DNA of 64,000 nt from Chromobacterium piscinae (GTDB taxonomy: Bacteria > Pseudomonadota > Gammaproteobacteria > Burkholderiales > Chromobacteriaceae), in assembly GCF_021129175.1 (NCBI RefSeq), contig NZ_JAJOHV010000020.1:1-64000 (forward strand), read 5' to 3'. Shown here in pieces: positions 1 to 64,000 of the stretch. Position 1 is the stretch's first letter. The number at the start of each line of letters is the position of its first letter. Position numbers and translations under genes: made by a program. Under the pieces are notes generated by a model. It ran no database searches and had not been told where the DNA came from. It saw nothing but the letters and a program-made list of their open reading frames with translations.

Positions 1-855
1 TGCCTGGGCCGGCTGTGGGGCGCCGCGCCGGCCGGCTTGGCGCGGCTGGCCGCCGCCGAAGCCGGCCTGGACGCCGAAAGTGGCGACTGGCTGTTCGCCG
101 ATCCGGTGCATTTGAGGGTGGATCGCGACCGGGCGCTGCTGGCCGATGTGGGTGTGATGCAGGTGAGCCAGGACGAAGCCGTCAAGCTGACGGATGCCTT
201 GAGCCGACACTTTGGCGAAGATGGCCTGAGTTTTCATCCGGCGACGCCGGGGCGCTGGCTGTTGCGATCCGACAAGCCGCTGCGCGCGCGTTTCACGCCG
301 CTGTGGGACGTGGTGGGAGAGGACATCAACCGCCACCTGCCGCAAGGCGATGACGGCCTGGCCTGGAGCCGGATGCTGAACGAGCTGCAGATGCTGCTGT
401 ACACCCACCCAGCCAACGACGAGCGCGAAATGCGCGGCGAGCTGGCCGTCAACAGCGTGTGGCTGTGGGGCGAGGGCGAACCCGGTACGTGGCGCGCGCC
501 CGCGGCCAGACTGCTGGCCGACGACGAGGCGCTGCGCCTGTTGGCGGAACGTTCCGGCATGCGCGTAGACGCCGCGCCGTTCGCCTTCGAAGGCCTGGAG
601 CCTGGCGATGATTGCCTGCTGGCGCTGGACGCGCTGCAGGCCGCCGCGCAGTATCGCGACGCTTGGGGCTGGCGTGAAATGCTGGAGAGACTGGAAGGCG
701 ATTGGTTCGCGCCCATGCTGTCCGCGCTGCGCCAGCGCAAGCTGGAGCAACTGACGCTGATCGCCACCGGCCCGGCCGGCTTCGAGCTGACGCTCAAGCC
801 GTCCGACCTGTGGAAGTTCTGGAAACGCGCGCTGCCGCTGGCGGCGCTGTACTAG
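1..855 (+). CDS. RpfE-like / phosphoglycerate-mutase-fold protein (5' partial)
   Basis: The frame is open to the first base, so the N-terminus lies outside the window. At least 284 residues are visible, ending in WKFWKRALPLAALY. It resembles the conserved protein found beside recJ in many beta- and gamma-proteobacteria (RpfE of Xanthomonas, COG4255), distantly related to cofactor-independent phosphoglycerate mutase. That assignment rests on remembered similarity and on the recJ neighbour 8 bp downstream. I see no complete catalytic motif in the visible part. Enzymatic activity is unproven in the family; a structural or regulatory role is equally possible. Confidence 0.6.
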   Translation, partial: CLGRLWGAAPAGLARLAAAEAGLDAESGDWLFADPVHLRVDRDRALLADVGVMQVSQDEAVKLTDALSRHFGEDGLSFHPATPGRWLLRSDKPLRARFTPLWDVVGEDINRHLPQGDDGLAWSRMLNELQMLLYTHPANDEREMRGELAVNSVWLWGEGEPGTWRAPAARLLADDEALRLLAERSGMRVDAAPFAFEGLEPGDDCLLALDALQAAAQYRDAWGWREMLERLEGDWFAPMLSALRQRKLEQLTLIATGPAGFELTLKPSDLWKFWKRALPLAALY

Positions 856-863
856 AAGAAGAC

Positions 864-2552
864 ATGTCGCAAATCGTCACTCGAGAAGTGCCCGCCGAAC
901 TGCAGCACAAGCTGCTTGGCCAAGGGCTGACCCCGCTGCAGGCGCGGCTGTACGCCGCCCGCGGCATCTCCGACAGCGAAGAGCTGGATTACGGCCTGAA
1001 AGGCCTGCTGCCGTATCAAAACCTGAAGAATGCCGAGGCGATGGCCTGCCGGCTGGCCGACGCCATCGCCGCCAAGCAGCGCCTGCTGGTGGTGGCCGAC
1101 TACGACGCAGACGGCGCGACCGCCTGCGCGGTAGCGGTGAAGGGATTGTCGATGCTGGGCGCCACCATAAGCTTCATCGTGCCTAACCGCTTCGAGTACG
1201 GTTACGGCCTGACGCCGGAGATCGTCGAGTTGGCGGCGCAGAAGCGGCCTGACATCATCGTCACCGTCGACAACGGCATCGCCAGCGTGGCTGGGGTGGA
1301 AGCGGCCAAGGCGCGGGGCATCGAGGTGCTGGTGACCGACCACCACTTGCCGGGCGACACTCTGCCGGACGCCTTGATTGTCAATCCCAACCAGCCCGGC
1401 TGCGAATTTCCGTCCAAGAATCTGGCCGGCGTCGGCGTGATGTTCTACGTGCTGATGGCCTTGCGGGTGGAGATGCGCCGGCGCGGCGTGTTCGACGAGC
1501 AGACCCAGCCCAATCTGGGCGTGCTGCTGGATCTGGTGGCGCTGGGCACGGTGGCCGATGTGGTGCGGCTGGACCGCAACAACCGCACCTTGGTGGAGAA
1601 TGGCCTGAAACGGATGCGGGCCGGGCGGATGGCGCCGGGCATCGCCGCCTTGTTCCGGGTCGCGGGCCGCGCCCACTACAAAGCCAATACCTTTGATCTT
1701 GGCTTCACGCTGGGTCCGCGGCTGAATGCGGCCGGCCGGCTGGACGACATGAGCCTGGGCATCGCCTGCCTGTTGGCGAGCAATGAAGAGCAGGCGGTGC
1801 GGCTAGCCCAAGAGCTGGACAAGCTCAACCGCGAGCGGCGCGGCATCGAGGCGGGCATGCAGGATGAGGCGCTGGCGGCGTTGTCCGGCATCGACGCAGG
1901 CAACCGCTACACGCTGACCCTGTACCGCGACGACTGGCACCAAGGCGTGGTGGGCATTGTTGCCTCGCGGCTGAAGGAGCGCTTCCACCGGCCCGTCATT
2001 GTGTTCGCGCCCGGAGACGAGGGCGAGATCAAGGGCTCCGGCCGCTCGATCCCCGGCTTTCACCTGCGCGACGCGCTTGACCTGGTCTACAAGCGCCACC
2101 CGGGCCTGATCCTGAAGTTTGGCGGCCACGCGATGGCGGCCGGCCTGAGCCTGGACGAAAGCCGCTTTTCCGAATTTCAGCAAGCCTTCGAAGCGGTGGC
2201 GCGCGAGCTGATGGATGAGAAGCAACTGACCCGGATGATAGAAACCGACGGCAGCCTGCCGGCGCGGGACGTCAACTTGCAGCTGGCCGAGACGCTGGCT
2301 GCCGAGGTGTGGGGGCAGGGCTTCCCGGTGCCGTACTTCCACGACCAGTTCATGGTGGTGAACCAGAAGCTGGTGGGCGACAAGCACCTGAAGCTGCGGC
2401 TGGCGCGCGAAGGCTGCGAATTCGACGCGATGCTGTTCAACCACGCCGACTGGCTGCCGGACCGCATCCAAGCGGTGTACCAGCTGATCGCCAATGAATG
2501 GCAGGGGCGCAAGGAGCTGCAAGTGTATCTGCAGCATTGGGCGGCCGCTTGA
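864..2552 (+). CDS. recJ: Single-stranded-DNA-specific exonuclease RecJ
   Basis: 562 residues from ATG 864, the usual RecJ length. RecJ degrades single-stranded DNA 5' to 3' in the cytoplasm during RecF-pathway recombination, mismatch repair and base-excision repair. The DHH-phosphoesterase motifs are all visible: VADYDADGATA near residue 75, TVDNG near 135, TDHHLPGD near 160 and the DHHA1 motif FGGHAMAAG near 425. An open frame extends upstream into the rpfE-like gene, but only ATG 864 gives a RecJ-like N-terminus. The stop codon overlaps the TTG start of the next gene, suggesting translational coupling. Confidence 0.96.
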   Translation: MSQIVTREVPAELQHKLLGQGLTPLQARLYAARGISDSEELDYGLKGLLPYQNLKNAEAMACRLADAIAAKQRLLVVADYDADGATACAVAVKGLSMLGATISFIVPNRFEYGYGLTPEIVELAAQKRPDIIVTVDNGIASVAGVEAAKARGIEVLVTDHHLPGDTLPDALIVNPNQPGCEFPSKNLAGVGVMFYVLMALRVEMRRRGVFDEQTQPNLGVLLDLVALGTVADVVRLDRNNRTLVENGLKRMRAGRMAPGIAALFRVAGRAHYKANTFDLGFTLGPRLNAAGRLDDMSLGIACLLASNEEQAVRLAQELDKLNRERRGIEAGMQDEALAALSGIDAGNRYTLTLYRDDWHQGVVGIVASRLKERFHRPVIVFAPGDEGEIKGSGRSIPGFHLRDALDLVYKRHPGLILKFGGHAMAAGLSLDESRFSEFQQAFEAVARELMDEKQLTRMIETDGSLPARDVNLQLAETLAAEVWGQGFPVPYFHDQFMVVNQKLVGDKHLKLRLAREGCEFDAMLFNHADWLPDRIQAVYQLIANEWQGRKELQVYLQHWAAA

Positions 2553-3106
2553 GCGGCAAGGACGAGATCGCGCCGGCTAAATTGCGGGTGCTGACCGGCG
2601 GGCCCGGCGCGGGCAAGACGTCATTGCTGGCGACGCTGCAAGCCATGGGCTACCCGGCGCTGGATGAAGCTGGCCGGGCCATCATCCAGGACCAGCAGCG
2701 GATAGGCGGGAACGCGCTGCCCTGGACCGACCCGAGCGCGTTCGCGGAGCTGATGCTGAGCTGGGACATGAGGAATGTCCGCCTGGCGGAGCGGGAGGCA
2801 GGGTCGGTGTTTCTGGATCGCGGCATCCCGGATGTCATCGGCTATCTCGAGCTGACTGGGCTGCAGGTTCCCGCCCACTTGGAGAAGGCCGCTAGCGTTT
2901 TTCGCTACGATCAAGTGTTTCTATTGCGGCCTTGGCCGGAGATTTTCGCGCAGGACAGCGAGCGCAGGCAGACCTGGGAAGAGGCGGTGCGCACCTGCGA
3001 GGCGATGGAGCGTGTTTATGCCCGCCTGGGATATCCATTGACGGAAGTGCCGCAAGGCACGCTGGAGCAGCGGGCGGCTTTTGTAATCAATCAGATGGGC
3101 AAGTAG
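2549..3106 (+). CDS. AAA-family P-loop ATPase/kinase-like protein
   Basis: 185 residues if TTG 2549 is the start; this codon overlaps the recJ stop (TTGA). The P-loop GGPGAGKTS lies at residues 17-25. A later FLDRGIPD segment resembles the Asp-Arg motif of nucleoside-kinase-like AAA_28 ATPases. No downstream effector domain is visible, so it is probably a small-molecule or nucleotide kinase or NTPase of unknown substrate. An in-frame start farther upstream (2498) would lie inside recJ and has no support. It is probably co-transcribed with recJ and rmuC. Confidence 0.75.
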   Translation: MSGKDEIAPAKLRVLTGGPGAGKTSLLATLQAMGYPALDEAGRAIIQDQQRIGGNALPWTDPSAFAELMLSWDMRNVRLAEREAGSVFLDRGIPDVIGYLELTGLQVPAHLEKAASVFRYDQVFLLRPWPEIFAQDSERRQTWEEAVRTCEAMERVYARLGYPLTEVPQGTLEQRAAFVINQMGK

Positions 3107-3133
3107 CGCGGCTTGCGCGAATGGGGTGTTTCG

Positions 3134-4705
3134 ATGGAAATGTTGGTGATCGGCCTGTTGCTGGGCCTGCTGGGCGGCGGCGCCGCGGCCTGGGCCGCGC
3201 GCGGACGGAGCGTCAGGGATCTTGAGTCGCTGCGGCAGCAGACCGCGGGCTTGCAGGCGCAGCTGGATGCGCTGCGGCCGCAGCTGGAAGAGGCGAGAGG
3301 CCGGGAGCAGGAGGCGGGCAGGGCCTTGCAGGCGCAAAGCCAGCAATTGGCCGACAGCCAGACCCAATTGGGCGCTTACGTCGCCCGAGCCCAGCGCGTG
3401 CCGGAGCTGGAAAAGCAGCTGCAGGAGCGAGAACAGACGGTGGCGGCCGCGCAGCGCGAGTTGCGCGAATTGGCCGCGCAGTTGGCGGCGCGCGAGGAGC
3501 AAGGCCGGGTGCTGGAGGCGTTGGAGTCGCGCAGCCTGCAGCAGGGGCAGGACATCGTGCGTCTGAGCGCGCGCGAGCAGGAACTGGCCACGCAACTGGA
3601 CAACGAGCGCCGCCAGAGCCAGGAAAAACTGGCCTTGTTGATGGAGGCGCGCCAGACATTGTCCGACCAGTTCAAGGCGCTGGCCGGCGACATCCTGGAA
3701 GAAAAATCCAAGCGTTTCACCGAACAGAACCAGCAAAACCTGGGCACGCTGCTGAACCCGCTGCACGAGCGCATCCAGAACTTCGGCAAGCTGGTGCAGG
3801 ATACCTATGACAAGGACAGCAAGGAGCGGCTGACGCTGGAAACCGAGTTGAAACGCCTGCAGGAGCTTAACACCCGCCTGGGCGACGATGCCGTGGCGCT
3901 GACCAACGCCCTGACCGGCGCCAACAGCAAGGCGCAGGGCACCTGGGGCGAGATGGTGTTGGAAAAAGTGTTGGAAACCTCCGGCCTGACCAAGGACCGC
4001 GAGTACCGGGTGCAGGTGTCCGACACGCTGGAAACCGACGACGGCAACAAGCGCTACCAGCCGGACGTGGTGATAGACCTGCCGGAGGGCAAGCAGCTGG
4101 TGGTGGACTCCAAGGTGTCCTTGAACGCCTATGTGCGCTACACCGCCGCCGATAGCGACGACGCGCGCGAGGCCGAACTAAAGGGCCACATCGCCGCCAT
4201 CCGCGCCCATATCCGTTCGCTGTCGGAAAAGCGCTATCAGGACCTGTACAAGCTGAACACCTTGGATTTCGTGTTCATGTTCATTCCGGTGGAGCCTGCC
4301 TATCTGCTGGCGGTGCAGCACGACATGAGCCTGTTCAACGAAGCGTTCGAACGCCGCATCATGATCGTCGGCCCCAGCACGCTGCTGGCAACGCTGCGCA
4401 CGGTCGCCAGCATCTGGCGCTATGAGTACCAGAACCAGAACGCGCAGGAGATCGCGCGCCAGGGCGGGGCGATGTACGACAAATTCGTCGGCTTCGTCGC
4501 CAATATGGAAAAGCTGGGCAAGCAGCTGGATACCAGCCGCGACACCTTCTCCGACGCGATGAAACAGCTGTCCAGCGGCCGCGGCAATCTGATGACCAGC
4601 GCGGAGAAGCTGCGCAAGCTCGGCATCCGCAACAACAAGCAGCTGGCTGCGCAGCTGAGGCTGGAAGGCGGAGAAGATGTGGAAGAGGAAGCCGGCGAGG
4701 AGTGA
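3134..4705 (+). CDS. rmuC: DNA recombination protein RmuC
   Basis: 523 residues from ATG 3134; a TTG 21 bp upstream is also in frame, but 3134 opens directly into the membrane helix (residues 2-19). A long coiled coil rich in Gln, Glu and Arg follows (about 25-200). Then comes the conserved RmuC nuclease-like domain with GTWGEMVLEKVLE, YQPDVVIDLPEGKQLVVDSKVS and DFVFMFIPVEPAYL. The VVDSK segment matches the PD-(D/E)xK-type core. RmuC limits recombination at short inverted repeats and is a membrane-anchored putative nuclease. It follows recJ and the P-loop gene in the same direction. Confidence 0.95.
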   Translation: MEMLVIGLLLGLLGGGAAAWAARGRSVRDLESLRQQTAGLQAQLDALRPQLEEARGREQEAGRALQAQSQQLADSQTQLGAYVARAQRVPELEKQLQEREQTVAAAQRELRELAAQLAAREEQGRVLEALESRSLQQGQDIVRLSAREQELATQLDNERRQSQEKLALLMEARQTLSDQFKALAGDILEEKSKRFTEQNQQNLGTLLNPLHERIQNFGKLVQDTYDKDSKERLTLETELKRLQELNTRLGDDAVALTNALTGANSKAQGTWGEMVLEKVLETSGLTKDREYRVQVSDTLETDDGNKRYQPDVVIDLPEGKQLVVDSKVSLNAYVRYTAADSDDAREAELKGHIAAIRAHIRSLSEKRYQDLYKLNTLDFVFMFIPVEPAYLLAVQHDMSLFNEAFERRIMIVGPSTLLATLRTVASIWRYEYQNQNAQEIARQGGAMYDKFVGFVANMEKLGKQLDTSRDTFSDAMKQLSSGRGNLMTSAEKLRKLGIRNNKQLAAQLRLEGGEDVEEEAGEE

Positions 4706-4778
4706 TCGCCGGCAGTGGCTTGGCGGTGTGAAAGTACATTATCATGCCGCTTTCTTGTTTTCCTAGCTGAAGGCAGTC

Positions 4779-5876
4779 ATGACCAAGATCCGGGTGGGTT
4801 TGATTTTCGGCGGACAATCGTCCGAGCACGAAGTGTCTTTGCAGTCGGCCAGGAATATCCTGGAAGCGATCGATGGCGACCGCTTCGATGTGTCGTTGAT
4901 CGGCGTGGACAAACAGGGACGGTGGCATGTCAGCCATTTGTCCAACTACCTGTTGAATGCGGACGATCCTGCGCGCATCGCGCTGCGGGAGTCCGGTGAA
5001 AACCTGGCGCTGGTGCCGGGCGAGCAATCAGGCCAATTGCGCGCGGCTGCCGACGCCTCGCCGCTGGCGCAGATCGACGTGGCTTTCCCCATCGTCCATG
5101 GTTCGCTGGGGGAGGATGGCTGTTTGCAAGGCTTGCTCCGGATGGCCAATATTCCTTTTGTCGGCGCCGGCGTGTTGGGTTCGGCAGTTTGCATGGATAA
5201 AGATGTGGCCAAGCGATTGCTGCGGGACGCCGGTTTGCGAGTAGCGCCCTTTGTCGCATTGACTCGCGTCAAGGCTGCGCAGGCTGACATTGCAGCCATC
5301 GTCGAGGAATTGGGACTGCCACTGTTTGTCAAACCTGCCAACCAGGGTTCATCCGTAGGTGTGAGCAAGGTGAAGCGCGCCGAGGATTTGCGCGCCGCAC
5401 TGGACGAGGCGTTCCGCTACGATCATAAGGTTCTGGTGGAGCAAGCGGTCATCGGCAGGGAAATCGAGTGCGCGGTGCTTGGCAATGAGCACCCCCAGGC
5501 CAGCGGTTGCGGCGAAATTGTGCTCAATGACGAATTTTATGCCTACGACACCAAGTATCTGAATGAAAGCGGCGCTCGCGTAGCGGTGCCTGCCGATATT
5601 CCCGATGATGCCTGCCAGCGCATCCGCGACATCGCCATTCAGGCTTTTCAAGCGTTGGAGTGCGGCGGCATGGCGCGGGTGGACGTATTCCTGACGCCGG
5701 AGGGCGAGGTCGTGATCAATGAGTTGAACACGCTGCCCGGCTTCACCAACATCAGCATGTATCCCAAGCTTTGGCAGGCCGCGGGCATGTCGTATCGCGA
5801 CCTGATCACGGCGCTGATCGAGCTGGCGCTGGAGCGAGGCCGTCTGGACGACAGTTTGATCCGCAGCCATACCTGA
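4779..5876 (+). CDS. ddl: D-alanine--D-alanine ligase
   Basis: 365 residues from ATG 4779, preceded by GAAGGC. It makes D-Ala-D-Ala for peptidoglycan precursors in the cytoplasm, using ATP. The N-terminus has [14 protein letters not shown], followed by the ATP-grasp elements [15 protein letters not shown] and [16 protein letters not shown], and the C-terminal [11 protein letters not shown] that binds Mg-ADP and substrate. Length and the omega-loop insertion fit the longer DdlA class rather than the DdlB of the division cluster. It stands alone here, not among mur genes. Confidence 0.96.
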
Positions 5877-5886
5877 GTCTCAGCTA

Positions 5887-5910
5887 GCGCCGTGCGCAAT
5901 GGCACGGCGC
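5887..5910 (+). terminator. Hairpin after ddl
   Basis: A perfect 9-bp stem (GCGCCGTGC / GCACGGCGC) with a GCAATG loop starts 10 bp after the ddl stop. No T-run follows, so termination by this hairpin alone is uncertain. It lies between the convergent ddl and antiporter genes. Confidence 0.45.
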
Positions 5911-5946
5911 GGTTGATTGGCAGAGCAGGGCGGTCCTAGTCCATGG

Positions 5947-6954
5947 CTAAAAACAGGCAACAATCGCCCAAGCGAAAACCCCATACAAGCCGCCAACCAT
6001 CACCAAGGCGCGTCCGTCCACCGCGCCGCGTCGGAAGTTGAACCACAGGAAGGCGACCGCCAATGCGGTAACCGCGCCTGCCACCAGCAACGGTCCGTCA
6101 AGCAGCCAGGGCGTGAAGATGAGCCCCAATGCGCTGGGAATAGTGGCTTGAATCATCATTGAGCCGGAAATGTTGGCTAGCGCCAGCCGTTCCTTTCCTT
6201 GGCGCACCCAAATCAGCGCATTCATGATTTCCGGCAGCTCAGTCGCAACCGGGCTAAGCAGCAAGGCGGTCAGATGCGGGGACCAGCCCATGGCCAGGCC
6301 GATGGCTTCAAGCTGGCCGACAAAGGTATGGGAAGCCAGTCCGATGACGATTAAAGCCAGCAGCGTTTGGAGAATTGGCCAGCCCAAGGAAGATTCGCCG
6401 GCTGACGGGCGGATTTTCAATGGTTCAAGTTCTTCCTCATCCGGCGCGGTTTCCGCATCCCGTATCTCACGCCAGACATAGACGACGTAAGCAGCCAAAA
6501 ACGCCAAGCCAAGCCAAGGTTTGATAGCAAAAGCAAACAGGCCGAGTCCAACCTTCAGCGCGAATACGCCGAAGAAAACAGCCTGATCCCGGCTGAGCCC
6601 GGCATGGTCCGCCTGCGTTTGCCCGGAAGAGCGTCCCAATCGCTTTCGATTCAAGAGAAGAGCCAGTCCGACAACGGCATAGGCTAGGGTAGCCAAAACC
6701 AAGGGCCCGCCCATCGCTGAGCCAACACCAAGGCTTTTCTGCTCAGGCGTGCTGCCGAATGCAACAGCCATCAGCGTCACCGCGCACTCAGGCAATGCGG
6801 TTCCAAGCGCCGCAAGCACCGAGCCGATGGCCGTGGCGCCTAGATTCAATCGGCGGCCCAGCCATTCCACACCATTGACGAAATACTCGCAGGCGACATA
6901 GATCGCGCCGGCGGACAGGAAAAACAGAGCAAGCGTGACAAACATGAAAACCAT
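5947..6954 (-). CDS. Sodium/calcium-type cation antiporter (CaCA family)
   Basis: 335 residues if it starts at ATG 6954, where the first membrane helix (MFVTLALFFLSAG) begins; upstream in-frame Met codons give an unlikely hydrophilic extension. The two inverted alpha-repeats that define the CaCA superfamily are present: GTALPECAVTLMAV in the N-terminal half and VATELPEIMNALIW in the C-terminal half. A charged, acidic cytoplasmic loop (ETAPDEEELEPL) separates them. About ten membrane helices are expected. It should exchange Ca2+, Na+ or H+ across the inner membrane; ion preference cannot be read from sequence. No clear ribosome-binding site distinguishes the possible starts. Confidence 0.85.
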   Translation of the reverse strand: MVFMFVTLALFFLSAGAIYVACEYFVNGVEWLGRRLNLGATAIGSVLAALGTALPECAVTLMAVAFGSTPEQKSLGVGSAMGGPLVLATLAYAVVGLALLLNRKRLGRSSGQTQADHAGLSRDQAVFFGVFALKVGLGLFAFAIKPWLGLAFLAAYVVYVWREIRDAETAPDEEELEPLKIRPSAGESSLGWPILQTLLALIVIGLASHTFVGQLEAIGLAMGWSPHLTALLLSPVATELPEIMNALIWVRQGKERLALANISGSMMIQATIPSALGLIFTPWLLDGPLLVAGAVTALAVAFLWFNFRRGAVDGRALVMVGGLYGVFAWAIVACF

Positions 6955-7377
6955 CCAGCCGGGCAAGCAAAAACCGATGGCGCGGGACACGGCTTGCCCG
7001 GCTGGCAAACGCATCGCGGCCAAAGGTCTTGCCTGGCTTGTCTTGCTCAAGTGATGCAAAGACAGAGCCGCCGGCGCCATGAGGCATGCGGCCTCAAGTT
7101 TGTTGACGCGGGCTTCCCGGATAGGCCGAGAATGGCTACTCCCCAATGACTGAGGGAGAGATGCTACCAGCTTTCACCAAGTAGTCATGGATGAGATTGT
7201 TTGTAGGTTGTTACATTGCTTATGATTCGCATAATCTATATTATGTCAAATCTTGTCAGTCAAATTATGGGCAAGATTGTGCCGGAAAATTTTTACGCGA
7301 CTGACACGATTCATGTCGCATGCACGCAACACTTTCGCGAAACTGACGTCATTCCCTGATTCAATGCTTGCCGTCAG
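6955..7377. other. Non-coding interval holding dif
   Basis: No gene is supported between the antiporter and the HTH gene. The first 190 bp can be read as an N-terminal extension of the antiporter, but it lacks hydrophobic character. From about 7190 the base composition drops to AT-rich around dif (7224-7251). Several short repeats of the ACTGAC/GTCAGT type follow at 7254-7350, and they may form the control region of the phage remnant. Confidence 0.5.
7224..7251 (+). other. Probable XerCD dif site
   Basis: The 28-bp stretch reads GATTCGCATAA, then TCTATA, then TTATGTCAAAT. From memory, the E. coli dif arms are GGTGCGCATAA and TTATGTTAAAT around TGTATA, so the XerD arm differs at one base and the XerC arm is nearly identical at its inner half. 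dif is where XerC/XerD resolve chromosome dimers at the replication terminus. Filamentous phages integrate at the same site. The inovirus-type genes that follow directly support this reading. Confidence 0.85.
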
Positions 7378-7839
7378 ATGAAGCACTACAACCCTGTGAC
7401 CACCTTTCCATGTCGCCCGGACGATCTGTACCGGGCGCTTTGCTTTGGCGACGTCCAGACCCTGGCCAACGAACTGGACGTCACTCCTCAGAAAATTGAG
7501 CGCTGGCGACGTGGCCGCGACCCCGTGCCGAAGCTGGTCTATCTCTACCTCATCAATCGCACCGGTACGACCCTAGGCAAGCAGTACGGCCCATTCCGAG
7601 ACTTCCAACTCAGCGACCGCGCCGACGCCCTGGTATGCCCAGGAACCGGCACCCGGATCAACTACGCCGAACTGCCGCTACTGGCCGAGTATCGACGGGC
7701 GCACCGGTTGGCACAGCAACAGGCGGAGCTGATTGAAAAGCTGATGAAGGAACGCGACTACTATCGCCAGAACTGCCATCAAGACGCCCGCTACGGCATG
7801 CTGCTAAGCGGCATCTTCAATCACAGAGATAAAGGCTAG
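7378..7839 (+). CDS. Phage-type helix-turn-helix protein
   Basis: 153 residues. A short HTH-like segment (LANELDVTPQKIERWRRGRDPVP, about residues 31-53, read in two parts) is followed by a C-terminal coiled stretch (AEYRRAHRLAQQQAELIEKLMKE). It is the first gene after the dif site and reads toward DUF2726. In this position it could be a phage regulator or a helper of replication. I do not recognise a named family. The ATG lacks a strong Shine-Dalgarno sequence. Confidence 0.65.
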   Translation: MKHYNPVTTFPCRPDDLYRALCFGDVQTLANELDVTPQKIERWRRGRDPVPKLVYLYLINRTGTTLGKQYGPFRDFQLSDRADALVCPGTGTRINYAELPLLAEYRRAHRLAQQQAELIEKLMKERDYYRQNCHQDARYGMLLSGIFNHRDKG

Positions 7840-7917
7840 CCCGGCCTTTTGCACACCATCAGGATTGGCAATGACAAAAAGGTAGAGAATGAAGGCTTTA
7901 CTTGCCGGAGTCCTATC

Positions 7918-8523
7918 ATGAGCTACCTACTACTTGTTTTTGTACTGCTGCTTCTGGTCCTTCTCGCCTTCATCGTTCTGGCCCTAAAGAAAACATCAGG
8001 TGCGCCACGCGCAGGCCATGCCCAGGCCAGTAAAAGCCGCTTCTTTCTCAAAAGGAGGCAGTTGCTGACGGGCCGCGAGATCGATTGCTACAAGCTGTTG
8101 GTCAAGGAGTTGGGGCCGGACTTCATCGTGTTCCCGCAAGTCACCTTCAGCCAGATTCTCAACGTGACGGGCGGCACGCAGTCCGAAAACAGAAAGCTGT
8201 GGATGACCATGAGCCAGAAAGTGGCTGATTTCGTCATCTGCAAAGACGACCTCACCATGTTGGCCATCTTGGAATTGGATGACCGGTCGCACCAGGGCAA
8301 GCAAGACAAGGACCGCGCGCGGGATGGCGTTGTTGAAAGCGTCGGCCTGAAGGCGCTGCGGATTGCCGGCCCGGCGAAGCAAGAGGATATCGCACGGATC
8401 GTCATGAGGCTGCGCGGCATGGCCAACCCGCAGGCAATGGCGGCAGGCGTGACGTTACAGCCCCCTGCCCCGCGGCGTGATTCGGTTCCGTTGCGCGCCG
8501 TGGAGCGGGATACTGGACGATAA
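7918..8523 (+). CDS. DUF2726 protein, membrane-anchored, nuclease-like fold
   Basis: 201 residues from ATG 7918, with GGAG 9 bp upstream. Residues 2-23 form one membrane helix (MSYLLLVFVLLLLVLLAFIV), after which a DUF2726 domain follows. The KVADFVICKDD ... LAILELDDRSH segment resembles the core of PD-(D/E)xK nucleases, the clan to which DUF2726 is usually assigned. The C-terminus is Pro/Arg-rich and looks unstructured. Such genes are common beside filamentous-phage remnants and plasmid fragments. A decayed second copy of its 3' part lies at about 17410-17582. Confidence 0.75.
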   Translation: MSYLLLVFVLLLLVLLAFIVLALKKTSGAPRAGHAQASKSRFFLKRRQLLTGREIDCYKLLVKELGPDFIVFPQVTFSQILNVTGGTQSENRKLWMTMSQKVADFVICKDDLTMLAILELDDRSHQGKQDKDRARDGVVESVGLKALRIAGPAKQEDIARIVMRLRGMANPQAMAAGVTLQPPAPRRDSVPLRAVERDTGR

Positions 8524-8527
8524 CAAA

Positions 8528-8546
8528 AGCGGGGCTGTGCCCCGCT
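8528..8546 (-). terminator. Hairpin between DUF2726 and zinc-ribbon genes
   Basis: Stem AGCGGGGC / GCCCCGCT with a TGT loop. Read on the minus strand it is followed by TTTTGTTA, so it can end transcription of the small minus-strand gene at 8557-8751. It may also act on the plus strand. Confidence 0.6.
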
Positions 8547-8556
8547 GTGGTACTGA

Positions 8557-8751
8557 CTAATTTGAAGATCGCTTAATCCATTTCAGACCTGGCTCCAGGT
8601 TATCCTCTCCGGCCGCCGCTCGGCAGGCAGGCTTGTCTGCGTGATAAAGAGCCCTTCCTACGCCATCAGCCACATCTCTCCCTTTTCCTTGAATATATTG
8701 CCCATTTATCGGCTTTCCGCAGTGTGCGCACAGCTTCGGTGGGATACTCAT
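8557..8751 (-). CDS. Small hypothetical protein with Cys pair
   Basis: 64 residues. A CAHCGKPI motif near the N-terminus and a further Cys in KPACRAAAG suggest a half zinc-ribbon or a metal-binding knuckle. It has its own downstream hairpin and stands opposite to DUF2726. No family is recognised. Position within the island suggests phage or plasmid origin. Coding is plausible because a clean motif and a terminator coincide, but the protein is short. Confidence 0.5.
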   Translation of the reverse strand: MSIPPKLCAHCGKPINGQYIQGKGRDVADGVGRALYHADKPACRAAAGEDNLEPGLKWIKRSSN

Positions 8752-9089
8752 CTCGATTCCTCACGCCTTTGTTCGAATTAGTACCATAGCAATGATTTCG
8801 GACCGCACCGGGCAATTTCCGGTCTGAATCCATCAGTCAATTCGAAATGACGTAGACATTTTTTGCGCCTAGAACCAGGGCAAAAACAGGCGGACTGTGG
8901 TCAAAATGGGAAAAAAGACGGGTAATACCAGTCACCCGTCTAGGCCGGCTGCGCCGGCCCAGCTGCGGCACGACGAGAGCATGTCCGAGTGCCGGCTTTC
9001 TAGGCCTGACAAAATATCCATGAGGTTTTTGAAGTGGCTATAATGAAGAAAGAACATCATCTTTAATTTATTAAAATAGGCAGAATAAA
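8752..9089. other. Intergenic junction, phage remnant to AT-rich cargo
   Basis: No gene is supported. It holds a minus-strand terminator (8911-8940), a GC-rich dyad GGCCGGC/GCCGGCC at 8943-8959, and an abrupt fall in GC after about 9010. The minus-strand frame ending at 8932 may be the tail of a lost phage gene, because a proper terminator sits right behind its stop codon. Confidence 0.5.
8911..8940 (-). terminator. Orphan minus-strand terminator
   Basis: Read on the minus strand, the stem GACGGGT / ACCCGTC (10-nt loop) is followed by six T. No intact minus-strand gene precedes it; the nearest upstream gene runs the other way. It is probably left from a deleted phage gene. Confidence 0.55.
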
Positions 9090-9812
9090 ATGACTCAAGA
9101 CTGTGAGATTGAATCAGCTTCCGACAATCATTACGTTGCCTTTTGCGATATTCTTGGTTTTGCAAGTCGCGTTTGCAACAAGTTTGAATCAACTCATGAT
9201 GCCTATATGGAGCTAGCAAATAAATGGTCGCAGCAGGAGATCTCTGACTCTGTCTCAGTGTCAATGTTTTCCGATTCTATTATTTTATCCTGCCCTGATC
9301 TTCCGCCGCTAATCTCAGCCATTAGGATGTTGTGGTTTCATGCATTGTTTCAAGATTTCATGATAAGAGGGGCTGTTGTAAAGGGGCGCCACTGGGAGAA
9401 AAGCACAGGTAGAAATCTCTTCGTTGTCAGTGAAGCCTTAATTAGGGCTGTTAAGATTGAACAAATGGTTGGTGTGCCAGCCGTTGTAATTGCCGATGAT
9501 ATAGAGATTGAAGATGAATTATGGGGATACTTTCGATTTCCAACGGAAGGAATTTCGTCACCAATTAATGCTGAGTTGCTTTATTTTAGAGATAGAGTGC
9601 TAATTAACCCGTTTAATACAATGTGGGGCGTGTCGGCAGCGAATCGAGCCCGTCAATTGATGGAGGCTAGTCCAAACCATAAAGACAAATATCTCTGGTT
9701 TCTTGCGCTGCATGAGGCAGTGTACAACGAGGAGTTGCTTATGCCTCCTGATGTTTCTGCAAGGCTTTTGGAAAAAGGATCATTGATTAAAATGGATTCT
9801 CAGCCGGGGTAG
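9090..9812 (+). CDS. Stand-alone class III nucleotide-cyclase-like protein
   Basis: 240 residues, distinctly AT-rich against its surroundings. YVAFCDILGF (Asp20) and VSMFSDSIIL (Asp62) match the two metal-binding aspartates of class III adenylate/guanylate cyclase homology domains. MIRGAVVKGRHW (about 91-102) fits the strand after the second aspartate. No receptor, HAMP or membrane segment is present. Proteins of this build are frequent in accessory islands, and some relatives are Pycsar anti-phage cyclases. No partner effector (a membrane or TIR protein with a nucleotide-binding domain) lies next to it, so a defence role is only a possibility. Confidence 0.6.
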   Translation: MTQDCEIESASDNHYVAFCDILGFASRVCNKFESTHDAYMELANKWSQQEISDSVSVSMFSDSIILSCPDLPPLISAIRMLWFHALFQDFMIRGAVVKGRHWEKSTGRNLFVVSEALIRAVKIEQMVGVPAVVIADDIEIEDELWGYFRFPTEGISSPINAELLYFRDRVLINPFNTMWGVSAANRARQLMEASPNHKDKYLWFLALHEAVYNEELLMPPDVSARLLEKGSLIKMDSQPG

Positions 9813-9845
9813 TGTAATATTTGCTTCTCTTCTTGTGGTTATTAA

Positions 9846-9869
9846 AAAAACCCGCTGAAGCGGGTTTTT
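9846..9869. terminator. Bidirectional terminator
   Basis: AAAAACCCGC / GCGGGTTTTT with a TGAA loop, lying between two converging genes (9090-9812 plus, 9882-10664 minus). T-runs are present on both strands. Confidence 0.85.
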
Positions 9870-9881
9870 ACTTGGTGATGG

Positions 9882-10664
9882 TTAGTCGCGTTTTACGTAG
9901 ACAATAAACCAATTCTTAGGAGTTGTTTCTTGTTCATTGTATTTGTCTTTTTCAACTCCCAAAACCACTGTGAGAGGAACTGAATTCTTGATGGTAGTGA
10001 ACTTGTAAAATGCATAGCTGTATGAGTTCCAGCCGGAAGAAGCAAAAGACTTGTAATCATGCAGCGGCGTAAAATCAAGTTTTTGCTTCCCTGTCTCAAG
10101 GTCAGACAAGAAAAACTTTTCAACAAACTTCAGCCCTAGCTTGTTGAAATCTTCAGCGTCGAAATTTGTTTGGACCGAAGCCTTATATCCATAGCCAATG
10201 GTTGACCTGCTATATAGCCACGGAGTTTGCTCATCTTTTCTTTCCAAGGAGGCTGAAAAATCACCATATAAGCCACGAGCAGTTGTTGTTGGCTGTTTGA
10301 TTATATAGGTGTGCTTCATGCTTGCGGATGTAATGGGGACTGATGGCAGCTTTGGAACAAATAGATCGACTTGCACATTCGGGTTGTTGTCATCAATGTC
10401 CCCCACTTTTTCGGTACCGCCAACCACATTGAGAATCACATCGAGAAATTTCTCTAAATTATTCTTATCAATTGAGGTTAACTTCATTCTCTTCGTTTCA
10501 TCGCTGAGAAAATAATCGAAATTTTCAATCACACCTTCTTTCCCAAGAAGGTCATTAAAAATTTTATGCGGGTGTTTGTCACTGTTCTGACTCATTGCGA
10601 TGACTCCACAAAATCCAATAAATATGATGGCAAGTGCAATTAATATTGAAGGTTTGATTTTCAT
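9882..10664 (-). CDS. Membrane-anchored hypothetical, candidate T6SS immunity
   Basis: 260 residues. One N-terminal hydrophobic segment (residues 5-24, ILIALAIIFIGFCGVIAM) acts as an anchor or uncleaved signal; the rest is a soluble, probably periplasmic, domain. Its ATG overlaps the stop of the papain-like gene (ATGA), so the two are translationally coupled. An exported protein encoded directly after a predicted effector is the usual arrangement of type VI immunity proteins. No family is recognised. Low GC like the rest of this cluster. Confidence 0.6.
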   Translation of the reverse strand: MKIKPSILIALAIIFIGFCGVIAMSQNSDKHPHKIFNDLLGKEGVIENFDYFLSDETKRMKLTSIDKNNLEKFLDVILNVVGGTEKVGDIDDNNPNVQVDLFVPKLPSVPITSASMKHTYIIKQPTTTARGLYGDFSASLERKDEQTPWLYSRSTIGYGYKASVQTNFDAEDFNKLGLKFVEKFFLSDLETGKQKLDFTPLHDYKSFASSGWNSYSYAFYKFTTIKNSVPLTVVLGVEKDKYNEQETTPKNWFIVYVKRD

Positions 10665-11374
10665 TTATTAGTCCGTTTAACCCCCCAGGAGGCTGGGTCG
10701 CGGGTTGGGTCATCCTTGGTTCCTGGGGCGCTATTTCCCTTGTCCATGAGAATAGCCCATTCGTCACCATCTGCCTTTAGTCGAATTTCACCTTGAGGAT
10801 ATTTGTTATGGATGTCTTCGTAGAAGGCATACGGATTTACAACCTCATCCATGACGACACCTTTGCCGATGAAGCTTTCACCTTTGGGTACGCTTGGCCA
10901 GCCAGTCGCAATAATGTCACGCGCGCTTCTTGCGCAGGTGAAATTATGGAAAATATTGTAATACCTCTCCCCTTTTAAAACATCTGCGCGATAATCCCTA
11001 CCCTTTTTAAGCATGGAGTTGTGCTGGGTTTCGCTAATGGTAAATCTAAAAAGACGCGTATCTCCAGGGATTTTATATTCAGGGGTGCCTTGGCCATATG
11101 CACGCTCACGCGTTGATGCTCCAATATGCGGCCCTAAGCTGTAAAAGAAAGTGATCTTACCATTCTTTGTTAGATACATGAAAGTATGGCCAGGATCTTC
11201 CAGGACGTAATGCACTTTTCTTTTTCCATCAGGAACTACATATACCTCTCGGTATGCGCTTGGGGTGTTTACTTCAAATCCAATAATGAGATTGTAAACA
11301 TCCTCGGTATGATCCTGAACTGCATTCAAATCTTTCGGCTTTGTTTGCGCCGTTGTTGGTTTTGATTCTGCCAT
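10661..11374 (-). CDS. Permuted-papain-like protein, candidate T6SS effector
   Basis: 237 residues, no signal peptide. A conserved-looking His in DPGHTFMYLTKNG (about residue 63) precedes a Cys in NFTCARSARDIIATGW (about 150). This His-then-Cys order is that of permuted NlpC/P60 (YiiX/LRAT-like) papain folds, which cut peptidoglycan or acyl bonds. It follows the Tle1 gene, and its stop overlaps the start of an exported protein. Function as a second effector is inferred from motif and context; the catalytic assignment needs a structure prediction. Confidence 0.5.
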   Translation of the reverse strand: MAESKPTTAQTKPKDLNAVQDHTEDVYNLIIGFEVNTPSAYREVYVVPDGKRKVHYVLEDPGHTFMYLTKNGKITFFYSLGPHIGASTRERAYGQGTPEYKIPGDTRLFRFTISETQHNSMLKKGRDYRADVLKGERYYNIFHNFTCARSARDIIATGWPSVPKGESFIGKGVVMDEVVNPYAFYEDIHNKYPQGEIRLKADGDEWAILMDKGNSAPGTKDDPTRDPASWGVKRTNK

Positions 11375-11379
11375 GGTGA

Positions 11380-11613
11380 TTAGTCTTCCAAAGAGTTGCC
11401 TAATGCGCCACGATCCAAATGTACAGACAGTTTGTCTTGACTGCTCGTGTGTATGCGATGAGTCCGGCCTTTGTTGTCTGTAATTCCCTTAATTTCATGT
11501 CCTTTTCCATCCTTGATGATATAGGGCATGTTTCTTTGGATGTTTCCTTGGGAGTCTTTGACAACAAAGGATAGGCTATGATCATCGGCTGATGGCATGC
11601 TCTTCATGTTCAT
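11380..11613 (-). CDS. Transthyretin-like domain fragment (T6SS-associated)
   Basis: 77 residues from ATG 11613. The pattern FVVKDSQGNIQRNMPYIIKD followed by GITDNKGRTHRIHT resembles the small transthyretin-like domain that often ends VgrG, PAAR or effector proteins. No ribosome-binding site precedes any Met. The same frame stays open for 26 codons back to the TAG stop of the Tle1 gene, and those codons (VTVSIRGQNIALSGPAQIG) look protein-like. It is either a detached C-terminal domain of a longer protein or a short adaptor. Confidence 0.5.
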   Translation of the reverse strand: MNMKSMPSADDHSLSFVVKDSQGNIQRNMPYIIKDGKGHEIKGITDNKGRTHRIHTSSQDKLSVHLDRGALGNSLED

Positions 11614-11691
11614 GCCGATTTGCGCTGGGCCGGATAACGCGATATTCTGCCCACGAATGCTAACCGTGACTGGCGCGCCCGATGGCGCGAT

Positions 11692-13236
11692 CTAAGCGGT
11701 CATCCCTGTCTCTGTGCTTGTCCGCTGTGCCATGACGGTATCCTCATGCATGAATATCTTTCTCGGGTCATATAGCGCGCATGGCCAGCTATCGAACGCG
11801 GCGACGGAGTCATGCACATACTCTTCAAAGAACTCGCTGATGTAGCTAGGCAAGGGGCTGGGGTTGGTCCAAGCGCTATAAATTAGTTCCTCATAATCGG
11901 TCCTTGGCCGATCGACGTTTTCATTTCCTACGCGCTCATAAGGATCTTTGATGAAGGGGATGCGATTCACAAGGCGCTTATGTTCTGTTACCAGCTCTTT
12001 ACCCTGCCCTGTTGCATCCTTCAACTTGCGGCTTGCCCACATTTTTTCATTTTTCTCGACCTTGATGCGTTCCGCAGGGGCAGATAAGCATGCGGAACAG
12101 TCAGCCTCTTTTGCCAAGCCGGTAAACAATCTAGTCTTATCGCCACTGCGCTCTACATCCGCGTGCCACCTAAAGAATACGGGGCGATGCCCCTGCACGG
12201 CTGAAACCAAATTTTCCGTTGGGGCTTTCACGTAATCCATATAGGCTTTGTATTTCTCGACAACTATGTCTTTGCTTGCTGGAATAAACTCATTTTTGAC
12301 TACATCATCCATTTCTGTAAGTGACTGCAACCCTACTCCAGCTTTCAGCGCTTCAAGATACATCTCCCGCAGTGGAATCTTGGTATATTCCAGACTGCGT
12401 CCCTGCTCGTTGGGGTAATAGCCTCCGCCAACGTCGGAGTGAACACCAGGATATACAACTTCCTCACTGTTTTCCGGATATTTATTTTGATATCGAATGG
12501 AATCGAGTGGGAAGGCTTTACGCACCTCGTGAGCTGCAACAAGATGAACACAACGCTTTACCGAGGACGGAACTCTAAGGTCGCTCGCCCAGTCCGCATG
12601 CAGTTGTGGGCCGCCCACTGATGCAACCGTATCAAATAAGCCAAGAAAGCCAATTTCCAGCGGCACGGTCATGCCGTAGTAGTCCAGCTTGTAAATCAGC
12701 TTCCCTTCGGAGTCTTTTCCAGATTTTTCATTGAGAAGCTTGTTGACGAATGCTCTGGCAAGTGTTGCGCCACGCGAAAAACCAATAACGTTGACACGCA
12801 GCATTTTGATGTGGGATATGGCCGTTGTGTAGTTCTTGCCTAGCGTTTTCTCAATGAAAAGGATGGCGTCTTTTAGGCGCATGTCACCACCCTTGCCAAA
12901 GCCTGCCCCCATTGAGCCGCCTTTGTCTACGCCGACTTCGGGATTGTCTTTGGGCTCGTACTCAGTTCCTACTCCTGTGATGTAACGAGGGTAAAATTCT
13001 AGCCCTCTATCGTCATGGGCAGTTAAGAATAATCGCGCCACATTAGACTTATTGTCTGGCGAGATGCGCATGTTATTCATTGTGCCATCAAAAAAGATAG
13101 TAAATTTTGGATAGAACTTACATTCCACTTTTCCGATGGTGGGTGCTTCACATTTCAATCTTGCCGTTCTTGCTGCGGCATGCGCTGCCAATAACTCTTC
13201 ATCTTCAATATATCTGCCTGCTTGCCTGAGCGCCAT
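11692..13236 (-). CDS. tle1: Tle1-family (DUF2235) type VI lipase effector
   Basis: 514 residues, alpha/beta-hydrolase fold of DUF2235. The nucleophile elbow GFSRG is at residues 152-156 (Ser154), with Asp202 in GLFDTVASVGG and His266 in YPGVHSDVGGGY as likely partners. FTIFFDGTMNN near residue 47 is the N-terminal hallmark of the family. Characterised Tle1 proteins are phospholipases delivered by type VI secretion into rival cells. It starts directly after the stop of a DUF3304 lipoprotein gene (TAA then ATG). No vgrG or T6SS structural gene is in the window. Confidence 0.85.
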   Translation of the reverse strand: MALRQAGRYIEDEELLAAHAAARTARLKCEAPTIGKVECKFYPKFTIFFDGTMNNMRISPDNKSNVARLFLTAHDDRGLEFYPRYITGVGTEYEPKDNPEVGVDKGGSMGAGFGKGGDMRLKDAILFIEKTLGKNYTTAISHIKMLRVNVIGFSRGATLARAFVNKLLNEKSGKDSEGKLIYKLDYYGMTVPLEIGFLGLFDTVASVGGPQLHADWASDLRVPSSVKRCVHLVAAHEVRKAFPLDSIRYQNKYPENSEEVVYPGVHSDVGGGYYPNEQGRSLEYTKIPLREMYLEALKAGVGLQSLTEMDDVVKNEFIPASKDIVVEKYKAYMDYVKAPTENLVSAVQGHRPVFFRWHADVERSGDKTRLFTGLAKEADCSACLSAPAERIKVEKNEKMWASRKLKDATGQGKELVTEHKRLVNRIPFIKDPYERVGNENVDRPRTDYEELIYSAWTNPSPLPSYISEFFEEYVHDSVAAFDSWPCALYDPRKIFMHEDTVMAQRTSTETGMTA

Positions 13237-13755
13237 TTATTCATCCTTGCAATCATAGCTTTTGGAGTATTTTAGCTCTGCCTTGTCAAGATCTTTGATT
13301 ACTAAGCACATAACATCCTCGCTATTTTTATAATCATTTTGAACAATGTGAGGCAGTCTCTGAGGGAGATTTACAGTTATCGTCTTAGTAATGGCAGGGC
13401 TTAACTCTTTGCCAAGAATTAGCCTTCCATTTGGTCCTAAAACGGCGGGCTCAGTAATCGGGCTCCATCTTAATTCAATTTGGACAGGCTTTTTCAAGTC
13501 CGTTATATTGAAGCAGCATGAAGAGCCAGCTGTTCCAGGGTTTTCATCTCTTGCTGCACGTGCAAGACCGCCGCCATTGTGTCCGCCATCTATACGAAAG
13601 AAGACGCTTCGATTAACGTAATTTAGGGCGGCATTATCTAAATTGATTCCTTTTTTCAGATAGGGATCATTCGATTCTGCTGCATTGGTGGTGGCGCAGG
13701 AGGTCAAGACAAAGGCCAGCAGTACGCTGGCCAGGAGGATGGAGATTTGTTTCAT
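13237..13755 (-). CDS. DUF3304 lipoprotein, candidate Tle1 immunity
   Basis: 172 residues. The signal peptide ends in the lipobox LTSC (Cys20), so the mature protein is lipid-anchored facing the periplasm. The HNGGG ... SSCCFNITD ... VQIELRWSP pattern matches my memory of DUF3304. Such lipoproteins sit beside tle1 genes in several proteobacteria and are thought to neutralise the phospholipase. It is the first gene of the minus-strand cluster. The immunity role is inferred from position and localisation. Confidence 0.65.
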   Translation of the reverse strand: MKQISILLASVLLAFVLTSCATTNAAESNDPYLKKGINLDNAALNYVNRSVFFRIDGGHNGGGLARAARDENPGTAGSSCCFNITDLKKPVQIELRWSPITEPAVLGPNGRLILGKELSPAITKTITVNLPQRLPHIVQNDYKNSEDVMCLVIKDLDKAELKYSKSYDCKDE

Positions 13756-13860
13756 TGTCTTATAGTTGAGGCAGTTATAAGCAAGCTAGCACCTTACCAC
13801 AATGCCGCATTCGCACACCTGTCCTTTTGTGAATGACAAGCGGCTTGCTCTCCTGATCGG

Positions 13861-13950
13861 CTACCGTACATTTTTGATCAGGTACATAAGCAGCACCGAC
13901 GCGCCCATGTATGCAATCACGAAGCTTGCGAGCCACAAATAGAATTCCAT
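13861..13950 (-). CDS. Tiny membrane protein downstream of zot
   Basis: 29 residues (MEFYLWLASFVIAYMGASVL then LMYLIKNVR). Nearly the whole product is one membrane helix. A good AAGGGG ribosome-binding sequence lies 6 bp before the ATG, and the gene starts 17 bp after the zot stop on the same strand. Filamentous phages often encode small membrane peptides, but I do not recognise this one. Confidence 0.45.
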   Translation of the reverse strand: MEFYLWLASFVIAYMGASVLLMYLIKNVR

Positions 13951-13966
13951 TCTTATCCCCTTCCCA

Positions 13967-15097
13967 TTATGAGCGGCTGTCCTGGCGCTTCTCTGCCGGC
14001 GAATCCTGGCGATGGCGATCAAACATGTTCGGCTTGTGCGAGCTGTCGCCCAGCATCCTTTGCGCCGGCATGGCTTCGACCTTGGCCACGGGCGCGGGGG
14101 CTTCCCTTGCCACCTCTACATACGGATTGAAGCGTGGCGCGTTCATCTCTTCCCGGCATTGCTCTTCCGACATCTGAATTCGCGTGCCTTGCTGGGTATA
14201 GGCTTGGCAGGTATGGCGATTGGCGATGAAGGCCGCCGCTTGCGGCATCTGTCTGACCTGGCGCACGCCGTCGTATTGCGGCGCGGTCTCCGGACGGCCT
14301 GCTAGTCGCGGGTTTTCCGCTTCGAACAGGCTGGCAGCGGTCACGGCCGGTTGCGGTGTGGCGGTAGCAGTCGGCAGCGGTGGCGCGGCGCTGGGCGATG
14401 CCTGGGCGTTGGCGGGAGCCGGTTTGCCGGCGTCCGGGTCCATCTTGTCGCTGATGGAGCGGAACGACAGCCAGCCCAGGGCGAGCATGGCCACCAGGGC
14501 ATCGCCCAGCAGCCAGACGTAACCAGGGATGCGCTTGCTTTGCTTCAGGTGCAGCGAAGCCGACTTGTATTGCTCAAACGCCTTTTTGGGCAGCGTGTAG
14601 CGCTTGCGGGCGGCAACGTCGCGCGAGGCCTTGGACTTGGGGTCGCCGCACTCCGACCATTCGTAGAGCTGGCGGCCAAGCGCCATATTGCGAATGTGCA
14701 GATGGCGGCCAATCAAGGATTTGATATTGGAGTCGATCAGGTGCGGCCCCTGGGTGATCAACCAGAAATCGACGCCGGTATGGCGGTGCGTCTCGAACGC
14801 GGCGACGATGTCCGGCACCTTGGACGCGGCCGAGCGTGGCCGGTAGACGTTTTGCGCTTCGTCGATGACGATAATGGCGTTCGGCGGGAAGGTGAACACC
14901 GGGCGCGTGAGCGTCGGGTCTTCCGGCAGCGCGACTTGCTCCGTCCATTCGGCAATCGGCGGCGTCGGCTGGTGGGTGATCTTCAGTTCGGGAATGCCCA
15001 TCACGAACAACGGGCGGTTGCCGACCTCTTCCATCAGCAGCGATACGGCCAGCGCGGTCTTGCCCGCCCCTGGCTCGCCGGTAATCAGCGTCAGCAT
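13967..15097 (-). CDS. zot: Zonular occludens toxin (Zot) / inovirus assembly ATPase (pI)
   Basis: 376 residues. The Walker A motif GEPGAGKT is at 7-14, Walker B AIIVIDEAQ near 74-82, and one membrane helix lies at about 193-212. A Pro/Ala-rich linker and a periplasmic tail follow. This is the pI/Zot protein that drives export and assembly of filamentous phage through the inner membrane. It lies just downstream of the DUF2523 gene, the standard inovirus order. The gene looks intact, although the coat, adsorption and replication genes normally upstream are missing. Confidence 0.93.
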   Translation of the reverse strand: MLTLITGEPGAGKTALAVSLLMEEVGNRPLFVMGIPELKITHQPTPPIAEWTEQVALPEDPTLTRPVFTFPPNAIIVIDEAQNVYRPRSAASKVPDIVAAFETHRHTGVDFWLITQGPHLIDSNIKSLIGRHLHIRNMALGRQLYEWSECGDPKSKASRDVAARKRYTLPKKAFEQYKSASLHLKQSKRIPGYVWLLGDALVAMLALGWLSFRSISDKMDPDAGKPAPANAQASPSAAPPLPTATATPQPAVTAASLFEAENPRLAGRPETAPQYDGVRQVRQMPQAAAFIANRHTCQAYTQQGTRIQMSEEQCREEMNAPRFNPYVEVAREAPAPVAKVEAMPAQRMLGDSSHKPNMFDRHRQDSPAEKRQDSRS

Positions 15098-15101
15098 GGC
15101 T

Positions 15102-15330
15102 CTAGCTCCGTTTGAATTCGATGCGTTTGAAGACGTTCATGGACAGGCGGAAGGCGAACGCGCCGATGACGATGCCCAGCGCTTCGCCCAGGCCGTCGAA
15201 GCCGAGCAGATTGGCGGCAATGGATGGGATGCCGTTGAGATTGGTCTGTATCGCCTGATTGAGCTGATCGACGATCAGTTGAACGCCGGTGTAGGTGACG
15301 ACGGACAGGTCCAGCCTGAGTGGCAAAGAA
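15102..15330 (-). pseudogene. 5'-truncated DUF2523 inovirus minor coat gene
   Basis: The C-terminal about 75 codons (VVTYTGVQLIVDQL ... LLGFDGLGEALGIVIGAFAF) match the DUF2523 family, the pVI-like membrane protein encoded before zot in inoviruses. Upstream of about 15330 the frame continues only as antisense of the arsR promoter and N-terminal region, so the original start and first membrane helix are lost. The truncation point is the left junction of the arsenic-resistance segment. The exact end of homology is estimated. Confidence 0.75.
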
Positions 15331-15364
15331 AACTGATTGGATCGACGCAAGGAAGCTTCTTGCC

Positions 15365-15403
15365 TTGACTGCAATTTTAATTTCGATAAATATGGAAATA
15401 TGG
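15365..15403 (+). promoter_or_regulatory. arsR promoter and operator candidate
   Basis: TTGACT at 15365-15370 and TAAATA at 15387-15392 are 16 bp apart. The direct repeat AAATATGG occurs twice (15388-15395 and 15396-15403), overlapping the -10 box and the arsR ATG. A repressor bound here would block both transcription and start-codon access. Confidence 0.6.
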
Positions 15404-15738
15404 AAACTAAGAACGCTGTCACCCTTTTGGCCGCTCTGGCGCAAGACACTCGCCTGGGCATCTACCGGTTGTTGGTTCAGAAAGGCCCAGAAGGCCTATC
15501 GGTCGGCCAGATCGGAGAACAACTTGCTGTGGCCAATGCCACGCTATCCTTCCACTTGAAGGAGCTATCTCACTCCGGCCTAATTCGGGCGCGCCAAGAA
15601 GGCCGCTTTATCTACTACTCGGCCAACTATGAGCAGATGAATGCCTTGCTGGGTTTTCTAACGGAGAACTGCTGCCGTGGCGAGGCCTGCACCCCGGCAA
15701 GCAGCATGTCGCCTTGCCCAGACAGCGGCTGTTGTTGA
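15400..15738 (+). CDS. arsR: ArsR-family arsenite-responsive repressor
   Basis: 112 residues from ATG 15400. It is a winged-helix ArsR/SmtB protein with recognition helix NATLSFHLKELSHSG. The canonical CVC-type site in the DNA-binding helix is absent. Cysteines are instead clustered at the C-terminus (Cys91, Cys92, Cys97, then Cys106, 111 and 112), similar to the arsenite site described for the Acidithiobacillus-type ArsR. It heads an arsR-arsC-acr3 operon and should repress it until As(III) binds. Confidence 0.9.
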   Translation: METKNAVTLLAALAQDTRLGIYRLLVQKGPEGLSVGQIGEQLAVANATLSFHLKELSHSGLIRARQEGRFIYYSANYEQMNALLGFLTENCCRGEACTPASSMSPCPDSGCC

Positions 15739-15764
15739 ATCCCTGTCATTAAAGGAAAATTGCC

Positions 15765-16253
15765 ATGAGCCATGCCGCGGGCAACGTACTCTTCCTGTGT
15801 ACCGGCAACTCCTGCCGCTCCATCTTGGCCGAGGCAGTATTCAATCACCTGGCGCCGGCCAGTTGGCATGCGATGAGCGCAGGCAGTCAGCCAACCGGGC
15901 AAGTCCATCCCCGCTCGCTGGCATTGCTGAAGCGTGAGGGAATTTCTGCCGCTGGTTATCACAGCAAATCTTGGGACCACCTGTCGCCTACGCCTGACAT
16001 TGTGATTACGGTATGCGCGAAGGCTGCCGGAGAAGCCTGCCCTGCGTATCTGGGGCCAGTACTGCGCAGCCACTGGGGGGTGGATGATCCGGCCCATGCG
16101 ACTGGCACTGAGCATGAGGTCGAGGCGGCCTTTATGACGGCCTACCATATCCTACGGGCACGTATTGAGGCCTTCTTCGCTTTGCCGCTGGATGTGCTGC
16201 GCCAGGATCGCCCTCGCTTCAAGGCAGAGCTAGATCGCATCGGGGCGCTATAG
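15765..16253 (+). CDS. arsC: Arsenate reductase, low-molecular-weight phosphatase type
   Basis: 162 residues, preceded by AAAGGA. The P-loop CTGNSCR (Cys12 to Arg18, CX5R) and the acidic HWGVDDPA near residue 105 are those of LMW-phosphatase-fold arsenate reductases. Cys in VCAKAAGEAC may serve the disulfide relay to thioredoxin or glutaredoxin. It reduces As(V) to As(III) in the cytoplasm so that the exporter encoded next can remove it. The gap to arsR is 26 bp. Confidence 0.93.
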   Translation: MSHAAGNVLFLCTGNSCRSILAEAVFNHLAPASWHAMSAGSQPTGQVHPRSLALLKREGISAAGYHSKSWDHLSPTPDIVITVCAKAAGEACPAYLGPVLRSHWGVDDPAHATGTEHEVEAAFMTAYHILRARIEAFFALPLDVLRQDRPRFKAELDRIGAL

Positions 16254-16286
16254 CCCTGCCCGCCCTCTTATCGTACGGAGAATGGC

Positions 16287-17357
16287 ATGTCCATCCCTTC
16301 TGAAGTCGCGAATGCCTGCCCCGCAGGCGTATCGTTAAATTTGTTCGAGCGCTATCTGACTGCCTGGGTCGCGCTTTGCATCGTTGTCGGAATTGGCTTG
16401 GGTCAAGCCTTCCCTAACCTATTTCATGTGATTGGTGGCCTGGAGATCGCTCAAGTTAATCTGCCAATCGGTTTGCTGATCTGGGTGATGATCATTCCAA
16501 TGCTGCTGAAAATTGATTTCGGCGCGTTGCACCAGGTCAAGGCTCACGTTAAGGGTATTGGTGTCACCTTGTTCATCAACTGGCTGGTCAAGCCGTTCTC
16601 GATGGCGTTTTTGGCCTGGCTGTTTATTCGGGTGTGGTTTGCGCCGCTACTGCCGGCTGAGCAGCTGGATAGCTACATCGCAGGCCTGATTTTGCTGGCA
16701 GCCGCGCCGTGCACTGCCATGGTGTTTGTCTGGAGCCGGCTAACCGGTGGAGATCCATATTTCACGCTATCCCAAGTCGCTCTGAACGACCTGATTATGA
16801 TGTTCGCCTTCGCACCACTGGTCGGTTTGCTGCTGGGCGTGTCCAGCATCGCCGTCCCGTGGGCCACGCTGCTAACCTCGGTGGGGCTGTACATCGTAGT
16901 TCCGGTGTTGATCGCTCAGGCCATCCGCAAGACATTGCTCAGCAAAGGCCAGGCGATATTCGATGCCACCATCCATCGCATTCAGCCTTGGTCGGTTTCC
17001 GCGCTGCTGCTGACCCTGGTTCTACTTTTCGCCTTCCAAGGCAACGCCATCCTGCAACAGCCTTTGGTGATCGCGCTGCTGGCCGTGCCGATCCTAATTC
17101 AGGTGTTCTTCAATTCTGCATTGGCCTACTGGCTTAATCGCCAAGTCGGAGAAATGCATTCAGTGGCCTGCCCATCGGCCCTGATTGGCGCATCTAACTT
17201 CTTCGAGCTGGCTGTGGCGGCCGCGATCAGCCTGTTTGGCTTCCAATCAGGCGCGGCGCTAGCGACGGTGGTTGGCGTACTGATCGAGGTGCCGGTAATG
17301 CTGCTAGTTGTCCGCGTTGTTAATGCGAGCAAAGGCTGGTACGAGAGGAGTGCATAG
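16287..17357 (+). CDS. acr3: Arsenite efflux transporter, ACR3 family
   Basis: 356 residues with about ten membrane helices. LLAAAPCTAMVFVWSRLTGG carries the conserved Cys and helix break of ACR3 proteins (bile acid/sodium symporter superfamily), and GASNFFELAVAAA is the matching second half-site. It exports arsenite across the inner membrane, completing the arsRC-acr3 operon. It is not the 12-helix ArsB type. The gene ends 50 bp before a decayed phage-related remnant. Confidence 0.93.
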   Translation: MSIPSEVANACPAGVSLNLFERYLTAWVALCIVVGIGLGQAFPNLFHVIGGLEIAQVNLPIGLLIWVMIIPMLLKIDFGALHQVKAHVKGIGVTLFINWLVKPFSMAFLAWLFIRVWFAPLLPAEQLDSYIAGLILLAAAPCTAMVFVWSRLTGGDPYFTLSQVALNDLIMMFAFAPLVGLLLGVSSIAVPWATLLTSVGLYIVVPVLIAQAIRKTLLSKGQAIFDATIHRIQPWSVSALLLTLVLLFAFQGNAILQQPLVIALLAVPILIQVFFNSALAYWLNRQVGEMHSVACPSALIGASNFFELAVAAAISLFGFQSGAALATVVGVLIEVPVMLLVVRVVNASKGWYERSA

Positions 17358-17409
17358 GGTCTTCTGTGGTAAAGACTTCAACAGCTGATGGCAACACCGC
17401 ACGCAGCAT

Positions 17410-17582
17410 TGCTGGCCATCTTGGAACAAGACAAGGACCGCGTGAAAGCGTAAGACTAAAGGCGCGGATTGCAGGCACGGCGAAGGATACTGCGTGGCAT
17501 GTCCAGACGGCGGCCGCGGGTGCGCCCTGCTCTATGCCGTGATCCGGCTCCGATGCGAGCTGTGAAGCGGAACTCCAGGTAA
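17410..17582 (+). pseudogene. Decayed second copy of the DUF2726 gene (3' part)
   Basis: By eye this non-coding stretch aligns to the end of the DUF2726 gene at 8240-8520. Shared blocks include TGGCCATCTTGGAA, CAAGACAAGGACCGCG, TGAAAGCGT, and a longer tail with CCGTGATCCGGCTCCGATGC against GCGTGATTCGGTTCCGTTGC. Indels and a TAA break every frame. Same orientation as the intact copy, so it can mark the far side of a tandem or nested insertion. Confidence 0.7.
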
Positions 17583-17616
17583 AGGCAAAAGGAAGCTACC
17601 CTGCTGTCTGATTATT

Positions 17617-18534
17617 TTAGAGCGACAGCATCTTCGCCTCTGCCAAGCTGGCCCGCTCATCCAGTCGCTGTTCCAGCAGAGCCCTGAGACCTTCCGGCTC
17701 GATATGCCTGCACCACTCCCTGGCGGTGACGGCGTCGTTGTAGTCGCCCAAGGCCTGCAGTAAGCCGCGCAACTTGCTCAGAAAATGCTTGTGGGCGCCA
17801 TCCAGCTCCAAGTCTGAAAAAAACTCGATGGCGTAGCGCAGATTTTTGCCTTGCTTGCGCAATTCGTGCAACTGTTCGGCAGCGTGCCTTTTTTGTTTCC
17901 ATAGCTTGCGCATGTCCGCCCTCTGGCGTTTCAGCGCGTGGCTGGCGAATCGCGGCAGATTGTCGAGATGCGAGGGTGGCAGGCTGGTTAGACCATCCAG
18001 CAGGCGGGTTGGAAGCGTGCGCCATCGCCGGGAGGACAGCGCTACGCAGCAGGCCGCCCGGCCATCCTGTCGAGCGTCGTTCAGGGCGGCCAGGACGGGT
18101 TTCATTATTTCGCTGGATAGACCGGCCTGGATGGCCGGCAATGTTTCCAATGCCAGCACATCCAGGTCGCGCGCTTTGCCGAATATGCCCGCCAGCCATT
18201 TCAGGTCGTCGGCTATGGTTTTCCACTTTCGGCCGCGAATCAGCGGCGCAAAGGTTTTAAGCGCGGCTCTAAGTCGCCGGATGGCCACCCTGCCCTGATG
18301 GATAGGCTCGGGATCATTCCCTCCGCAAATGTTTGGCGTGTTGGCCATGAGTTGGCGCAAGCACTCCAGAGCGATGCGTTTCAGCGCCGCCGCGCAGCTC
18401 ATTGCAGGGCGCAGGTGTGGAATGCCTGCTTGCGCGCAGCTGCGCATCGAGTAGGAAAATGGGCGCTGCGGTAGCGAGGAGTGTGTTTTTGCCATGACGC
18501 ATGTCTTGACTGGTCGACGATAGCGGGCATTCAT
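17617..18534 (-). CDS. CHAD-domain protein
   Basis: 305 residues. Conserved basic helices HQGRVAIRRLRAALKTF, GKARDLDVL and HELRKQGKNLRYAIEFF identify a CHAD domain, a helical fold that binds polyphosphate. No CYTH domain or polyphosphate kinase gene accompanies it here. Upstream starts are uncertain: ATG 18534 has GGGGAG 11 bp away, while Met14 (18495) has no visible site. The role is presumably polyphosphate binding at granules; this comes from the family, not from context. Confidence 0.85.
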   Translation of the reverse strand: MNARYRRPVKTCVMAKTHSSLPQRPFSYSMRSCAQAGIPHLRPAMSCAAALKRIALECLRQLMANTPNICGGNDPEPIHQGRVAIRRLRAALKTFAPLIRGRKWKTIADDLKWLAGIFGKARDLDVLALETLPAIQAGLSSEIMKPVLAALNDARQDGRAACCVALSSRRWRTLPTRLLDGLTSLPPSHLDNLPRFASHALKRQRADMRKLWKQKRHAAEQLHELRKQGKNLRYAIEFFSDLELDGAHKHFLSKLRGLLQALGDYNDAVTAREWCRHIEPEGLRALLEQRLDERASLAEAKMLSL

Positions 18535-18833
18535 GACGGAGCATGCTCCCCTGGAAGGCCCTTCCTGTCCTCATTTTGATTCATGATTATTTCTCAAGGC
18601 ACTGCGAATCTTCGCCGACGGCTGCGTGGCCATCGCGGCTGTAAGCAATGCCTAAAATCATAGCTGCAAGCCCGCAACTGTACTAATTGACAGTCATGAC
18701 GATAGGCATTGTCCATCAGCGGTTTATTCTGGATTTATCGCCGCGCCTATATGGTTTTTATATGGATAAGCTTGTATTGGAATGTTGCAATACATGAAAA
18801 TGCAAACAAATCTAAATTGCACCTTGAACCTGA
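18535..18833. promoter_or_regulatory. Divergent control region before the lipid operon
   Basis: No gene is seen. Upstream of the KAS III start lies a dyad, TGTATTG and CAATACA separated by 8 bp (18773-18794), in an AT-rich stretch. This is a plausible regulator site for the seven-gene operon. A TTGACA at 18687-18692 lacks a good -10 partner. Confidence 0.45.
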
Positions 18834-19805
18834 ATGAATTTGATTGCAACCGGCAAGGCGCTGCCAAGCCAGCTCGTCACCGCTGATGACCTCGATGTGA
18901 AGCTTGGCTGCCGCCGCGGCCAAAGTTTGAAAAAAAGCGGCGTCCACACCCGGCATTTTGCCGGCGACCATGAATCCCAGAGCCAACTCGGCGCCCGCGC
19001 GCTGAAGGATGCGCTGGACCGCGCGGAGATAAGCGCGTCAGGCATCGATTTGCTGATCGGCGCTTGCGGCATTCCGGAGCAGGCGCTGCCCGGCACCGCC
19101 AGTTTCATCGCCCATGCGGCTGGCTTCCCCGCCGGGCGGCCCGCCTTCGACGTCAACGCCAGCTGCCTCAGCTTTCTGTCCGCGCTGCAGGTAGCGGACA
19201 GCCTGTTGCTCTCCGGCGCGTACCGCCGCATCGCTATCGTCTCGGCCGATTTGGCCTCGCGCGGGCTGGACTGGGCCAACCCGGAAGCCTCGCTGATTTT
19301 CGGCGACGGCGCCGCCGCCGCCATCGTCGAGCGGGGCTCGCCGGGAAGGGGCTTGCGGACTTTCAAGCTGGCCACCTATCCGGAAGGCCGCAATTTCTGC
19401 GAGATTCGCGCCGGCGGCACCCAACGCAACCCGCGCCGCGGGGTCGTCGACGGCGACTTTCTGTTCGACATGAACGGCAAGGCGGTTTTCAAGCTGGCGT
19501 CGCGGCTGATGCCGGATTTTCTGGATGCGCTGATGGATGCCACGCCAGGCGGTCTGGACAGCATAGATTGCGTGGTGCCGCACCAGGCCAGCCATCTGGG
19601 CATGCAGCATATGGCCAAGCGCCTGGGCATCGCCGCCGGTCGCATCGTCGACATCTACGCCTCACACGGCAACCAGGTGGCGGCTTCCCTGCCCACCGCC
19701 CTGCATGAGGCCTTTGTCGATGGCCGCGCCCGCGCCGGCAAGCGTCTGTTGATGGTGGGCACCGCGGCGGGACTGAATCTGGGCGGATTGGTATGGGACC
19801 TGTGA
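18834..19805 (+). CDS. 3-oxoacyl-ACP synthase III-like condensing enzyme
   Basis: 323 residues. The thiolase-fold triad is visible: Cys111 in DVNASCLSF, His250 in VVPHQAS and Asn280 in ASHGNQVA. FGDGAAAAIVE is also typical. It should carry out a decarboxylative or non-decarboxylative Claisen condensation of acyl thioesters. It opens a run of seven overlapping genes, so it probably starts a special lipid pathway rather than serving as housekeeping FabH, which normally sits with fab genes. OleA-like head-to-head condensation is an alternative. The start has no strong ribosome-binding site. Confidence 0.85.
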   Translation: MNLIATGKALPSQLVTADDLDVKLGCRRGQSLKKSGVHTRHFAGDHESQSQLGARALKDALDRAEISASGIDLLIGACGIPEQALPGTASFIAHAAGFPAGRPAFDVNASCLSFLSALQVADSLLLSGAYRRIAIVSADLASRGLDWANPEASLIFGDGAAAAIVERGSPGRGLRTFKLATYPEGRNFCEIRAGGTQRNPRRGVVDGDFLFDMNGKAVFKLASRLMPDFLDALMDATPGGLDSIDCVVPHQASHLGMQHMAKRLGIAAGRIVDIYASHGNQVAASLPTALHEAFVDGRARAGKRLLMVGTAAGLNLGGLVWDL

Positions 19806-20812
19806 CGCGGGTACTGGTGACTGGCGCCACAGGCGGACTGGGACGCAATGCCGTCGCTTATCTGTTGGGCAAGGGCTGCGCGGTGCGCGCCACCGGCCGC
19901 AATCGGCAGGCGGGCGTCGAGCTGGCTGGCCTGGGCGCTGAATTCGTCGCGCTGGACCTGGCCGCTGCCGATGAAGGCCAGTTGGCCGGCCTGCTGGAGG
20001 GCGTGGACGCGGTATGGCACTGCGCCGCCCTTTCCGCGCCTTGGGGCCGGGGGGACGATTTCGTCGCCGCCAATGTTCATGCGACCGACAAGCTGCTGAA
20101 GGCCTCGGGGCAATCGCGCGCCAACCGCTTCATCCACATTTCCACGCCGGCGCTGTACTTCGATTTCCAACACCGCTACCAGGTGCCGGAGTCGTATCGT
20201 CCGCGGCGCTACGTCAATGCTTATGCCCGCACCAAGGCGCAGGCTGAAGAAAAAGTGCTTGAGGCTGCGCGCGCCTATCCCGCGCTGCGGACCACGATCT
20301 TGCGGCCGCGCGCCATCTTCGGCGAGCACGACCAGGTGCTGATGCCCAGGCTGGCGCGCATGCTGAGCCAACGCGGCGGACGTCTGCCGCTGCCGCGCGG
20401 CGGCGCGGTGACGCTGGATCTGACCTATGTCGGCAATGTGGTCCATGCGATGTGGCTGGCCACGACGCATCCCAGCCTTGCCAGCGGCCAAGCGTTCAAC
20501 ATCACCAATCAGCAGCCGGCCGTGCTGCGCGATGTGCTGACGCGGGTGTTCGCCCAGGAGTTGGGCCGGCCCTTACGCATCGTCAGCCTGCCCTACCCCT
20601 TGCTGAGCGCGGCCAGCCGCCTGGCGCAGCTGTGGGCCGCGCTCACGGGCAAGGAGCCGGCATTGACGCCTTACAGCCTGGGCGCGATCCATTTCGACAT
20701 GACGCTGGACAATACCCGGGCGCGCGATGCGCTGGGTTATCTGCCGCCGTACAGCTTGGATGAAGGCCTGGCGCGCACCGCGCGCTGGCTGAGGGAGCAT
20801 GGACATGGCTAG
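19793..20812 (+). CDS. NAD(P)-dependent epimerase/3-beta-HSD-like reductase
   Basis: 339 residues, extended SDR. The nucleotide-binding motif VTGATGGLGRNA lies near the N-terminus and the active-site YARTK at about 145. It resembles 3-beta-hydroxysteroid dehydrogenase/OleD-type reductases that reduce beta-keto acids, fitting an upstream KAS III. It overlaps that gene by 13 bp from ATG 19793; a GTG at 19802, overlapping the stop, is an equally possible start. Reduction of the condensation product is inferred. Confidence 0.85.
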   Translation: MGPVTRVLVTGATGGLGRNAVAYLLGKGCAVRATGRNRQAGVELAGLGAEFVALDLAAADEGQLAGLLEGVDAVWHCAALSAPWGRGDDFVAANVHATDKLLKASGQSRANRFIHISTPALYFDFQHRYQVPESYRPRRYVNAYARTKAQAEEKVLEAARAYPALRTTILRPRAIFGEHDQVLMPRLARMLSQRGGRLPLPRGGAVTLDLTYVGNVVHAMWLATTHPSLASGQAFNITNQQPAVLRDVLTRVFAQELGRPLRIVSLPYPLLSAASRLAQLWAALTGKEPALTPYSLGAIHFDMTLDNTRARDALGYLPPYSLDEGLARTARWLREHGHG

Positions 20813-21617
20813 TGTCACCGCGTTCAGCGTCGGACATTGCACTCATCCGGCCTGCATGGCGCTGAAAGGCGCGGGGCTGGCCAGCCGTTGCTTTCCTTCG
20901 CGCGCCTATCTGATTGAAACCCGGGATCGCCTATTGCTGTGGGATACCGGCTATTCCGAGCATTTTTTCGACGCCAGCCGCCGCGGCGCCTATCGGCTGT
21001 ACCCGATGGTGACGCCGGTGCATTTCGACGGCGCCCGATCGCTGCGTCAGCAACTGCGCGGGCGCGGCATAAGCCCAAACGATATACACACATTATTGCT
21101 GTCGCACTTCCACGCTGACCATATCGCCGGCCTGCGGGACTTTCCCCGGGCCTGCATCCTTGCCTCCGAGCAAGGCTGGCGCGGGGTGCGCGGCTTGAGC
21201 GGGCTGGCCGCGGTGCGGCAAGCCTTTCTGCCCGGTCTGCTGCCGGCGGATATGGAAGACCGTTTGTCTTTTGTCGAGGCCTTGCCCCTGCAGGCCTTGC
21301 CTGCCGAATTGGCGCCGTTCAGCCATGGCCGCGACGTCAGCGGCAGTGGCGAAGTGTTCGTGGTGGATCTGCCGGGACATGCGGTGGGGCACTTGGGCGC
21401 TTTCGTGCTGGGGGATTCAGGCTGGACGCTGCTGGCGTCGGACGCGGCCTGGGCGGAAGAAGGCTACCGGGAGTTGCGGGGTCCATCCGAGCTGTCTTTC
21501 CTGGTACAGCACAACCGCCGCGCCTATTACGGCACGCTGGCCAGGGTGCACGCGCTGCACCGGGGCGGCCGCGTGGAGATTCTGCTGACGCACCAGGAGG
21601 AGGACACCGCATGCTGA
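20805..21617 (+). CDS. Metallo-beta-lactamase-fold hydrolase
   Basis: 270 residues from ATG 20805, with GGGAG 7 bp upstream; the ATG 6 bp earlier is too close to that site. HFHADH supplies the first metal ligands, a later DLPGHAVGH segment a further His, and ASDAAW a bridging Asp. The family includes lactonases, thioesterases and glyoxalase II. In this operon it may release or open an acyl thioester or lactone. It overlaps the reductase gene by a few bases. Confidence 0.85.
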   Translation: MASVTAFSVGHCTHPACMALKGAGLASRCFPSRAYLIETRDRLLLWDTGYSEHFFDASRRGAYRLYPMVTPVHFDGARSLRQQLRGRGISPNDIHTLLLSHFHADHIAGLRDFPRACILASEQGWRGVRGLSGLAAVRQAFLPGLLPADMEDRLSFVEALPLQALPAELAPFSHGRDVSGSGEVFVVDLPGHAVGHLGAFVLGDSGWTLLASDAAWAEEGYRELRGPSELSFLVQHNRRAYYGTLARVHALHRGGRVEILLTHQEEDTAC

Positions 21618-22900
21618 GACTGATCCGAATCCTGGCCGCCTACTGGCGGACGCGGCGGCTGGGTTTTCGCGACCGAGCGGCGCTGGAGCGCCATCAGGCC
21701 CGGCAAATGGGGCGCTTTCTGGCCAGGCTGCGCCGGCGCAGCCCCTATTTCGCCAAGCTGGGCACCCTGCCTTTCGCGCAGTGGCCGCAGATGGACAAGG
21801 CCTCGATGCTCAAGCATTTCGACGATATGAATACCGCGGGGTTGAAGCTGGACGACGTGATGGATGCCGCGTTGCGCGCCGAGCGCAGCCGAGACTTCTC
21901 TCCCACGTTGAACGGCCATACGGTTGGGCTGTCGTCCGGCACCTCCGGCCAACGCGGCGCGTTCGTCGTCAGCAAGGGCGAGCAGGCGCGATGGGCCGGC
22001 ATCATGCTGGCCAAGGCTTTGCCCGATGGCCTGCTGGCCGGCGAGAAAGTGGCGCTGTTCCTGCGCGCCAACAGCAATCTCTACGGCGCGGTGCGCAGCC
22101 GCTGGCTGACTTTCCGCTTTTTCGACCTGTTCCAGCCTTTGGACAGGCATTTGCAGTCGCTTGACGCTTACGCGCCCACCATTTTGCTGGCGCCGGCCCA
22201 GGTGCTGCGCGCGCTGGCGCTGGCGCAGTTGGAGGGCCGCTTGCGGCTGTCGCCGAAGCGGGCGTATTCCATCGCCGAGGTGCTGGAGCCGCAGGATCGC
22301 GCCGTGATCGAGCAGGCTTTCGGCTGCGTGCACGAAATCTACCAGGCGACCGAGGGCTTCCTGGCCAGCAGCTGCGAATACGGCACGCTGCATCTGAACG
22401 AGGAATACATCCATGTCGAACCGGAATGGTTGGATGAGGAACGGCGCCGTTTCGCGCCGGTGATCACCGACTTCAGCCGCCACACCCAGCCCATCGTCCG
22501 CTACCGGCTGAACGACGTGCTGCAGGCGCGGGCCGAGCCCTGTCCTTGCGGGCGCGCGGCGATGGCGCTGGACGCGGTGGAGGGCCGCTGCGACGACATG
22601 CTGCGGCTGCCGGGCCGCGATGGCGGCGAGCTGACGGTGTTCGCCGACGTGATGGGCCGCGCGCTGGCGACCGCTTTGCCGCTGGAGGCCGATTACCGGC
22701 TGCGCCAGACCGGCCCAGCCGAATTGGCGCTGGATGTCGAGGTGCCGGCGGCGGCCTTACCGGCCATTCGCCATCGCCTGGAGCGGACGCTGACGGGCCT
22801 GGGCGTTGACGCCGGGGCGCTGCGATGGCGGTTGTCGAATCGGGTGCCGGCGATGGATGCCACGCGCAAGCGCAGGCGCATCGTCAGGGAACTGGCATGA
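21611..22900 (+). CDS. F390-synthetase-related adenylate-forming enzyme
   Basis: 429 residues with a textbook GGAGGAGG site 7 bp before ATG 21611. It belongs to the adenylate-forming superfamily near coenzyme F390 synthetase and PaaK: GLSSGTSGQRGAFVVS is the phosphate-binding loop and IYQATEGFLAS the adenine-binding segment. It should activate a carboxylic acid as acyl-AMP. The acceptor is unknown; no carrier protein gene lies beside it. Overlaps the metallo-hydrolase gene by 7 bp. Confidence 0.85.
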   Translation: MLRLIRILAAYWRTRRLGFRDRAALERHQARQMGRFLARLRRRSPYFAKLGTLPFAQWPQMDKASMLKHFDDMNTAGLKLDDVMDAALRAERSRDFSPTLNGHTVGLSSGTSGQRGAFVVSKGEQARWAGIMLAKALPDGLLAGEKVALFLRANSNLYGAVRSRWLTFRFFDLFQPLDRHLQSLDAYAPTILLAPAQVLRALALAQLEGRLRLSPKRAYSIAEVLEPQDRAVIEQAFGCVHEIYQATEGFLASSCEYGTLHLNEEYIHVEPEWLDEERRRFAPVITDFSRHTQPIVRYRLNDVLQARAEPCPCGRAAMALDAVEGRCDDMLRLPGRDGGELTVFADVMGRALATALPLEADYRLRQTGPAELALDVEVPAAALPAIRHRLERTLTGLGVDAGALRWRLSNRVPAMDATRKRRRIVRELA

Positions 22901-23520
22901 GACGTGCGCTGGACTGGCTGCCTCCCAGGCTGCGCCATATGCTGTTGGGCTGGGCATCGGTAGGCTGCGCTTACTCGCTGGGCAGCCTGTGGCCCCAGCG
23001 CGCGACTATTCTGCCCGAGCTGGCCGTGGACCGCTGGATTCCTTTCGATCCGGCGGCGATCTGGTTATACACGTCGTTTTTCCTGATCGTGCCGGCGGCT
23101 TATCTGCTTGCCCGCCCGGAGCGGTTGGCCTGGCTGCAGCGCGCGATGCAGTGGTGCGCGCTGGCCGCCGGCGCGGCTTTCCTGCTGTGCCCCACTACCC
23201 TGGCGTATCCGCCCATCGCCGGCGATGGTTTGCATGCTGAAGCGCTGCGTTTCTTTCTACGCTTCGACACCCCGCACAACTGCCTGCCCTCCTTGCACGG
23301 CGCGCTGACCGCGCTCTCCGCCTGGGCCTTGTGGGAAGGCGGCCGCCGCTGGCGCTCATGGCTGGCGCTGGCATGGGCGCTGGCCATTCTGTTCGCCGTG
23401 ATCCAGCTGCGCCGCCATCTATTCATCGATCTTTCCGCCGGCGTGGCGCTGGGGCTGCTTTGCGGCCTGCTGGCGGCGCGGCCGGCTACCGCCCTTTCCC
23501 TTTCCTATCGACGCACATGA
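22897..23520 (+). CDS. PAP2-family membrane phosphatase
   Basis: 207 residues, starting in an ATGA overlap with the adenylating enzyme. It has about five or six membrane helices. NCLPSLHGAL is the PAP2 C2 motif (PSxH), and IQLRRHLFIDLSAG carries the C3 His and Asp. Family members dephosphorylate lipid phosphates (phosphatidate, isoprenyl diphosphate) at the membrane. The C1 motif KxxxxxxRP is not obvious, so some enzymes of this group may act as acyl- or phosphotransferases instead. Confidence 0.85.
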   Translation: MRRALDWLPPRLRHMLLGWASVGCAYSLGSLWPQRATILPELAVDRWIPFDPAAIWLYTSFFLIVPAAYLLARPERLAWLQRAMQWCALAAGAAFLLCPTTLAYPPIAGDGLHAEALRFFLRFDTPHNCLPSLHGALTALSAWALWEGGRRWRSWLALAWALAILFAVIQLRRHLFIDLSAGVALGLLCGLLAARPATALSLSYRRT

Positions 23521-24614
23521 ACGTATTCGCCCTCACCTTCTCCATCATGCTGGCCGTAGTGCTGCTGGAGTTGCTCGCCCTGCGCCATTGGCGCCGCGAA
23601 GCCATTCCCTGGCGCGAAATCATCTTCAACCTCAATTCAGGCCACATCGTGATGTGGGTGTTTCGCGGCGTGGAGGTGGCGGGTTTCGGCCTGCTGCTGC
23701 AGTACGCCAACCTGCACCTGGTGGATCGGCTGCCAGTGTTCTGGCAATGGGTCTTCGCCTTCGTCGCCTGGGATCTGAGCTTTTACTGCATGCACCGCGC
23801 CCACCACACCTGGCGCATCTTCTGGGCGGTGCACGTGGTGCATCATCAGGGCGAGCATTTCAGCCTGTCGCTGGGCATACGCAACTCCTGGTATTCGTCG
23901 CTGACTTCGTTTCTTTTCGTCGCGCCGCTGGCGGTGCTGGGGTTGCCATTGGAGATATTCGTCGCGGCGTCGTCTTTCCACTACGCGGTACAGCTGTACA
24001 ACCACAATGCCTTCGTCGGCAAGAGCGGCTGGCTGGACCGGGTACTGGTGACGCCGTCCAATCATCGCGTCCACCACGCCACCCATCCGGTGTACCTGAA
24101 CAAAAACTTCGGCGGCACCTTCCTGATCTGGGACAAGCTATTCGGCAGCTATCAGCCCGAGCGCGACGACATCCCGCTGCATTACGGCGTGCACGGCGTC
24201 TCGCCCGGCTACAACCCGTTCTGGGCCAGCAACCAGGGGCTGCAAGCCTGGTTCCGGCGCCGTTTCGCTCCGTCCGGGCGGCGCGCGATGCGGATGCCAG
24301 CCGCCTACATCGCCACCGGCGGGATTTTGCTGTTCGGCATGGTGATCTATTACGTCGAGCGGGTGGCCGGCTGGGACGCCATCGGTCGATGGAGCGTGTT
24401 CGCCTGCCTGGTGGCCGGCACCATCGCCATCGGCGGCATGTCGGATGAGCGGCGTTGGGGCTGGCGGGGTTGGCTGGCGCTGACTCTGGCGATGCCGGCG
24501 CTGTGCGCCGGCGTGTTCGGCATGCGCGACGGCTGGGCATTGGCCTTGCTGGCTTTGTTGCTTGTCCATGGCCTGGCCGGGCTGCGCCTGCGGGAGGCCG
24601 CATGGGCAAACTGA
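23517..24614 (+). CDS. Sterol-desaturase/fatty acid hydroxylase family membrane enzyme
   Basis: 365 residues; ATG 23517 overlaps the previous stop (ATGA). The diiron His motifs are all seen: HRAHH, HVVHHQGEH and NHRVHHATH. Several membrane helices surround them and a further hydrophobic domain of about 120 residues follows the catalytic part. Relatives hydroxylate or desaturate sterols, fatty acids or alkylglycerols. Without sterol genes nearby, an acyl or alkyl chain is the likely substrate. Confidence 0.88.
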   Translation: MNVFALTFSIMLAVVLLELLALRHWRREAIPWREIIFNLNSGHIVMWVFRGVEVAGFGLLLQYANLHLVDRLPVFWQWVFAFVAWDLSFYCMHRAHHTWRIFWAVHVVHHQGEHFSLSLGIRNSWYSSLTSFLFVAPLAVLGLPLEIFVAASSFHYAVQLYNHNAFVGKSGWLDRVLVTPSNHRVHHATHPVYLNKNFGGTFLIWDKLFGSYQPERDDIPLHYGVHGVSPGYNPFWASNQGLQAWFRRRFAPSGRRAMRMPAAYIATGGILLFGMVIYYVERVAGWDAIGRWSVFACLVAGTIAIGGMSDERRWGWRGWLALTLAMPALCAGVFGMRDGWALALLALLLVHGLAGLRLREAAWAN

Positions 24615-25675
24615 GATTCCAGTCGTCGGCGAAGCTGCCGTTCCGCATCGACCTGCAACGTACCGCCCAAGCCTACCTGGCCGAGCGCGGCGAACACCGC
24701 TTCGCCGACTGGCGCGTGGGGCTGAAAGGCGCGGCGCTGGCGGCGCTCAGCCTGGCTTGTTATGTGCTGGCATTGCGCGCGACGACGATGTGGTCGTTCG
24801 CGCCGGCCTACATCGCGGCCATCGTCATGGCGATGCTGCTGGCGATGAACACCTTGCACGACGCCGCCCACGGCGCCCTGTTTCGCAACGCAAGGCTCAA
24901 CCGGTGGCTGGCCCGCGCCGCCAGTTTGCCGATGGGCATAGATGCCGACATCTGGACCCGGCGGCATGTGCACCTGCACCATACCTACCCCAATGTCGAC
25001 GGCTACGATCTGGACATCGAGCCCAACCCTTTCCTGCGGCAAACGCCGTTCCAGGACTGGTCGCCGCAATTCCGCTACCAGCACCGCTACTGGCCGCTGG
25101 TGGCGGCACTGTCCCTGCCCTACCTGTGCTGGTACGGCGATTGGCTGGACCTGCTGGGCAAGAGCAAGCTGCGGCAATACGACAGCCAACCCATTCCCGC
25201 AGGCGGATTCCTGCTGGGCAAGCTGGGACACCTGATCCTGCTGCTGGCGTTGCCCTGGTATTGCCTGCCGGCCGGCGCGATCGGCTGGGGCGGCCTGCTG
25301 CTTTGCTATCTGGCCGGCTTGATGACGGCGTCCTGTTTTCTGGTGGCGATGATCTTGGGCACCCATTGGGCCGAGGTGGAGTTCTTCCGGCCTGAAGGCG
25401 CGGAAATGCCTCATACCTGGCATGAGCACCAGTTCCTGACCTGCTGCGACTGGCAGCCCAGGCCGCGGGCGCTGGGGCATTTATTGGGCGGCTTGCATCT
25501 GCACCTGACCCACCATTTGTTTCCGGCCTATAGCCACCGCCACTATCCGGCGTTGGCGCGCATCGTCGAGCAGCTGGCGCAGCGGCATGGCCTGCCCTAT
25601 CGTTGCATCGGCTATCAGGGGCTCTGGCGCGCGCAGCAGAACTTCCTGCGGGGGATGGGCCGTCGGCCCGAATAA
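24602..25675 (+). CDS. Membrane fatty acid desaturase
   Basis: 357 residues from ATG 24602, overlapping the hydroxylase gene by 13 bp. Three His boxes are present: HDAAHG, HVHLHHTYPN and HLHLTHHLFP. This is the membrane diiron desaturase fold, which inserts a double bond in acyl chains. It is the last gene of the operon, and a strong hairpin follows. Together with the previous gene it provides two oxygen-dependent modifications for the product of the cluster. Confidence 0.9.
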   Translation: MGKLRFQSSAKLPFRIDLQRTAQAYLAERGEHRFADWRVGLKGAALAALSLACYVLALRATTMWSFAPAYIAAIVMAMLLAMNTLHDAAHGALFRNARLNRWLARAASLPMGIDADIWTRRHVHLHHTYPNVDGYDLDIEPNPFLRQTPFQDWSPQFRYQHRYWPLVAALSLPYLCWYGDWLDLLGKSKLRQYDSQPIPAGGFLLGKLGHLILLLALPWYCLPAGAIGWGGLLLCYLAGLMTASCFLVAMILGTHWAEVEFFRPEGAEMPHTWHEHQFLTCCDWQPRPRALGHLLGGLHLHLTHHLFPAYSHRHYPALARIVEQLAQRHGLPYRCIGYQGLWRAQQNFLRGMGRRPE

Positions 25676-25696
25676 GAAATGTCGGTTTGAATCAAA

Positions 25697-25727
25697 ACGC
25701 CCGCGCAGCTGCGCGGGCGTTTCGCTT
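25697..25727. terminator. Strong bidirectional terminator
   Basis: A perfect 24-bp palindrome (ACGCCCGCGCAG and its complement) at 25697-25720, with AAAA before and TTTCGCTTTC after. It ends the lipid operon on the plus strand and the GNAT-like gene on the minus strand. Confidence 0.9.
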
Positions 25728-25728
25728 T

Positions 25729-26505
25729 CTAGCCGCGATGGCCATGCGGATGCGGCGCGAAGAGCCGGCTCAGGCGGTTCAGCAGCATGCGCCCGGTGGC
25801 GTGCGCCATGCAGCCCAGCGTGACCGGCACCAGCGTCAGCAAGCCATGGCCCTTGGTGTAGCCGGGGTTGCGGTGGATGTAGAACTGGGCCGCCGAATTG
25901 GGGCTGGCTTGCCACTGCCTGCGGTCGCCCTCGTTATCGCGCGTTTGCCAGCCCACGTGGACCACGCCCGGCTTGTCCGGATCCACCGGCTTGAGGCCGA
26001 ACAACCGCGCCAGCTGGCCGATCACCCCGCCGTAATCCAGCTCTGAGGATTGCTGGGCGCTGGGCCATACCCGGGTGGCGTACTTGTCCAGCAGCATATA
26101 GCTGGATGGATGCACCAAAGCCCCCAGGTAGTAAACCCGGCGGCCAGGCCGGGTCAGGCGGTAAGCCAGCACCTGGCGGCACACGAACGGCGCGTTGCGG
26201 TTTTTGCCGCGGTAGGCCCGCATCAACCCGGCTTCCATCCGGATTACGGTGGATTCGCGTCCTTCCAGGTTTTGTTCGAAGAAATGGATTGCGCAATAAC
26301 CAACGGATTGGCCTTGCGCATTCTTATGAATCAGAATGCGCGTTTCTTTGGCTTTGGAATATACGACATAGCTGGCGAAATCCTCCTTGCTGACGCCGTC
26401 GAATATATCGCAATGCACCAGGTATAATTCATCCACCAGTTTTTCCCTGTCGGGCGCATCCATCAAGGCTGGCGCAACGACGACAGATTTTCCCATTTTA
26501 GACAT
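25729..26505 (-). CDS. GNAT-like acyltransferase, unassigned
   Basis: 258 residues. The central part reads like a GNAT core: ETRILIHKNAQGQSVGYCAI as strands 2-4 and MEAGLMRAYRGKNRN as the acyl-CoA-binding loop. The C-terminal 50 residues contain a hydrophobic patch (LLTLVPVTLGCMAHATG) and a basic, His-rich end, so it may touch the membrane. Convergent to the lipid operon and separated from it by a shared terminator. It could modify the lipid product, but that is only position. Confidence 0.45.
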   Translation of the reverse strand: MSKMGKSVVVAPALMDAPDREKLVDELYLVHCDIFDGVSKEDFASYVVYSKAKETRILIHKNAQGQSVGYCAIHFFEQNLEGRESTVIRMEAGLMRAYRGKNRNAPFVCRQVLAYRLTRPGRRVYYLGALVHPSSYMLLDKYATRVWPSAQQSSELDYGGVIGQLARLFGLKPVDPDKPGVVHVGWQTRDNEGDRRQWQASPNSAAQFYIHRNPGYTKGHGLLTLVPVTLGCMAHATGRMLLNRLSRLFAPHPHGHRG

Positions 26506-26634
26506 GTTAGCCCTATTTTATTTGAATGGAAAATATCACTTTTGCTGCTAATAACATGAAATTTATTGCAATAAAACGGTAAATATTCGCTACAAATATT
26601 AATTCAAACGTTTGAGTGACTGAAATAGGAAAAA

Positions 26635-26655
26635 AGGCCAGTCAAAGACTGGCCT
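26635..26655 (-). terminator. Terminator of the M24 peptidase gene
   Basis: Stem AGGCCAGTC / GACTGGCCT with a 3-nt loop; on the minus strand it is followed by a run of T. It lies 56 bp after the peptidase stop. Confidence 0.85.
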
Positions 26656-26710
26656 AGTTATATTTTGATGGGCTTAATTTTATTAATGAAAGTCTGAGAG
26701 GATATATTTT

Positions 26711-27922
26711 CTAGGCTGAAACCATTTTGCGGATGAAATAGCCTTTCATTCTTTGGGCCGGTTTGGCGGCCGCAATGGTCAACGCTTCCAGCTGCACCGC
26801 CGCCTGGCCGGTCAGGTTGATCCAGCCCTCTTCGGTGACGGCCAGCGTATCGGAATGGCGGTAGCCTCCCTCATTCTCCAGATAGATGCCCGGCTCTATC
26901 GACACCACCATGCCGGCCTGCAATACATCGGCGCTACCCTGCGCCAGCCAGGGCGCTTCGTGATTGCCCAACCCCAGGCCATGGCCGCAACGGTGCAGCC
27001 GCAAGCGCCAATCGCCGAAGCTCCTGTCCTGCAGGAAATCGTTGACCTTTTCGTCGATCTCGCCGCAGGCGACGCCCGGCCTTAGCATGGACATCGCCAG
27101 ACTGCGCGCTTCGCCCATCAGCTGGAAACGCTCGCGCTGGGCGGCGGTGGGTTCGCGGGTGAAGAAGGTGCGCTCGCATTCGGCGGTGTAGCCGTCCAGG
27201 CGAACGACGGAAATCACCACGTGGGGGCCATCCTTCAGCCGTTGCGACAACTGCGGAATCGCATGCGGCTGCGCGCTCAGCGGCGCCGGCCAGGGCGCCA
27301 GCAGCACCCGGGTGCACAGCGGGTCGAAATCCGGCTCCTCGCGGATGATCCGCCGCAGCAGCTGCTGGCCGGTGGCATAGCCCTCGGCCACGGACACGCC
27401 GTCGTAAACGCCGCGCAGCAGCTGATTCACGCCATCCGCCGCGTAGCGTCCGGCGCGCGCCAGCTTGGCGATCTCCCATGGCGATTTGACCATCCGTATC
27501 AGGTCCAGCGCGTCGTCGGCGCGGCCGCCCACCGATTGCATGAACTCGGCGTGGTGCAGCGGCGTGGCGGGATCGAAGGCGAAGCGGTCGCAAAGCAGCG
27601 GAATCAGCGCGTCCTCCCAACGCTGCCCCGCCGGAGCCGGGTACTCGCGATAGCTGTGAACATCTTCTTCCTCGACATTCCAGGCCTGTTTCAGGTGCGC
27701 ATGCTCAAGCTGGGGCACCAGCAGCTTGCGCTTGCCGCTGGCGGCGTCCAGCAGCAGGAAGAACGGGCGCTCCAGCGGTTCGTAGCTGATGCCCGACAGG
27801 TAGTAGATGCTCTCCGTGCCGCTGGCCACATATTGCGGGATGCCGGCCTCCAGCAGGCGGTTGCGCAGCAGTTGGTCGCGGCGCGCCATCTCCCGCTGGC
27901 GTGGCTGTTCGAAATGCGCCAT
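26711..27922 (-). CDS. M24-family (Xaa-Pro aminopeptidase-like) protein with altered metal site
   Basis: 403 residues from ATG 27922, with GGAGGGGG upstream; an earlier in-frame Met lacks such a site. The creatinase-type N-domain precedes a pita-bread fold containing HRCGHGLGLGNHE and SIEPGIYLE. The first metal-ligand region reads VVISVVRLDGYTAECERTFF. A canonical enzyme has an Asp where this one has Ser or Ile, and Asp where this one has Glu. It may be a metal-independent creatinase-like hydrolase or a non-catalytic member. Substrate unknown. Confidence 0.8.
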   Translation of the reverse strand: MAHFEQPRQREMARRDQLLRNRLLEAGIPQYVASGTESIYYLSGISYEPLERPFFLLLDAASGKRKLLVPQLEHAHLKQAWNVEEEDVHSYREYPAPAGQRWEDALIPLLCDRFAFDPATPLHHAEFMQSVGGRADDALDLIRMVKSPWEIAKLARAGRYAADGVNQLLRGVYDGVSVAEGYATGQQLLRRIIREEPDFDPLCTRVLLAPWPAPLSAQPHAIPQLSQRLKDGPHVVISVVRLDGYTAECERTFFTREPTAAQRERFQLMGEARSLAMSMLRPGVACGEIDEKVNDFLQDRSFGDWRLRLHRCGHGLGLGNHEAPWLAQGSADVLQAGMVVSIEPGIYLENEGGYRHSDTLAVTEEGWINLTGQAAVQLEALTIAAAKPAQRMKGYFIRKMVSA

Positions 27923-27989
27923 ATCGTCCCCCTCCCATTCCTGGATTTGAGATATCAATATGACATAAATCAAATATCATTTCCGTCCG

Positions 27990-29363
27990 TTATGCATGCC
28001 GAACGCCGGCCGCGCCTTGCAACTGGTCGAATTGCTTCCATAGCAGCAATGCGACCGCCGCGCCAAGCAGCAGGTTCACCAGCGGCATGGCCAGCCATAC
28101 GCCGTCCAGGCCCATGGCCATCGGCAGCAATGCCAGCGCCGGCAGCAGCAGCGCAGTCTTGCCCACGGTCACGCCCAGCGCCAGCCGGGTCAGCGCCATG
28201 GCTTGCAAGGCTGTCGCGCCGACGATGACCAGCCCATCCAGCGGCATGGCCAGCAAATGCAGGCGCAGCGCGCGGCTGCCGGCTTCTATCAGCTCGCTGC
28301 TGCCGTCGCTGTACCAGCCGGCGATCCAGGCTGGAAACAGCTGGACCGCCGCACATGCGGCCACGCCGATGGCTAGGCCCACTTTCAATCCGTGCAGCAA
28401 AGCCGCGCGCGCCCGTTCGGGCTGGCCTGCGCCGATGGCGTGCCCCAGCAGCGGCTGCATGCCCACCGCCAGGCCGTGGATCACCAGCGTGAACAGCGAC
28501 TCGCTATAGCCCGCCACCGCATAGGCGGCCACGCTCAGGTCGTCGCCCCACACCAGCAGCTGGCGGTTGTGCGCGAACAGCAGCAGGGCCAGGTTGAGCT
28601 CCATCAGCAGGCTGGGCGCGCCCAGCGCCAGGATGGGCCACAGCCCCTGCCAGTCCGGCCGCAGCCGCCCCAGTTGGATGCGCAGCGCCGCGCGCGGGCT
28701 GAAAAAGTATGCCAGCGCCAGAAGCAGCACCACGGCCTCGGCCAGCAGCGTGCCGATGGCCGCGCCGGCCAGGCCCTTGCCCATCACGCCGACAAACAGA
28801 TAATCCAGGCCGATGTTCAGCAGCGCGCCCAGCGTCATCAAAGCGGTGGACAGCTTGGGACGCCCGTCGTTGCGCACCAGATAGGTCAGGAGCATCGGCC
28901 CCATGGTCAGGCCGGCGCCGGACAGCATCAGCAACAGATAGCCGCGCGCCTGTTCCGCCACCTGAGGCTGGACATCGGCCTTCAGCCAGGACAGCAGCAG
29001 ATCGATATTGGGCAGGCCCAGCGCGGGGATCAGCGCGCTCAGCAAAACCAGCAGCGCCAGCGCCGCCAGCAAGGTGCCGCGCGCGGCGCGCATGTCGCCT
29101 GCGCCTTGCTGGATCGCGATCCGGGTGGCGGCGCCCATGCTGATCATCGCGCCGAGGCCCACCTGCAGCATCACCAGCGGATAGGCGAGATTGATCGCGG
29201 CCAGGCCGTGGCTGCCCACGTAGTGGCCGACGAAAATGCCGTCTATCACCGCATACAGGCCGGTGACCAGCATGCCGGCGATGGAGGGAATGGCGTAGCG
29301 CCAGAACAGCGTGGAGACCGGAAGCGTATCCAGATCACGGATGTGGGTATTGGTATTCTGCAT
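27990..29363 (-). CDS. MATE-family multidrug efflux pump
   Basis: 457 residues from Met at 29363 (MQNTNTHIRDLDTLPVSTLF), which clears the operator palindrome upstream; a start at 29408 would overlap it. Twelve membrane helices are expected, in two matching halves, as in MATE Na+/H+-drug antiporters. It is divergent from a TetR regulator, with an operator between them, which predicts drug-induced expression. Confidence 0.9.
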   Translation of the reverse strand: MQNTNTHIRDLDTLPVSTLFWRYAIPSIAGMLVTGLYAVIDGIFVGHYVGSHGLAAINLAYPLVMLQVGLGAMISMGAATRIAIQQGAGDMRAARGTLLAALALLVLLSALIPALGLPNIDLLLSWLKADVQPQVAEQARGYLLLMLSGAGLTMGPMLLTYLVRNDGRPKLSTALMTLGALLNIGLDYLFVGVMGKGLAGAAIGTLLAEAVVLLLALAYFFSPRAALRIQLGRLRPDWQGLWPILALGAPSLLMELNLALLLFAHNRQLLVWGDDLSVAAYAVAGYSESLFTLVIHGLAVGMQPLLGHAIGAGQPERARAALLHGLKVGLAIGVAACAAVQLFPAWIAGWYSDGSSELIEAGSRALRLHLLAMPLDGLVIVGATALQAMALTRLALGVTVGKTALLLPALALLPMAMGLDGVWLAMPLVNLLLGAAVALLLWKQFDQLQGAAGVRHA

Positions 29364-29407
29364 GGCGTCGTTACAGTAAAGAGCGATGAGGAATAGCCAT
29401 TCTAGCA

Positions 29408-29435
29408 TTTAATTAATCATGCATGATTGATTAAA
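29408..29435. promoter_or_regulatory. TetR-type operator between MATE and tetR
   Basis: A 28-bp near-perfect palindrome: TTTAATTAATCATG against its mirror CATGATTGATTAAA, with 13 of 14 positions paired. It sits between divergent starts and is the probable binding site of the adjacent TetR protein. Confidence 0.8.
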
Positions 29436-29478
29436 TAATGACACAATGTGACGGACAATGACATGAAAGAAAAGACGG

Positions 29479-30126
29479 ATGGCCCGCAAAACCAAGGAAG
29501 ACTCGCAGAAAACCCGGGACGCGATACTGGATGGCGCGGAGCAGGTGTTTCTGGACAAGGGCATAGCCAACGCCACCATGGCCGAGATCGCCGACGCGGC
29601 GAAGGTGTCGCGCGGCGCGGTGTACGGGCATTACGACAACAAGATGGAAGTGTGCCAGGCGATGATAGACCGCGCGTTCGCGCTGGACGCGCTGCGCTTC
29701 CCCTCTCAAGGCGAATCCGCCGGCGATACGCTGGTGGCGGCTGGCGTTTACTACCTGGCCCAGTTCCTGGAGCCGGGTTCGCCGCAGCGGGTGTACCAGA
29801 TCCTGTATCAGAAGTGCGAGCAAATCGAGGAAAACCGCAGCGTGCTGCGGCGGCGCGAACTGGCGGACCGCTTGACCACGCACTACGCGCGCAGACAACT
29901 GCGGCGGGCCATCGCGCAGAACGAGCTGCCCGCCTCGCTGGACATCGGGCTGGCCGCGGACTATCTGGTCTGCCTGTTTCTTGGCTTGTACGAGCTGCTG
30001 GAGGCCAGTCCCGATGCGCTGCCCCGATGCGAACGAATCTTGCGCGGCGCGCTGCAGGGACTGCCGCACGCGGCCAGCATCATGCGCCGGCCGCCGCTAC
30101 TCGACATGGCGCCGGAAGCGCCATAG
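29479..30126 (+). CDS. TetR/AcrR-family repressor
   Basis: 215 residues. The N-terminal HTH is typical: TRDAILDGAEQVFLDKG then TMAEIADAAKVSRGAVYGHY. The C-terminal ligand domain resembles AcrR/TtgR. Likely represses the divergent MATE pump through the palindrome in the shared spacer. Its 3' end overlaps the end of the convergent ABC permease gene by 30 bp. Confidence 0.93.
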   Translation: MARKTKEDSQKTRDAILDGAEQVFLDKGIANATMAEIADAAKVSRGAVYGHYDNKMEVCQAMIDRAFALDALRFPSQGESAGDTLVAAGVYYLAQFLEPGSPQRVYQILYQKCEQIEENRSVLRRRELADRLTTHYARRQLRRAIAQNELPASLDIGLAADYLVCLFLGLYELLEASPDALPRCERILRGALQGLPHAASIMRRPPLLDMAPEAP

Positions 30127-31188
30127 CGCCAGACTCAGCGTGGCCACGGCGATCAGCCACAGCGGCAGCAGCCACGGCCAGGCGTCGGCGAAGCCATAGC
30201 CTTTCAGGAACACCCCCTTCAAAATGGGAATGAAGTAGCTGAGCGGATTGATCCGCGCCAGCCATTGCAGCGCGTCCGGCATGTTTTCGATCGGCGATAC
30301 GTAGCCCGACAGGATCACCGCCGGCACCATGAAGGAAAACACGCCCAGGAACGCCTGTTGCTGGGTGCGGCAGATCGACGAGATGAACAGCCCCACTCCG
30401 GCCAGCGCCAGCCCATAACTGGCCATGCTGGTCAGCAGCAGGGCGGTGGAGCCGCCGAAAGGCACCCGATAGGCCCAGGCCGCGGCGATGGCGATCAGCC
30501 CTCCCTGCAGCAGCGCCACCAGCACGCCAGGCACCGCCTTGCCTGCCATCACATAGGCCGGCGTCAGCGGCGACACCAGCAGCTGGTCGTAAGTACCCTC
30601 CTCGCGCTCCCGCGCCACCGACAAGGCGGTGACGATCAGGCAGCCTATGGTGGTGATGATGGCCACCAGGCTGGGCAGCACGTGCCACTGGAACTCCAGA
30701 TTGGGGTTGTACAGATTGCGCACCGACAATTGCGGCCCCGGGGCGACGCGCTCCTGCTGGTAAGCGGCGACCACTTGCCCGATATAGGCGCTGGCGATCT
30801 GCCCGCTGTTGGAGCGGCGGCCATCCACGATTACCTGCAGCGTGGCCGGGCGGCCGGCGGCCAGCGCGCGCGAGAAATCCTGCGGAAACACCACCGCCAG
30901 CAGCGCGCACTGCCGGTCTACACAGTCGCGCAACGCCTCATGGCTGCGCATCGGCACGATATGGTCGAACGTGGCGCTGGCGGCCAGGCGTTTCACCAAC
31001 TCCTGCGAGGCCGCGCCGGCATCCTGATTGTAAACCGCCAGGCTGGCATGCTTGACCTCCAGCGTGGCGGCGAAGGGAAACACCAGCAGTTGCAGCAGCA
31101 CGGGCACAACCAGCAACAGGCGCCCCTGGCGGTTGCCGGCCAGCGCCTGCAGTTCCTTGATGATCAGCCACAACAGTCGTTGCCACAT
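30097..31188 (-). CDS. ABC-2 type exporter permease (second)
   Basis: 363 residues. An N-terminal helix is followed by a large periplasmic loop (about 40-170) and five more helices near the C-terminus, including SVAREREEGTYDQLLVSPL, the signature of ABC-2 (YbhR/YhhJ-type) permeases. It is the last gene of the hlyD-ABC-permease-permease operon and begins 4 bp after the previous stop. The two permeases probably pair. Confidence 0.9.
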   Translation of the reverse strand: MWQRLLWLIIKELQALAGNRQGRLLLVVPVLLQLLVFPFAATLEVKHASLAVYNQDAGAASQELVKRLAASATFDHIVPMRSHEALRDCVDRQCALLAVVFPQDFSRALAAGRPATLQVIVDGRRSNSGQIASAYIGQVVAAYQQERVAPGPQLSVRNLYNPNLEFQWHVLPSLVAIITTIGCLIVTALSVAREREEGTYDQLLVSPLTPAYVMAGKAVPGVLVALLQGGLIAIAAAWAYRVPFGGSTALLLTSMASYGLALAGVGLFISSICRTQQQAFLGVFSFMVPAVILSGYVSPIENMPDALQWLARINPLSYFIPILKGVFLKGYGFADAWPWLLPLWLIAVATLSLALWRFRRHVE

Positions 31189-31192
31189 GGCT

Positions 31193-32305
31193 TCAGTCGA
31201 GCGTGCGGCGGGTTTTGCGCACGGTCTGTCCCAGCCAGAACACGCCCAGCAGAATCAGGCTGGCGGCGTTGAACCACAGCAACGATGGAATCACCCCGGC
31301 CTGGAACAGCGTCTGCAGCGTGCTGGCGAAATACCGCGCCGGCAGGATGCGGGTCAGCCATTGCAGCGGCGCCGGCATGCTGGAAATCTCGAACACGAAG
31401 CCCGACAGCATCAGCGCGGGCAGGTAGCCGGCTGTCAACGCGGCCTGGGCGGCGTCGAACTGGGTGCGCATCACCGTGGACAGGAACAGGCCCATCCCCA
31501 GCGCGTTGGCCAGAAACAGCGAGGACATCAGCCACAGCAGCCACAGCGGCCCGCGGAAAGGCACCCCCATCACGAACACGGCAACGATCAGGCACAACAG
31601 CATGGCCGCGATCCCCAGCACGTAATACGGCAGTATCTTGGATAGCAGCAATTCGGCGCGGCTCACCGGCGTGGCCAGCAGCGCTTCCATGGTGCCCCGC
31701 TCCCATTCCCGCGCCACCACCAGCGAGGACAGCAGCGCGCCGATGATGGTCATCACGATGGCGATGGTGCCCGGCACCAGGAAATTGGGGCTTTCCGCGC
31801 TGGGGTTGAACCAGAAGCGCTGGCGGATATCGATGGCTGGCGTGATGGGGTGGGCGCGCTCGTCGCCTTCGGCCTGCTGCCAGCGCAGCCAGGCGCCCTG
31901 GACATAGGCGGCGACGAAGTTGGCGGTGTTCGGCTCCGCGCCGTCGGTCAGCAGCTGAACCGTTCCCCGTCCAGCCAGCCAGTCGCGGGAGAAGCCCTCT
32001 CGAATCACTACCGCGCCGCGTATCTTGCCATGCGCCAGTTTTTGCTCCATTTCCGGACGGGAGCGCAGCGGCTGCACGTCCAGCGCCGGCGTCGCGTACA
32101 GCGTCGCGGCCAGCCGTTGCGCGGCGCCGCCGCCATCCTCGCGCAGCAAACCCAGCCGGATGTGGGCGGAGTCCAGATTCACCGCGTACCCCAGGATGAA
32201 CAACAGCGCCACCGGCAAGATGAAGGCGATCAGGATGCTGCTGGGGTCGCGGACGATCTGATAGCTCTCCTTGCGGCACAGCGCGGCCAGGCGGCGCAGG
32301 TTCAT
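31193..32305 (-). CDS. ABC-2 type exporter permease (first)
   Basis: 370 residues, same architecture as the next gene: N-terminal helix (SILIAFILPVALLFILG), large external domain, and SLVVAREWERGTMEALLATPV before the C-terminal helices. Its ATG overlaps the stop of the ATPase gene (ATGA). Together they form a YbhSR-like heterodimer in the inner membrane. Confidence 0.9.
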   Translation of the reverse strand: MNLRRLAALCRKESYQIVRDPSSILIAFILPVALLFILGYAVNLDSAHIRLGLLREDGGGAAQRLAATLYATPALDVQPLRSRPEMEQKLAHGKIRGAVVIREGFSRDWLAGRGTVQLLTDGAEPNTANFVAAYVQGAWLRWQQAEGDERAHPITPAIDIRQRFWFNPSAESPNFLVPGTIAIVMTIIGALLSSLVVAREWERGTMEALLATPVSRAELLLSKILPYYVLGIAAMLLCLIVAVFVMGVPFRGPLWLLWLMSSLFLANALGMGLFLSTVMRTQFDAAQAALTAGYLPALMLSGFVFEISSMPAPLQWLTRILPARYFASTLQTLFQAGVIPSLLWFNAASLILLGVFWLGQTVRKTRRTLD

Positions 32306-34020
32306 CGGTCGGCCTCCTCCACCAGCTGAATGAAGGCATCCTCCATCGTCGGATCGGGCAAGACCGAGCTCTCCACGCGGCGCTTGAGCGCATCCGGCGT
32401 ATCCAGCGCCAGCAGCCGGCCGCGATAGACCAGCGCGATGCGGTCGCAGTATTCGGCCTCGTCCATGAAATGGGTGGTCACCAGCACGGTGACGCCCTTT
32501 TCCGCCAGGCCGTTGATATGGGTCCAGAACTCGCGTCGGGTGACCGGATCAACCCCGGAGGTGGGCTCGTCCAGAAACAGCAGCGGCGGTTCATGCATCA
32601 CCGCGCAGGCCAGCGCCAGCCTCTGCTTGAAGCCCAGCGGCAGCTCGCCGGCCGGACTATCCATGTGCGGCCCCAGGCCGAACACCCGCTCCATCTGCGC
32701 CATCTTGTCGCGCTGGGTTTTTCCGGCCAGGCCGTAGACCCCGGAGAAGAACATCAGGTTGCGCCGCACCGTCAGATGCGCGTACAGCGAAAACTTTTGC
32801 GCCATATAGCCCAGCTGCTGGCGAGCGGCGCTGGGGCTGGCTTTCAAGTCCAGCCCCATGACCAGCGCCTGTCCCTCGCTGGGCTTGAGCAGGCCGCATT
32901 CCATCTTGAAGGTGGTGGACTTCCCGGCGCCGTTCGGCCCCAGCAGGCCGAACACCTCGCCGCGGCGCACCGCGAAGCTGATGTCGTCGGCGGCGCGGAA
33001 GTCGCCGAAACGCTTGCTCAGCCGCCGGGCCTCGATCACGGCTTCGTCGCCGCGGCGCGGCAGATCGGGCATCACATCCGCCAGCGCCGAGTCTCCGCCC
33101 GGACCGCCGCCCAACAAGCTGATGAACGCGTCTTCCAGCCTGGGCCGTGCGGGCTGCAGTTTGGCATCCGGCCCCGCCTCCGCCGCGGCCAGGTCGGGCC
33201 AGTGGTTTTCGTCACGCAGCAACAGGCGCAGGCTGTGGCCCTGTATCGTGCCGTCCATCAGCGCCGGCTGGCGCAACAGGCGCTGCAACAGGCGCCGGCG
33301 GTTGCCCGCGATGCCGGACAACTGCAGGCAGCGACCGGCCAGCGGCGCGGTCAGTTCGGCCGGCGGCCCGCCGGCGCGTATCCGGCCGCAGGCCATCAGG
33401 TAGACCCTGTCGCAAGATTCCGCCTCGTCGAGGTAGGCGGTGCTGAGCAGCACGGTGATGCCGTCGGCCGACAGCGCGCGGATCAGCTTCCACAACTCGC
33501 GCCGGGAGATGGGATCGACGCCGACGCCGGGCTCGTCCAGCAGCAAGGCGCGTGGCCTGCCCAGCAGCGAGCAAGCCAGGCCCAGCTTCTGCTTCATGCC
33601 GCCTGACAGCTTACCGGCGTGGCGGCCGGTGAACGGCGCGAGATCTGTCAGCGCCAGCAGGCGCGCGAAGTCACGCTCGCGTTCGTCGATGGGCACTTCC
33701 CGCAAATCGGCGTACAGGTCCAGGTTTTCCTGCACGGTCAGGTCTTCGTACAGGCCGAACTTTTGCGGCATATAGCCTATGTTCCGCCACAGCGCGTCCC
33801 TGTCGGCGACGGGATTCAACCCGGCCACGCTCGCCTCCCCTGAGCTGGGCGTCAGCAGGCCGGCCAGCATGCGCAGCAGCGTGGTCTTGCCGGCACCGTC
33901 CGGCCCCACCAGTCCGGCCACGCAGCCGGGTGGGATGTCCAGATCCACGCCGGACACCGCGTCCGCCGCCGCGCCGGGAAAGCGTTTGCCCAGGCTCGCG
34001 GCATGGATGGCGGCGCTCAC
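32302..34020 (-). CDS. Double-ATPase ABC exporter subunit
   Basis: 572 residues from GTG 34020, which overlaps the membrane-fusion stop (GTGA). Two nucleotide-binding domains are fused. NBD1 has GPDGAGKTT, LSGGMKQKLGLA and LLLDEPGVGVDP. NBD2 has GPNGAGKST, a degenerate signature ELPLGFKQRLALA, and LLFLDEPTSGVDP followed by TTHFMDEAEYCDR. It matches YbhF-type ATPases that work with two ABC-2 permeases and a HlyD protein in drug or cation export. A longer open frame upstream is only the antisense-free overlap with the HlyD gene. Confidence 0.92.
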   Translation of the reverse strand: MSAAIHAASLGKRFPGAAADAVSGVDLDIPPGCVAGLVGPDGAGKTTLLRMLAGLLTPSSGEASVAGLNPVADRDALWRNIGYMPQKFGLYEDLTVQENLDLYADLREVPIDERERDFARLLALTDLAPFTGRHAGKLSGGMKQKLGLACSLLGRPRALLLDEPGVGVDPISRRELWKLIRALSADGITVLLSTAYLDEAESCDRVYLMACGRIRAGGPPAELTAPLAGRCLQLSGIAGNRRRLLQRLLRQPALMDGTIQGHSLRLLLRDENHWPDLAAAEAGPDAKLQPARPRLEDAFISLLGGGPGGDSALADVMPDLPRRGDEAVIEARRLSKRFGDFRAADDISFAVRRGEVFGLLGPNGAGKSTTFKMECGLLKPSEGQALVMGLDLKASPSAARQQLGYMAQKFSLYAHLTVRRNLMFFSGVYGLAGKTQRDKMAQMERVFGLGPHMDSPAGELPLGFKQRLALACAVMHEPPLLFLDEPTSGVDPVTRREFWTHINGLAEKGVTVLVTTHFMDEAEYCDRIALVYRGRLLALDTPDALKRRVESSVLPDPTMEDAFIQLVEEADR

Positions 34021-34997
34021 CGCGCCAGCCTCACCGTCACCGGCATGCCCTGGCTGAGCGCGGCGTCGGCATCTCCGACCACCACGCGTATCCGATAGAC
34101 CAGCGCCGTGCGCAGATCGGGCGTCTCCACCGATTTGGGCGTGAACTCGGCGGTAGGCGACACGAAACCCACCACGCCGCGATAAGTCTTGTCCGGGTGG
34201 CTGTCGCTGGATACACGCACTTCGGTGCCGGCGGCGAACTTGCCTAGCTGGGTTTCGCCGACATAAGCGCGAACCCATACCGGCTGGCGCAGCGACAGCG
34301 TGAACGCCGGCGTTCCGGCCTGGACCATGCTGCCGGCCTCCACCGCGCGGGCGAGGATGATGCCGGCGCTGGGGGATTGCAGGCTGGCGTCTTTCAGGGC
34401 CAGCCGCGCGGAAGCGACGCTGGCTCGGGCTTGTTTCAATTGGGCGTCGGATTCGGCGATCTCCTCGGGCCGAAAACCGGCGACCAGCGCCTTCAGCTGC
34501 TGGGCGGCGGCGTTGCGCTGGGCGAGCGACTGATCGCGCTGCGAGCGGGCGGCCTCCAGCAATTGCCTGCTGCTGCCGCCAGCTGGCACCAGGTCGCGCT
34601 GGCGCCGGTATTCGCTCTCGGACTGGATCACGGCGGCCTGGGCCGCCTCCAGCCTGGCGCGCGCCTGGGCGATGTCCTCGCTGCGGCTGCCCATGCGCAT
34701 CAGCGTGTTGCGCGCCGCCAGCGCCGCCTCGTTGGCCAGGGCGGCGTTCAGGCTGTTCTTCAGCGGCTCGACATCCAGCCGCGCCAGGATCTGCCCCGGC
34801 TGCACGCTGTCGCCTTCGTCCACCTGGACGGAAGCCAGCCGGCCGGAAACGCGGAAGGCCAGCGCTACTTCGCGAATGTCGACGTTGCCATAAAGCGTGC
34901 CCTGGCGCGCGGCCTCGGCCTCTCGCTGGTAAAGGTAATAGCCCCCCGCCAGCGCCGCCGCCAGCAACAGCGCCGCGGGCGCCATCCATTTTTTCAT
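34017..34997 (-). CDS. HlyD-family membrane fusion protein
   Basis: 326 residues from ATG 34997 with GGGGGCGGA upstream; an earlier in-frame Met (35057) gives a hydrophilic extension without support. It has an N-terminal anchor helix, a lipoyl half-motif (VSGRLASVQVDEGDSVQPGQ), a coiled-coil hairpin at about 85-190, and a second half-motif near SAGIILARAVEAGSMV. Closest in type to YbhG. It bridges the ABC exporter to an outer-membrane channel such as TolC, which is not encoded here. Confidence 0.92.
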   Translation of the reverse strand: MKKWMAPAALLLAAALAGGYYLYQREAEAARQGTLYGNVDIREVALAFRVSGRLASVQVDEGDSVQPGQILARLDVEPLKNSLNAALANEAALAARNTLMRMGSRSEDIAQARARLEAAQAAVIQSESEYRRQRDLVPAGGSSRQLLEAARSQRDQSLAQRNAAAQQLKALVAGFRPEEIAESDAQLKQARASVASARLALKDASLQSPSAGIILARAVEAGSMVQAGTPAFTLSLRQPVWVRAYVGETQLGKFAAGTEVRVSSDSHPDKTYRGVVGFVSPTAEFTPKSVETPDLRTALVYRIRVVVGDADAALSQGMPVTVRLAR

Positions 34998-35168
34998 TCC
35001 GCCCCCTGTTGTTTCGGCCGGAAGCGGACGCATCCGCCATTCGGCCTCGCCGCCCAAGCAGTCAGGATGCGGCGGCTACCCGATAGCATACCCGCGCGGA
35101 GCCGCCGCGCATGGCATTCCGCACGCGATCCAGAAGCCGGAACGAGTTCCGGGGCGCGGATGCAACAG

Positions 35169-35669
35169 CTAGAGCGCGCGGGACATCAAAAAGCCGGCGC
35201 CGAACCATAGCAGCACCGTCATGATGGGCTCGGCCATTTTCGGCCGCAGCAGCATCAGCGGCGCCCGGAAGCGCCCCCGGATCGGCCACAGCAACGGAAT
35301 GCCGGCGGGCGTCAGCCAATCACCCACCAAGTGGGAGGCGTAACCGACGCACAGGCCCAGCACCATGGGCATCGCATGGCCCAGCCGCACGTCCCAGCCA
35401 TGCAGGCAGGCGGCGCTGGCGTAGAACACGCCGACCACCGCCAGCAGGCTATGAGTGATGCCGCGGTGGCCGAACAGATAGGCGATGGGGTGGGAAAGAA
35501 AGGGAATGCGCCGGCCGAGCCAGCTCTGGGGGTGGTCGATGTCCGGCAGCAGCGAGCCGGCCAGCCCGCCGGCCAGCAGCAGCACCGCCATCATGGCGGG
35601 CAAGTGCAGGATCAGCGCCGCGGAAACCGCGCAGAACGCGCCGAATGCGACATGGGTGGCCACCATCAT
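35169..35669 (-). CDS. YdjM-type membrane metal-dependent hydrolase
   Basis: 166 residues, about four membrane helices. Metal-binding elements of the YdjM/DUF457 family are seen: His6, LLPDIDHPQSW, HRGITHS and GYASHLVGDWLTPAG. In E. coli ydjM is LexA-regulated, but I see no LexA site here. Its substrate is unknown. Monocistronic, 172 bp upstream of the HlyD operon in the same direction as it. Confidence 0.85.
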   Translation of the reverse strand: MMVATHVAFGAFCAVSAALILHLPAMMAVLLLAGGLAGSLLPDIDHPQSWLGRRIPFLSHPIAYLFGHRGITHSLLAVVGVFYASAACLHGWDVRLGHAMPMVLGLCVGYASHLVGDWLTPAGIPLLWPIRGRFRAPLMLLRPKMAEPIMTVLLWFGAGFLMSRAL

Positions 35670-35951
35670 GGCGCCACCCCGCCGCTAAAATTGTCAGTCA
35701 TTATTGTTGTTGCCTTTGCGGCCTGTTGCTTTGTTGCCCTGCCGCGCGCTTGCGCGGGGCGCACATGCTACTGCAGTCACGCGGCGGAAGCAAAAACGGC
35801 CATCTGAAAAGCCCAGTCTGCGCCGTTGCGGCAAGGCAGACCGCGCGAAATCCGTCAGTAAGGCAGGAACAGACCGTCCGCCGAGGAATTGGTTGCTGAA
35901 AATCGACGGTCTAGAATGAATTCAGCGGCCTGGGCGCCGCGTGGAGTGTCG

Positions 35952-36866
35952 ATGCTTGTGTTCCCGCCCGCCATCTCTTGGCGCAATCTGGCTCGTTTCG
36001 CCCTGCTGGCGCTTGCCTCCGCCGCGGCCCACGCGGGCGAGCCCTACCAGATCACCTGGGTATTGTCCGACTGGGCGCCCAACTTCATCATTCGCAACGG
36101 CAAACCCACCACTGGTCAGAACGACATTTATCTCAAGCTGATCATCGCGCGCTGGCCGGAGGCCGAGCATCGATTCATGGTGATGAGCACCGCGCGCAGC
36201 ACGCTGGAGCTTCAACGCGGCAGCCAGTTATGCAGGATGAACCTGATTCCGACGCCGGAGCGGGAGAAATTCGCCTTTTTCACGTTGACCCACATGCAGT
36301 TGCCGCTGCGGCTGGTGATCCGCAAGGAGGCTGCGGCGCAAGCGCCGCTGAACGAGGCGGGAGAGGCGGTGCTGGGCGCGTTGATCCGCAAGCCCGGGCT
36401 GCGCGGCATCACCGCCGCCGGCAGAAGCTACACCGCTGAAATCGACCGCCTGTTGGCGGAGAGCAAGGGCGGATCGAACGTCAGGGAGATTCCCAACCTC
36501 CCGTCCAACGACGGCTTGTTCAAACTGCTGGAATTGGGGCGCGCCGACTACACGCTGGATTACGAACCCAACTTCAAATACCGGGACCAGCAGAGCCGGG
36601 AGCACCCGCTGACCAGCCTGCCCATCGCCGGCGCGGCGCTGATTCCGGTGGGCATCGCCTGCCCGCGCACCCGCTGGGGCAGGATGGCCGTGATGAAGAT
36701 AGACCAATTGCTGAGCGAGGTCGTCGCCGATCCTGCCTACCGGCAGGCGCAGGACCGCTGGCTGTCTCCCGAATCCGCGCAACGCTACCGCGCCGAGCTG
36801 GACCGTTTCTACCGCCAGCGCGCGCGGGCGGCCGACCCCGCGCGCTACTCGCTGGCCAGGCCCTGA
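35952..36866 (+). CDS. Periplasmic solute-binding-like protein
   Basis: 304 residues from ATG 35952, with GGAG 8 bp upstream; this start puts a signal peptide (FALLALASAAAHA) at the N-terminus. The mature part reads like a type II periplasmic binding fold (SBP_bac_3-like): TWVLSDWAPNFI, PTPEREKFAFF, GRADYTLDYEP. Proteins of this kind occur as orphans without transporter genes. It ends 3 bp before the end of a convergent chemoreceptor gene, so a sensory partnership is conceivable. Confidence 0.75.
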   Translation: MLVFPPAISWRNLARFALLALASAAAHAGEPYQITWVLSDWAPNFIIRNGKPTTGQNDIYLKLIIARWPEAEHRFMVMSTARSTLELQRGSQLCRMNLIPTPEREKFAFFTLTHMQLPLRLVIRKEAAAQAPLNEAGEAVLGALIRKPGLRGITAAGRSYTAEIDRLLAESKGGSNVREIPNLPSNDGLFKLLELGRADYTLDYEPNFKYRDQQSREHPLTSLPIAGAALIPVGIACPRTRWGRMAVMKIDQLLSEVVADPAYRQAQDRWLSPESAQRYRAELDRFYRQRARAADPARYSLARP

Positions 36867-36869
36867 GCG

Positions 36870-38504
36870 TCAAACCTGGAATTGCGCGACCGACAGCCTG
36901 AGGTTGCCGGTCACTTCGTCTATCCGCTGTATGCTTTCCGACGCCTGGGTGGCGGCCACCGCGTTGCCGGACGCCACCTGCGCGATCTGTTCGACGTGGC
37001 GGGCGATGTCCTGGCTGGCGGTGCCCTGCTCTTGCAGCGCGTGCGAGATGTCATTGACCACCTGCACCACCTGGCTGGCGCTGCCGCGGATCTGCTGGAT
37101 CAGTTCGCCGCCCTGCTCCGCCAGCTCCAGGCCGGTTTTCACCTTGGCCACCGTATCGCTCATATTCCTGCGCGACAGGTCCGAGCTGGCCTGAATCTCC
37201 GCGATCATGTCCGCCGTCTGCTCGGTGGCCTTGGCCGTGCGCTCAGACAATTTGCGCACCTCGTCAGCCACCACCGCGAAGCCGCGGCCGGTCTCGCCGG
37301 CGCGCGCCGCCTCGATGGCGGCGTTCAACGCCAGCAAATTGGTCTGATCGGCGATGTCCTTGATCACCTGCATGATGTTGGAGATGGTGGACGTTTTGCT
37401 GGCCAGCTCGGAAATGGCGGCCTCGGTCAGGTCCACGGTGGCGCTAATGCCCTGCATTTCCTCCACCGCGCGCGCGATCACCTGGCTGCCGGCTTCGGAC
37501 AGGTGGCCGGAGTCCTGAGATACCGCGCGGGCGTCGGACGCGTGCTGGGCGATATGGTTGATGCTGACAGTCAGCTGCTCCACCGAGGCCGCCATCGCCG
37601 CAGCGCCCTCGCTCTGCCCCTGGGAGTTGCCGGCCACCATGCGCGCGCCGTCCACCACGTCGGCGTTCAGGCGGCCTAGCTCTTCGGCGTCGCGCATGAT
37701 GTCGCCCACCAGTTGGCGAAGTTGTCCCTGCATTTCCCGGATATGGGCCAGCAGGCTGTCCTGATGGCCGGCGCCCACTAGTATTTCCCGGTCAAGCTTG
37801 CCGGCGGCGATCTCCCGCACGATGTCGGCGGCTTCGGATGGCTCCGTGCCCAACTCCCGCATCACACTGCGATACACCCACCAGCCAAGCGACAGGCTGA
37901 CCGCCATGAACAGCAGCACCTGCGCGCCCACGCTCAGCAGTTGCCGAGTCAGCGTGGCGTTGATGTCGTCCAGGTAGAGGCCGGTGCCCACCACCCAACC
38001 CCAGCGCGGCGTGCTCTGGAAATAGGCGAGCTTGGGCTGGGGCGAGCTGGCGCCCGGCTTGTCCCATACGTAGTTGACAAAGCCCTTGCCGCCGCCGCTG
38101 CGCATGGTTTGTTCGAATAGCGCGCCGATATTGGCCCCGGCGCCGTCCTTGACGCTGTGCATGTCTTTGCCGACCAGTTTGGGATTCACGCCGTGGGACA
38201 GCCACTTCAGATTGCGGTCCAGCGTGAAGAAGTACTCGTCGCCGTCGAAGCGCAGCCTCGCCAGCTCCTGCAGCGCCATTTTCTGCGCTTCCGCCTCCGG
38301 CACCAGTCCGGCTGCGGCCTGCTCCTCATGCATCGCCACCAAACTGGCTGCGTTTTCCACCTGGCTGCGCACCTGGTCGTGCCTGTCGTCCATCATCTGT
38401 TGACGCAGGGCATTCATCAGCAAGGCGCCCAGCACGCAGACCAGGACGATCGCGCTGACGGTCTGCAGCAACAGCCGCCGTTTCAAGGAAAGGGTTCTGG
38501 CCAT
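36870..38504 (-). CDS. Methyl-accepting chemotaxis protein with Cache sensor
   Basis: 544 residues from ATG 38504. Helix one (about 10-30) is followed by a single-Cache periplasmic domain with [10 protein letters not shown] and [14 protein letters not shown], then a second helix (about 190-210), a HAMP segment, and the signalling hairpin whose tip [20 protein letters not shown] is diagnostic. Cache domains of this type bind small carboxylates. The receptor would signal to CheA/CheW in a polar array; these genes are elsewhere. Confidence 0.93.
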
Positions 38505-38644
38505 GTTTCGCTCACGGAATTTGTAAACAACTGCCAACGATAACCGATGCCATTATTCAATTTCAATATTCAAATGTATTTTATTGATTTTTGTCATGGA
38601 ACCGGCATTCGGATTTAAGTTGCACGGCCAATCAACTCCTTCAC

Positions 38645-38677
38645 TTGACTTTGTATCTTACGATATATATCGTAAGA
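38645..38677. promoter_or_regulatory. PadR operator and promoter
   Basis: A perfect 22-bp palindrome (TCTTACGATAT and its complement) spans 38656-38677, 27 bp before the padR start. TTGACT at 38645-38650 may be the -35, which would put the -10 inside the palindrome. Autorepression is the simplest reading. Confidence 0.8.
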
Positions 38678-38704
38678 CATATTACCCAATAAAGAGGGCC
38701 AGCC

Positions 38705-39304
38705 ATGCCATGCAATCCATACCGACACCCGATTCGCCGCATGCTGCGGGCGATGCGCGGATCGCACCGTCGCGGCGGCGATGATGGCGCGCTGGCCCGC
38801 GGACGCAAGTTTGGTTCCGACGATCTCCAGCTGCTGTTGCTGGCGCTGATCAATGAGCGCTCCTGTCATGGCTACGAGCTGATCAAGGAGCTGGCCTCCC
38901 GCTCCAACGGCTATTACAGCCCCAGCCCGGGCGTGGCCTACCCCGCCCTCACCCGCATGGAGGAAGCGGGTCAGGTCACCGCCGCCAGCCACGGCAAGCG
39001 GAAGTGCTACGCCATCGCGGAGGCCGGCCGGGAACGATTGGCCCTCCATCGCGAACACGTGGAGCTGACGCTGGCCAAGCTGACCCATATCGGCCGCAAG
39101 ATGGAGCTGGCGCGGCGCGCCTACGCCGGCGAGGAAATCGGCGAGGACGGAGCGGCCGGCTGGACGAGAGAGCTGATAGAGGCGAGGCGCGCGCTGAAAC
39201 ACGCGCTGCTGCTCCGGGACCAGGCGGAGCCTGACGAACAGCGCCGCATCGCGGCCATCTTGCAACGCGCCGTCGCCGAAATCGCCGGCGCGGAAAAATC
39301 CTGA
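38705..39304 (+). CDS. PadR-family repressor (YqjI-like)
   Basis: 199 residues, with GAGG 8 bp upstream. The PadR winged helix is clear: LLLALINERSCHGYELIKEL, SPGVAYPALTRMEEAGQV and KRKCYAIAEAGRE. The next gene, 9 bp on, is a siderophore-interacting reductase. In E. coli the PadR protein YqjI represses yqjH of the same type and responds to nickel. Here the two are co-directional rather than divergent. The N-terminal part lacks the long His-rich tail of E. coli YqjI, so metal response is not certain. Confidence 0.9.
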   Translation: MPCNPYRHPIRRMLRAMRGSHRRGGDDGALARGRKFGSDDLQLLLLALINERSCHGYELIKELASRSNGYYSPSPGVAYPALTRMEEAGQVTAASHGKRKCYAIAEAGRERLALHREHVELTLAKLTHIGRKMELARRAYAGEEIGEDGAAGWTRELIEARRALKHALLLRDQAEPDEQRRIAAILQRAVAEIAGAEKS

Positions 39305-39313
39305 GGAAATCCC

Positions 39314-40114
39314 ATGAATACCGAACTTGAGATTCAACGCCTGCGCCATCCCTTGCGTTTCCGCCTGCTGCAGGTGGCGCGCGTATCGCGGCTGTCGCCG
39401 TCCATGCTGCGCATCACTCTGGTTGGCGATGAGCTGGACGGCTTCATTTCCGCGTCTTTCGACGACCACGTGAAACTGTTCTTCCCCGAGCCCGGCGCAA
39501 AACAACCAACCTTGCCGTCCATCGCCGAGGACGGCGGCATCCGCTTTCCGGCCGACAAGCCCAAGCCGCCGATGCGCGACTACACCCCGCGCCGCTACGA
39601 CGCGGCAGCTGGAGAGCTGGATATCGATTTTGTCGTCCACGCGGGCGGCATCGCCGCCGACTGGGCTTTGAGCGCCCAGCCCGGCGACAAGCTAGGCATC
39701 GGCGGCCCGCGCGGCTCACGCGTCATTCCCTCTGGTTTCGATTGGCATTGGCTGCTTGGCGACGAATCCGCGCTGCCGGCCATCGCCCGCAGGCTGGAGG
39801 AATTGCCAGACAATGCGCGGGGCTTGGCGCTGATCCTGGCCGACAGCCCGGATTGCCGTTTCGAGCTGACCGCGCCGGACGGAGTGGAAATCATCTGGCG
39901 TTACCGGAGCCGGAGCGAAAGCCTGGAGCAAGCGCTGGACGGGCGCGGCCTGCCCTCTGGCGCCGGCTTCGTCTGGGCGGCGGGCGAAAGCGGCGAGATG
40001 CGCGCCACCCACCAGCAACTGAAGCAGCGCGGCTTGTCCAAGGACAGGATGCGGGTGGCCGGCTACTGGAAGCGCGGCGACGCCGGCGCGCATGAAAGCA
40101 TCAGCGAGGAGTGA
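39314..40114 (+). CDS. Siderophore-interacting ferric reductase (SIP family)
   Basis: 266 residues, preceded by GAGGAAAT. It has the FAD-binding segment MRDYTPRRYDAAAGELDIDFVVH and the NAD(P)H-domain end VWAAGESGEMRATHQQL ... RVAGYWKRG typical of ViuB/YqjH enzymes. These reduce ferric-siderophore complexes in the cytoplasm to release iron. Operon with the PadR gene; control by that repressor is likely. Confidence 0.93.
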   Translation: MNTELEIQRLRHPLRFRLLQVARVSRLSPSMLRITLVGDELDGFISASFDDHVKLFFPEPGAKQPTLPSIAEDGGIRFPADKPKPPMRDYTPRRYDAAAGELDIDFVVHAGGIAADWALSAQPGDKLGIGGPRGSRVIPSGFDWHWLLGDESALPAIARRLEELPDNARGLALILADSPDCRFELTAPDGVEIIWRYRSRSESLEQALDGRGLPSGAGFVWAAGESGEMRATHQQLKQRGLSKDRMRVAGYWKRGDAGAHESISEE

Positions 40115-40200
40115 TGCCGGCGATGCGACCCGCATCGTAAAGCGGCTGTCGCGAATGCCGAAGGGCCCGGCGGTTTTTGCGCGCGTTTCGTCTATATTGG

Positions 40201-40229
40201 TTTACACGAGGGGTGGCGCTGGGTAGAAT
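40201..40229 (+). promoter_or_regulatory. Promoter of the BMP-family gene
   Basis: TTTACA (40201-40206) and TAGAAT (40224-40229) with exactly 17 bp between. The predicted transcript begins about 165 nt before the coding start, leaving a GC-rich, structured leader. Confidence 0.65.
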
Positions 40230-40234
40230 TTCGC

Positions 40235-40369
40235 CGCTTCAATGGGCGGGTTGCATGCGCGGTCGTAAGACGGCGCGGCGCCCGCCTCGTCGCATCCTGC
40301 CGCGCGAGGCCTCCCTCTCGCCGGCACGGCATGCCCCCTCGTTGAAGCGCCCGCGGCATGCCCGCGGGC
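40235..40369 (+). promoter_or_regulatory. Structured 5' leader, possible cis-regulator
   Basis: CGCTTCAA at 40235-40242 can pair with TTGAAGCG at 40342-40349, closing about 100 nt. An 8-bp hairpin GCCCGCGG / CCGCGGGC (40349-40369) follows directly and competes for the last base. I recognise no riboswitch class. The region contains no supported gene. Confidence 0.4.
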
Positions 40370-40402
40370 AAGCCATCTCGAAAACTACTACTAGAAAAGC
40401 TG

Positions 40403-41413
<1,011 letters not shown>

Positions 41414-41477
41414 GCCGCCAAGCCGCCGCCGGAGCCCGGGCCTGACAGGCCGCGCGGTTGTCGGGGCACCGTTCCTG

Positions 41478-41500
41478 ACAGCGCCTTCTGGCGCTGTTTT
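41478..41500 (+). terminator. Terminator after BMP gene
   Basis: ACAGCGCC / GGCGCTGT stem with a TTCT loop, then TTT and a T-rich tail. The rest of the 383-bp gap up to the next gene shows no further feature I can support, only a GGCCCTTCC direct repeat near 41514-41540. Confidence 0.88.
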
Positions 41501-41796
41501 CGTTTCTGCGTCGGCCCTTCCCGCCTGCTGCGGCCCTTCCTTTTGCGCGCGCCGCTTGCTTCTGCGTTTGCCAGAGTTGTCCCAATCCGACAAATATCCG
41601 ATCGGCATGTTTCAATATCGCGCAATATGAGTCAAGTATGATTTCGCACCGGGCGGGATAATCCACCTCAAGACGCATTACCGCAGGGCGAGAGTCGAGA
41701 TGCTCGCACCGCTGTTTTCCGTCTGACTAGGGCCTTGGCGATCCAGCCAGGCCGCTCAACCCACCGCGCCGCATGGCCAGACAGCAAGAGACCAAG

Positions 41797-43152
41797 ATGA
41801 AAGACCTTACCGAAGGCGCGATCACCCGCCACATTTTGACAATGGCGGCGCCGATTGCGATCGGCATGATTTTCCAGGCGCTTTATTTTTTGATCGATCT
41901 GTATTTCATCGGCGAACTGGGCGCCCATGCGCTTGCCGGCGTCGGCGTCGCCGGCAATGCGGCCTTCTTAGTGATGGCGTTGACGCAAGTGCTGGGTGTA
42001 GGCACGGTGGCGCTGATTTCGCAGGCGGTGGGCCGCAAGGACCGCGCCGAGGCGAACCTGATCTTCAACCAGTCGCTGATGCTAGCGCTGCTGGTCGGCC
42101 TGGCGGTGTTGTTGATTGGTTACGCCGCCGCGCATGCCTATATGGTTTCGGTGTCCTCCGATTCGGCAACCATCGCTGCGGGTCGCACGTATCTGCATTG
42201 GTATATGCCGGGGCTGGCGCTGCAGTTCGCCCTGGTTTCGATGGGTTCGGCCTTGCGCGGCACCGGCATCGTCCAGCCTACGCTGGTGGTCCAGCTACTG
42301 AGCGTCATCATCAACGCGATCCTGGCGCCAGTACTGATCGCCGGCTGGCTGACCGGCCACCCGCTGGGGGTGGCCGGCGCCGGCTTGGCTAGCACACTGT
42401 CGCTGGCTGCTGCGGTGGCGGCCTTGTGGTTCTATTTTCATCGGCTTGAGCATTATGTCGGACTGGAACGGCGGCTGCTGGCGCCCCGATGGCGCGAGTG
42501 GGGCCGCATTCTGGCCATAGGTTTGCCGGCCGGCGGCGAGTACGCGCTGATGTTCCTGTTTTCGGCCGTCATCTACTGGGCGATCCGCGATTTCGGCACG
42601 GCAGCGCAGGCGGCTTTCGGCGCCGGCTCTCGCCTGGTGCAGGGGCTGATTCTGCCGGCGATGGCGGTGGCCTTCGCCGCCGGCCCCATCATCGGGCAGA
42701 ATTTCGGCGCTGGCCGCGCCGACCGGGTACGGTCTTGCTTTGGCTCGGCGCTGTTTCTGATCAGCGCATTGATGGTGGCGGTGGCCGGGGGCGTTTACTG
42801 GCAGGCGGGAAGCCTGATTGGTTATTTCGCCAAGGATGGCGTGGTGGTGCGTTACGGCGTGCAGTTCTTGCAGCTGATCAGCTGGAACTTCATCGCCCAA
42901 GGGGTGATTTTCACCTGTTCCAGCATATTCCAGGGGCTGGGCGACACCCGGCCGGCGCTGCTGAGTTCCACGGTGCGTCTGCTAGCCTTTGTCGCCCCGG
43001 TGATGTGGTTGGTGGCGCAAGGAGGCTTTGCCATCGAGCAGGTATGGCATTTTTCCATCGGCAGCACCTTCATCCAGGCACTGGTCAGTCTGCTGCTGTT
43101 GCGGCGGCAGTTTAGCCAGCGGCTGCGGCCGGCGGCCGCGTTCGCGCGCTAA
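41797..43152 (+). CDS. MATE-family efflux pump (NorM/DinF-like)
   Basis: 451 residues from Met at 41797 (MKDLTEGAITRHI), the usual MATE N-terminus; an in-frame Met 24 bp earlier is possible. Twelve helices in two halves are expected. This pump is unrelated in position to any regulator, unlike the MATE gene at 27990. Substrate unknown: drug, dye or metabolite export by H+ or Na+ antiport. Confidence 0.92.
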   Translation: MKDLTEGAITRHILTMAAPIAIGMIFQALYFLIDLYFIGELGAHALAGVGVAGNAAFLVMALTQVLGVGTVALISQAVGRKDRAEANLIFNQSLMLALLVGLAVLLIGYAAAHAYMVSVSSDSATIAAGRTYLHWYMPGLALQFALVSMGSALRGTGIVQPTLVVQLLSVIINAILAPVLIAGWLTGHPLGVAGAGLASTLSLAAAVAALWFYFHRLEHYVGLERRLLAPRWREWGRILAIGLPAGGEYALMFLFSAVIYWAIRDFGTAAQAAFGAGSRLVQGLILPAMAVAFAAGPIIGQNFGAGRADRVRSCFGSALFLISALMVAVAGGVYWQAGSLIGYFAKDGVVVRYGVQFLQLISWNFIAQGVIFTCSSIFQGLGDTRPALLSSTVRLLAFVAPVMWLVAQGGFAIEQVWHFSIGSTFIQALVSLLLLRRQFSQRLRPAAAFAR

Positions 43153-43279
43153 GGCCTGGGGTGGGCGGGAAATAACTTTGGCATATTTCTCCGCGCCATC
43201 TCCGCCCGCCTGCGCAAGCAGCCGCTTTATGGTATTCTTGCGCCCCCTCGTTTATTTTGCCGTGACCCGTCACTCATCA

Positions 43280-43633
43280 ATGAAAGACCCTTGCGATCAC
43301 TACACCTTCGACCTGATAGGCGGAGTGCCCAAGAAACCGGGCCGCAAACCGCTGGGCGAACGGGCGATGACGGTGGCCGAGCGCAAGCGCCGCAGCCGCG
43401 AGCTGCGCCGAAACCGATTGCAGGAGTTGTCGGTGACGGTGGAGCTGAGCCGGGACGCGCAGAAGTCTTTGGACAAGATGATCGAATGGTGGGGCGTCAG
43501 CAAGAAAGAGGCGATCAACCGAGCGCTGATGATCGCCTGCCAGTCGCAGACTGGCCGCACCGGCAGCCTGTTCGAGCTGGAACTTGGCATGCAGTTGCCC
43601 GCCAAGGCTCCGCGCCGCAAAGCGCCGCGCTGA
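43280..43633 (+). CDS. Small ribbon-helix-helix-like DNA-binding protein
   Basis: 117 residues from ATG 43280; a longer frame upstream overlaps the MATE gene and is not used. The N-terminal part has a GRKPLGERAMTVAERKRRSRELRR basic stretch; the centre (LSVTVELSRDAQKSLDKMIEWWGVSKKEAINRALM, read in two parts) looks like a ribbon-helix-helix unit. It resembles in layout the LexA-regulated YbfE protein of enterics, though that link is weak. No toxin partner is adjacent. Confidence 0.6.
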   Translation: MKDPCDHYTFDLIGGVPKKPGRKPLGERAMTVAERKRRSRELRRNRLQELSVTVELSRDAQKSLDKMIEWWGVSKKEAINRALMIACQSQTGRTGSLFELELGMQLPAKAPRRKAPR

Positions 43634-43636
43634 CGC

Positions 43637-44206
43637 TCAGATGAATTCTCCCGGCGGCAAATCCAGATTGACCGCCGCGCCGCGGAACGACGCTTCCGCC
43701 GCCCTAGCCTGCTCCGACAGCGGCTCCAGCACCACGGCCTTGCCCAGTTTATCGCTGCGCAAGGCATTTTCATCTTCGTTGGCGACCAGCACGGCATCGG
43801 CCGCTTCCCAGCCCCCTGAGCGCCGATAAAACGGCAATAACCCGGCATCGCAGGAAAACGCGGCGATATCGTAACGGCCGCAACCCCTGAGCCAATCCGA
43901 TGCCGCGGCAGCGATGCGCTCCCCCAGGCCGTGTCCGCGAAGCTCCGGGCATACGGCGACGCAGCTGAGGCTGCCCAGCGAGAAAACGCTCCCCTGATGG
44001 ACGATGGCTTTGCCCAGTACCGAGGCGTAAGCGATCAGCCGCCCATCCTCCAGCAGGTAAAACGATTGGGCTTCCAGCTCCGGCCGGTGCAGCGCCTCGT
44101 CCAGATCCGGCTCGCCCTCGCATTGGTAAGCCAGGTGCAGCATGGCATTGATCTCCCGGCGCAAGACCGGCGGTAGATCTATATACGGCGCGCTTATGAC
44201 TTCCAT
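43637..44206 (-). CDS. GNAT-family N-acetyltransferase
   Basis: 189 residues from Met at 44206; an upstream in-frame Met (44230) would add 8 residues, and neither has a strong ribosome-binding site. The acetyl-CoA loop LSCVAVCPELRGHGLGERIAAAA is the Q/RxxGxG/A motif of GNATs, preceded by a conserved SVLGKAIVHQG strand. Substrate unknown. Convergent with the ribbon-helix-helix gene, only 3 bp apart. Confidence 0.85.
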   Translation of the reverse strand: MEVISAPYIDLPPVLRREINAMLHLAYQCEGEPDLDEALHRPELEAQSFYLLEDGRLIAYASVLGKAIVHQGSVFSLGSLSCVAVCPELRGHGLGERIAAAASDWLRGCGRYDIAAFSCDAGLLPFYRRSGGWEAADAVLVANEDENALRSDKLGKAVVLEPLSEQARAAEASFRGAAVNLDLPPGEFI

Positions 44207-44285
44207 ATTCGATTTGTTTTCTTGATGCATTGCGACGGCCGGGTTGGTCTATGGAATCTCCAGCCAAGTTCCCGTAAAAACCCGT

Positions 44286-44320
44286 AAAAAAACGCCGCCC
44301 GCCCTCGCGGGCGAACGGCG
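44286..44320 (-). terminator. acnB terminator
   Basis: GC-rich hairpin at 44293-44320 (CGCCGCCCGC against GCGGGCGAACGGCG) followed, on the minus strand, by seven T. It lies 28 bp after the acnB stop. Confidence 0.88.
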
Positions 44321-44347
44321 CTATCACCAAGGTAATCGATTCGGCTA

Positions 44348-46936
44348 TCAGGCCTTGCTGGCGGCCAGCTCCTGATATTCGGCGATCTGGTCGAAGTTCA
44401 GGTACTGGTAAACTTCGGCGCTCTTCTCGTTGATGATGCCGATATTGGCCTGGTACTCCTCAACGGTCGGGATCTTGCCCAGCTTGGAGCAGATCGCGGC
44501 CAGCTCGGCGGAACCCAGGAACACGTTGGAGTTCTTGCCCAGACGGTTCGGGAAGTTGCGGGTGGAGGTGGACATCACGGTCGCGCCCTCGCGCACCTGC
44601 GCCTGGTTGCCCATGCACAGCGAGCAACCCGGCATTTCCATGCGGGCGCCGGCGCGGCCCAGCACGCCGTAGTGGCCTTCTTCGGTCAGCTGCTTGGCGT
44701 CCATCTTGGTCGGCGGGGCCACCCACAGCTTGACTGGAATGTCGGCCTTGCCTTCCAGCAGTTTCGACGCGGCGCGGAAGTGGCCGATATTGGTCATGCA
44801 CGAACCGATGAACACTTCGTCGATCTTGGTGCCGGCAACTTCGGACATGAACTTCACGTCGTCCGGGTCGTTCGGGCAGGCGACGATAGGCTCTTTCACA
44901 TCGGCCAGGTCGATGTCGATCACGGCGGCGTACTCGGCGTCGGCATCGCCCTTCAGCAGCTGGCCGTTGGCGATCCACTCTTCCATCGACTTGATGCGGC
45001 GCTCCAGCGTGCGGGCGTCTTGGTAGCCATCGGCGATCATGGCCTTCATCAGCGTGATGTTGGAGCGCATGTATTCGACGATCGGCTCCTTGTTCAGGTG
45101 CACGGTGCAGCCGGCGGCGGAGCGCTCGGCGGAGGCGTCGGTCAGTTCGAACGCTTGCTCGACCTTCAGATCAGGCAGGCCTTCGATTTCCAGGATGCGG
45201 CCGGAGAAGATGTTCTTCTTGCCGGCTTTGGCCACGGTCAGCAGGCCTTGCTTGATCGCGTACAGCGGGATGGCGTTGACCAGGTCGCGCAGGGTTACGC
45301 CCGGCTGCAGCTTGCCCTTGAAACGCACCAGCACCGATTCCGGCATGTCCAGCGGCATCACGCCGGTGGCGGCGGCGAAAGCCACCAAGCCGGAGCCTGC
45401 CGGGAAGGAGATGCCGATCGGGAAGCGAGTGTGGCTGTCGCCGCCGGTGCCGACGGTGTCGGGCAGCAACAGACGGTTCAGCCAGCTGTGGATCACGCCG
45501 TCGCCCGGGCGCAGCGAAACGCCGCCGCGGGTGGAGATGAAGGCCGGCAGTTCCTTGTGCATCTTCACGTCCACCGGCTTCGGGTAAGCGGCGGTGTGGC
45601 AGAACGATTGCATCACCAGGTCGGCGGAGAAGCCCAGGCAAGCCAGGTCTTTCAGTTCGTCGCGGGTCATCGGCCCGGTGGTGTCCTGCGAGCCGACGGT
45701 GGTCATCTTCGGTTCGCAGTAGGTGCCCGGGCGCACGCCCTTGCCTTCCGGCAGGCCACAGGCGCGGCCGACCATCTTCTGGCCCAGGCTAAAGCCCTTG
45801 CCGGAATCGACCGGAGCCTTCGGCAGGCGGAACACGGTGGAGGCCGGCAGGCCCAGCGCTTCGCGCGCCTTGGAGGTCAGGCCGCGACCGATGATCAGGT
45901 TGATGCGGCCGCCGGCGCGCACTTCGTCCAGAATCACTTCGGACTTCAGCTTGAATTCGGATACGACGGCGCCATTCTTTTCGATTTTGCCGGCGTATGG
46001 GTAGACGTCGATCACGTCGCCCATTTCCAGCTTGGACACGTCCACTTCGATCGGCAGAGAGCCGGAGTCTTCCTGGGTATTGAAGAAGATCGGCGCGATC
46101 TTGCCGCCCAGCGTCACGCCGCCGAAGCGCTTGTTCGGCACGAAGGGGATGTCCTGGCCGGTGGCCCACACCACCGAGTTGGTGGCGGATTTGCGGGAGG
46201 AGCCGGTGCCGACCACGTCGCCCACGTAGGCGACCAGGTGGCCCTTTTTCTTCAGGTCGTCGATAAACTGCATCGGGCCGCGCTTGCCGTCTTCTTCCGG
46301 CTTGAAGGCCGCGTCGGCGCGAGTGTTCTTCAGCATCGCCAGGTAGTGCAACGGAATGTCCGGGCGGCTCCAGGCGTCCGGGGCCGGCGACAGATCGTCG
46401 GTATTGGTCTCGCCCGGCACCTTGAACACGGTGACGGTGATTTTCTCGGCTACTTCCGGACGGCTGGTGAACCACTCGGCATTGGCCCAAGACTCGACCA
46501 CTTCCTTGGCGACGGCGTTGCCCTTGTCCATCTTTTCCTTCACATCGTGGAAGGAATCGAACATCAGCAGGGTTTTCTTCAGGCCGGCGGCGGCGATCTT
46601 GGCGACGGACGGATCATCCAGCAGATCGACCAGCGGCTTGATGTTGTAGCCGCCCAGCATGGTGCCCAAGAGCTCGGTGGCCAGCTCGCGCGAAACCAGC
46701 GGCGACTTCACACTGCCTTCGGCGACGGCAGCCAGGAAGGAGGCCTTGACCTTGGCGGCGTCATCCACGCCCGGCGGCACGCGATGGGTGATCAGCTCGA
46801 CCAGCACGCCCTCTTCGCCCTTGGGCGGATTTTTCAGCAGTTCGACCAGTTCTTCGACCTGCTTGGCGGACAGCGGCAGGGGTGGAATGCCCAGCGCGGC
46901 GCGCTCGGCTACGTGCTGACGGTAAGCTTCTAACAT
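44348..46936 (-). CDS. acnB: Aconitate hydratase B
   Basis: 862 residues from ATG 46936 ([20 protein letters not shown]), the standard AcnB start and length. A longer upstream frame has no support. It has the HEAT-like N-domain, the swivelling domain and the catalytic core. Cysteines for the [4Fe-4S] cluster are visible in [12 protein letters not shown] and [10 protein letters not shown]. It interconverts citrate and isocitrate in the TCA cycle, and as an apoprotein can bind RNA in enterics. Its start is divergent from a LysR gene. Confidence 0.97.
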
Positions 46937-47106
46937 GACTCGAGACCTTCTTGGCTTAAGGTTGTCGCAGGTCTGGCGGTTTGCCGCCAGTCTCCACTTG
47001 CAGGGTCTGCATCGCTCCCGGCTCATCGCGCCGGGATATGCACTTTGTAGTGACTGAAGATTACGCTGTTCGGCGCTTGCATACAAACGAGTAATCGCAA
47101 CATGGA

Positions 47107-47125
47107 TTGTGAGATAAAATCACAA
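47107..47125. promoter_or_regulatory. LysR-type dyad before the regulator gene
   Basis: TTGTGA-N7-TCACAA ends one base before the LysR start codon. A bound regulator would block its own initiation region. It lies in the spacer shared with acnB, whose coding start is 170 bp away. Confidence 0.55.
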
Positions 47126-47126
47126 C

Positions 47127-48026
47127 ATGAGCACCTACCCCCCTCTTAATTCATTGCGCATTTTCGAGGCCGCGGCAAGGCTGGAAAGCTTTTCCGCCGC
47201 CGCGGGCGAACTCTTCGTCACCCATGGCGCTGTGAGCAAACAGATTAAGCAGCTGGAAGATTGGCTGGGCGTGCCGCTGTTCGAGCGCAGTGGAGGACGC
47301 GTCCGGCTGACCGATGCCGGCTGGCGCTATCTGGTGCAGGTGCAGGACGGCCTGGATCTGATCGCCAACGCCACTGCCCAACTGCTGCAGCCCAACCGCC
47401 AGCGACGGCTTTCCATCAACTCCACGCCCACTTTCGCCGCCTATTGGCTGCTGCCCAGGCTGGAGCGCTTTCGCGAGCGCTTTCCCGATCTTGAGCTGCA
47501 TCTGGCCACTTCGGACCGCGATCTGAGCCGGCTGGATTCGCCGTTCGACATCGCCATCCGCCGCGGCCCCGGAGATTGGCCGGGCTACATCGCCAAGCCA
47601 TTCCTGAAGGAGTGGGAGCTGCCGCTATGCAGCCCGGCGCTGCTGGACAAGCTGCCGCTGAATCGTCCGGACGACCTCGTCACCCATACGCTGCTGCACG
47701 CGGACACTCGCCCCACCGCCTGGCCGCGCTGGCTGACGCTGGCCGGCGTCCCTGAGCTGAAGCCGGCCAGCAGCATGCATTTCGACAAGTTCTCGCTGGC
47801 GCTGCAAGCCGCGATAGACGGTTTGGGCGTGGTGTTGGGCCCCATGCCGATGGCGCAGGCGCTGATAGACGCGGGCCGGCTGGTGTCTCCGTTGCCGACG
47901 CCGGTGGTGACGGTGCGCGACTATTGCTGGGTGGCGCCGCGCATGTCGGCGGAGGACGCCACGGTGGCGACCTTCTGCCGCTGGCTGGAAAGCGAAGCGG
48001 ACAAGGCGGCCCCTCTTCCGCGCTGA
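47127..48026 (+). CDS. LysR-family regulator (GcvA-like)
   Basis: 299 residues. The HTH is LNSLRIFEAAARLESFSAAAGEL then THGAVSKQIKQLEDWLGVPLFER, the GcvA/AmpR subgroup pattern. The C-terminal effector domain contains SINSTPTFAAYWLLPRL and IAIRRGPGDWPG. The target is unknown; divergence from acnB makes control of aconitase one possibility, although GcvA-like regulators control many kinds of genes. Confidence 0.9.
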   Translation: MSTYPPLNSLRIFEAAARLESFSAAAGELFVTHGAVSKQIKQLEDWLGVPLFERSGGRVRLTDAGWRYLVQVQDGLDLIANATAQLLQPNRQRRLSINSTPTFAAYWLLPRLERFRERFPDLELHLATSDRDLSRLDSPFDIAIRRGPGDWPGYIAKPFLKEWELPLCSPALLDKLPLNRPDDLVTHTLLHADTRPTAWPRWLTLAGVPELKPASSMHFDKFSLALQAAIDGLGVVLGPMPMAQALIDAGRLVSPLPTPVVTVRDYCWVAPRMSAEDATVATFCRWLESEADKAAPLPR

Positions 48027-48072
48027 GCGCGCTTGCCGCCGCATCGTTTTGGCCAGTACAATCGATGCAAGT

Positions 48073-48152
48073 GGAGATGGCATGCCTCCCGTAACCGCCT
48101 CGCAAAGAGGCTGATGATGCCTACAGTATTCCTGGACCGGGAAGCTGTAGGC
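48073..48152 (+). ncRNA. Fluoride riboswitch (crcB motif) with expression platform
   Basis: The aptamer (48073-48125) reads GGAGATGGCATGCCTCC, then CGTAACCGCCTC, GCAAAGAGGCTGATGATGCC and TACA, matching the remembered crcB-motif consensus nearly base for base. Its P1 partner GCCTACAG (48119-48126) can instead pair with CTGTAGGC (48145-48152), a mutually exclusive stem suited to switching. It lies directly before a CLC-F exporter gene, the typical target. Confidence 0.95.
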
Positions 48153-48208
48153 CTGCCCCTCAAAGCATGCCCGTCCAGACGATTGCCATCACAACGCATT
48201 GGACACCA

Positions 48209-49525
48209 ATGAAATACCCCCTCCTTCCGGAAAGATTTTCTGCCCTGCCCTATATCGGCAAATGGCTGCTGTTGTCCGCGCTGGTTGCCGCGCTGACCGG
48301 CAGCGCCTCCGCCCTGTTTCTGTTTTCGCTGGATTGGGCCACGCAAACCCGCCTGAGCCGCCCCTGGCTGATCTGGCTGCTGCCGCTGGCCGGTTTCGCG
48401 GTCGGCCTAGCCTATTGGCGGCTGGGACAAGAGGTGGAGGCCGGCAACAATCTGCTGATCGATGAAATTCACGATCCGAAAAAAACCATCCCGTTGCGGA
48501 TGGCGCCGCTGGTGCTGATCGGCACCATCGCCACTCATTTGTGCGGCGGCTCCGCCGGCCGGGAGGGCACCGCGGTGCAGATGGGCGGCGCGCTAGCCGA
48601 CCAGGTCCACAAATGGCTGCCACTGCGGCGGGAGGACCGTCGCATTCTGCTGATGGCGGGGATCAGCGCCGGCTTCGCCTCGGTATTCGGCACACCTCTC
48701 GCGGGAGCCATCTTCGGCCTGGAAGTGCTGGCCATCGGCCGCCTGCGCTACGACGCCATCCTGCCCTGCCTGGCGGCGGCCATTCTGGGCGACCAGATCG
48801 GGCTGCTATGGGGCGTGCATCACACCCACTACCGGATTCCCTTCATTCCCGCGCCCAGCGCCTGGGGTTTGTGCGCGGCGGCGCTGGCCGGCGCCGCCTT
48901 CGGCCTGGTCGGCAAGCTGTTCGCCGAGTCCGTTCATGGCGTGGCCGGCGGTTTCAAGCGTCTCATCGCCTTCGCGCCGCTGCGGCCGCTGATCGGCGGC
49001 AGCGCGGTCGCGATCGCAGCCTCGCTGATGGACGCGCAGGCCTATCTGGGCCTGGGCATTCCCTCCATCGTGTCCGCCTTCCAGCAACCGCTGCCGGCCT
49101 ATGACTTCATCGGCAAGCTGGGCTTCACCGTGGCGACGCTGGGGTCGGGATTCAAAGGCGGCGAGGTCACGCCGCTGTTCTACATTGGCGCGACGCTGGG
49201 CAACGCGCTGGCGCCCTGGCTGCATTTGCCCTTCCCCTTGCTGGCCGGCATGGGCTTCGTAGCGGTGTTCGCCGGCGCGGCCAATACGCCGCTGGCGTCG
49301 ACGGTGATGGCGATGGAGCTGTTTGGGCCGGGAATCGGGGTTTACGCCGGGCTGGCTTGCGTGGTCAGCTATCTGTGTTCGGGCCACTCGGGCATCTATC
49401 GCGCGCAGCGGGTGGGCGTGGCCAAGCGGCGCGGCGTCCCGGAAAACATCCGGCTGGCGGAGTGGCCGGCATTGCGCCGCGCGGCCAGCCAGAAGGCGCG
49501 CGCGTCGGATCGCAGTGCCGGTTAG
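48209..49525 (+). CDS. clcF: CLC-F fluoride/proton antiporter
   Basis: 438 residues from Met at 48209; an alternative in-frame Met at 48167 would extend it by 14. GREGTAVQMGG (117-127) and GFKGGEVTPLF (314-324) are the variants of CLC motifs seen in fluoride-specific CLC-F proteins. The chloride-type GSGIP motif is replaced by EAGNNLLIDEI near residue 77. About ten to twelve membrane helices. It exports F- from the cytoplasm. The fluoride riboswitch in its leader confirms the role. Confidence 0.93.
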   Translation: MKYPLLPERFSALPYIGKWLLLSALVAALTGSASALFLFSLDWATQTRLSRPWLIWLLPLAGFAVGLAYWRLGQEVEAGNNLLIDEIHDPKKTIPLRMAPLVLIGTIATHLCGGSAGREGTAVQMGGALADQVHKWLPLRREDRRILLMAGISAGFASVFGTPLAGAIFGLEVLAIGRLRYDAILPCLAAAILGDQIGLLWGVHHTHYRIPFIPAPSAWGLCAAALAGAAFGLVGKLFAESVHGVAGGFKRLIAFAPLRPLIGGSAVAIAASLMDAQAYLGLGIPSIVSAFQQPLPAYDFIGKLGFTVATLGSGFKGGEVTPLFYIGATLGNALAPWLHLPFPLLAGMGFVAVFAGAANTPLASTVMAMELFGPGIGVYAGLACVVSYLCSGHSGIYRAQRVGVAKRRGVPENIRLAEWPALRRAASQKARASDRSAG

Positions 49526-50304
49526 CGCACTGGTCCGGGGGGCAAGCCGATCAGCTTCACCTCCATCGGCGCGGCGTCGCGCGGCAGCCATTTGTTGTAG
49601 GTGCGCTTGTAGGTGCCGTCTTTCTTGATCGCCGCGAAACCGTCCTGCCAGCGTTTGACCTCTTCGACCGGCGTGCCGCGGGAAAAGGCCAGGTAGAGTT
49701 CCAGCGACTCAAGCACGCGCACCACTTCCACCGAATCAACCGGCTGATGGATGTCCTTCAGCACCGAGGAGACCACGAAGCCGCCTTCCACCCACATATC
49801 GTAGCGGCCCATCAACATTTTTTGCGCGGTCACCTGTGGCGTAGGCGCCAAGTCCACTTCGACGAACCCGGCAGCGGAGGCCGCGTCGGCGAAGATGCTG
49901 CCGCGGTAAGCGCCCACCGGGCGCTGGTAGATGCCAGCCCCCAGCGCCAGCAACTTGGCCGCCTCGCCCTTGCGCGCCAGCAACACGGTTTGCGATACGG
50001 CGATCGGCCCAAGCAGCGTCATTTGTTTCTCCCGTGCTTCGCTGCGGCCCACGGTAAACAGCATCACGCCGGGGCTGGTCAGCAGCTCCTTATAGCCTCG
50101 CGCCCATGGCACCACGTCGATCGGGCTGTTGTCGTGGATGCGGGCCTGGATCTCGCGCACCACCTCCACCGCCATGCCGTCGGCGATGCCGTTATGCTGG
50201 AAGGTGATGGGCGGCCATTCTTCGGTGTAAATGGTGATCGCCGGCGCCCGGGCCGACCAGGCGGACAGACTGAACAGCAACAGGACAAGGGCGCGGATCG
50301 GCAT
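49522..50304 (-). CDS. SBP_bac_3-type periplasmic binding protein
   Basis: 260 residues with a signal peptide (MPIRALVLLLFSLSAWSARA). TIYTEEWPPITFQHNGIADGMAVEVVREI, read in two parts, is the usual start of the amino-acid-binding fold; GRSEAREKQMTLLGPI and KKDGTYKRTYNKWL also fit. No transport genes are nearby. Its 3' end overlaps that of clcF by 4 bp. Probably a sensor or orphan binding protein. Confidence 0.82.
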   Translation of the reverse strand: MPIRALVLLLFSLSAWSARAPAITIYTEEWPPITFQHNGIADGMAVEVVREIQARIHDNSPIDVVPWARGYKELLTSPGVMLFTVGRSEAREKQMTLLGPIAVSQTVLLARKGEAAKLLALGAGIYQRPVGAYRGSIFADAASAAGFVEVDLAPTPQVTAQKMLMGRYDMWVEGGFVVSSVLKDIHQPVDSVEVVRVLESLELYLAFSRGTPVEEVKRWQDGFAAIKKDGTYKRTYNKWLPRDAAPMEVKLIGLPPGPVR

Positions 50305-50443
50305 GGCATTCTCCTACGTATAACTAACATTTTCTTGATAGCCTCCAGCCGCCCCGCCTGCCGGCTTATTCGTTATAATGCCGCGTTGTGCCGCCAATCC
50401 GACGGCATTATCATTCGCGCACCTACCCATCCTAAGGAACGTC

Positions 50444-51451
50444 ATGAGCCGCATCACCCTCTCCCGTTTTCTGATCGAACAACAGCGCAAGGCGGGCACG
50501 TTGCCGCCGGAACTGCGTCTGCTGATCGAAACCGTGGGCCGCGCCTGCAAGGCCATCAGCTATTCGGTGAACAAGGGCGCGCTGGCAGACGTGCTGGGCG
50601 AAGCCGGCACCGGCAACGTGCAGGGCGAGGCGCAGAAGAAGCTGGACGTGATCGCAAACGACTTCCTGCTGGACGCCAACGAATGGGGCGGCAGCCTGGC
50701 CGCCATGGCGTCGGAAGAGATGGAACTGCCCTACCACATCCCGGGCGAATACCCGAAGGGCGAATACCTGCTGATGTTCGATCCGCTGGATGGCTCGTCC
50801 AATATCGACGTCAATATCTCGGTCGGCACCATTTTCTCCATCCTGCGCAGCCCGGAGGGCGTGACGCAGCCGACCGAAGCCGACTTCCTGCAGCCCGGCA
50901 CTCATCAAGTGGCGGCCGGCTATACCGTGTACGGACCGCAAACCATGCTGGTGCTGACCTTCGGCAGCGGTGTGCACGGCTTCACGCTGGATCGCGAGCA
51001 CGGCTCCTTCGTGCTGACCCATCCGGACATGAAAGTGCCGGAACGCACCGCCGAATTCGCGATCAACATGTCCAATATGCGCCACTGGGAAGCGCCGGTG
51101 CGCCGCTACGTGGACGAGATGCTGGCCGGCTCAACCGGTCCGCGCGGCCGCGATTTCAATATGCGCTGGGTGGCGTCGATGGTGGCTGAAGTCCACCGCA
51201 TCATCACCCGCGGCGGCATCTTCATGTACCCGAAGGACGCGCGCGACCCGTCCAAGGCCGGCAAGCTGCGCCTGATGTACGAAGGCAACCCGATGGCCTT
51301 CATCATCGAGCAGGCCGGCGGCGTCGCCACCAACGGCCATCAGCGCATCATGGACATCCAGCCGACCAAGCTGCACGAGCGCGTGGCGGTGTTCCTGGGC
51401 TCGAAGGAAGAGGTGGATCTGGTGACGCGCTACCACGCCGAGCAGCAATAA
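50444..51451 (+). CDS. fbp: Fructose-1,6-bisphosphatase, class I
   Basis: 335 residues from ATG 50444, with AAGGA 5 bp upstream. The metal-binding motif [13 protein letters not shown] and the substrate region [28 protein letters not shown] are intact. It hydrolyses fructose-1,6-bisphosphate in gluconeogenesis. A terminator follows 19 bp after the stop. Monocistronic. Confidence 0.97.
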
Positions 51452-51470
51452 GCCGGCAGTCATTCCCCCG

Positions 51471-51500
51471 AAAAAGCCCGCGTTCAGCGGGCTTTTTCTT
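51471..51500. terminator. fbp terminator
   Basis: AAAAAGCCCGC / GCGGGCTTTTT with a GTTCA loop. It ends fbp and, read on the other strand, the convergent SRAP gene. Confidence 0.93.
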
Positions 51501-51504
51501 TGAC

Positions 51505-52149
51505 TCAGTCAAATAGCGACCCTTGCTGGGGCGGATTCGGGATTTCGCCTTCCGCGCGCATCCCCTCTGCGGAAAACAGCTGCAGAAAAGCCCGCGCCTG
51601 CTCAGGATTGCGGCAATGCAGCCATTCCTGATGCAGCGCTGCGGGAATGATGACCAGCGAGCGCTTTTCGTCGCCAGGCCGGTGCATGCGGCCCATCACC
51701 CCGTGGCCCTCGGCATTGATGGTGATCTGGGTGAAGGCCAGCCTGACCGAGCCGTCGGCCTCGCGCCATTCCCGCCACAGGCCGGCCACCGCGAACGGCG
51801 CGCCATCCGCCATGCCTATCTTGGTGCGCACCGCCCTCCCGCTCTCATAGCAGGGTTCGTAGAAGGCTTGCATCGGCACCAGGCACAGCTGGCAGTTGCG
51901 CCAGGCGTCGCGGTAGCTGCGCAGCTGGCCTATGGTTTCCGCGCGCGCGTTCATGGTGCTCAGCCGCACGCCCTCAGGCAGGTGGCGCTTGGGGATGAAG
52001 CCGTAGCTGGCCATTCTCAGCCCGTCGCGGGTCAGGATGGGCGCTAGATAGTCTTGCCAGGCTTCATCCTGCCATTGCCATTCGCCCGGATCGCAGCCGA
52101 ACCATTCGCGCAGCTGGCCGCGGCTGGGCGGGGTGAAATTGACGCACAT
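51505..52149 (-). CDS. SRAP/HMCES-family DNA-crosslinking peptidase
   Basis: 214 residues from ATG 52149, chosen because the mature protein needs Cys2. The start reads MCVNF rather than the common MCGR. The other active-site elements are visible: Asn in STMNARAETI, Glu in MQAFYEPCYESG and His in GRMHRPGDEKRSLVII. These proteins bond covalently to abasic sites in single-stranded DNA and shield them. Alternative upstream starts would bury Cys2. Confidence 0.9.
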   Translation of the reverse strand: MCVNFTPPSRGQLREWFGCDPGEWQWQDEAWQDYLAPILTRDGLRMASYGFIPKRHLPEGVRLSTMNARAETIGQLRSYRDAWRNCQLCLVPMQAFYEPCYESGRAVRTKIGMADGAPFAVAGLWREWREADGSVRLAFTQITINAEGHGVMGRMHRPGDEKRSLVIIPAALHQEWLHCRNPEQARAFLQLFSAEGMRAEGEIPNPPQQGSLFD

Positions 52150-52287
52150 ATTCTCTTTGCTGGATTTTATGGCGGACAATGATACCGCGCCGACGACTGT
52201 CGGGCGATGCTTGGTCAGAAAGCCTCTTTGGAAAGCCATGACATGCCCCCATGTCCTTCCTTCCACTCCCAAGCCAGGAAGCGAACG

Positions 52288-52989
52288 ATGATAGACCTCT
52301 ATTACTGGACCACGCCCAACGGCCACAAGATCACGATTTTCCTCGAAGAAGCCGGCCTGCCCTACCGTATCGAGCCGGTCAACATTTCCGCCGGGGATCA
52401 ATTCAAGCCGGATTTCCTGCGCATCGCGCCCAACAACCGCATTCCGGCCATCGTGGACCATGCGCCGCAGGGCGGCGGCGAGCCGATCAGCCTGTTCGAA
52501 TCGGGCGCCATCCTGCTGTATCTGGCCGACAAGACCGGGCGCTTCATCCCGCAAGATCTGCGCGGCCGCAACGAGGCGCTGCAGTGGCTGTTCTGGCAGA
52601 TGGGCGGCCTAGGGCCGATGGCAGGCCAGAACCATCACTTCACGCAATACGCGCCGGAGAAGCTGCCGTACGCGATCGACCGCTACGTGCGCGAAACCGC
52701 CCGCCTCTATCGCGTGCTGGACACGCATCTGTCCGATGGTCGCAATTTCATCGCCGGCGAATACTCGATCGCCGACATGGCCAGCTATCCGTGGATCGTG
52801 CCGCATCAGCGCCAGCAACAGAATCTGGACGATTTCCCGTCTCTCAAGCGCTGGTTCGACCGCATCGCCGAACGACCCGCAGTGCAACGCGCCTACGCGC
52901 TGGCGGAAACCATCAATACGGCGCCCTCGGTCACCGACGCCTCGCGCGCTATCCTGTTTGGCCAGGACGGCAAGCCCAGAGGCGGCTGA
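52288..52989 (+). CDS. Glutathione S-transferase, YfcG/YghU (Nu) type
   Basis: 233 residues. IDLYYWTTPNGHKITIFLEEAGLPY is the N-terminal thioredoxin-like fold with the Thr/Asn motif of Nu-class enzymes; SLFESGAILLYLADKTGRF binds glutathione; the C-terminal helical domain includes GEYSIADMASYPWI. These proteins have disulfide-reductase activity with bound glutathione disulfide. Divergent from the SRAP gene. Confidence 0.93.
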   Translation: MIDLYYWTTPNGHKITIFLEEAGLPYRIEPVNISAGDQFKPDFLRIAPNNRIPAIVDHAPQGGGEPISLFESGAILLYLADKTGRFIPQDLRGRNEALQWLFWQMGGLGPMAGQNHHFTQYAPEKLPYAIDRYVRETARLYRVLDTHLSDGRNFIAGEYSIADMASYPWIVPHQRQQQNLDDFPSLKRWFDRIAERPAVQRAYALAETINTAPSVTDASRAILFGQDGKPRGG

Positions 52990-53010
52990 TCTTTGCCCAC
53001 CAAATAGCTT

Positions 53011-53035
53011 ACGGCGGCCTTTGGGCTGCCGTTTT
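53011..53035. terminator. Hairpin after GST gene
   Basis: ACGGCGGCC pairs with GGGCTGCCGT (one G-U pair) and TTTT follows. Lies between the converging GST and MFS genes. Confidence 0.7.
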
Positions 53036-53047
53036 GATTGGGCCGCG

Positions 53048-54244
53048 CTAGTGCGATGTCATCGTCTCGCCGCGCCGCTCATGGCTGAAACGAATCAAAA
53101 TCGCGATCGCCAAGGCGACAAGGCCGGCGACGATGGCCATGGCCAGCCCGTAGTCGCCGCCATTGGTCTTGGCCATATGGGCCTGCAAGGGGCTGTTGAC
53201 CGAGGCGAACAAATTGCCCAGTTGGTAGACCAGGCCGGGAAAGGTGGCGCGCACTGCCGCCGGCGATATTTCGTTCAAGTGGGCCGGAATCACGCCCCAT
53301 GCGCCCTGGACCGAAATCTGCATCAGGAACGCGCCGATCGCCAACAGCAGCGGCGTGGTGGTGAATGCCCACAGAGGCAGCACCGGCAGCGCGAACAGCG
53401 CGGCCAGCGTGATCGCGTTGCGCCGGCCAATTTTCTCAGACAGGCTGCCGATGGCCAAACCGCCGACGATGGCGCCGACATTGAGGCAGATAGCGATCAT
53501 CTGCACGGTGTGGGGATCGAACTTGTGCTGCACGCGCAGGAAGGTCGGGTACATGTCTTGGGTGCCGTGCGAGAAGAAATTGAAGCAGGTCATCAGCACG
53601 ATGGCGTATAGCGATAGCCGCCACTGCGCGGAAATGGCCTGCAGCAAGCCCGGCTTGTCATGATGTAGAGAAGCTTCCCAGCTGGGGCTTTCCGGCACAT
53701 TGCGGCGGATGTACAGCGTCAGCAGCGCCGGCAGCAGGCTGAGCATGAACATGCCGCGCCAGCCTATGTGTTCGAACAGCTGCCCGAAGGCCAGCGTCGC
53801 CAGCAGGTAGCCGCTGGGATAGCCGGCCTGCAGCAGGCCGGAGACGAATCCGCGCGATTCCTTGGGTATGCTTTCCATGGTCAGAGAAGAGCCCACGCCC
53901 CACTCCCCGCCCATCGCCACGCCGAACAGCGTGCGCAGCACCAGCAGCGCCATCAGATTGGGCGCGAATGCGGACGAGAATCCCAGTATCGAATACAGCG
54001 CGATATTGGCCATCAGCACGGGCCTTCGGCCAAAACGATCGGCCAGTCGGCCGAATATCAGCGCGCCGATGGGGCGGGCCGCCAACGTCAGCATGATCGC
54101 CCAGCTGACTGCCTCAATGTCGGCGCCGAATTCCTTGGCGACATCCTTCAGCACAAACACCATCAGAAAAAAGTCGAATGCGTCCAGGGTCCAGCCCAGA
54201 TAGCAGGCGAACACCGTTTGTTTCTGCTCCTTGCTCCAAGCCAT
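53048..54244 (-). CDS. MFS carboxylate/sugar-acid transporter
   Basis: 398 residues with twelve expected membrane helices. GWTLDAFDFFLMVFVLKDVA and GRLADRFGRRPVLM are the MFS start and loop 2-3 signature of the metabolite:H+ symporter group; GEWGVGSSLTMESIP is the motif of the lactate/sialic-acid-type branch. Likely imports an organic acid with protons. Substrate cannot be fixed. Single gene, no regulator adjacent. Confidence 0.88.
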   Translation of the reverse strand: MAWSKEQKQTVFACYLGWTLDAFDFFLMVFVLKDVAKEFGADIEAVSWAIMLTLAARPIGALIFGRLADRFGRRPVLMANIALYSILGFSSAFAPNLMALLVLRTLFGVAMGGEWGVGSSLTMESIPKESRGFVSGLLQAGYPSGYLLATLAFGQLFEHIGWRGMFMLSLLPALLTLYIRRNVPESPSWEASLHHDKPGLLQAISAQWRLSLYAIVLMTCFNFFSHGTQDMYPTFLRVQHKFDPHTVQMIAICLNVGAIVGGLAIGSLSEKIGRRNAITLAALFALPVLPLWAFTTTPLLLAIGAFLMQISVQGAWGVIPAHLNEISPAAVRATFPGLVYQLGNLFASVNSPLQAHMAKTNGGDYGLAMAIVAGLVALAIAILIRFSHERRGETMTSH

Positions 54245-54452
54245 GCCTCTTCTCCAGCTCTGATTATTGTCAGCTCATTCATTCATGATAAATGAATTTC
54301 ATGCAAGGGCCTGGCATCGCAAAAAATAGCAACAAACTTCCACGCGCGATGCGGCGTCACGCAAGCCCAGGCCAATGTTCACGCGATCTGATGCGGTGAT
54401 GAAGAAATATCCATGCGAGTTTGCCGATTGACTAATCTGGGAGCACAACCGC

Positions 54453-56318
54453 ATGAACCGAGAGGGAAGGGGAATGAGAATCCATCGCGCGTTTCTTGGA
54501 CTTGCCTGTTGCATCGCACTGGTTTCATGCGGGGGCGGTGGAGGCGGGAGCGCAAGCACTGGCTCTTCCAGACTATCCGGCACGGTCGCCGTCGGCGCAC
54601 CGATGCAGAATGCCACGCTGACGGTGCTGGGCGCCAATGGCCAGACCGCCAGCGTCAGCGTCAATAGCGACGGCAGCTACAGCAACCTCGACATCAGCGC
54701 GCTGACCGCGCCCTTCCGCCTGCAAGCCTGCGGCCTGGTCAACGCGGTCTATACCTGTCATTACGCCGTGGCTCAAAGCGCAGGCACCGCCAATGTCACG
54801 TCACTGACCACAGCGTTGGTCACGCTGGCCACCGGCAGCGACGCCGCCAGCATCATGAGCGCCGGCGCGCCGTCCGCCAGCGCGCTCAACAGCAGCCAGC
54901 AAACACTCCAAAACGCCTTATCGCAAGTACTGGCCGCATCCGGCCTCAGTAGCGGCGCCGACCTCACCACCACGGCCTTCAGCGCCAACCGCACCGGCAT
55001 GGACAAGGTGCTGGACGCCATCGCCGCCAATACCGGGACCAATAACGGACATACCTTCGTGCAATTGGAAGGCCGCTTTGGCAGCAGCAATTTTTACGCG
55101 GACAATAGCGGCAGCCAATCCGGCAGCCTGAGCGACAGCACCTTGCTCAACGGGCTGGGCTTGGATCTGACCAGCATCAGCCAGATCTTCGCCGCATTGA
55201 ATAGCGCCGCCGGCAGCAGCAGCGCCAGCGCCTGCGCCACCGTGCTGAACAACAATGCCAGCATGCTGGATCCGCAGTTCACGCTCAGCATCAACCAGCA
55301 ATCCCTCAATACCAGCAATTTCGCTTCGATGATCTGCGGCTTCCTGTCGCAAGGCAGCTTGCTCGGCGGCAGCGTCGCCAACCCCACGCTGCGCGATTGC
55401 GACTTCTCCGGCAGCGACAAAACCTGCACTGTCGGCTTCGATGTCATCAACGGCAGCGCCGTGCAGGAAGGCGCGGAAATGGCGGTGGTGCTGCGCAACG
55501 GCGCCGCGGCATGGAAACTGCTGGGCCAGGCGTCACCCTATGCGATCCATGTCAACGCCAATGCGCAGCGCACGCTGCGGGTTGGCATCAGCAATCCGCA
55601 ACCCAGCTACTACCGCGCGATTTCGTTTGACATCGGCACCAGCGCCAACGGCGTGAGCAACGCCGTTCAATCCGCCAAGGTTTACCAGCGCAACGCAGCC
55701 GGCACCGGCTGGGACGGCACGCCCATCGCCACGCTCAGCAACGCCGGCTGCAGCAGCCAGCCCAGGCTGACCATGCAAGGCAGCACTTGCGGCAGCACCT
55801 GGCTGGGACTGGACAGCTTCAACAATGGCAGCCTGGCATCCGGCGACGCTTTGATCTCCGCCTTCTTCCAGCGCGGACGGAGAGTGAAGATCGACCTGTA
55901 CTCCGACAATGCCTTCAGCAGCCTGCTCGCCAGCGTCATTACACGCGTGGATGGCGTGCCGCCGCAATCGTCCCAGCTGGCGACGCTGCCCTGGCTGACC
56001 CTGGACAGCGCCAGCCAGAGCGCGCTGGCCAACTATGCCAGCGCCCAAGGCGGTGCCTTGAGCTTCTCTTGGACCGGCAGCAATAGCGTCGTACCGCATG
56101 ATGCCTCATTCTGCAACGCCGGCAGCTGCAACAGCCCGGTGCAAATCGATCTGAGCGGCAAACTGGGCAGCGCCGGCAGCGCCAGCTTCAACCTGTCCAG
56201 CCTGACGCTGGCCGCCAGCGACTACAAGATGATCGCGCTGTACGGGCGAGACCGCAGCAATCTAGGCTTCGAAAGCAATTACGTCAGCTGCGCCAACGGC
56301 AGCAACAGCTGCCCCTGA
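54453..56318 (+). CDS. Large secreted lipoprotein, unassigned
   Basis: 621 residues from ATG 54453 (GGGAG 9 bp upstream). The lipobox LVSC is followed by a Gly/Ser-rich linker (CGGGGGGSAS). A short beta-sandwich-like unit follows (LSGTVAVGAPMQNATLTVLGANG ... DGSYS), as in carboxypeptidase-regulatory-like folds. The rest is Ser/Asn/Ala-rich with few recognisable elements. Several Cys pairs suggest a periplasmic or surface location. The gene runs 57 bp into the end of nrdG on the other strand. Confidence 0.72.
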   Translation: MNREGRGMRIHRAFLGLACCIALVSCGGGGGGSASTGSSRLSGTVAVGAPMQNATLTVLGANGQTASVSVNSDGSYSNLDISALTAPFRLQACGLVNAVYTCHYAVAQSAGTANVTSLTTALVTLATGSDAASIMSAGAPSASALNSSQQTLQNALSQVLAASGLSSGADLTTTAFSANRTGMDKVLDAIAANTGTNNGHTFVQLEGRFGSSNFYADNSGSQSGSLSDSTLLNGLGLDLTSISQIFAALNSAAGSSSASACATVLNNNASMLDPQFTLSINQQSLNTSNFASMICGFLSQGSLLGGSVANPTLRDCDFSGSDKTCTVGFDVINGSAVQEGAEMAVVLRNGAAAWKLLGQASPYAIHVNANAQRTLRVGISNPQPSYYRAISFDIGTSANGVSNAVQSAKVYQRNAAGTGWDGTPIATLSNAGCSSQPRLTMQGSTCGSTWLGLDSFNNGSLASGDALISAFFQRGRRVKIDLYSDNAFSSLLASVITRVDGVPPQSSQLATLPWLTLDSASQSALANYASAQGGALSFSWTGSNSVVPHDASFCNAGSCNSPVQIDLSGKLGSAGSASFNLSSLTLAASDYKMIALYGRDRSNLGFESNYVSCANGSNSCP

Positions 56319-56765
56319 TCCGGCGCCCAACCTGATCAGGCGCTGGTTGTCCGATCCCCGCCAGGGCTTGCTTGTCGGCAGGTCCTGGCGGTAGCGGCCG
56401 TCTATCAGCACATCGACGAATTGCAGGATTTCCAATTCCCGCACCTCTTCGTAGTCATAGCCGGTCCACAGCCAGATGTTCTTCTGCGGATAGCGCTGCT
56501 TGAACATGCGGCACAGTGCCAGAATCTCGTCGCGGTTGGCCGGCAGCAGCGGATCGCCGCCGGACAGGCTGAGGCCATCGTGGCCGGCGCAGCGGTTCAG
56601 CAGTTCTTCCCTCGCCTCCGGCGTGAACGGCCGCCCGCTTTTGCGATCCCAGGTCGAGCGGTTGTGGCAGCCCTCGCAGGCGTGCGCGCACCCGGTGACG
56701 AAGAGCGTGACGCGCACGCCCTCGCCGTTGACCAGATCGCAGGTGTAATAGCGATCGTAATTCAT
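56262..56765 (-). CDS. nrdG: Anaerobic ribonucleotide reductase activase
   Basis: 167 residues. The radical-SAM cluster motif CAHACEGC is intact, as are SLSGGDPLL and the WLWTGYDYEE segment. It installs the glycyl radical on NrdD. The family core ends near RGSDNQRLI; the last 20 residues (GAGSGAAVAAVGAADVIAFE) have low complexity and are antisense to the end of the lipoprotein gene, so the frame appears to have run past its original stop. It starts 8 bp after nrdD. Confidence 0.95.
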   Translation of the reverse strand: MNYDRYYTCDLVNGEGVRVTLFVTGCAHACEGCHNRSTWDRKSGRPFTPEAREELLNRCAGHDGLSLSGGDPLLPANRDEILALCRMFKQRYPQKNIWLWTGYDYEEVRELEILQFVDVLIDGRYRQDLPTSKPWRGSDNQRLIRLGAGSGAAVAAVGAADVIAFEA

Positions 56766-56772
56766 CCCGCGC

Positions 56773-58911
56773 TCAGTGTTCGCCGCCGAAGTGCTTGACC
56801 CGGCGCATCACTTCCTTCTGCTTGCCGGCATTGAACGGGCGCGAGTTGGGGCTGCCCAGATAGCCGCATACCCGGCGCGTCACCGACAGCGAGGCGCTGT
56901 CGCGGTTGCCGCATTGCGGGCAGCAGAAACCGTCCGCATCCGCCTTCGCCTCCCCCATGAAGCCGCAGGCGCCGCAAGAATCCACCGGCGTGTTGCTGCC
57001 GAAATAAGGCACCCGCTCCAGCGCGTAATCCCAGATCCGCTCCAGCGCCTGCAGGTTGTGCTTCATATTGGGCAGTTCGACATAAGTGATGTGGCCGCCG
57101 GTGGCGAGCTCGGCATAGCCGGTCTCGAAGTCTATCTTTTCGAATGGATTGACCTTGCGGAAGACGTCCAAATGGAAGGAGTTGGTGTAATAGCCCTTGT
57201 CCGTCACTTCAGCGATATCGCCGAAGCGCTCGCGGTCCAGCTTGCAGAAACGGTGGCACAGCGATTCGCTGGGCGTCGAGTACAGCGAGAAGCCGAAGCC
57301 GGTCTCGCGCCGCCATTCCGCCGCCGCCGCGTTCATGCGGCCGACCACTTGGCGCAGTAAATCGCGGACCTCCAGGCTGTCGGCAGGGTGCGAGCCGAAC
57401 AGCAGCGTGCCCACCTCGTGCAGGCCGATATAGCCCAGCGAGATCGAAGCGCGGCCGCCCTCGAACAGCGTCATGATGTCCTCATCCGGCCTCAGGCGCA
57501 TGCCGAACGCGCCCTCGGTGTAGAGAATCGGCGCCACGTTGGCCTTGACGCCCCGCAGCCGGTCGAGCCGCAACATCAGCGCGCGGAAGCACAAGCCTAG
57601 GCGCGAATCCAGCAGCGCCCAGAACGCCTGCTGATCGCCCTTCGCCTCAATGGCGATGCGAGGCAGGTTGAGGCTGACCACGCCCAGGTTGTTGCGGCCG
57701 TCCAGCACCTCCCTGCCCGCCTCGTCCCGCCACGCAGGCAGGAAGCTGCGGCAACCCATCGGCGAAACCGGGGTAGAGGAACCGGTGATGCTGCGATTCA
57801 GCTCGGCGGAAATGATGTCCGGATACATGCGTTTGGAGGTGCACTCCAGCGCCAGCTGCTTGATATCGTAATTGGGGTCTTCCGGCCGCAGATTGACGCC
57901 CTTGTCGATGAACATCACCAGCTTGGGGAAGACCGGCGTGATGCCCTCCTTGCCCAGGCCTTTGATCCTCACCTTCAGAATGGCCTGCTGAATGATGCGC
58001 TCCTCCCAGGCGGTGCCCATGCCGAAGGAGAAGGTGACGAAAGGCTGCTGGCCGTTGGAGCTGAACAGGGTGTTGATCTCGTACTCGCAGGCCTGGATGC
58101 CGTCGTAGCATTCTTTTTCCGTACGCTCGCGCGCGTAGCGTTCCGGCTCGGCGATGCCGTACTGTTCCGCCACGTCCAGGTTCTTGCGATAGCTTTTCAG
58201 CACGTAGGGGGCCAGCGTTTGGTCGATATTGGGGATGGTGGTGCCCCCATACTGGTGGCTGGCCACCTGGGCGATGATTTGCGCGGTGACTGCGCAGGCC
58301 ACCCCGATCGAGCGCGGACTTTCGATCTGCGCGTTGCCCAGGCGGAAACCCTGCTCCAGCATGCCTTTCAGATCTACCAGGCAGCAGTTGGTGAAAGGCA
58401 GGAACGGCGAATAGTCCAGATCATGGAAATGGATGTCGCCGGCGTTGTGGGCGGTCAGGATGTCTTTGGGCAAAAAATTGCCGGCGAACTGCTTGGACAC
58501 GATGCCGGCCATCAGGTCGCGCATCACCGGGAAAACATTGGCGTCCTTGTTGGCGTTCTCGGTGGTGGCTTCCTCGTCGGTCTTGTGCACCAGCCCCATC
58601 AGCTTGGCGTGCAGTTCGGAGCCGCGGGCGCGCACCGTTTCGCGGTCGTGACGGTATTCGATGTAAACGCGCGCCACCTCCGGGTAGCGCTGCATCAACG
58701 CGTCCTCCACCCGTTTCTGGATGGCTGGGATGTCCAACTGGCCGTTCTGGGCCAGCTCTCGGCATTCGCGTTCCACCTGGGCTGCGATTTCCAATGCCAG
58801 CCTGGCTGGCTCCGCATGCCCGGCTGCCGCTGCGGCCCGCTGGCAGGCGTTGGCGATCTTGCCGATGTCGAATCCCACTACCGCGCCGTCGCGCTTGCTC
58901 ACTTGCAGCAT
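56773..58911 (-). CDS. nrdD: Anaerobic ribonucleoside-triphosphate reductase
   Basis: 712 residues from Met at 58911 (MLQVSKRDGAVVGFD), chosen over an upstream Met at 58959 that lacks support. The N-terminal ATP-cone is visible, then the barrel with substrate loops, then the C-terminal zinc site (CGACGF, CCPQCGN) and the glycyl-radical region RRVCGYLG. It makes dNTPs from NTPs without oxygen. nrdG follows in an operon, and the control region upstream carries FNR- and NrdR-type sites. Confidence 0.96.
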   Translation of the reverse strand: MLQVSKRDGAVVGFDIGKIANACQRAAAAAGHAEPARLALEIAAQVERECRELAQNGQLDIPAIQKRVEDALMQRYPEVARVYIEYRHDRETVRARGSELHAKLMGLVHKTDEEATTENANKDANVFPVMRDLMAGIVSKQFAGNFLPKDILTAHNAGDIHFHDLDYSPFLPFTNCCLVDLKGMLEQGFRLGNAQIESPRSIGVACAVTAQIIAQVASHQYGGTTIPNIDQTLAPYVLKSYRKNLDVAEQYGIAEPERYARERTEKECYDGIQACEYEINTLFSSNGQQPFVTFSFGMGTAWEERIIQQAILKVRIKGLGKEGITPVFPKLVMFIDKGVNLRPEDPNYDIKQLALECTSKRMYPDIISAELNRSITGSSTPVSPMGCRSFLPAWRDEAGREVLDGRNNLGVVSLNLPRIAIEAKGDQQAFWALLDSRLGLCFRALMLRLDRLRGVKANVAPILYTEGAFGMRLRPDEDIMTLFEGGRASISLGYIGLHEVGTLLFGSHPADSLEVRDLLRQVVGRMNAAAAEWRRETGFGFSLYSTPSESLCHRFCKLDRERFGDIAEVTDKGYYTNSFHLDVFRKVNPFEKIDFETGYAELATGGHITYVELPNMKHNLQALERIWDYALERVPYFGSNTPVDSCGACGFMGEAKADADGFCCPQCGNRDSASLSVTRRVCGYLGSPNSRPFNAGKQKEVMRRVKHFGGEH

Positions 58912-59031
58912 CGCCTGGTTCTCTCCTGACTCTTGGCCAATTCCGGCCATATAGAACACGCCTGCGCCAAGCAGGCCCTGAAATCGTCAATACTGTAGGC
59001 GATTTATTCAGGTGGCGGGCTGGTTTTTCTT

Positions 59032-59071
59032 CAAAATATGGTGCCAGAACTTGAGTGTGATCAATATATTG
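59032..59071 (-). promoter_or_regulatory. NrdR-like box pair and FNR-like site before nrdD
   Basis: CAATATATTG (59062-59071) fits the NrdR core as I recall it (CwAtATaTwG); CAAAATATGG (59032-59041) is a weaker copy 30 bp away, and both are followed by TGCC. TTGAGTGTGATCAA (59051-59064) is an FNR half-site pair with one mismatch to TTGAT-N4-ATCAA. Together they predict anaerobic induction and nucleotide-dependent repression. Confidence 0.65.
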
Positions 59072-59167
59072 TGCCCATCGTCTAAAAATGAGGCGACGAC
59101 GGCTCTGATTGCAATCGTCATCGATTTTCGATTGAATGGCATGTCATTGTTTTGATGGAAGCCGCCA

Positions 59168-59725
59168 ATGAAGCGCATTTTCTGCTTGCTGGCGTTGACG
59201 TTTTGCTTGGCGGCCTGGGCGGCCGATAACGAACAAATTCAGGGCCAGGGCGGCCGCGTCCTGCGCTACAGCTCCACCCAGGTCAGAGTGGAGCCCTCGG
59301 GAGAGGATCTGCGCAATTACCAGCAGGCGCGGGACGCGCGGCTGGACGACGCCAGCGCATCCACGGCGCTGCAGGCGGGCCGCAAGGCGCTGGAGCGCCT
59401 GGGATACAAGCGCGTGGATGTCGACGCCGATTACGGCGTGATCCGCGCGGAAAAGGACGAGACGCTGATCAGCGAGGCGCGGCAAGTGCTGCGCGGCTTG
59501 CTGAAGCTGAAATTCCCGTTGCCCGGCAAGCCGGACCATCAAACCACCGAAGTGCTGTTGACCATGCGTCCCGGCAATCAGCCCAGGCAGATGCTGCTGC
59601 GGGCGAATATCCGCCAGACCATCTGGGACAGCAACGGCAACTCAAGAACGCTGCTGTGCAGCGATCAGGCCGTTTATCGCCAGTTGTTCGACCAATTGAG
59701 CGACGCTCTGGCCAGGCCGAACTAG
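59168..59725 (+). CDS. Secreted hypothetical protein
   Basis: 185 residues with a signal peptide (MKRIFCLLALTFCLAAWAAD). The mature part is hydrophilic and mixed alpha/beta, with no motif I recognise. GGAAG sits 7 bp before the ATG. Divergent from nrdD; its transcript ends at a strong terminator 12 bp after the stop. Confidence 0.7.
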   Translation: MKRIFCLLALTFCLAAWAADNEQIQGQGGRVLRYSSTQVRVEPSGEDLRNYQQARDARLDDASASTALQAGRKALERLGYKRVDVDADYGVIRAEKDETLISEARQVLRGLLKLKFPLPGKPDHQTTEVLLTMRPGNQPRQMLLRANIRQTIWDSNGNSRTLLCSDQAVYRQLFDQLSDALARPN

Positions 59726-59736
59726 CCTGCAAAACA

Positions 59737-59760
59737 AAAGCCCCGCTTGCGCGGGGCTTT
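59737..59760. terminator. Bidirectional terminator
   Basis: AAAGCCCCGC / GCGGGGCTTT with a TTGC loop, between the converging secreted-protein gene and typA. Confidence 0.93.
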
Positions 59761-59783
59761 GCTCATGCCGGACAAGGTCCGGA

Positions 59784-61601
<1,818 letters not shown>

Positions 61602-61792
61602 GTTTAGCGTGTTTCGGCTGGAATTCTGAAAACAGAAAAATCGAAAGATTATAGCATGGTAGAGCCACACCGAGAAAATTTCAGTAAAGACAGATGACAA
61701 TCCTGTAAAGGCCGCATGTATTCTTCAGGGATTAGTCCGAGCCGCGGTTTGGCGCTACACTTCCGGCCATCTGGCAACAAGGAACACGCAAT

Positions 61793-62659
61793 ATGTACGA
61801 CTGGAACGCACTGTGGCATGAGCGCGAGGCCTACCGCACCGGTTACGACATCCACCATGACGACGTGAATGAGCTGGCTGGCGCATTGCAGGCCCGGTTG
61901 ATCCACCCCGCCGCCGCCGGGCAAGTCGCGGTATACGAAGATGAAAACCGCTACATCCTGGCCGGCCACGACGGCGGCCTGCAATTGCTGGAGGTGATTA
62001 AGCACGGACTGTTCGACATCACGCTGCGCTTCGTCAGCGAGGATGAAGGTCAGGGCGTCGCCCTGCCCTATGTCGAAATCCATGTCGACAATCTCGCCAC
62101 CGAAGAACAGGCCGTTTGGCGCGCGGAAACCCGCGTGGATGACGAGGGGCGCATCTGGGTCGGGAAGCGCACGCTGGACGAGAACGTGCTGCCGGCAATG
62201 CCGTTCGACGAACTGTCCTTTACCGACAACGCCGAGTTCCGCGAAGAACTGGCGCGCGTCTGGCATGAGGACTTGCCGCAGCTGCGTCCGCTGATCGAGG
62301 CCTGGTTCCACCATGGCGGCGAGATCGGCGCTGTCAACGAGCCTGCGCATTACGGCGACGCGGAGCGGGTACAGCAGATGTGCGACCGTTACGCGGAAAT
62401 CGTCCGCCGCGAGCAGGCCCAGCTGTCGCGGATGTTCAGCGATGATGAGCTGCGCTTGATCGCCGGCGTGATCGCGGGCATCCATTTCGACAGCGCCGCC
62501 TCCTGCCGCGGCGTCTGGCTGGCGGTGGAAGCCAGAATCATCGAAGACGAACTGGACCAGCAGCACCAGATCGACGCCGACGCGCTGCTTTCCAAGATGA
62601 AGGGGCTGAGTTACGCGCAAGAAGTGGCGCTAATCGAGGCCTTGTCTCCGCTGAACTGA
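61793..62659 (+). CDS. Hypothetical cytoplasmic protein
   Basis: 288 residues, with AAGGA 10 bp upstream. No signal or membrane segment. The sequence is acidic and helical toward the C-terminus (ELRLIAGVIAGIHFDSAASC), without a recognised domain. Separate transcription unit, divergent from typA. Confidence 0.75.
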   Translation: MYDWNALWHEREAYRTGYDIHHDDVNELAGALQARLIHPAAAGQVAVYEDENRYILAGHDGGLQLLEVIKHGLFDITLRFVSEDEGQGVALPYVEIHVDNLATEEQAVWRAETRVDDEGRIWVGKRTLDENVLPAMPFDELSFTDNAEFREELARVWHEDLPQLRPLIEAWFHHGGEIGAVNEPAHYGDAERVQQMCDRYAEIVRREQAQLSRMFSDDELRLIAGVIAGIHFDSAASCRGVWLAVEARIIEDELDQQHQIDADALLSKMKGLSYAQEVALIEALSPLN

Positions 62660-62839
62660 CATCCCTCCAGTCTCGCCAGCGCGTCGCGCCGGCGAGACTG
62701 CCATGTCCTTGCCAAACCATCAGCATCAGCAAAAATTCGTGCGAGTCTGGACCATTGGACAGGTCTCTCTCAAATTCGGCCATCTACGCTCATTCAAGAG
62801 CGCAGCCCGGAAACCAGACTGTTCCAAAGGGAGAGACGC

Positions 62840-63793
62840 ATGAAGCTGCTGGCAAGCCTGCTGAACCGCATATTGTTGCTGATGGCCGCCCTGGCGGCCT
62901 CATCCACGTGGGCGGCTTTGCCGACCACGGCAAATGCGGCATCTCGCCCCACCGGCGTGCCGCAGAACTACCTCATTACGCCTTTTGGCTACTTCCACCC
63001 CTCCTGCGTCCGCGAAGTGGCGGACGGCGCAAGGCTCATGGATGCCGATGCTCCGCCCGCCTGCGCCAGCCGCGCGCATTTCGATGCGCAAGGAAAGGCC
63101 GCAGCGGCGACCGGCCCCACGACAAAGACTCCGCGCGCGGCGAATTCTTTAGCGGCAATCAACGGCTGGGTGGAGGATTCGGAGTTGGTCGCCACGTCCC
63201 CTTATGCCGGAATCAACGCCAGCTGGCAGGTTCCCGCCGCGCCGGCAAGCCGCGGCGGACAAGTGGTCTATTTCTTTCCCGGCCTGCAGGACAGCCACAG
63301 TGTGCAAAGCATTCTGCAGCCGGTGCTGGGTTGGAATGCCTTCGGCGACCAGGCCTGGACGATCGCCAGCTGGAATTGCTGCAGAAACGGCGCGGCGAAC
63401 TACAGTACGCCTCGCACGGTAAGCAGCGGCGACTTGATCACAGGCCGGGTCTGGCATGACTGCGCGGCTGGCGCGGCCGCTTGCGGCTCCTGGAATGTGG
63501 AGACGCGCGACGCCACGCAAAATACGCTGACCACGCTGAGCCATACCAGCAATTATGGCCAGAGTTTCAATTGGGCATTTGGCGGCGTGCTGGAAGTGTA
63601 CGGCGTCGCCAATTGCCAAAACTATCCGGCCGACGGAGTAATCAGTTTCAGCAGCATCCAGCTGTTGGATATCAACAAACAGATCATTTCAAACCCAGCC
63701 TCGCTTGCCTGGAGCGCAAACGTTCTGCAGCAAGGGGGCGGCTGCAACTACCACGCGGCCGCCAGCGCCGCTACTACCGCGCTCAGCTATTGA
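62840..63793 (+). CDS. Secreted eqolisin/lectin-like protein, unassigned
   Basis: 317 residues, GGGAGAG upstream, signal peptide to about residue 25. The region INASWQVPAAPASRGGQVVYFFPGL (in parts) and ILQPVLGW ... WTIASWNC ... VSSGDLITG ... GGVLEVYGVANC has the strand pattern of concanavalin-type sandwiches. The Gln in ILQP and Glu in LEVYG could correspond to the catalytic pair of G1 glutamic peptidases. I cannot confirm that; a lectin-like protein is as likely. Six or more Cys suggest disulfides. Confidence 0.6.
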   Translation: MKLLASLLNRILLLMAALAASSTWAALPTTANAASRPTGVPQNYLITPFGYFHPSCVREVADGARLMDADAPPACASRAHFDAQGKAAAATGPTTKTPRAANSLAAINGWVEDSELVATSPYAGINASWQVPAAPASRGGQVVYFFPGLQDSHSVQSILQPVLGWNAFGDQAWTIASWNCCRNGAANYSTPRTVSSGDLITGRVWHDCAAGAAACGSWNVETRDATQNTLTTLSHTSNYGQSFNWAFGGVLEVYGVANCQNYPADGVISFSSIQLLDINKQIISNPASLAWSANVLQQGGGCNYHAAASAATTALSY

Positions 63794-63816
63794 CATCGCG
63801 CATTTCGACTTTGCCG

Positions 63817-63858
63817 CCGCCGTGGTTATGCAGCCCCCTGTCGCCATGGCGGTTTTTT
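63817..63858 (+). terminator. Terminator after secreted protein gene
   Basis: CCGCCGTGG pairs with CCATGGCGG (one G-U pair), and six T follow. It overlaps the end of the next, convergent gene. Confidence 0.65.
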
Positions 63859-64000
63859 ATTCTTCCTTGCCCGCATCCTGACGGGCATAGACCATGCGTC
63901 CGGCGCCGTCATCGACCTCTAGCTTGCCGTCTTTCCGCACCGTCAGGATCAGGTTCTGGAATGGCGGCTGCCTCAGATAGGCGGCATCGTCGACGGCGAA
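63857..64000 (-). CDS. C-terminal end of an unidentified protein (partial)
   Basis: The frame is open from the window edge to a TAA at 63857-63859, giving 47 residues (FAVDDAAYLRQPPFQNLILT ... VYARQDAGKEE). Sequence composition looks coding, and a convergent terminator follows. No family can be named from the fragment. Confidence 0.55.
   Translation of the reverse strand, partial: FAVDDAAYLRQPPFQNLILTVRKDGKLEVDDGAGRMVYARQDAGKEE

Follow-up and report, generated by a model that had tools for sequence, protein, structure and literature searches.

What does this locus make? Seven plus-strand genes are packed across positions 18834-25675 of the window, meaning the whole 64,000-nucleotide stretch of Chromobacterium piscinae DNA analysed here (contig NZ_JAJOHV010000020.1). 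From gene 1 to gene 7, successive open reading frames overlap by 13, 14 (or 8), 7, 4, 4, and 13 bp. Beyond gene 7 lies a hairpin (25696-25721), a perfect 26-bp palindrome that matches itself on the opposite strand (25695-25722) and is followed by T-rich DNA. It is likely the operon terminator, probably shared (bidirectional), and it is absent from the list returned by a consensus terminator scan. Reading frames and hairpin agree with the first-pass annotation, which described a seven-gene overlapping operon with overlaps of 4-14 bp and one terminator.

The seven products fall into recognizable families: gene 1 (18834-19805), a KAS III-like ketosynthase with ACP_syn_III domains; gene 2 (19793-20812), an extended SDR of the OleD/3-beta-HSD type (Epimerase and 3Beta_HSD); gene 3 (20799-21617, with an alternative second ATG at 20805), a metallo-hydrolase (MBL); gene 4 (21611-22900), an F390-synthetase-related (PaaK-like) adenylating enzyme; gene 5 (22897-23520), a membrane protein of the PAP2_3 family, phosphotransferase or phosphatase; gene 6 (23517-24614), a membrane di-iron fatty acid hydroxylase of the sterol desaturase family (FA_hydroxylase); and gene 7 (24602-25675), a membrane fatty acid desaturase (FA_desaturase). 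Catalytic residues are preserved in all seven families, according to alignments of 61-81 sequences that include the window and leave out rows with an internal stop.

Is the arrangement more than chance? Among the best 80 named loci, drawn from at least 553 relatives, 54 have the complete seven-gene order, and these represent 19 genera of beta- and gammaproteobacteria (genus labels here were assigned by hand from database names). For all seven genes dN/dS is 0.07-0.21 in two comparisons, the window against a congener and Escherichia coli against another Escherichia. This shared order and constraint argue that the arrangement is not fortuitous, and the spread over 19 genera rules out a single-genus oddity. 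The first-pass annotation had proposed just such a synteny search, and the order proved conserved far beyond one genus. It had also seen a lipid-type operon without a known pathway; no product is assigned to the block among the partly listed matches in the full-text literature searched, from which subscription papers are mostly absent. With conservation this broad and no assigned product found, that reading is not refuted.

What the comparison does change is the unit. The first four genes (KAS, OleD-like SDR, MBL, and F390-like) occur in order at 77 of the 80 loci, and at 17 of the 80 none of genes 5-7 lies directly 3' of gene 4. Beyond the beta- and gammaproteobacteria, the core is present in alphaproteobacteria (Paracoccus, Ketogulonicigenium, and Rhizobium), in Bacillota, and, rearranged, in Fusobacterium; Paenibacillus and Pontibacillus have an ATP-grasp gene inserted in it. 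The most frequent tail comprises the membrane enzymes PAP2, hydroxylase, and desaturase. Others on the same core comprise glycosyltransferases, ATP-grasp plus GNAT, or an NRPS-like (A-PCP) protein; GT21 with an orphan protein forms one such tail, seen in Enterobacterales and Fusobacterium. The unit is thus a four-gene core with an exchangeable tail. A fixed seven-gene pathway is abandoned here because tails differ on one core, and with it the earlier view of the seven genes as a single product set. The earlier statement that no glycosyltransferase is present holds for this operon; some relatives add GT21 and GT28-type enzymes to the core.

Tail types placed on a gene-4 tree require 16 changes, against a minimum possible of 5, over 68 rows; this is a quick tree to which no genus label contributes more than three rows. 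Some of its tail-A rows have gene 5 only or stop where the contig does, and a row carrying both tails counts as GT21. For the NRPS-like protein, a Pfam search with its 400-residue N-terminus gave no match, and homology between that N-terminus and GNAT was sought and not found; by eye, its HALMDAGG stretch resembles a condensation-domain motif.

From the gene content, order, and families, the intact catalytic residues, the conservation, and the different tails on one core, we infer substrates, step order, and product as follows. The reading that we favour, with somewhat less than even confidence, is a lipid-biosynthesis operon whose core makes and activates a beta-oxygenated acyl unit and whose tail yields a decorated membrane lipid. 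The ketosynthase would take one acyl thioester from the host's supply and condense it with another thioester, either acyl or malonyl; the OleD-like SDR would reduce the beta-keto product to a beta-hydroxy acyl; the MBL would release the free acid by hydrolysing the thioester or, alternatively, a lactone; and the F390/PaaK-like enzyme would adenylate that acid and pass it to an acceptor. The families are consistent with the order condense, reduce, hydrolyse, activate that had been proposed earlier. In the window, the PAP2_3 protein would then transfer or remove a phospho head group, and the di-iron hydroxylase and desaturase would complete the chain, to give a membrane lipid that is hydroxylated and unsaturated and perhaps sphingolipid-like in its finishing enzymes. 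The tails found are of lipid- or acyl-transfer type, which favours the lipid reading.

Activation is assigned to gene 4, a member of TIGR02304 ('F390 synthetase-related'; 515.8 bits, passing the cut-off of 251.9), a family whose entry has no assigned reaction in the databases used; the present analysis adds its conserved gene neighbours and the variation in its tails. A Pfam search with gene 4 gave no match, even at an E value of 5. Residues S108, G110, T111, Y244-G249, and Lys420, which belong to the adenylating motifs and include the C-terminal lysine, are present in at least 97% of 81 sequences. Separately, PMC9823363 tabulates, among the virulence-screen mutants of Pseudomonas syringae pv. 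actinidiae, one with Tn5 inserted into a 'Coenzyme F390 synthetase'; that entry is not tied to the gene 4 family.

The tail in the window would give the lipid reading its head-group chemistry. Gene 5 matches PAP2_3 (PF14378) at 34.6 bits, above the cut-off of 27, and classical PAP2 at 25.7, below 27.2. Residues N128, P131-H134, R173-H174, and D178 are present in at least 97% of 68 sequences. KX6RP, the C1 motif of classical PAP2 lipid phosphatases, is found in none of the 68. When the gene 5 model was searched with Foldseek, the sole PDB match at E≤0.001 was inositol phosphorylceramide synthase with ceramide, followed by SMSr-ceramide and Aur1-Kei1. With VIA, a second aligner, the phosphatase LpxE ties with these ceramide head-group enzymes among the matches listed. 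The earlier designation 'PAP2 phosphatase' therefore stands as to superfamily, whereas phosphatase activity is doubtful. A second ceramide-type likeness lies outside the window: GT21, of the alternative tail, is linked to ceramide.

These likenesses suggest a narrower form of the lipid reading, one that we consider doubtful: a mimic of sphingolipids that arises without serine palmitoyltransferase, in which the core supplies a beta-hydroxy acyl backbone, either two-chain or chain-extended, for ceramide-type head-group finishing. The head would depend on the tail: phospho with PAP2_3, a sugar with GT21, an amino acid with ATP-grasp plus GNAT or the NRPS-like protein. In contrast to bacterial sphingolipid pathways, the operon has no serine palmitoyltransferase among its seven genes, as judged with curated family models. 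If true, membrane lipids resembling sphingolipids would have a second route of synthesis, one that is modular and extends even to some E. coli.

Genes 1 and 3 raise another possibility. The gene 1 enzyme has an intact Cys111-His250-Asn280 triad in 77 of 77 sequences. It is not the housekeeping FabH: it scores 202.3 bits against TIGR00747, below the cut-off of 292.1, whereas a separate FabH elsewhere in the same genome scores 425.6, and FabH enzymes, the host's own included, occupy a distinct branch of the KAS tree (support 100/100). Its best solved relatives are MxnB (178 bits) and CorB (173 bits), which that tree leaves in an open fork together with divergent KAS of the clusters (good support is limited to 7 of the 26 inner branches, and one very long-branch row is a paralogue from the window's genome). 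They share the NASCLSF active-site stretch and a hydrophobic residue in place of the OleA glutamate: Leu85 occupies the OleA/PpyS catalytic Glu position in 77 of 77 gene 1 sequences, as placed by alignment with MxnB/CorB Val94, which corresponds to PpyS Glu105 (PMC4578411). In vitro, MxnB was shown to form an alpha-pyrone by joining a pair of beta-keto acyl chains (PMC5724707). The product could accordingly be a pyrone- or butenolide-like compound that diffuses, as a signal or an antibiotic, its chains joined as by MxnB and its lactone tuned or cleared by the MBL. The operon differs from the MxnB/CorB setting in having no polyketide synthase and in the reductase gene that comes after the KAS.

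The MBL itself points both ways. The earlier term 'metallo-hydrolase' is borne out by Lactamase_B family membership and is refined by fold comparison: fold and dizinc metal ligands are those of AHL lactonases and 4-pyridoxolactonase. In AHL lactonases, the Tyr three residues past the metal-bridging Asp is catalytic. None of 73 gene 3 sequences has a Tyr there; all 73 have Trp218, aligned with the Tyr of the AHL lactonase AiiB. This invariant Trp and the biosynthetic context set gene 3 apart from those enzymes. The commonest tail, composed of membrane enzymes, also weighs against a diffusible product, as does the neighbourhood of the core, in which other clusters each occur in at most 8 of 36 genus labels (the clusters are partly annotated, and could include a transporter or receptor). 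A signal or antibiotic is thus unlikely.

More improbable is a remodelling operon, in which gene 5 acts simply as a lipid phosphatase, genes 6 and 7 hydroxylate and desaturate phospholipid acyl chains, and the core serves fatty acid salvage or activation. The histidine boxes of gene 6, and the three of gene 7, are present in at least 97% of 61 sequences each. The sole NCBIfam match of gene 6 is the ornithine-lipid hydroxylase OlsE, which fits remodelling, although at 70.2 bits it falls far under the cut-off of 475; PAP2 superfamily membership and the LpxE tie for gene 5 fit as well. Against these stand the missing KX6RP motif, the 17 loci without genes 5-7 directly behind gene 4, and the dedicated ketosynthase, which remodelling would not need.

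Gene 2 recalls olefin synthesis. OleD is its best NCBIfam match, but at 155.9 bits, under the cut-off of 580, gene 2 is not OleD itself; T10-G11, G15-L16-G17, and Y144xxxK148 are present in at least 97% of 80 sequences. Like OleABCD, the operon combines a ketosynthase, an OleD-like reductase, and an adenylating enzyme. Membership in the Ole pathway is ruled out: neither OleB nor OleC homologues, nor PF00501, were matched among the seven genes (NCBIfam and Pfam), as the first-pass annotation had noted for the OleB/OleC pair, and the OleA glutamate is replaced. A beta-lactone or olefin pathway of OleABCD type assembled from partly unrelated parts (KAS as OleA, SDR as OleD, MBL as OleB, and F390-like as OleC, whose adenylating superfamily it shares) matches the gene roles, but is distinctly improbable given Leu85, a score of 54.9 bits for OleA (3s23), and the head-group enzymes in several tails, which a hydrocarbon does not require.

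Returning to the favoured lipid reading, comparison of the tails suggests that one acyl-building module may feed several head-group chemistries.

How the operon is controlled is less clear. A dyad, CTGT-N8-ACAG (18678-18693), lies 140 bp upstream and is a low-confidence candidate operator; it also fits a LexA-like pattern. It is the sole such site in the 64-kb window, and it is retained in the window and two congeners, in one of which the surroundings are much diverged (rows L093 and G629 of the upstream comparison have identical upstream sequence and are almost surely one genome, not independent). None of the 76 named loci examined, among them C. subtsugae, has it ahead of gene 1. CviR/LuxR-type boxes were discounted: the 77 matches with at most two mismatches exceed the 57.5 expected (2 of 100 shuffles were as high), and the excess is window-wide.

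An apparently intact lipid operon with no assigned product is carried by about one-eighth of complete RefSeq E. coli genomes (672 of 5426, a biased sample). Its product class is open to direct testing in ordinary strains; carriers include Nissle 1917 and ATCC 25922.

Seven genes occupy positions 18834–25675 on the forward strand, as read from the open reading frames: KAS III-like ketosynthase (KAS; gene 1), OleD-like short-chain reductase (SDR; gene 2), lactonase-fold metallo-hydrolase (MBL; gene 3), F390-related adenylating enzyme (gene 4), PAP2_3 protein (gene 5), hydroxylase (gene 6), and desaturase (gene 7). Successive genes overlap by 13, 14 (or 8), 7, 4, 4, and 13 bp, and a perfect 26-bp palindrome (25696–25721) lies behind gene 7, bearing out the seven overlapping genes of the first-pass annotation. 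Its family names were matched by curated models, with a shift of weight for two genes: gene 4 falls clearly within TIGR02304, F390 synthetase-related, at 515.8 bits against a cut-off of 251.9, and gene 5 exceeds the cut-off for PAP2_3 but not that for classical PAP2.

The first-pass annotation had also proposed a search for conserved synteny, and the seven-gene order (the block) indeed extends beyond one genus. A gene-4 scan, with one genome per species, identified at least 553 relatives; locus counts rest on the best 80, which are near relatives, unevenly sampled (12 are Janthinobacterium). Among these 80 best-matching named loci, 77 contain the core (KAS-SDR-MBL-F390, in order), and 54, from 19 genera, contain all seven genes in order. 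The distribution of the gene-4 family is patchy. Matches above the TIGR02304 cut-off were found in 4 of 19 genomes from the window's genus (its own included), in 1 of 250 sampled genomes from its order (its own), and in 2 of 369 from its class: its own and one other. The order to which this second genome belongs is richer, with 31 of 143 genomes above the cut-off; all seven examined from these 31 have the four core genes, one with interrupted genes.

Gene-4 matches are present also in 25 plasmid records. The core is contiguous in 6 of the 11 inspected; at two Bacillota plasmid loci an ATP-grasp gene separates gene 1 from gene 2, and the core is rearranged at a Fusobacterium plasmid locus. Among hypothetical genes, Pseudomonas megaplasmid pBASL58 carries scattered core-gene relatives, and pMPPla107, where gene 4 has no core partners within 8 kb, carries a gene-4 relative beside an ATP-grasp relative (loci L186 and L193).

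All seven genes are under purifying selection: dN/dS is 0.07–0.21 between the window and congener G631, and 0.08–0.17 between Escherichia coli ABU 83972 and Escherichia sp. E1V33. The gene 1 Cys-His-Asn residues are retained in 77 of 77 sequences. In family alignments of 61–81 sequences for genes 2–7, conservation is at least 97% for the SDR Tyr and Lys; the hydrolase metal ligands; the adenylation motifs, including Lys420; the PSLH and RH-x3-D motifs in gene 5; and the histidine boxes in genes 6 and 7.

Genes behind the core (the tail) vary. Apart from the PAP2-hydroxylase-desaturase tail, seven loci from six genera have a GT21 glycosyltransferase together with another OleD-like SDR (domains scanned in Mangrovibacter), joined in four of these genera by a 196-residue orphan and a GT28-like glycosyltransferase. 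Orphans of 196–215 residues accompany GT21 and the core in Enterobacterales and Fusobacterium (L161:13403–13990; L195:5211–5855); they have no Pfam match over cut-off, and those of the two lineages match each other at E 4e-14. Leclercia, Citrobacter, and Klebsiella have PAP2 and GT21 tails together. In Noviherbaspirillum, the core precedes a large protein with adenylation and carrier domains; a metagenome-assembled genome encodes a similar protein, and Pelomonas only its N-terminal part. In one such NRPS-like protein (L100:11305–14310), these domains follow a 400-residue N-terminus that includes a HALMDAGG stretch and has no Pfam match. ATP-grasp and GNAT genes either interrupt the core or adjoin it in Uliginosibacterium, Paraburkholderia, Rhizobium, Paenibacillus, and at one locus from the other order; a Rieske oxygenase accompanies them in Rhizobium and the other-order locus, and is found at one further core locus. 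Finally, a PF10118 hydrolase follows the core at four loci in Paraburkholderia, Comamonas, and a Burkholderia (domain scanned in one).

Mapped onto a 68-row tree of gene 4, tail types require 16 changes, compared with a minimum of 5 and with 26.9 for shuffled labels: for the most part, tails have been inherited together with the core, and swaps are occasional. In this tree, Serratia is joined by the betaproteobacterium Snodgrassella, and S. quinivorans neighbors Pseudomonas, placements that suggest horizontal transfer. Snodgrassella (core) and Gilliamella (block), represented by L157, L169, and L170, are bee-gut symbiont genera.

Most likely, the core would build and activate a β-oxygenated acyl unit, which the tail would convert into a finished membrane lipid; we infer every substrate. 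The boldest reading, a sphingolipid-like product formed from likewise inferred substrates, seems improbable. It is suggested by two different tails holding families used for ceramide head groups: PAP2_3, with a modeled fold resembling inositol phosphorylceramide (IPC) synthase, and GT21, whose best curated match is nevertheless the hopanoid enzyme HpnI.

In the full texts searched, which are mostly open-access, no product is assigned to the block. Several papers use the enzyme name: a ligase named as an F390 synthetase lies in a fatty acid cluster of D. psychrophila and is proposed to attach glycerol (PMC2649909); a plant-pathogen screen lists, in its mutant table, a Tn5 insertion in a "Coenzyme F390 synthetase" (PMC9823363); and two further papers contain bare mentions (PMC5467263, PMC5501837).

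Of 5426 complete E. coli genomes, 672 carry the block, and in 671 of these at least 80% of its length lies at a single location; listed carriers include Nissle 1917, ATCC 25922, and E2348/69. It is about 92% identical to that of a related Escherichia. In ABU 83972 it lies 111 bp behind narI, and is followed by an RtT sRNA and two tRNA-Tyr genes. The nar genes are the upstream neighbor at L185:12502–14001 and at 11 of the 80 named loci, which come from Escherichia, Serratia, Citrobacter, and Leclercia; the spacing in these 11 ranges from about 0.1 to 1.1 kb. Because the hydroxylase and desaturase families require oxygen, a coupling of the pathway to nitrate respiration would be odd. One of the 11 plasmid records inspected, labeled E. 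coli (NZ_CP141085.1, 79272–98528; L189), has the chromosomal gene arrangement from narG through hns, block included, and may be a mislabeled chromosomal piece or other assembly matter.

In the window, the operon is flanked upstream by a CHAD-domain protein gene (17617–18534; Pfam) and downstream by a convergent gene for a 258-residue protein without a Pfam match (25729–26505). The dyad CTGTACTAATTGACAG (18678–18693), upstream of the operon, is present in the window and two congeners and in none of 76 named loci examined; it may represent a LexA-like or LuxR-type site. In Paracoccus, Ketogulonicigenium, and Rhizobium (L188, L192, and L194), the core is closely preceded by a gene for a TetR-family regulator. 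Farther upstream in the window, a gene that by eye resembles arsenite transporters (16287–17357) shares 84% identity with another copy in the same genome (contig C124, 11056–12059).
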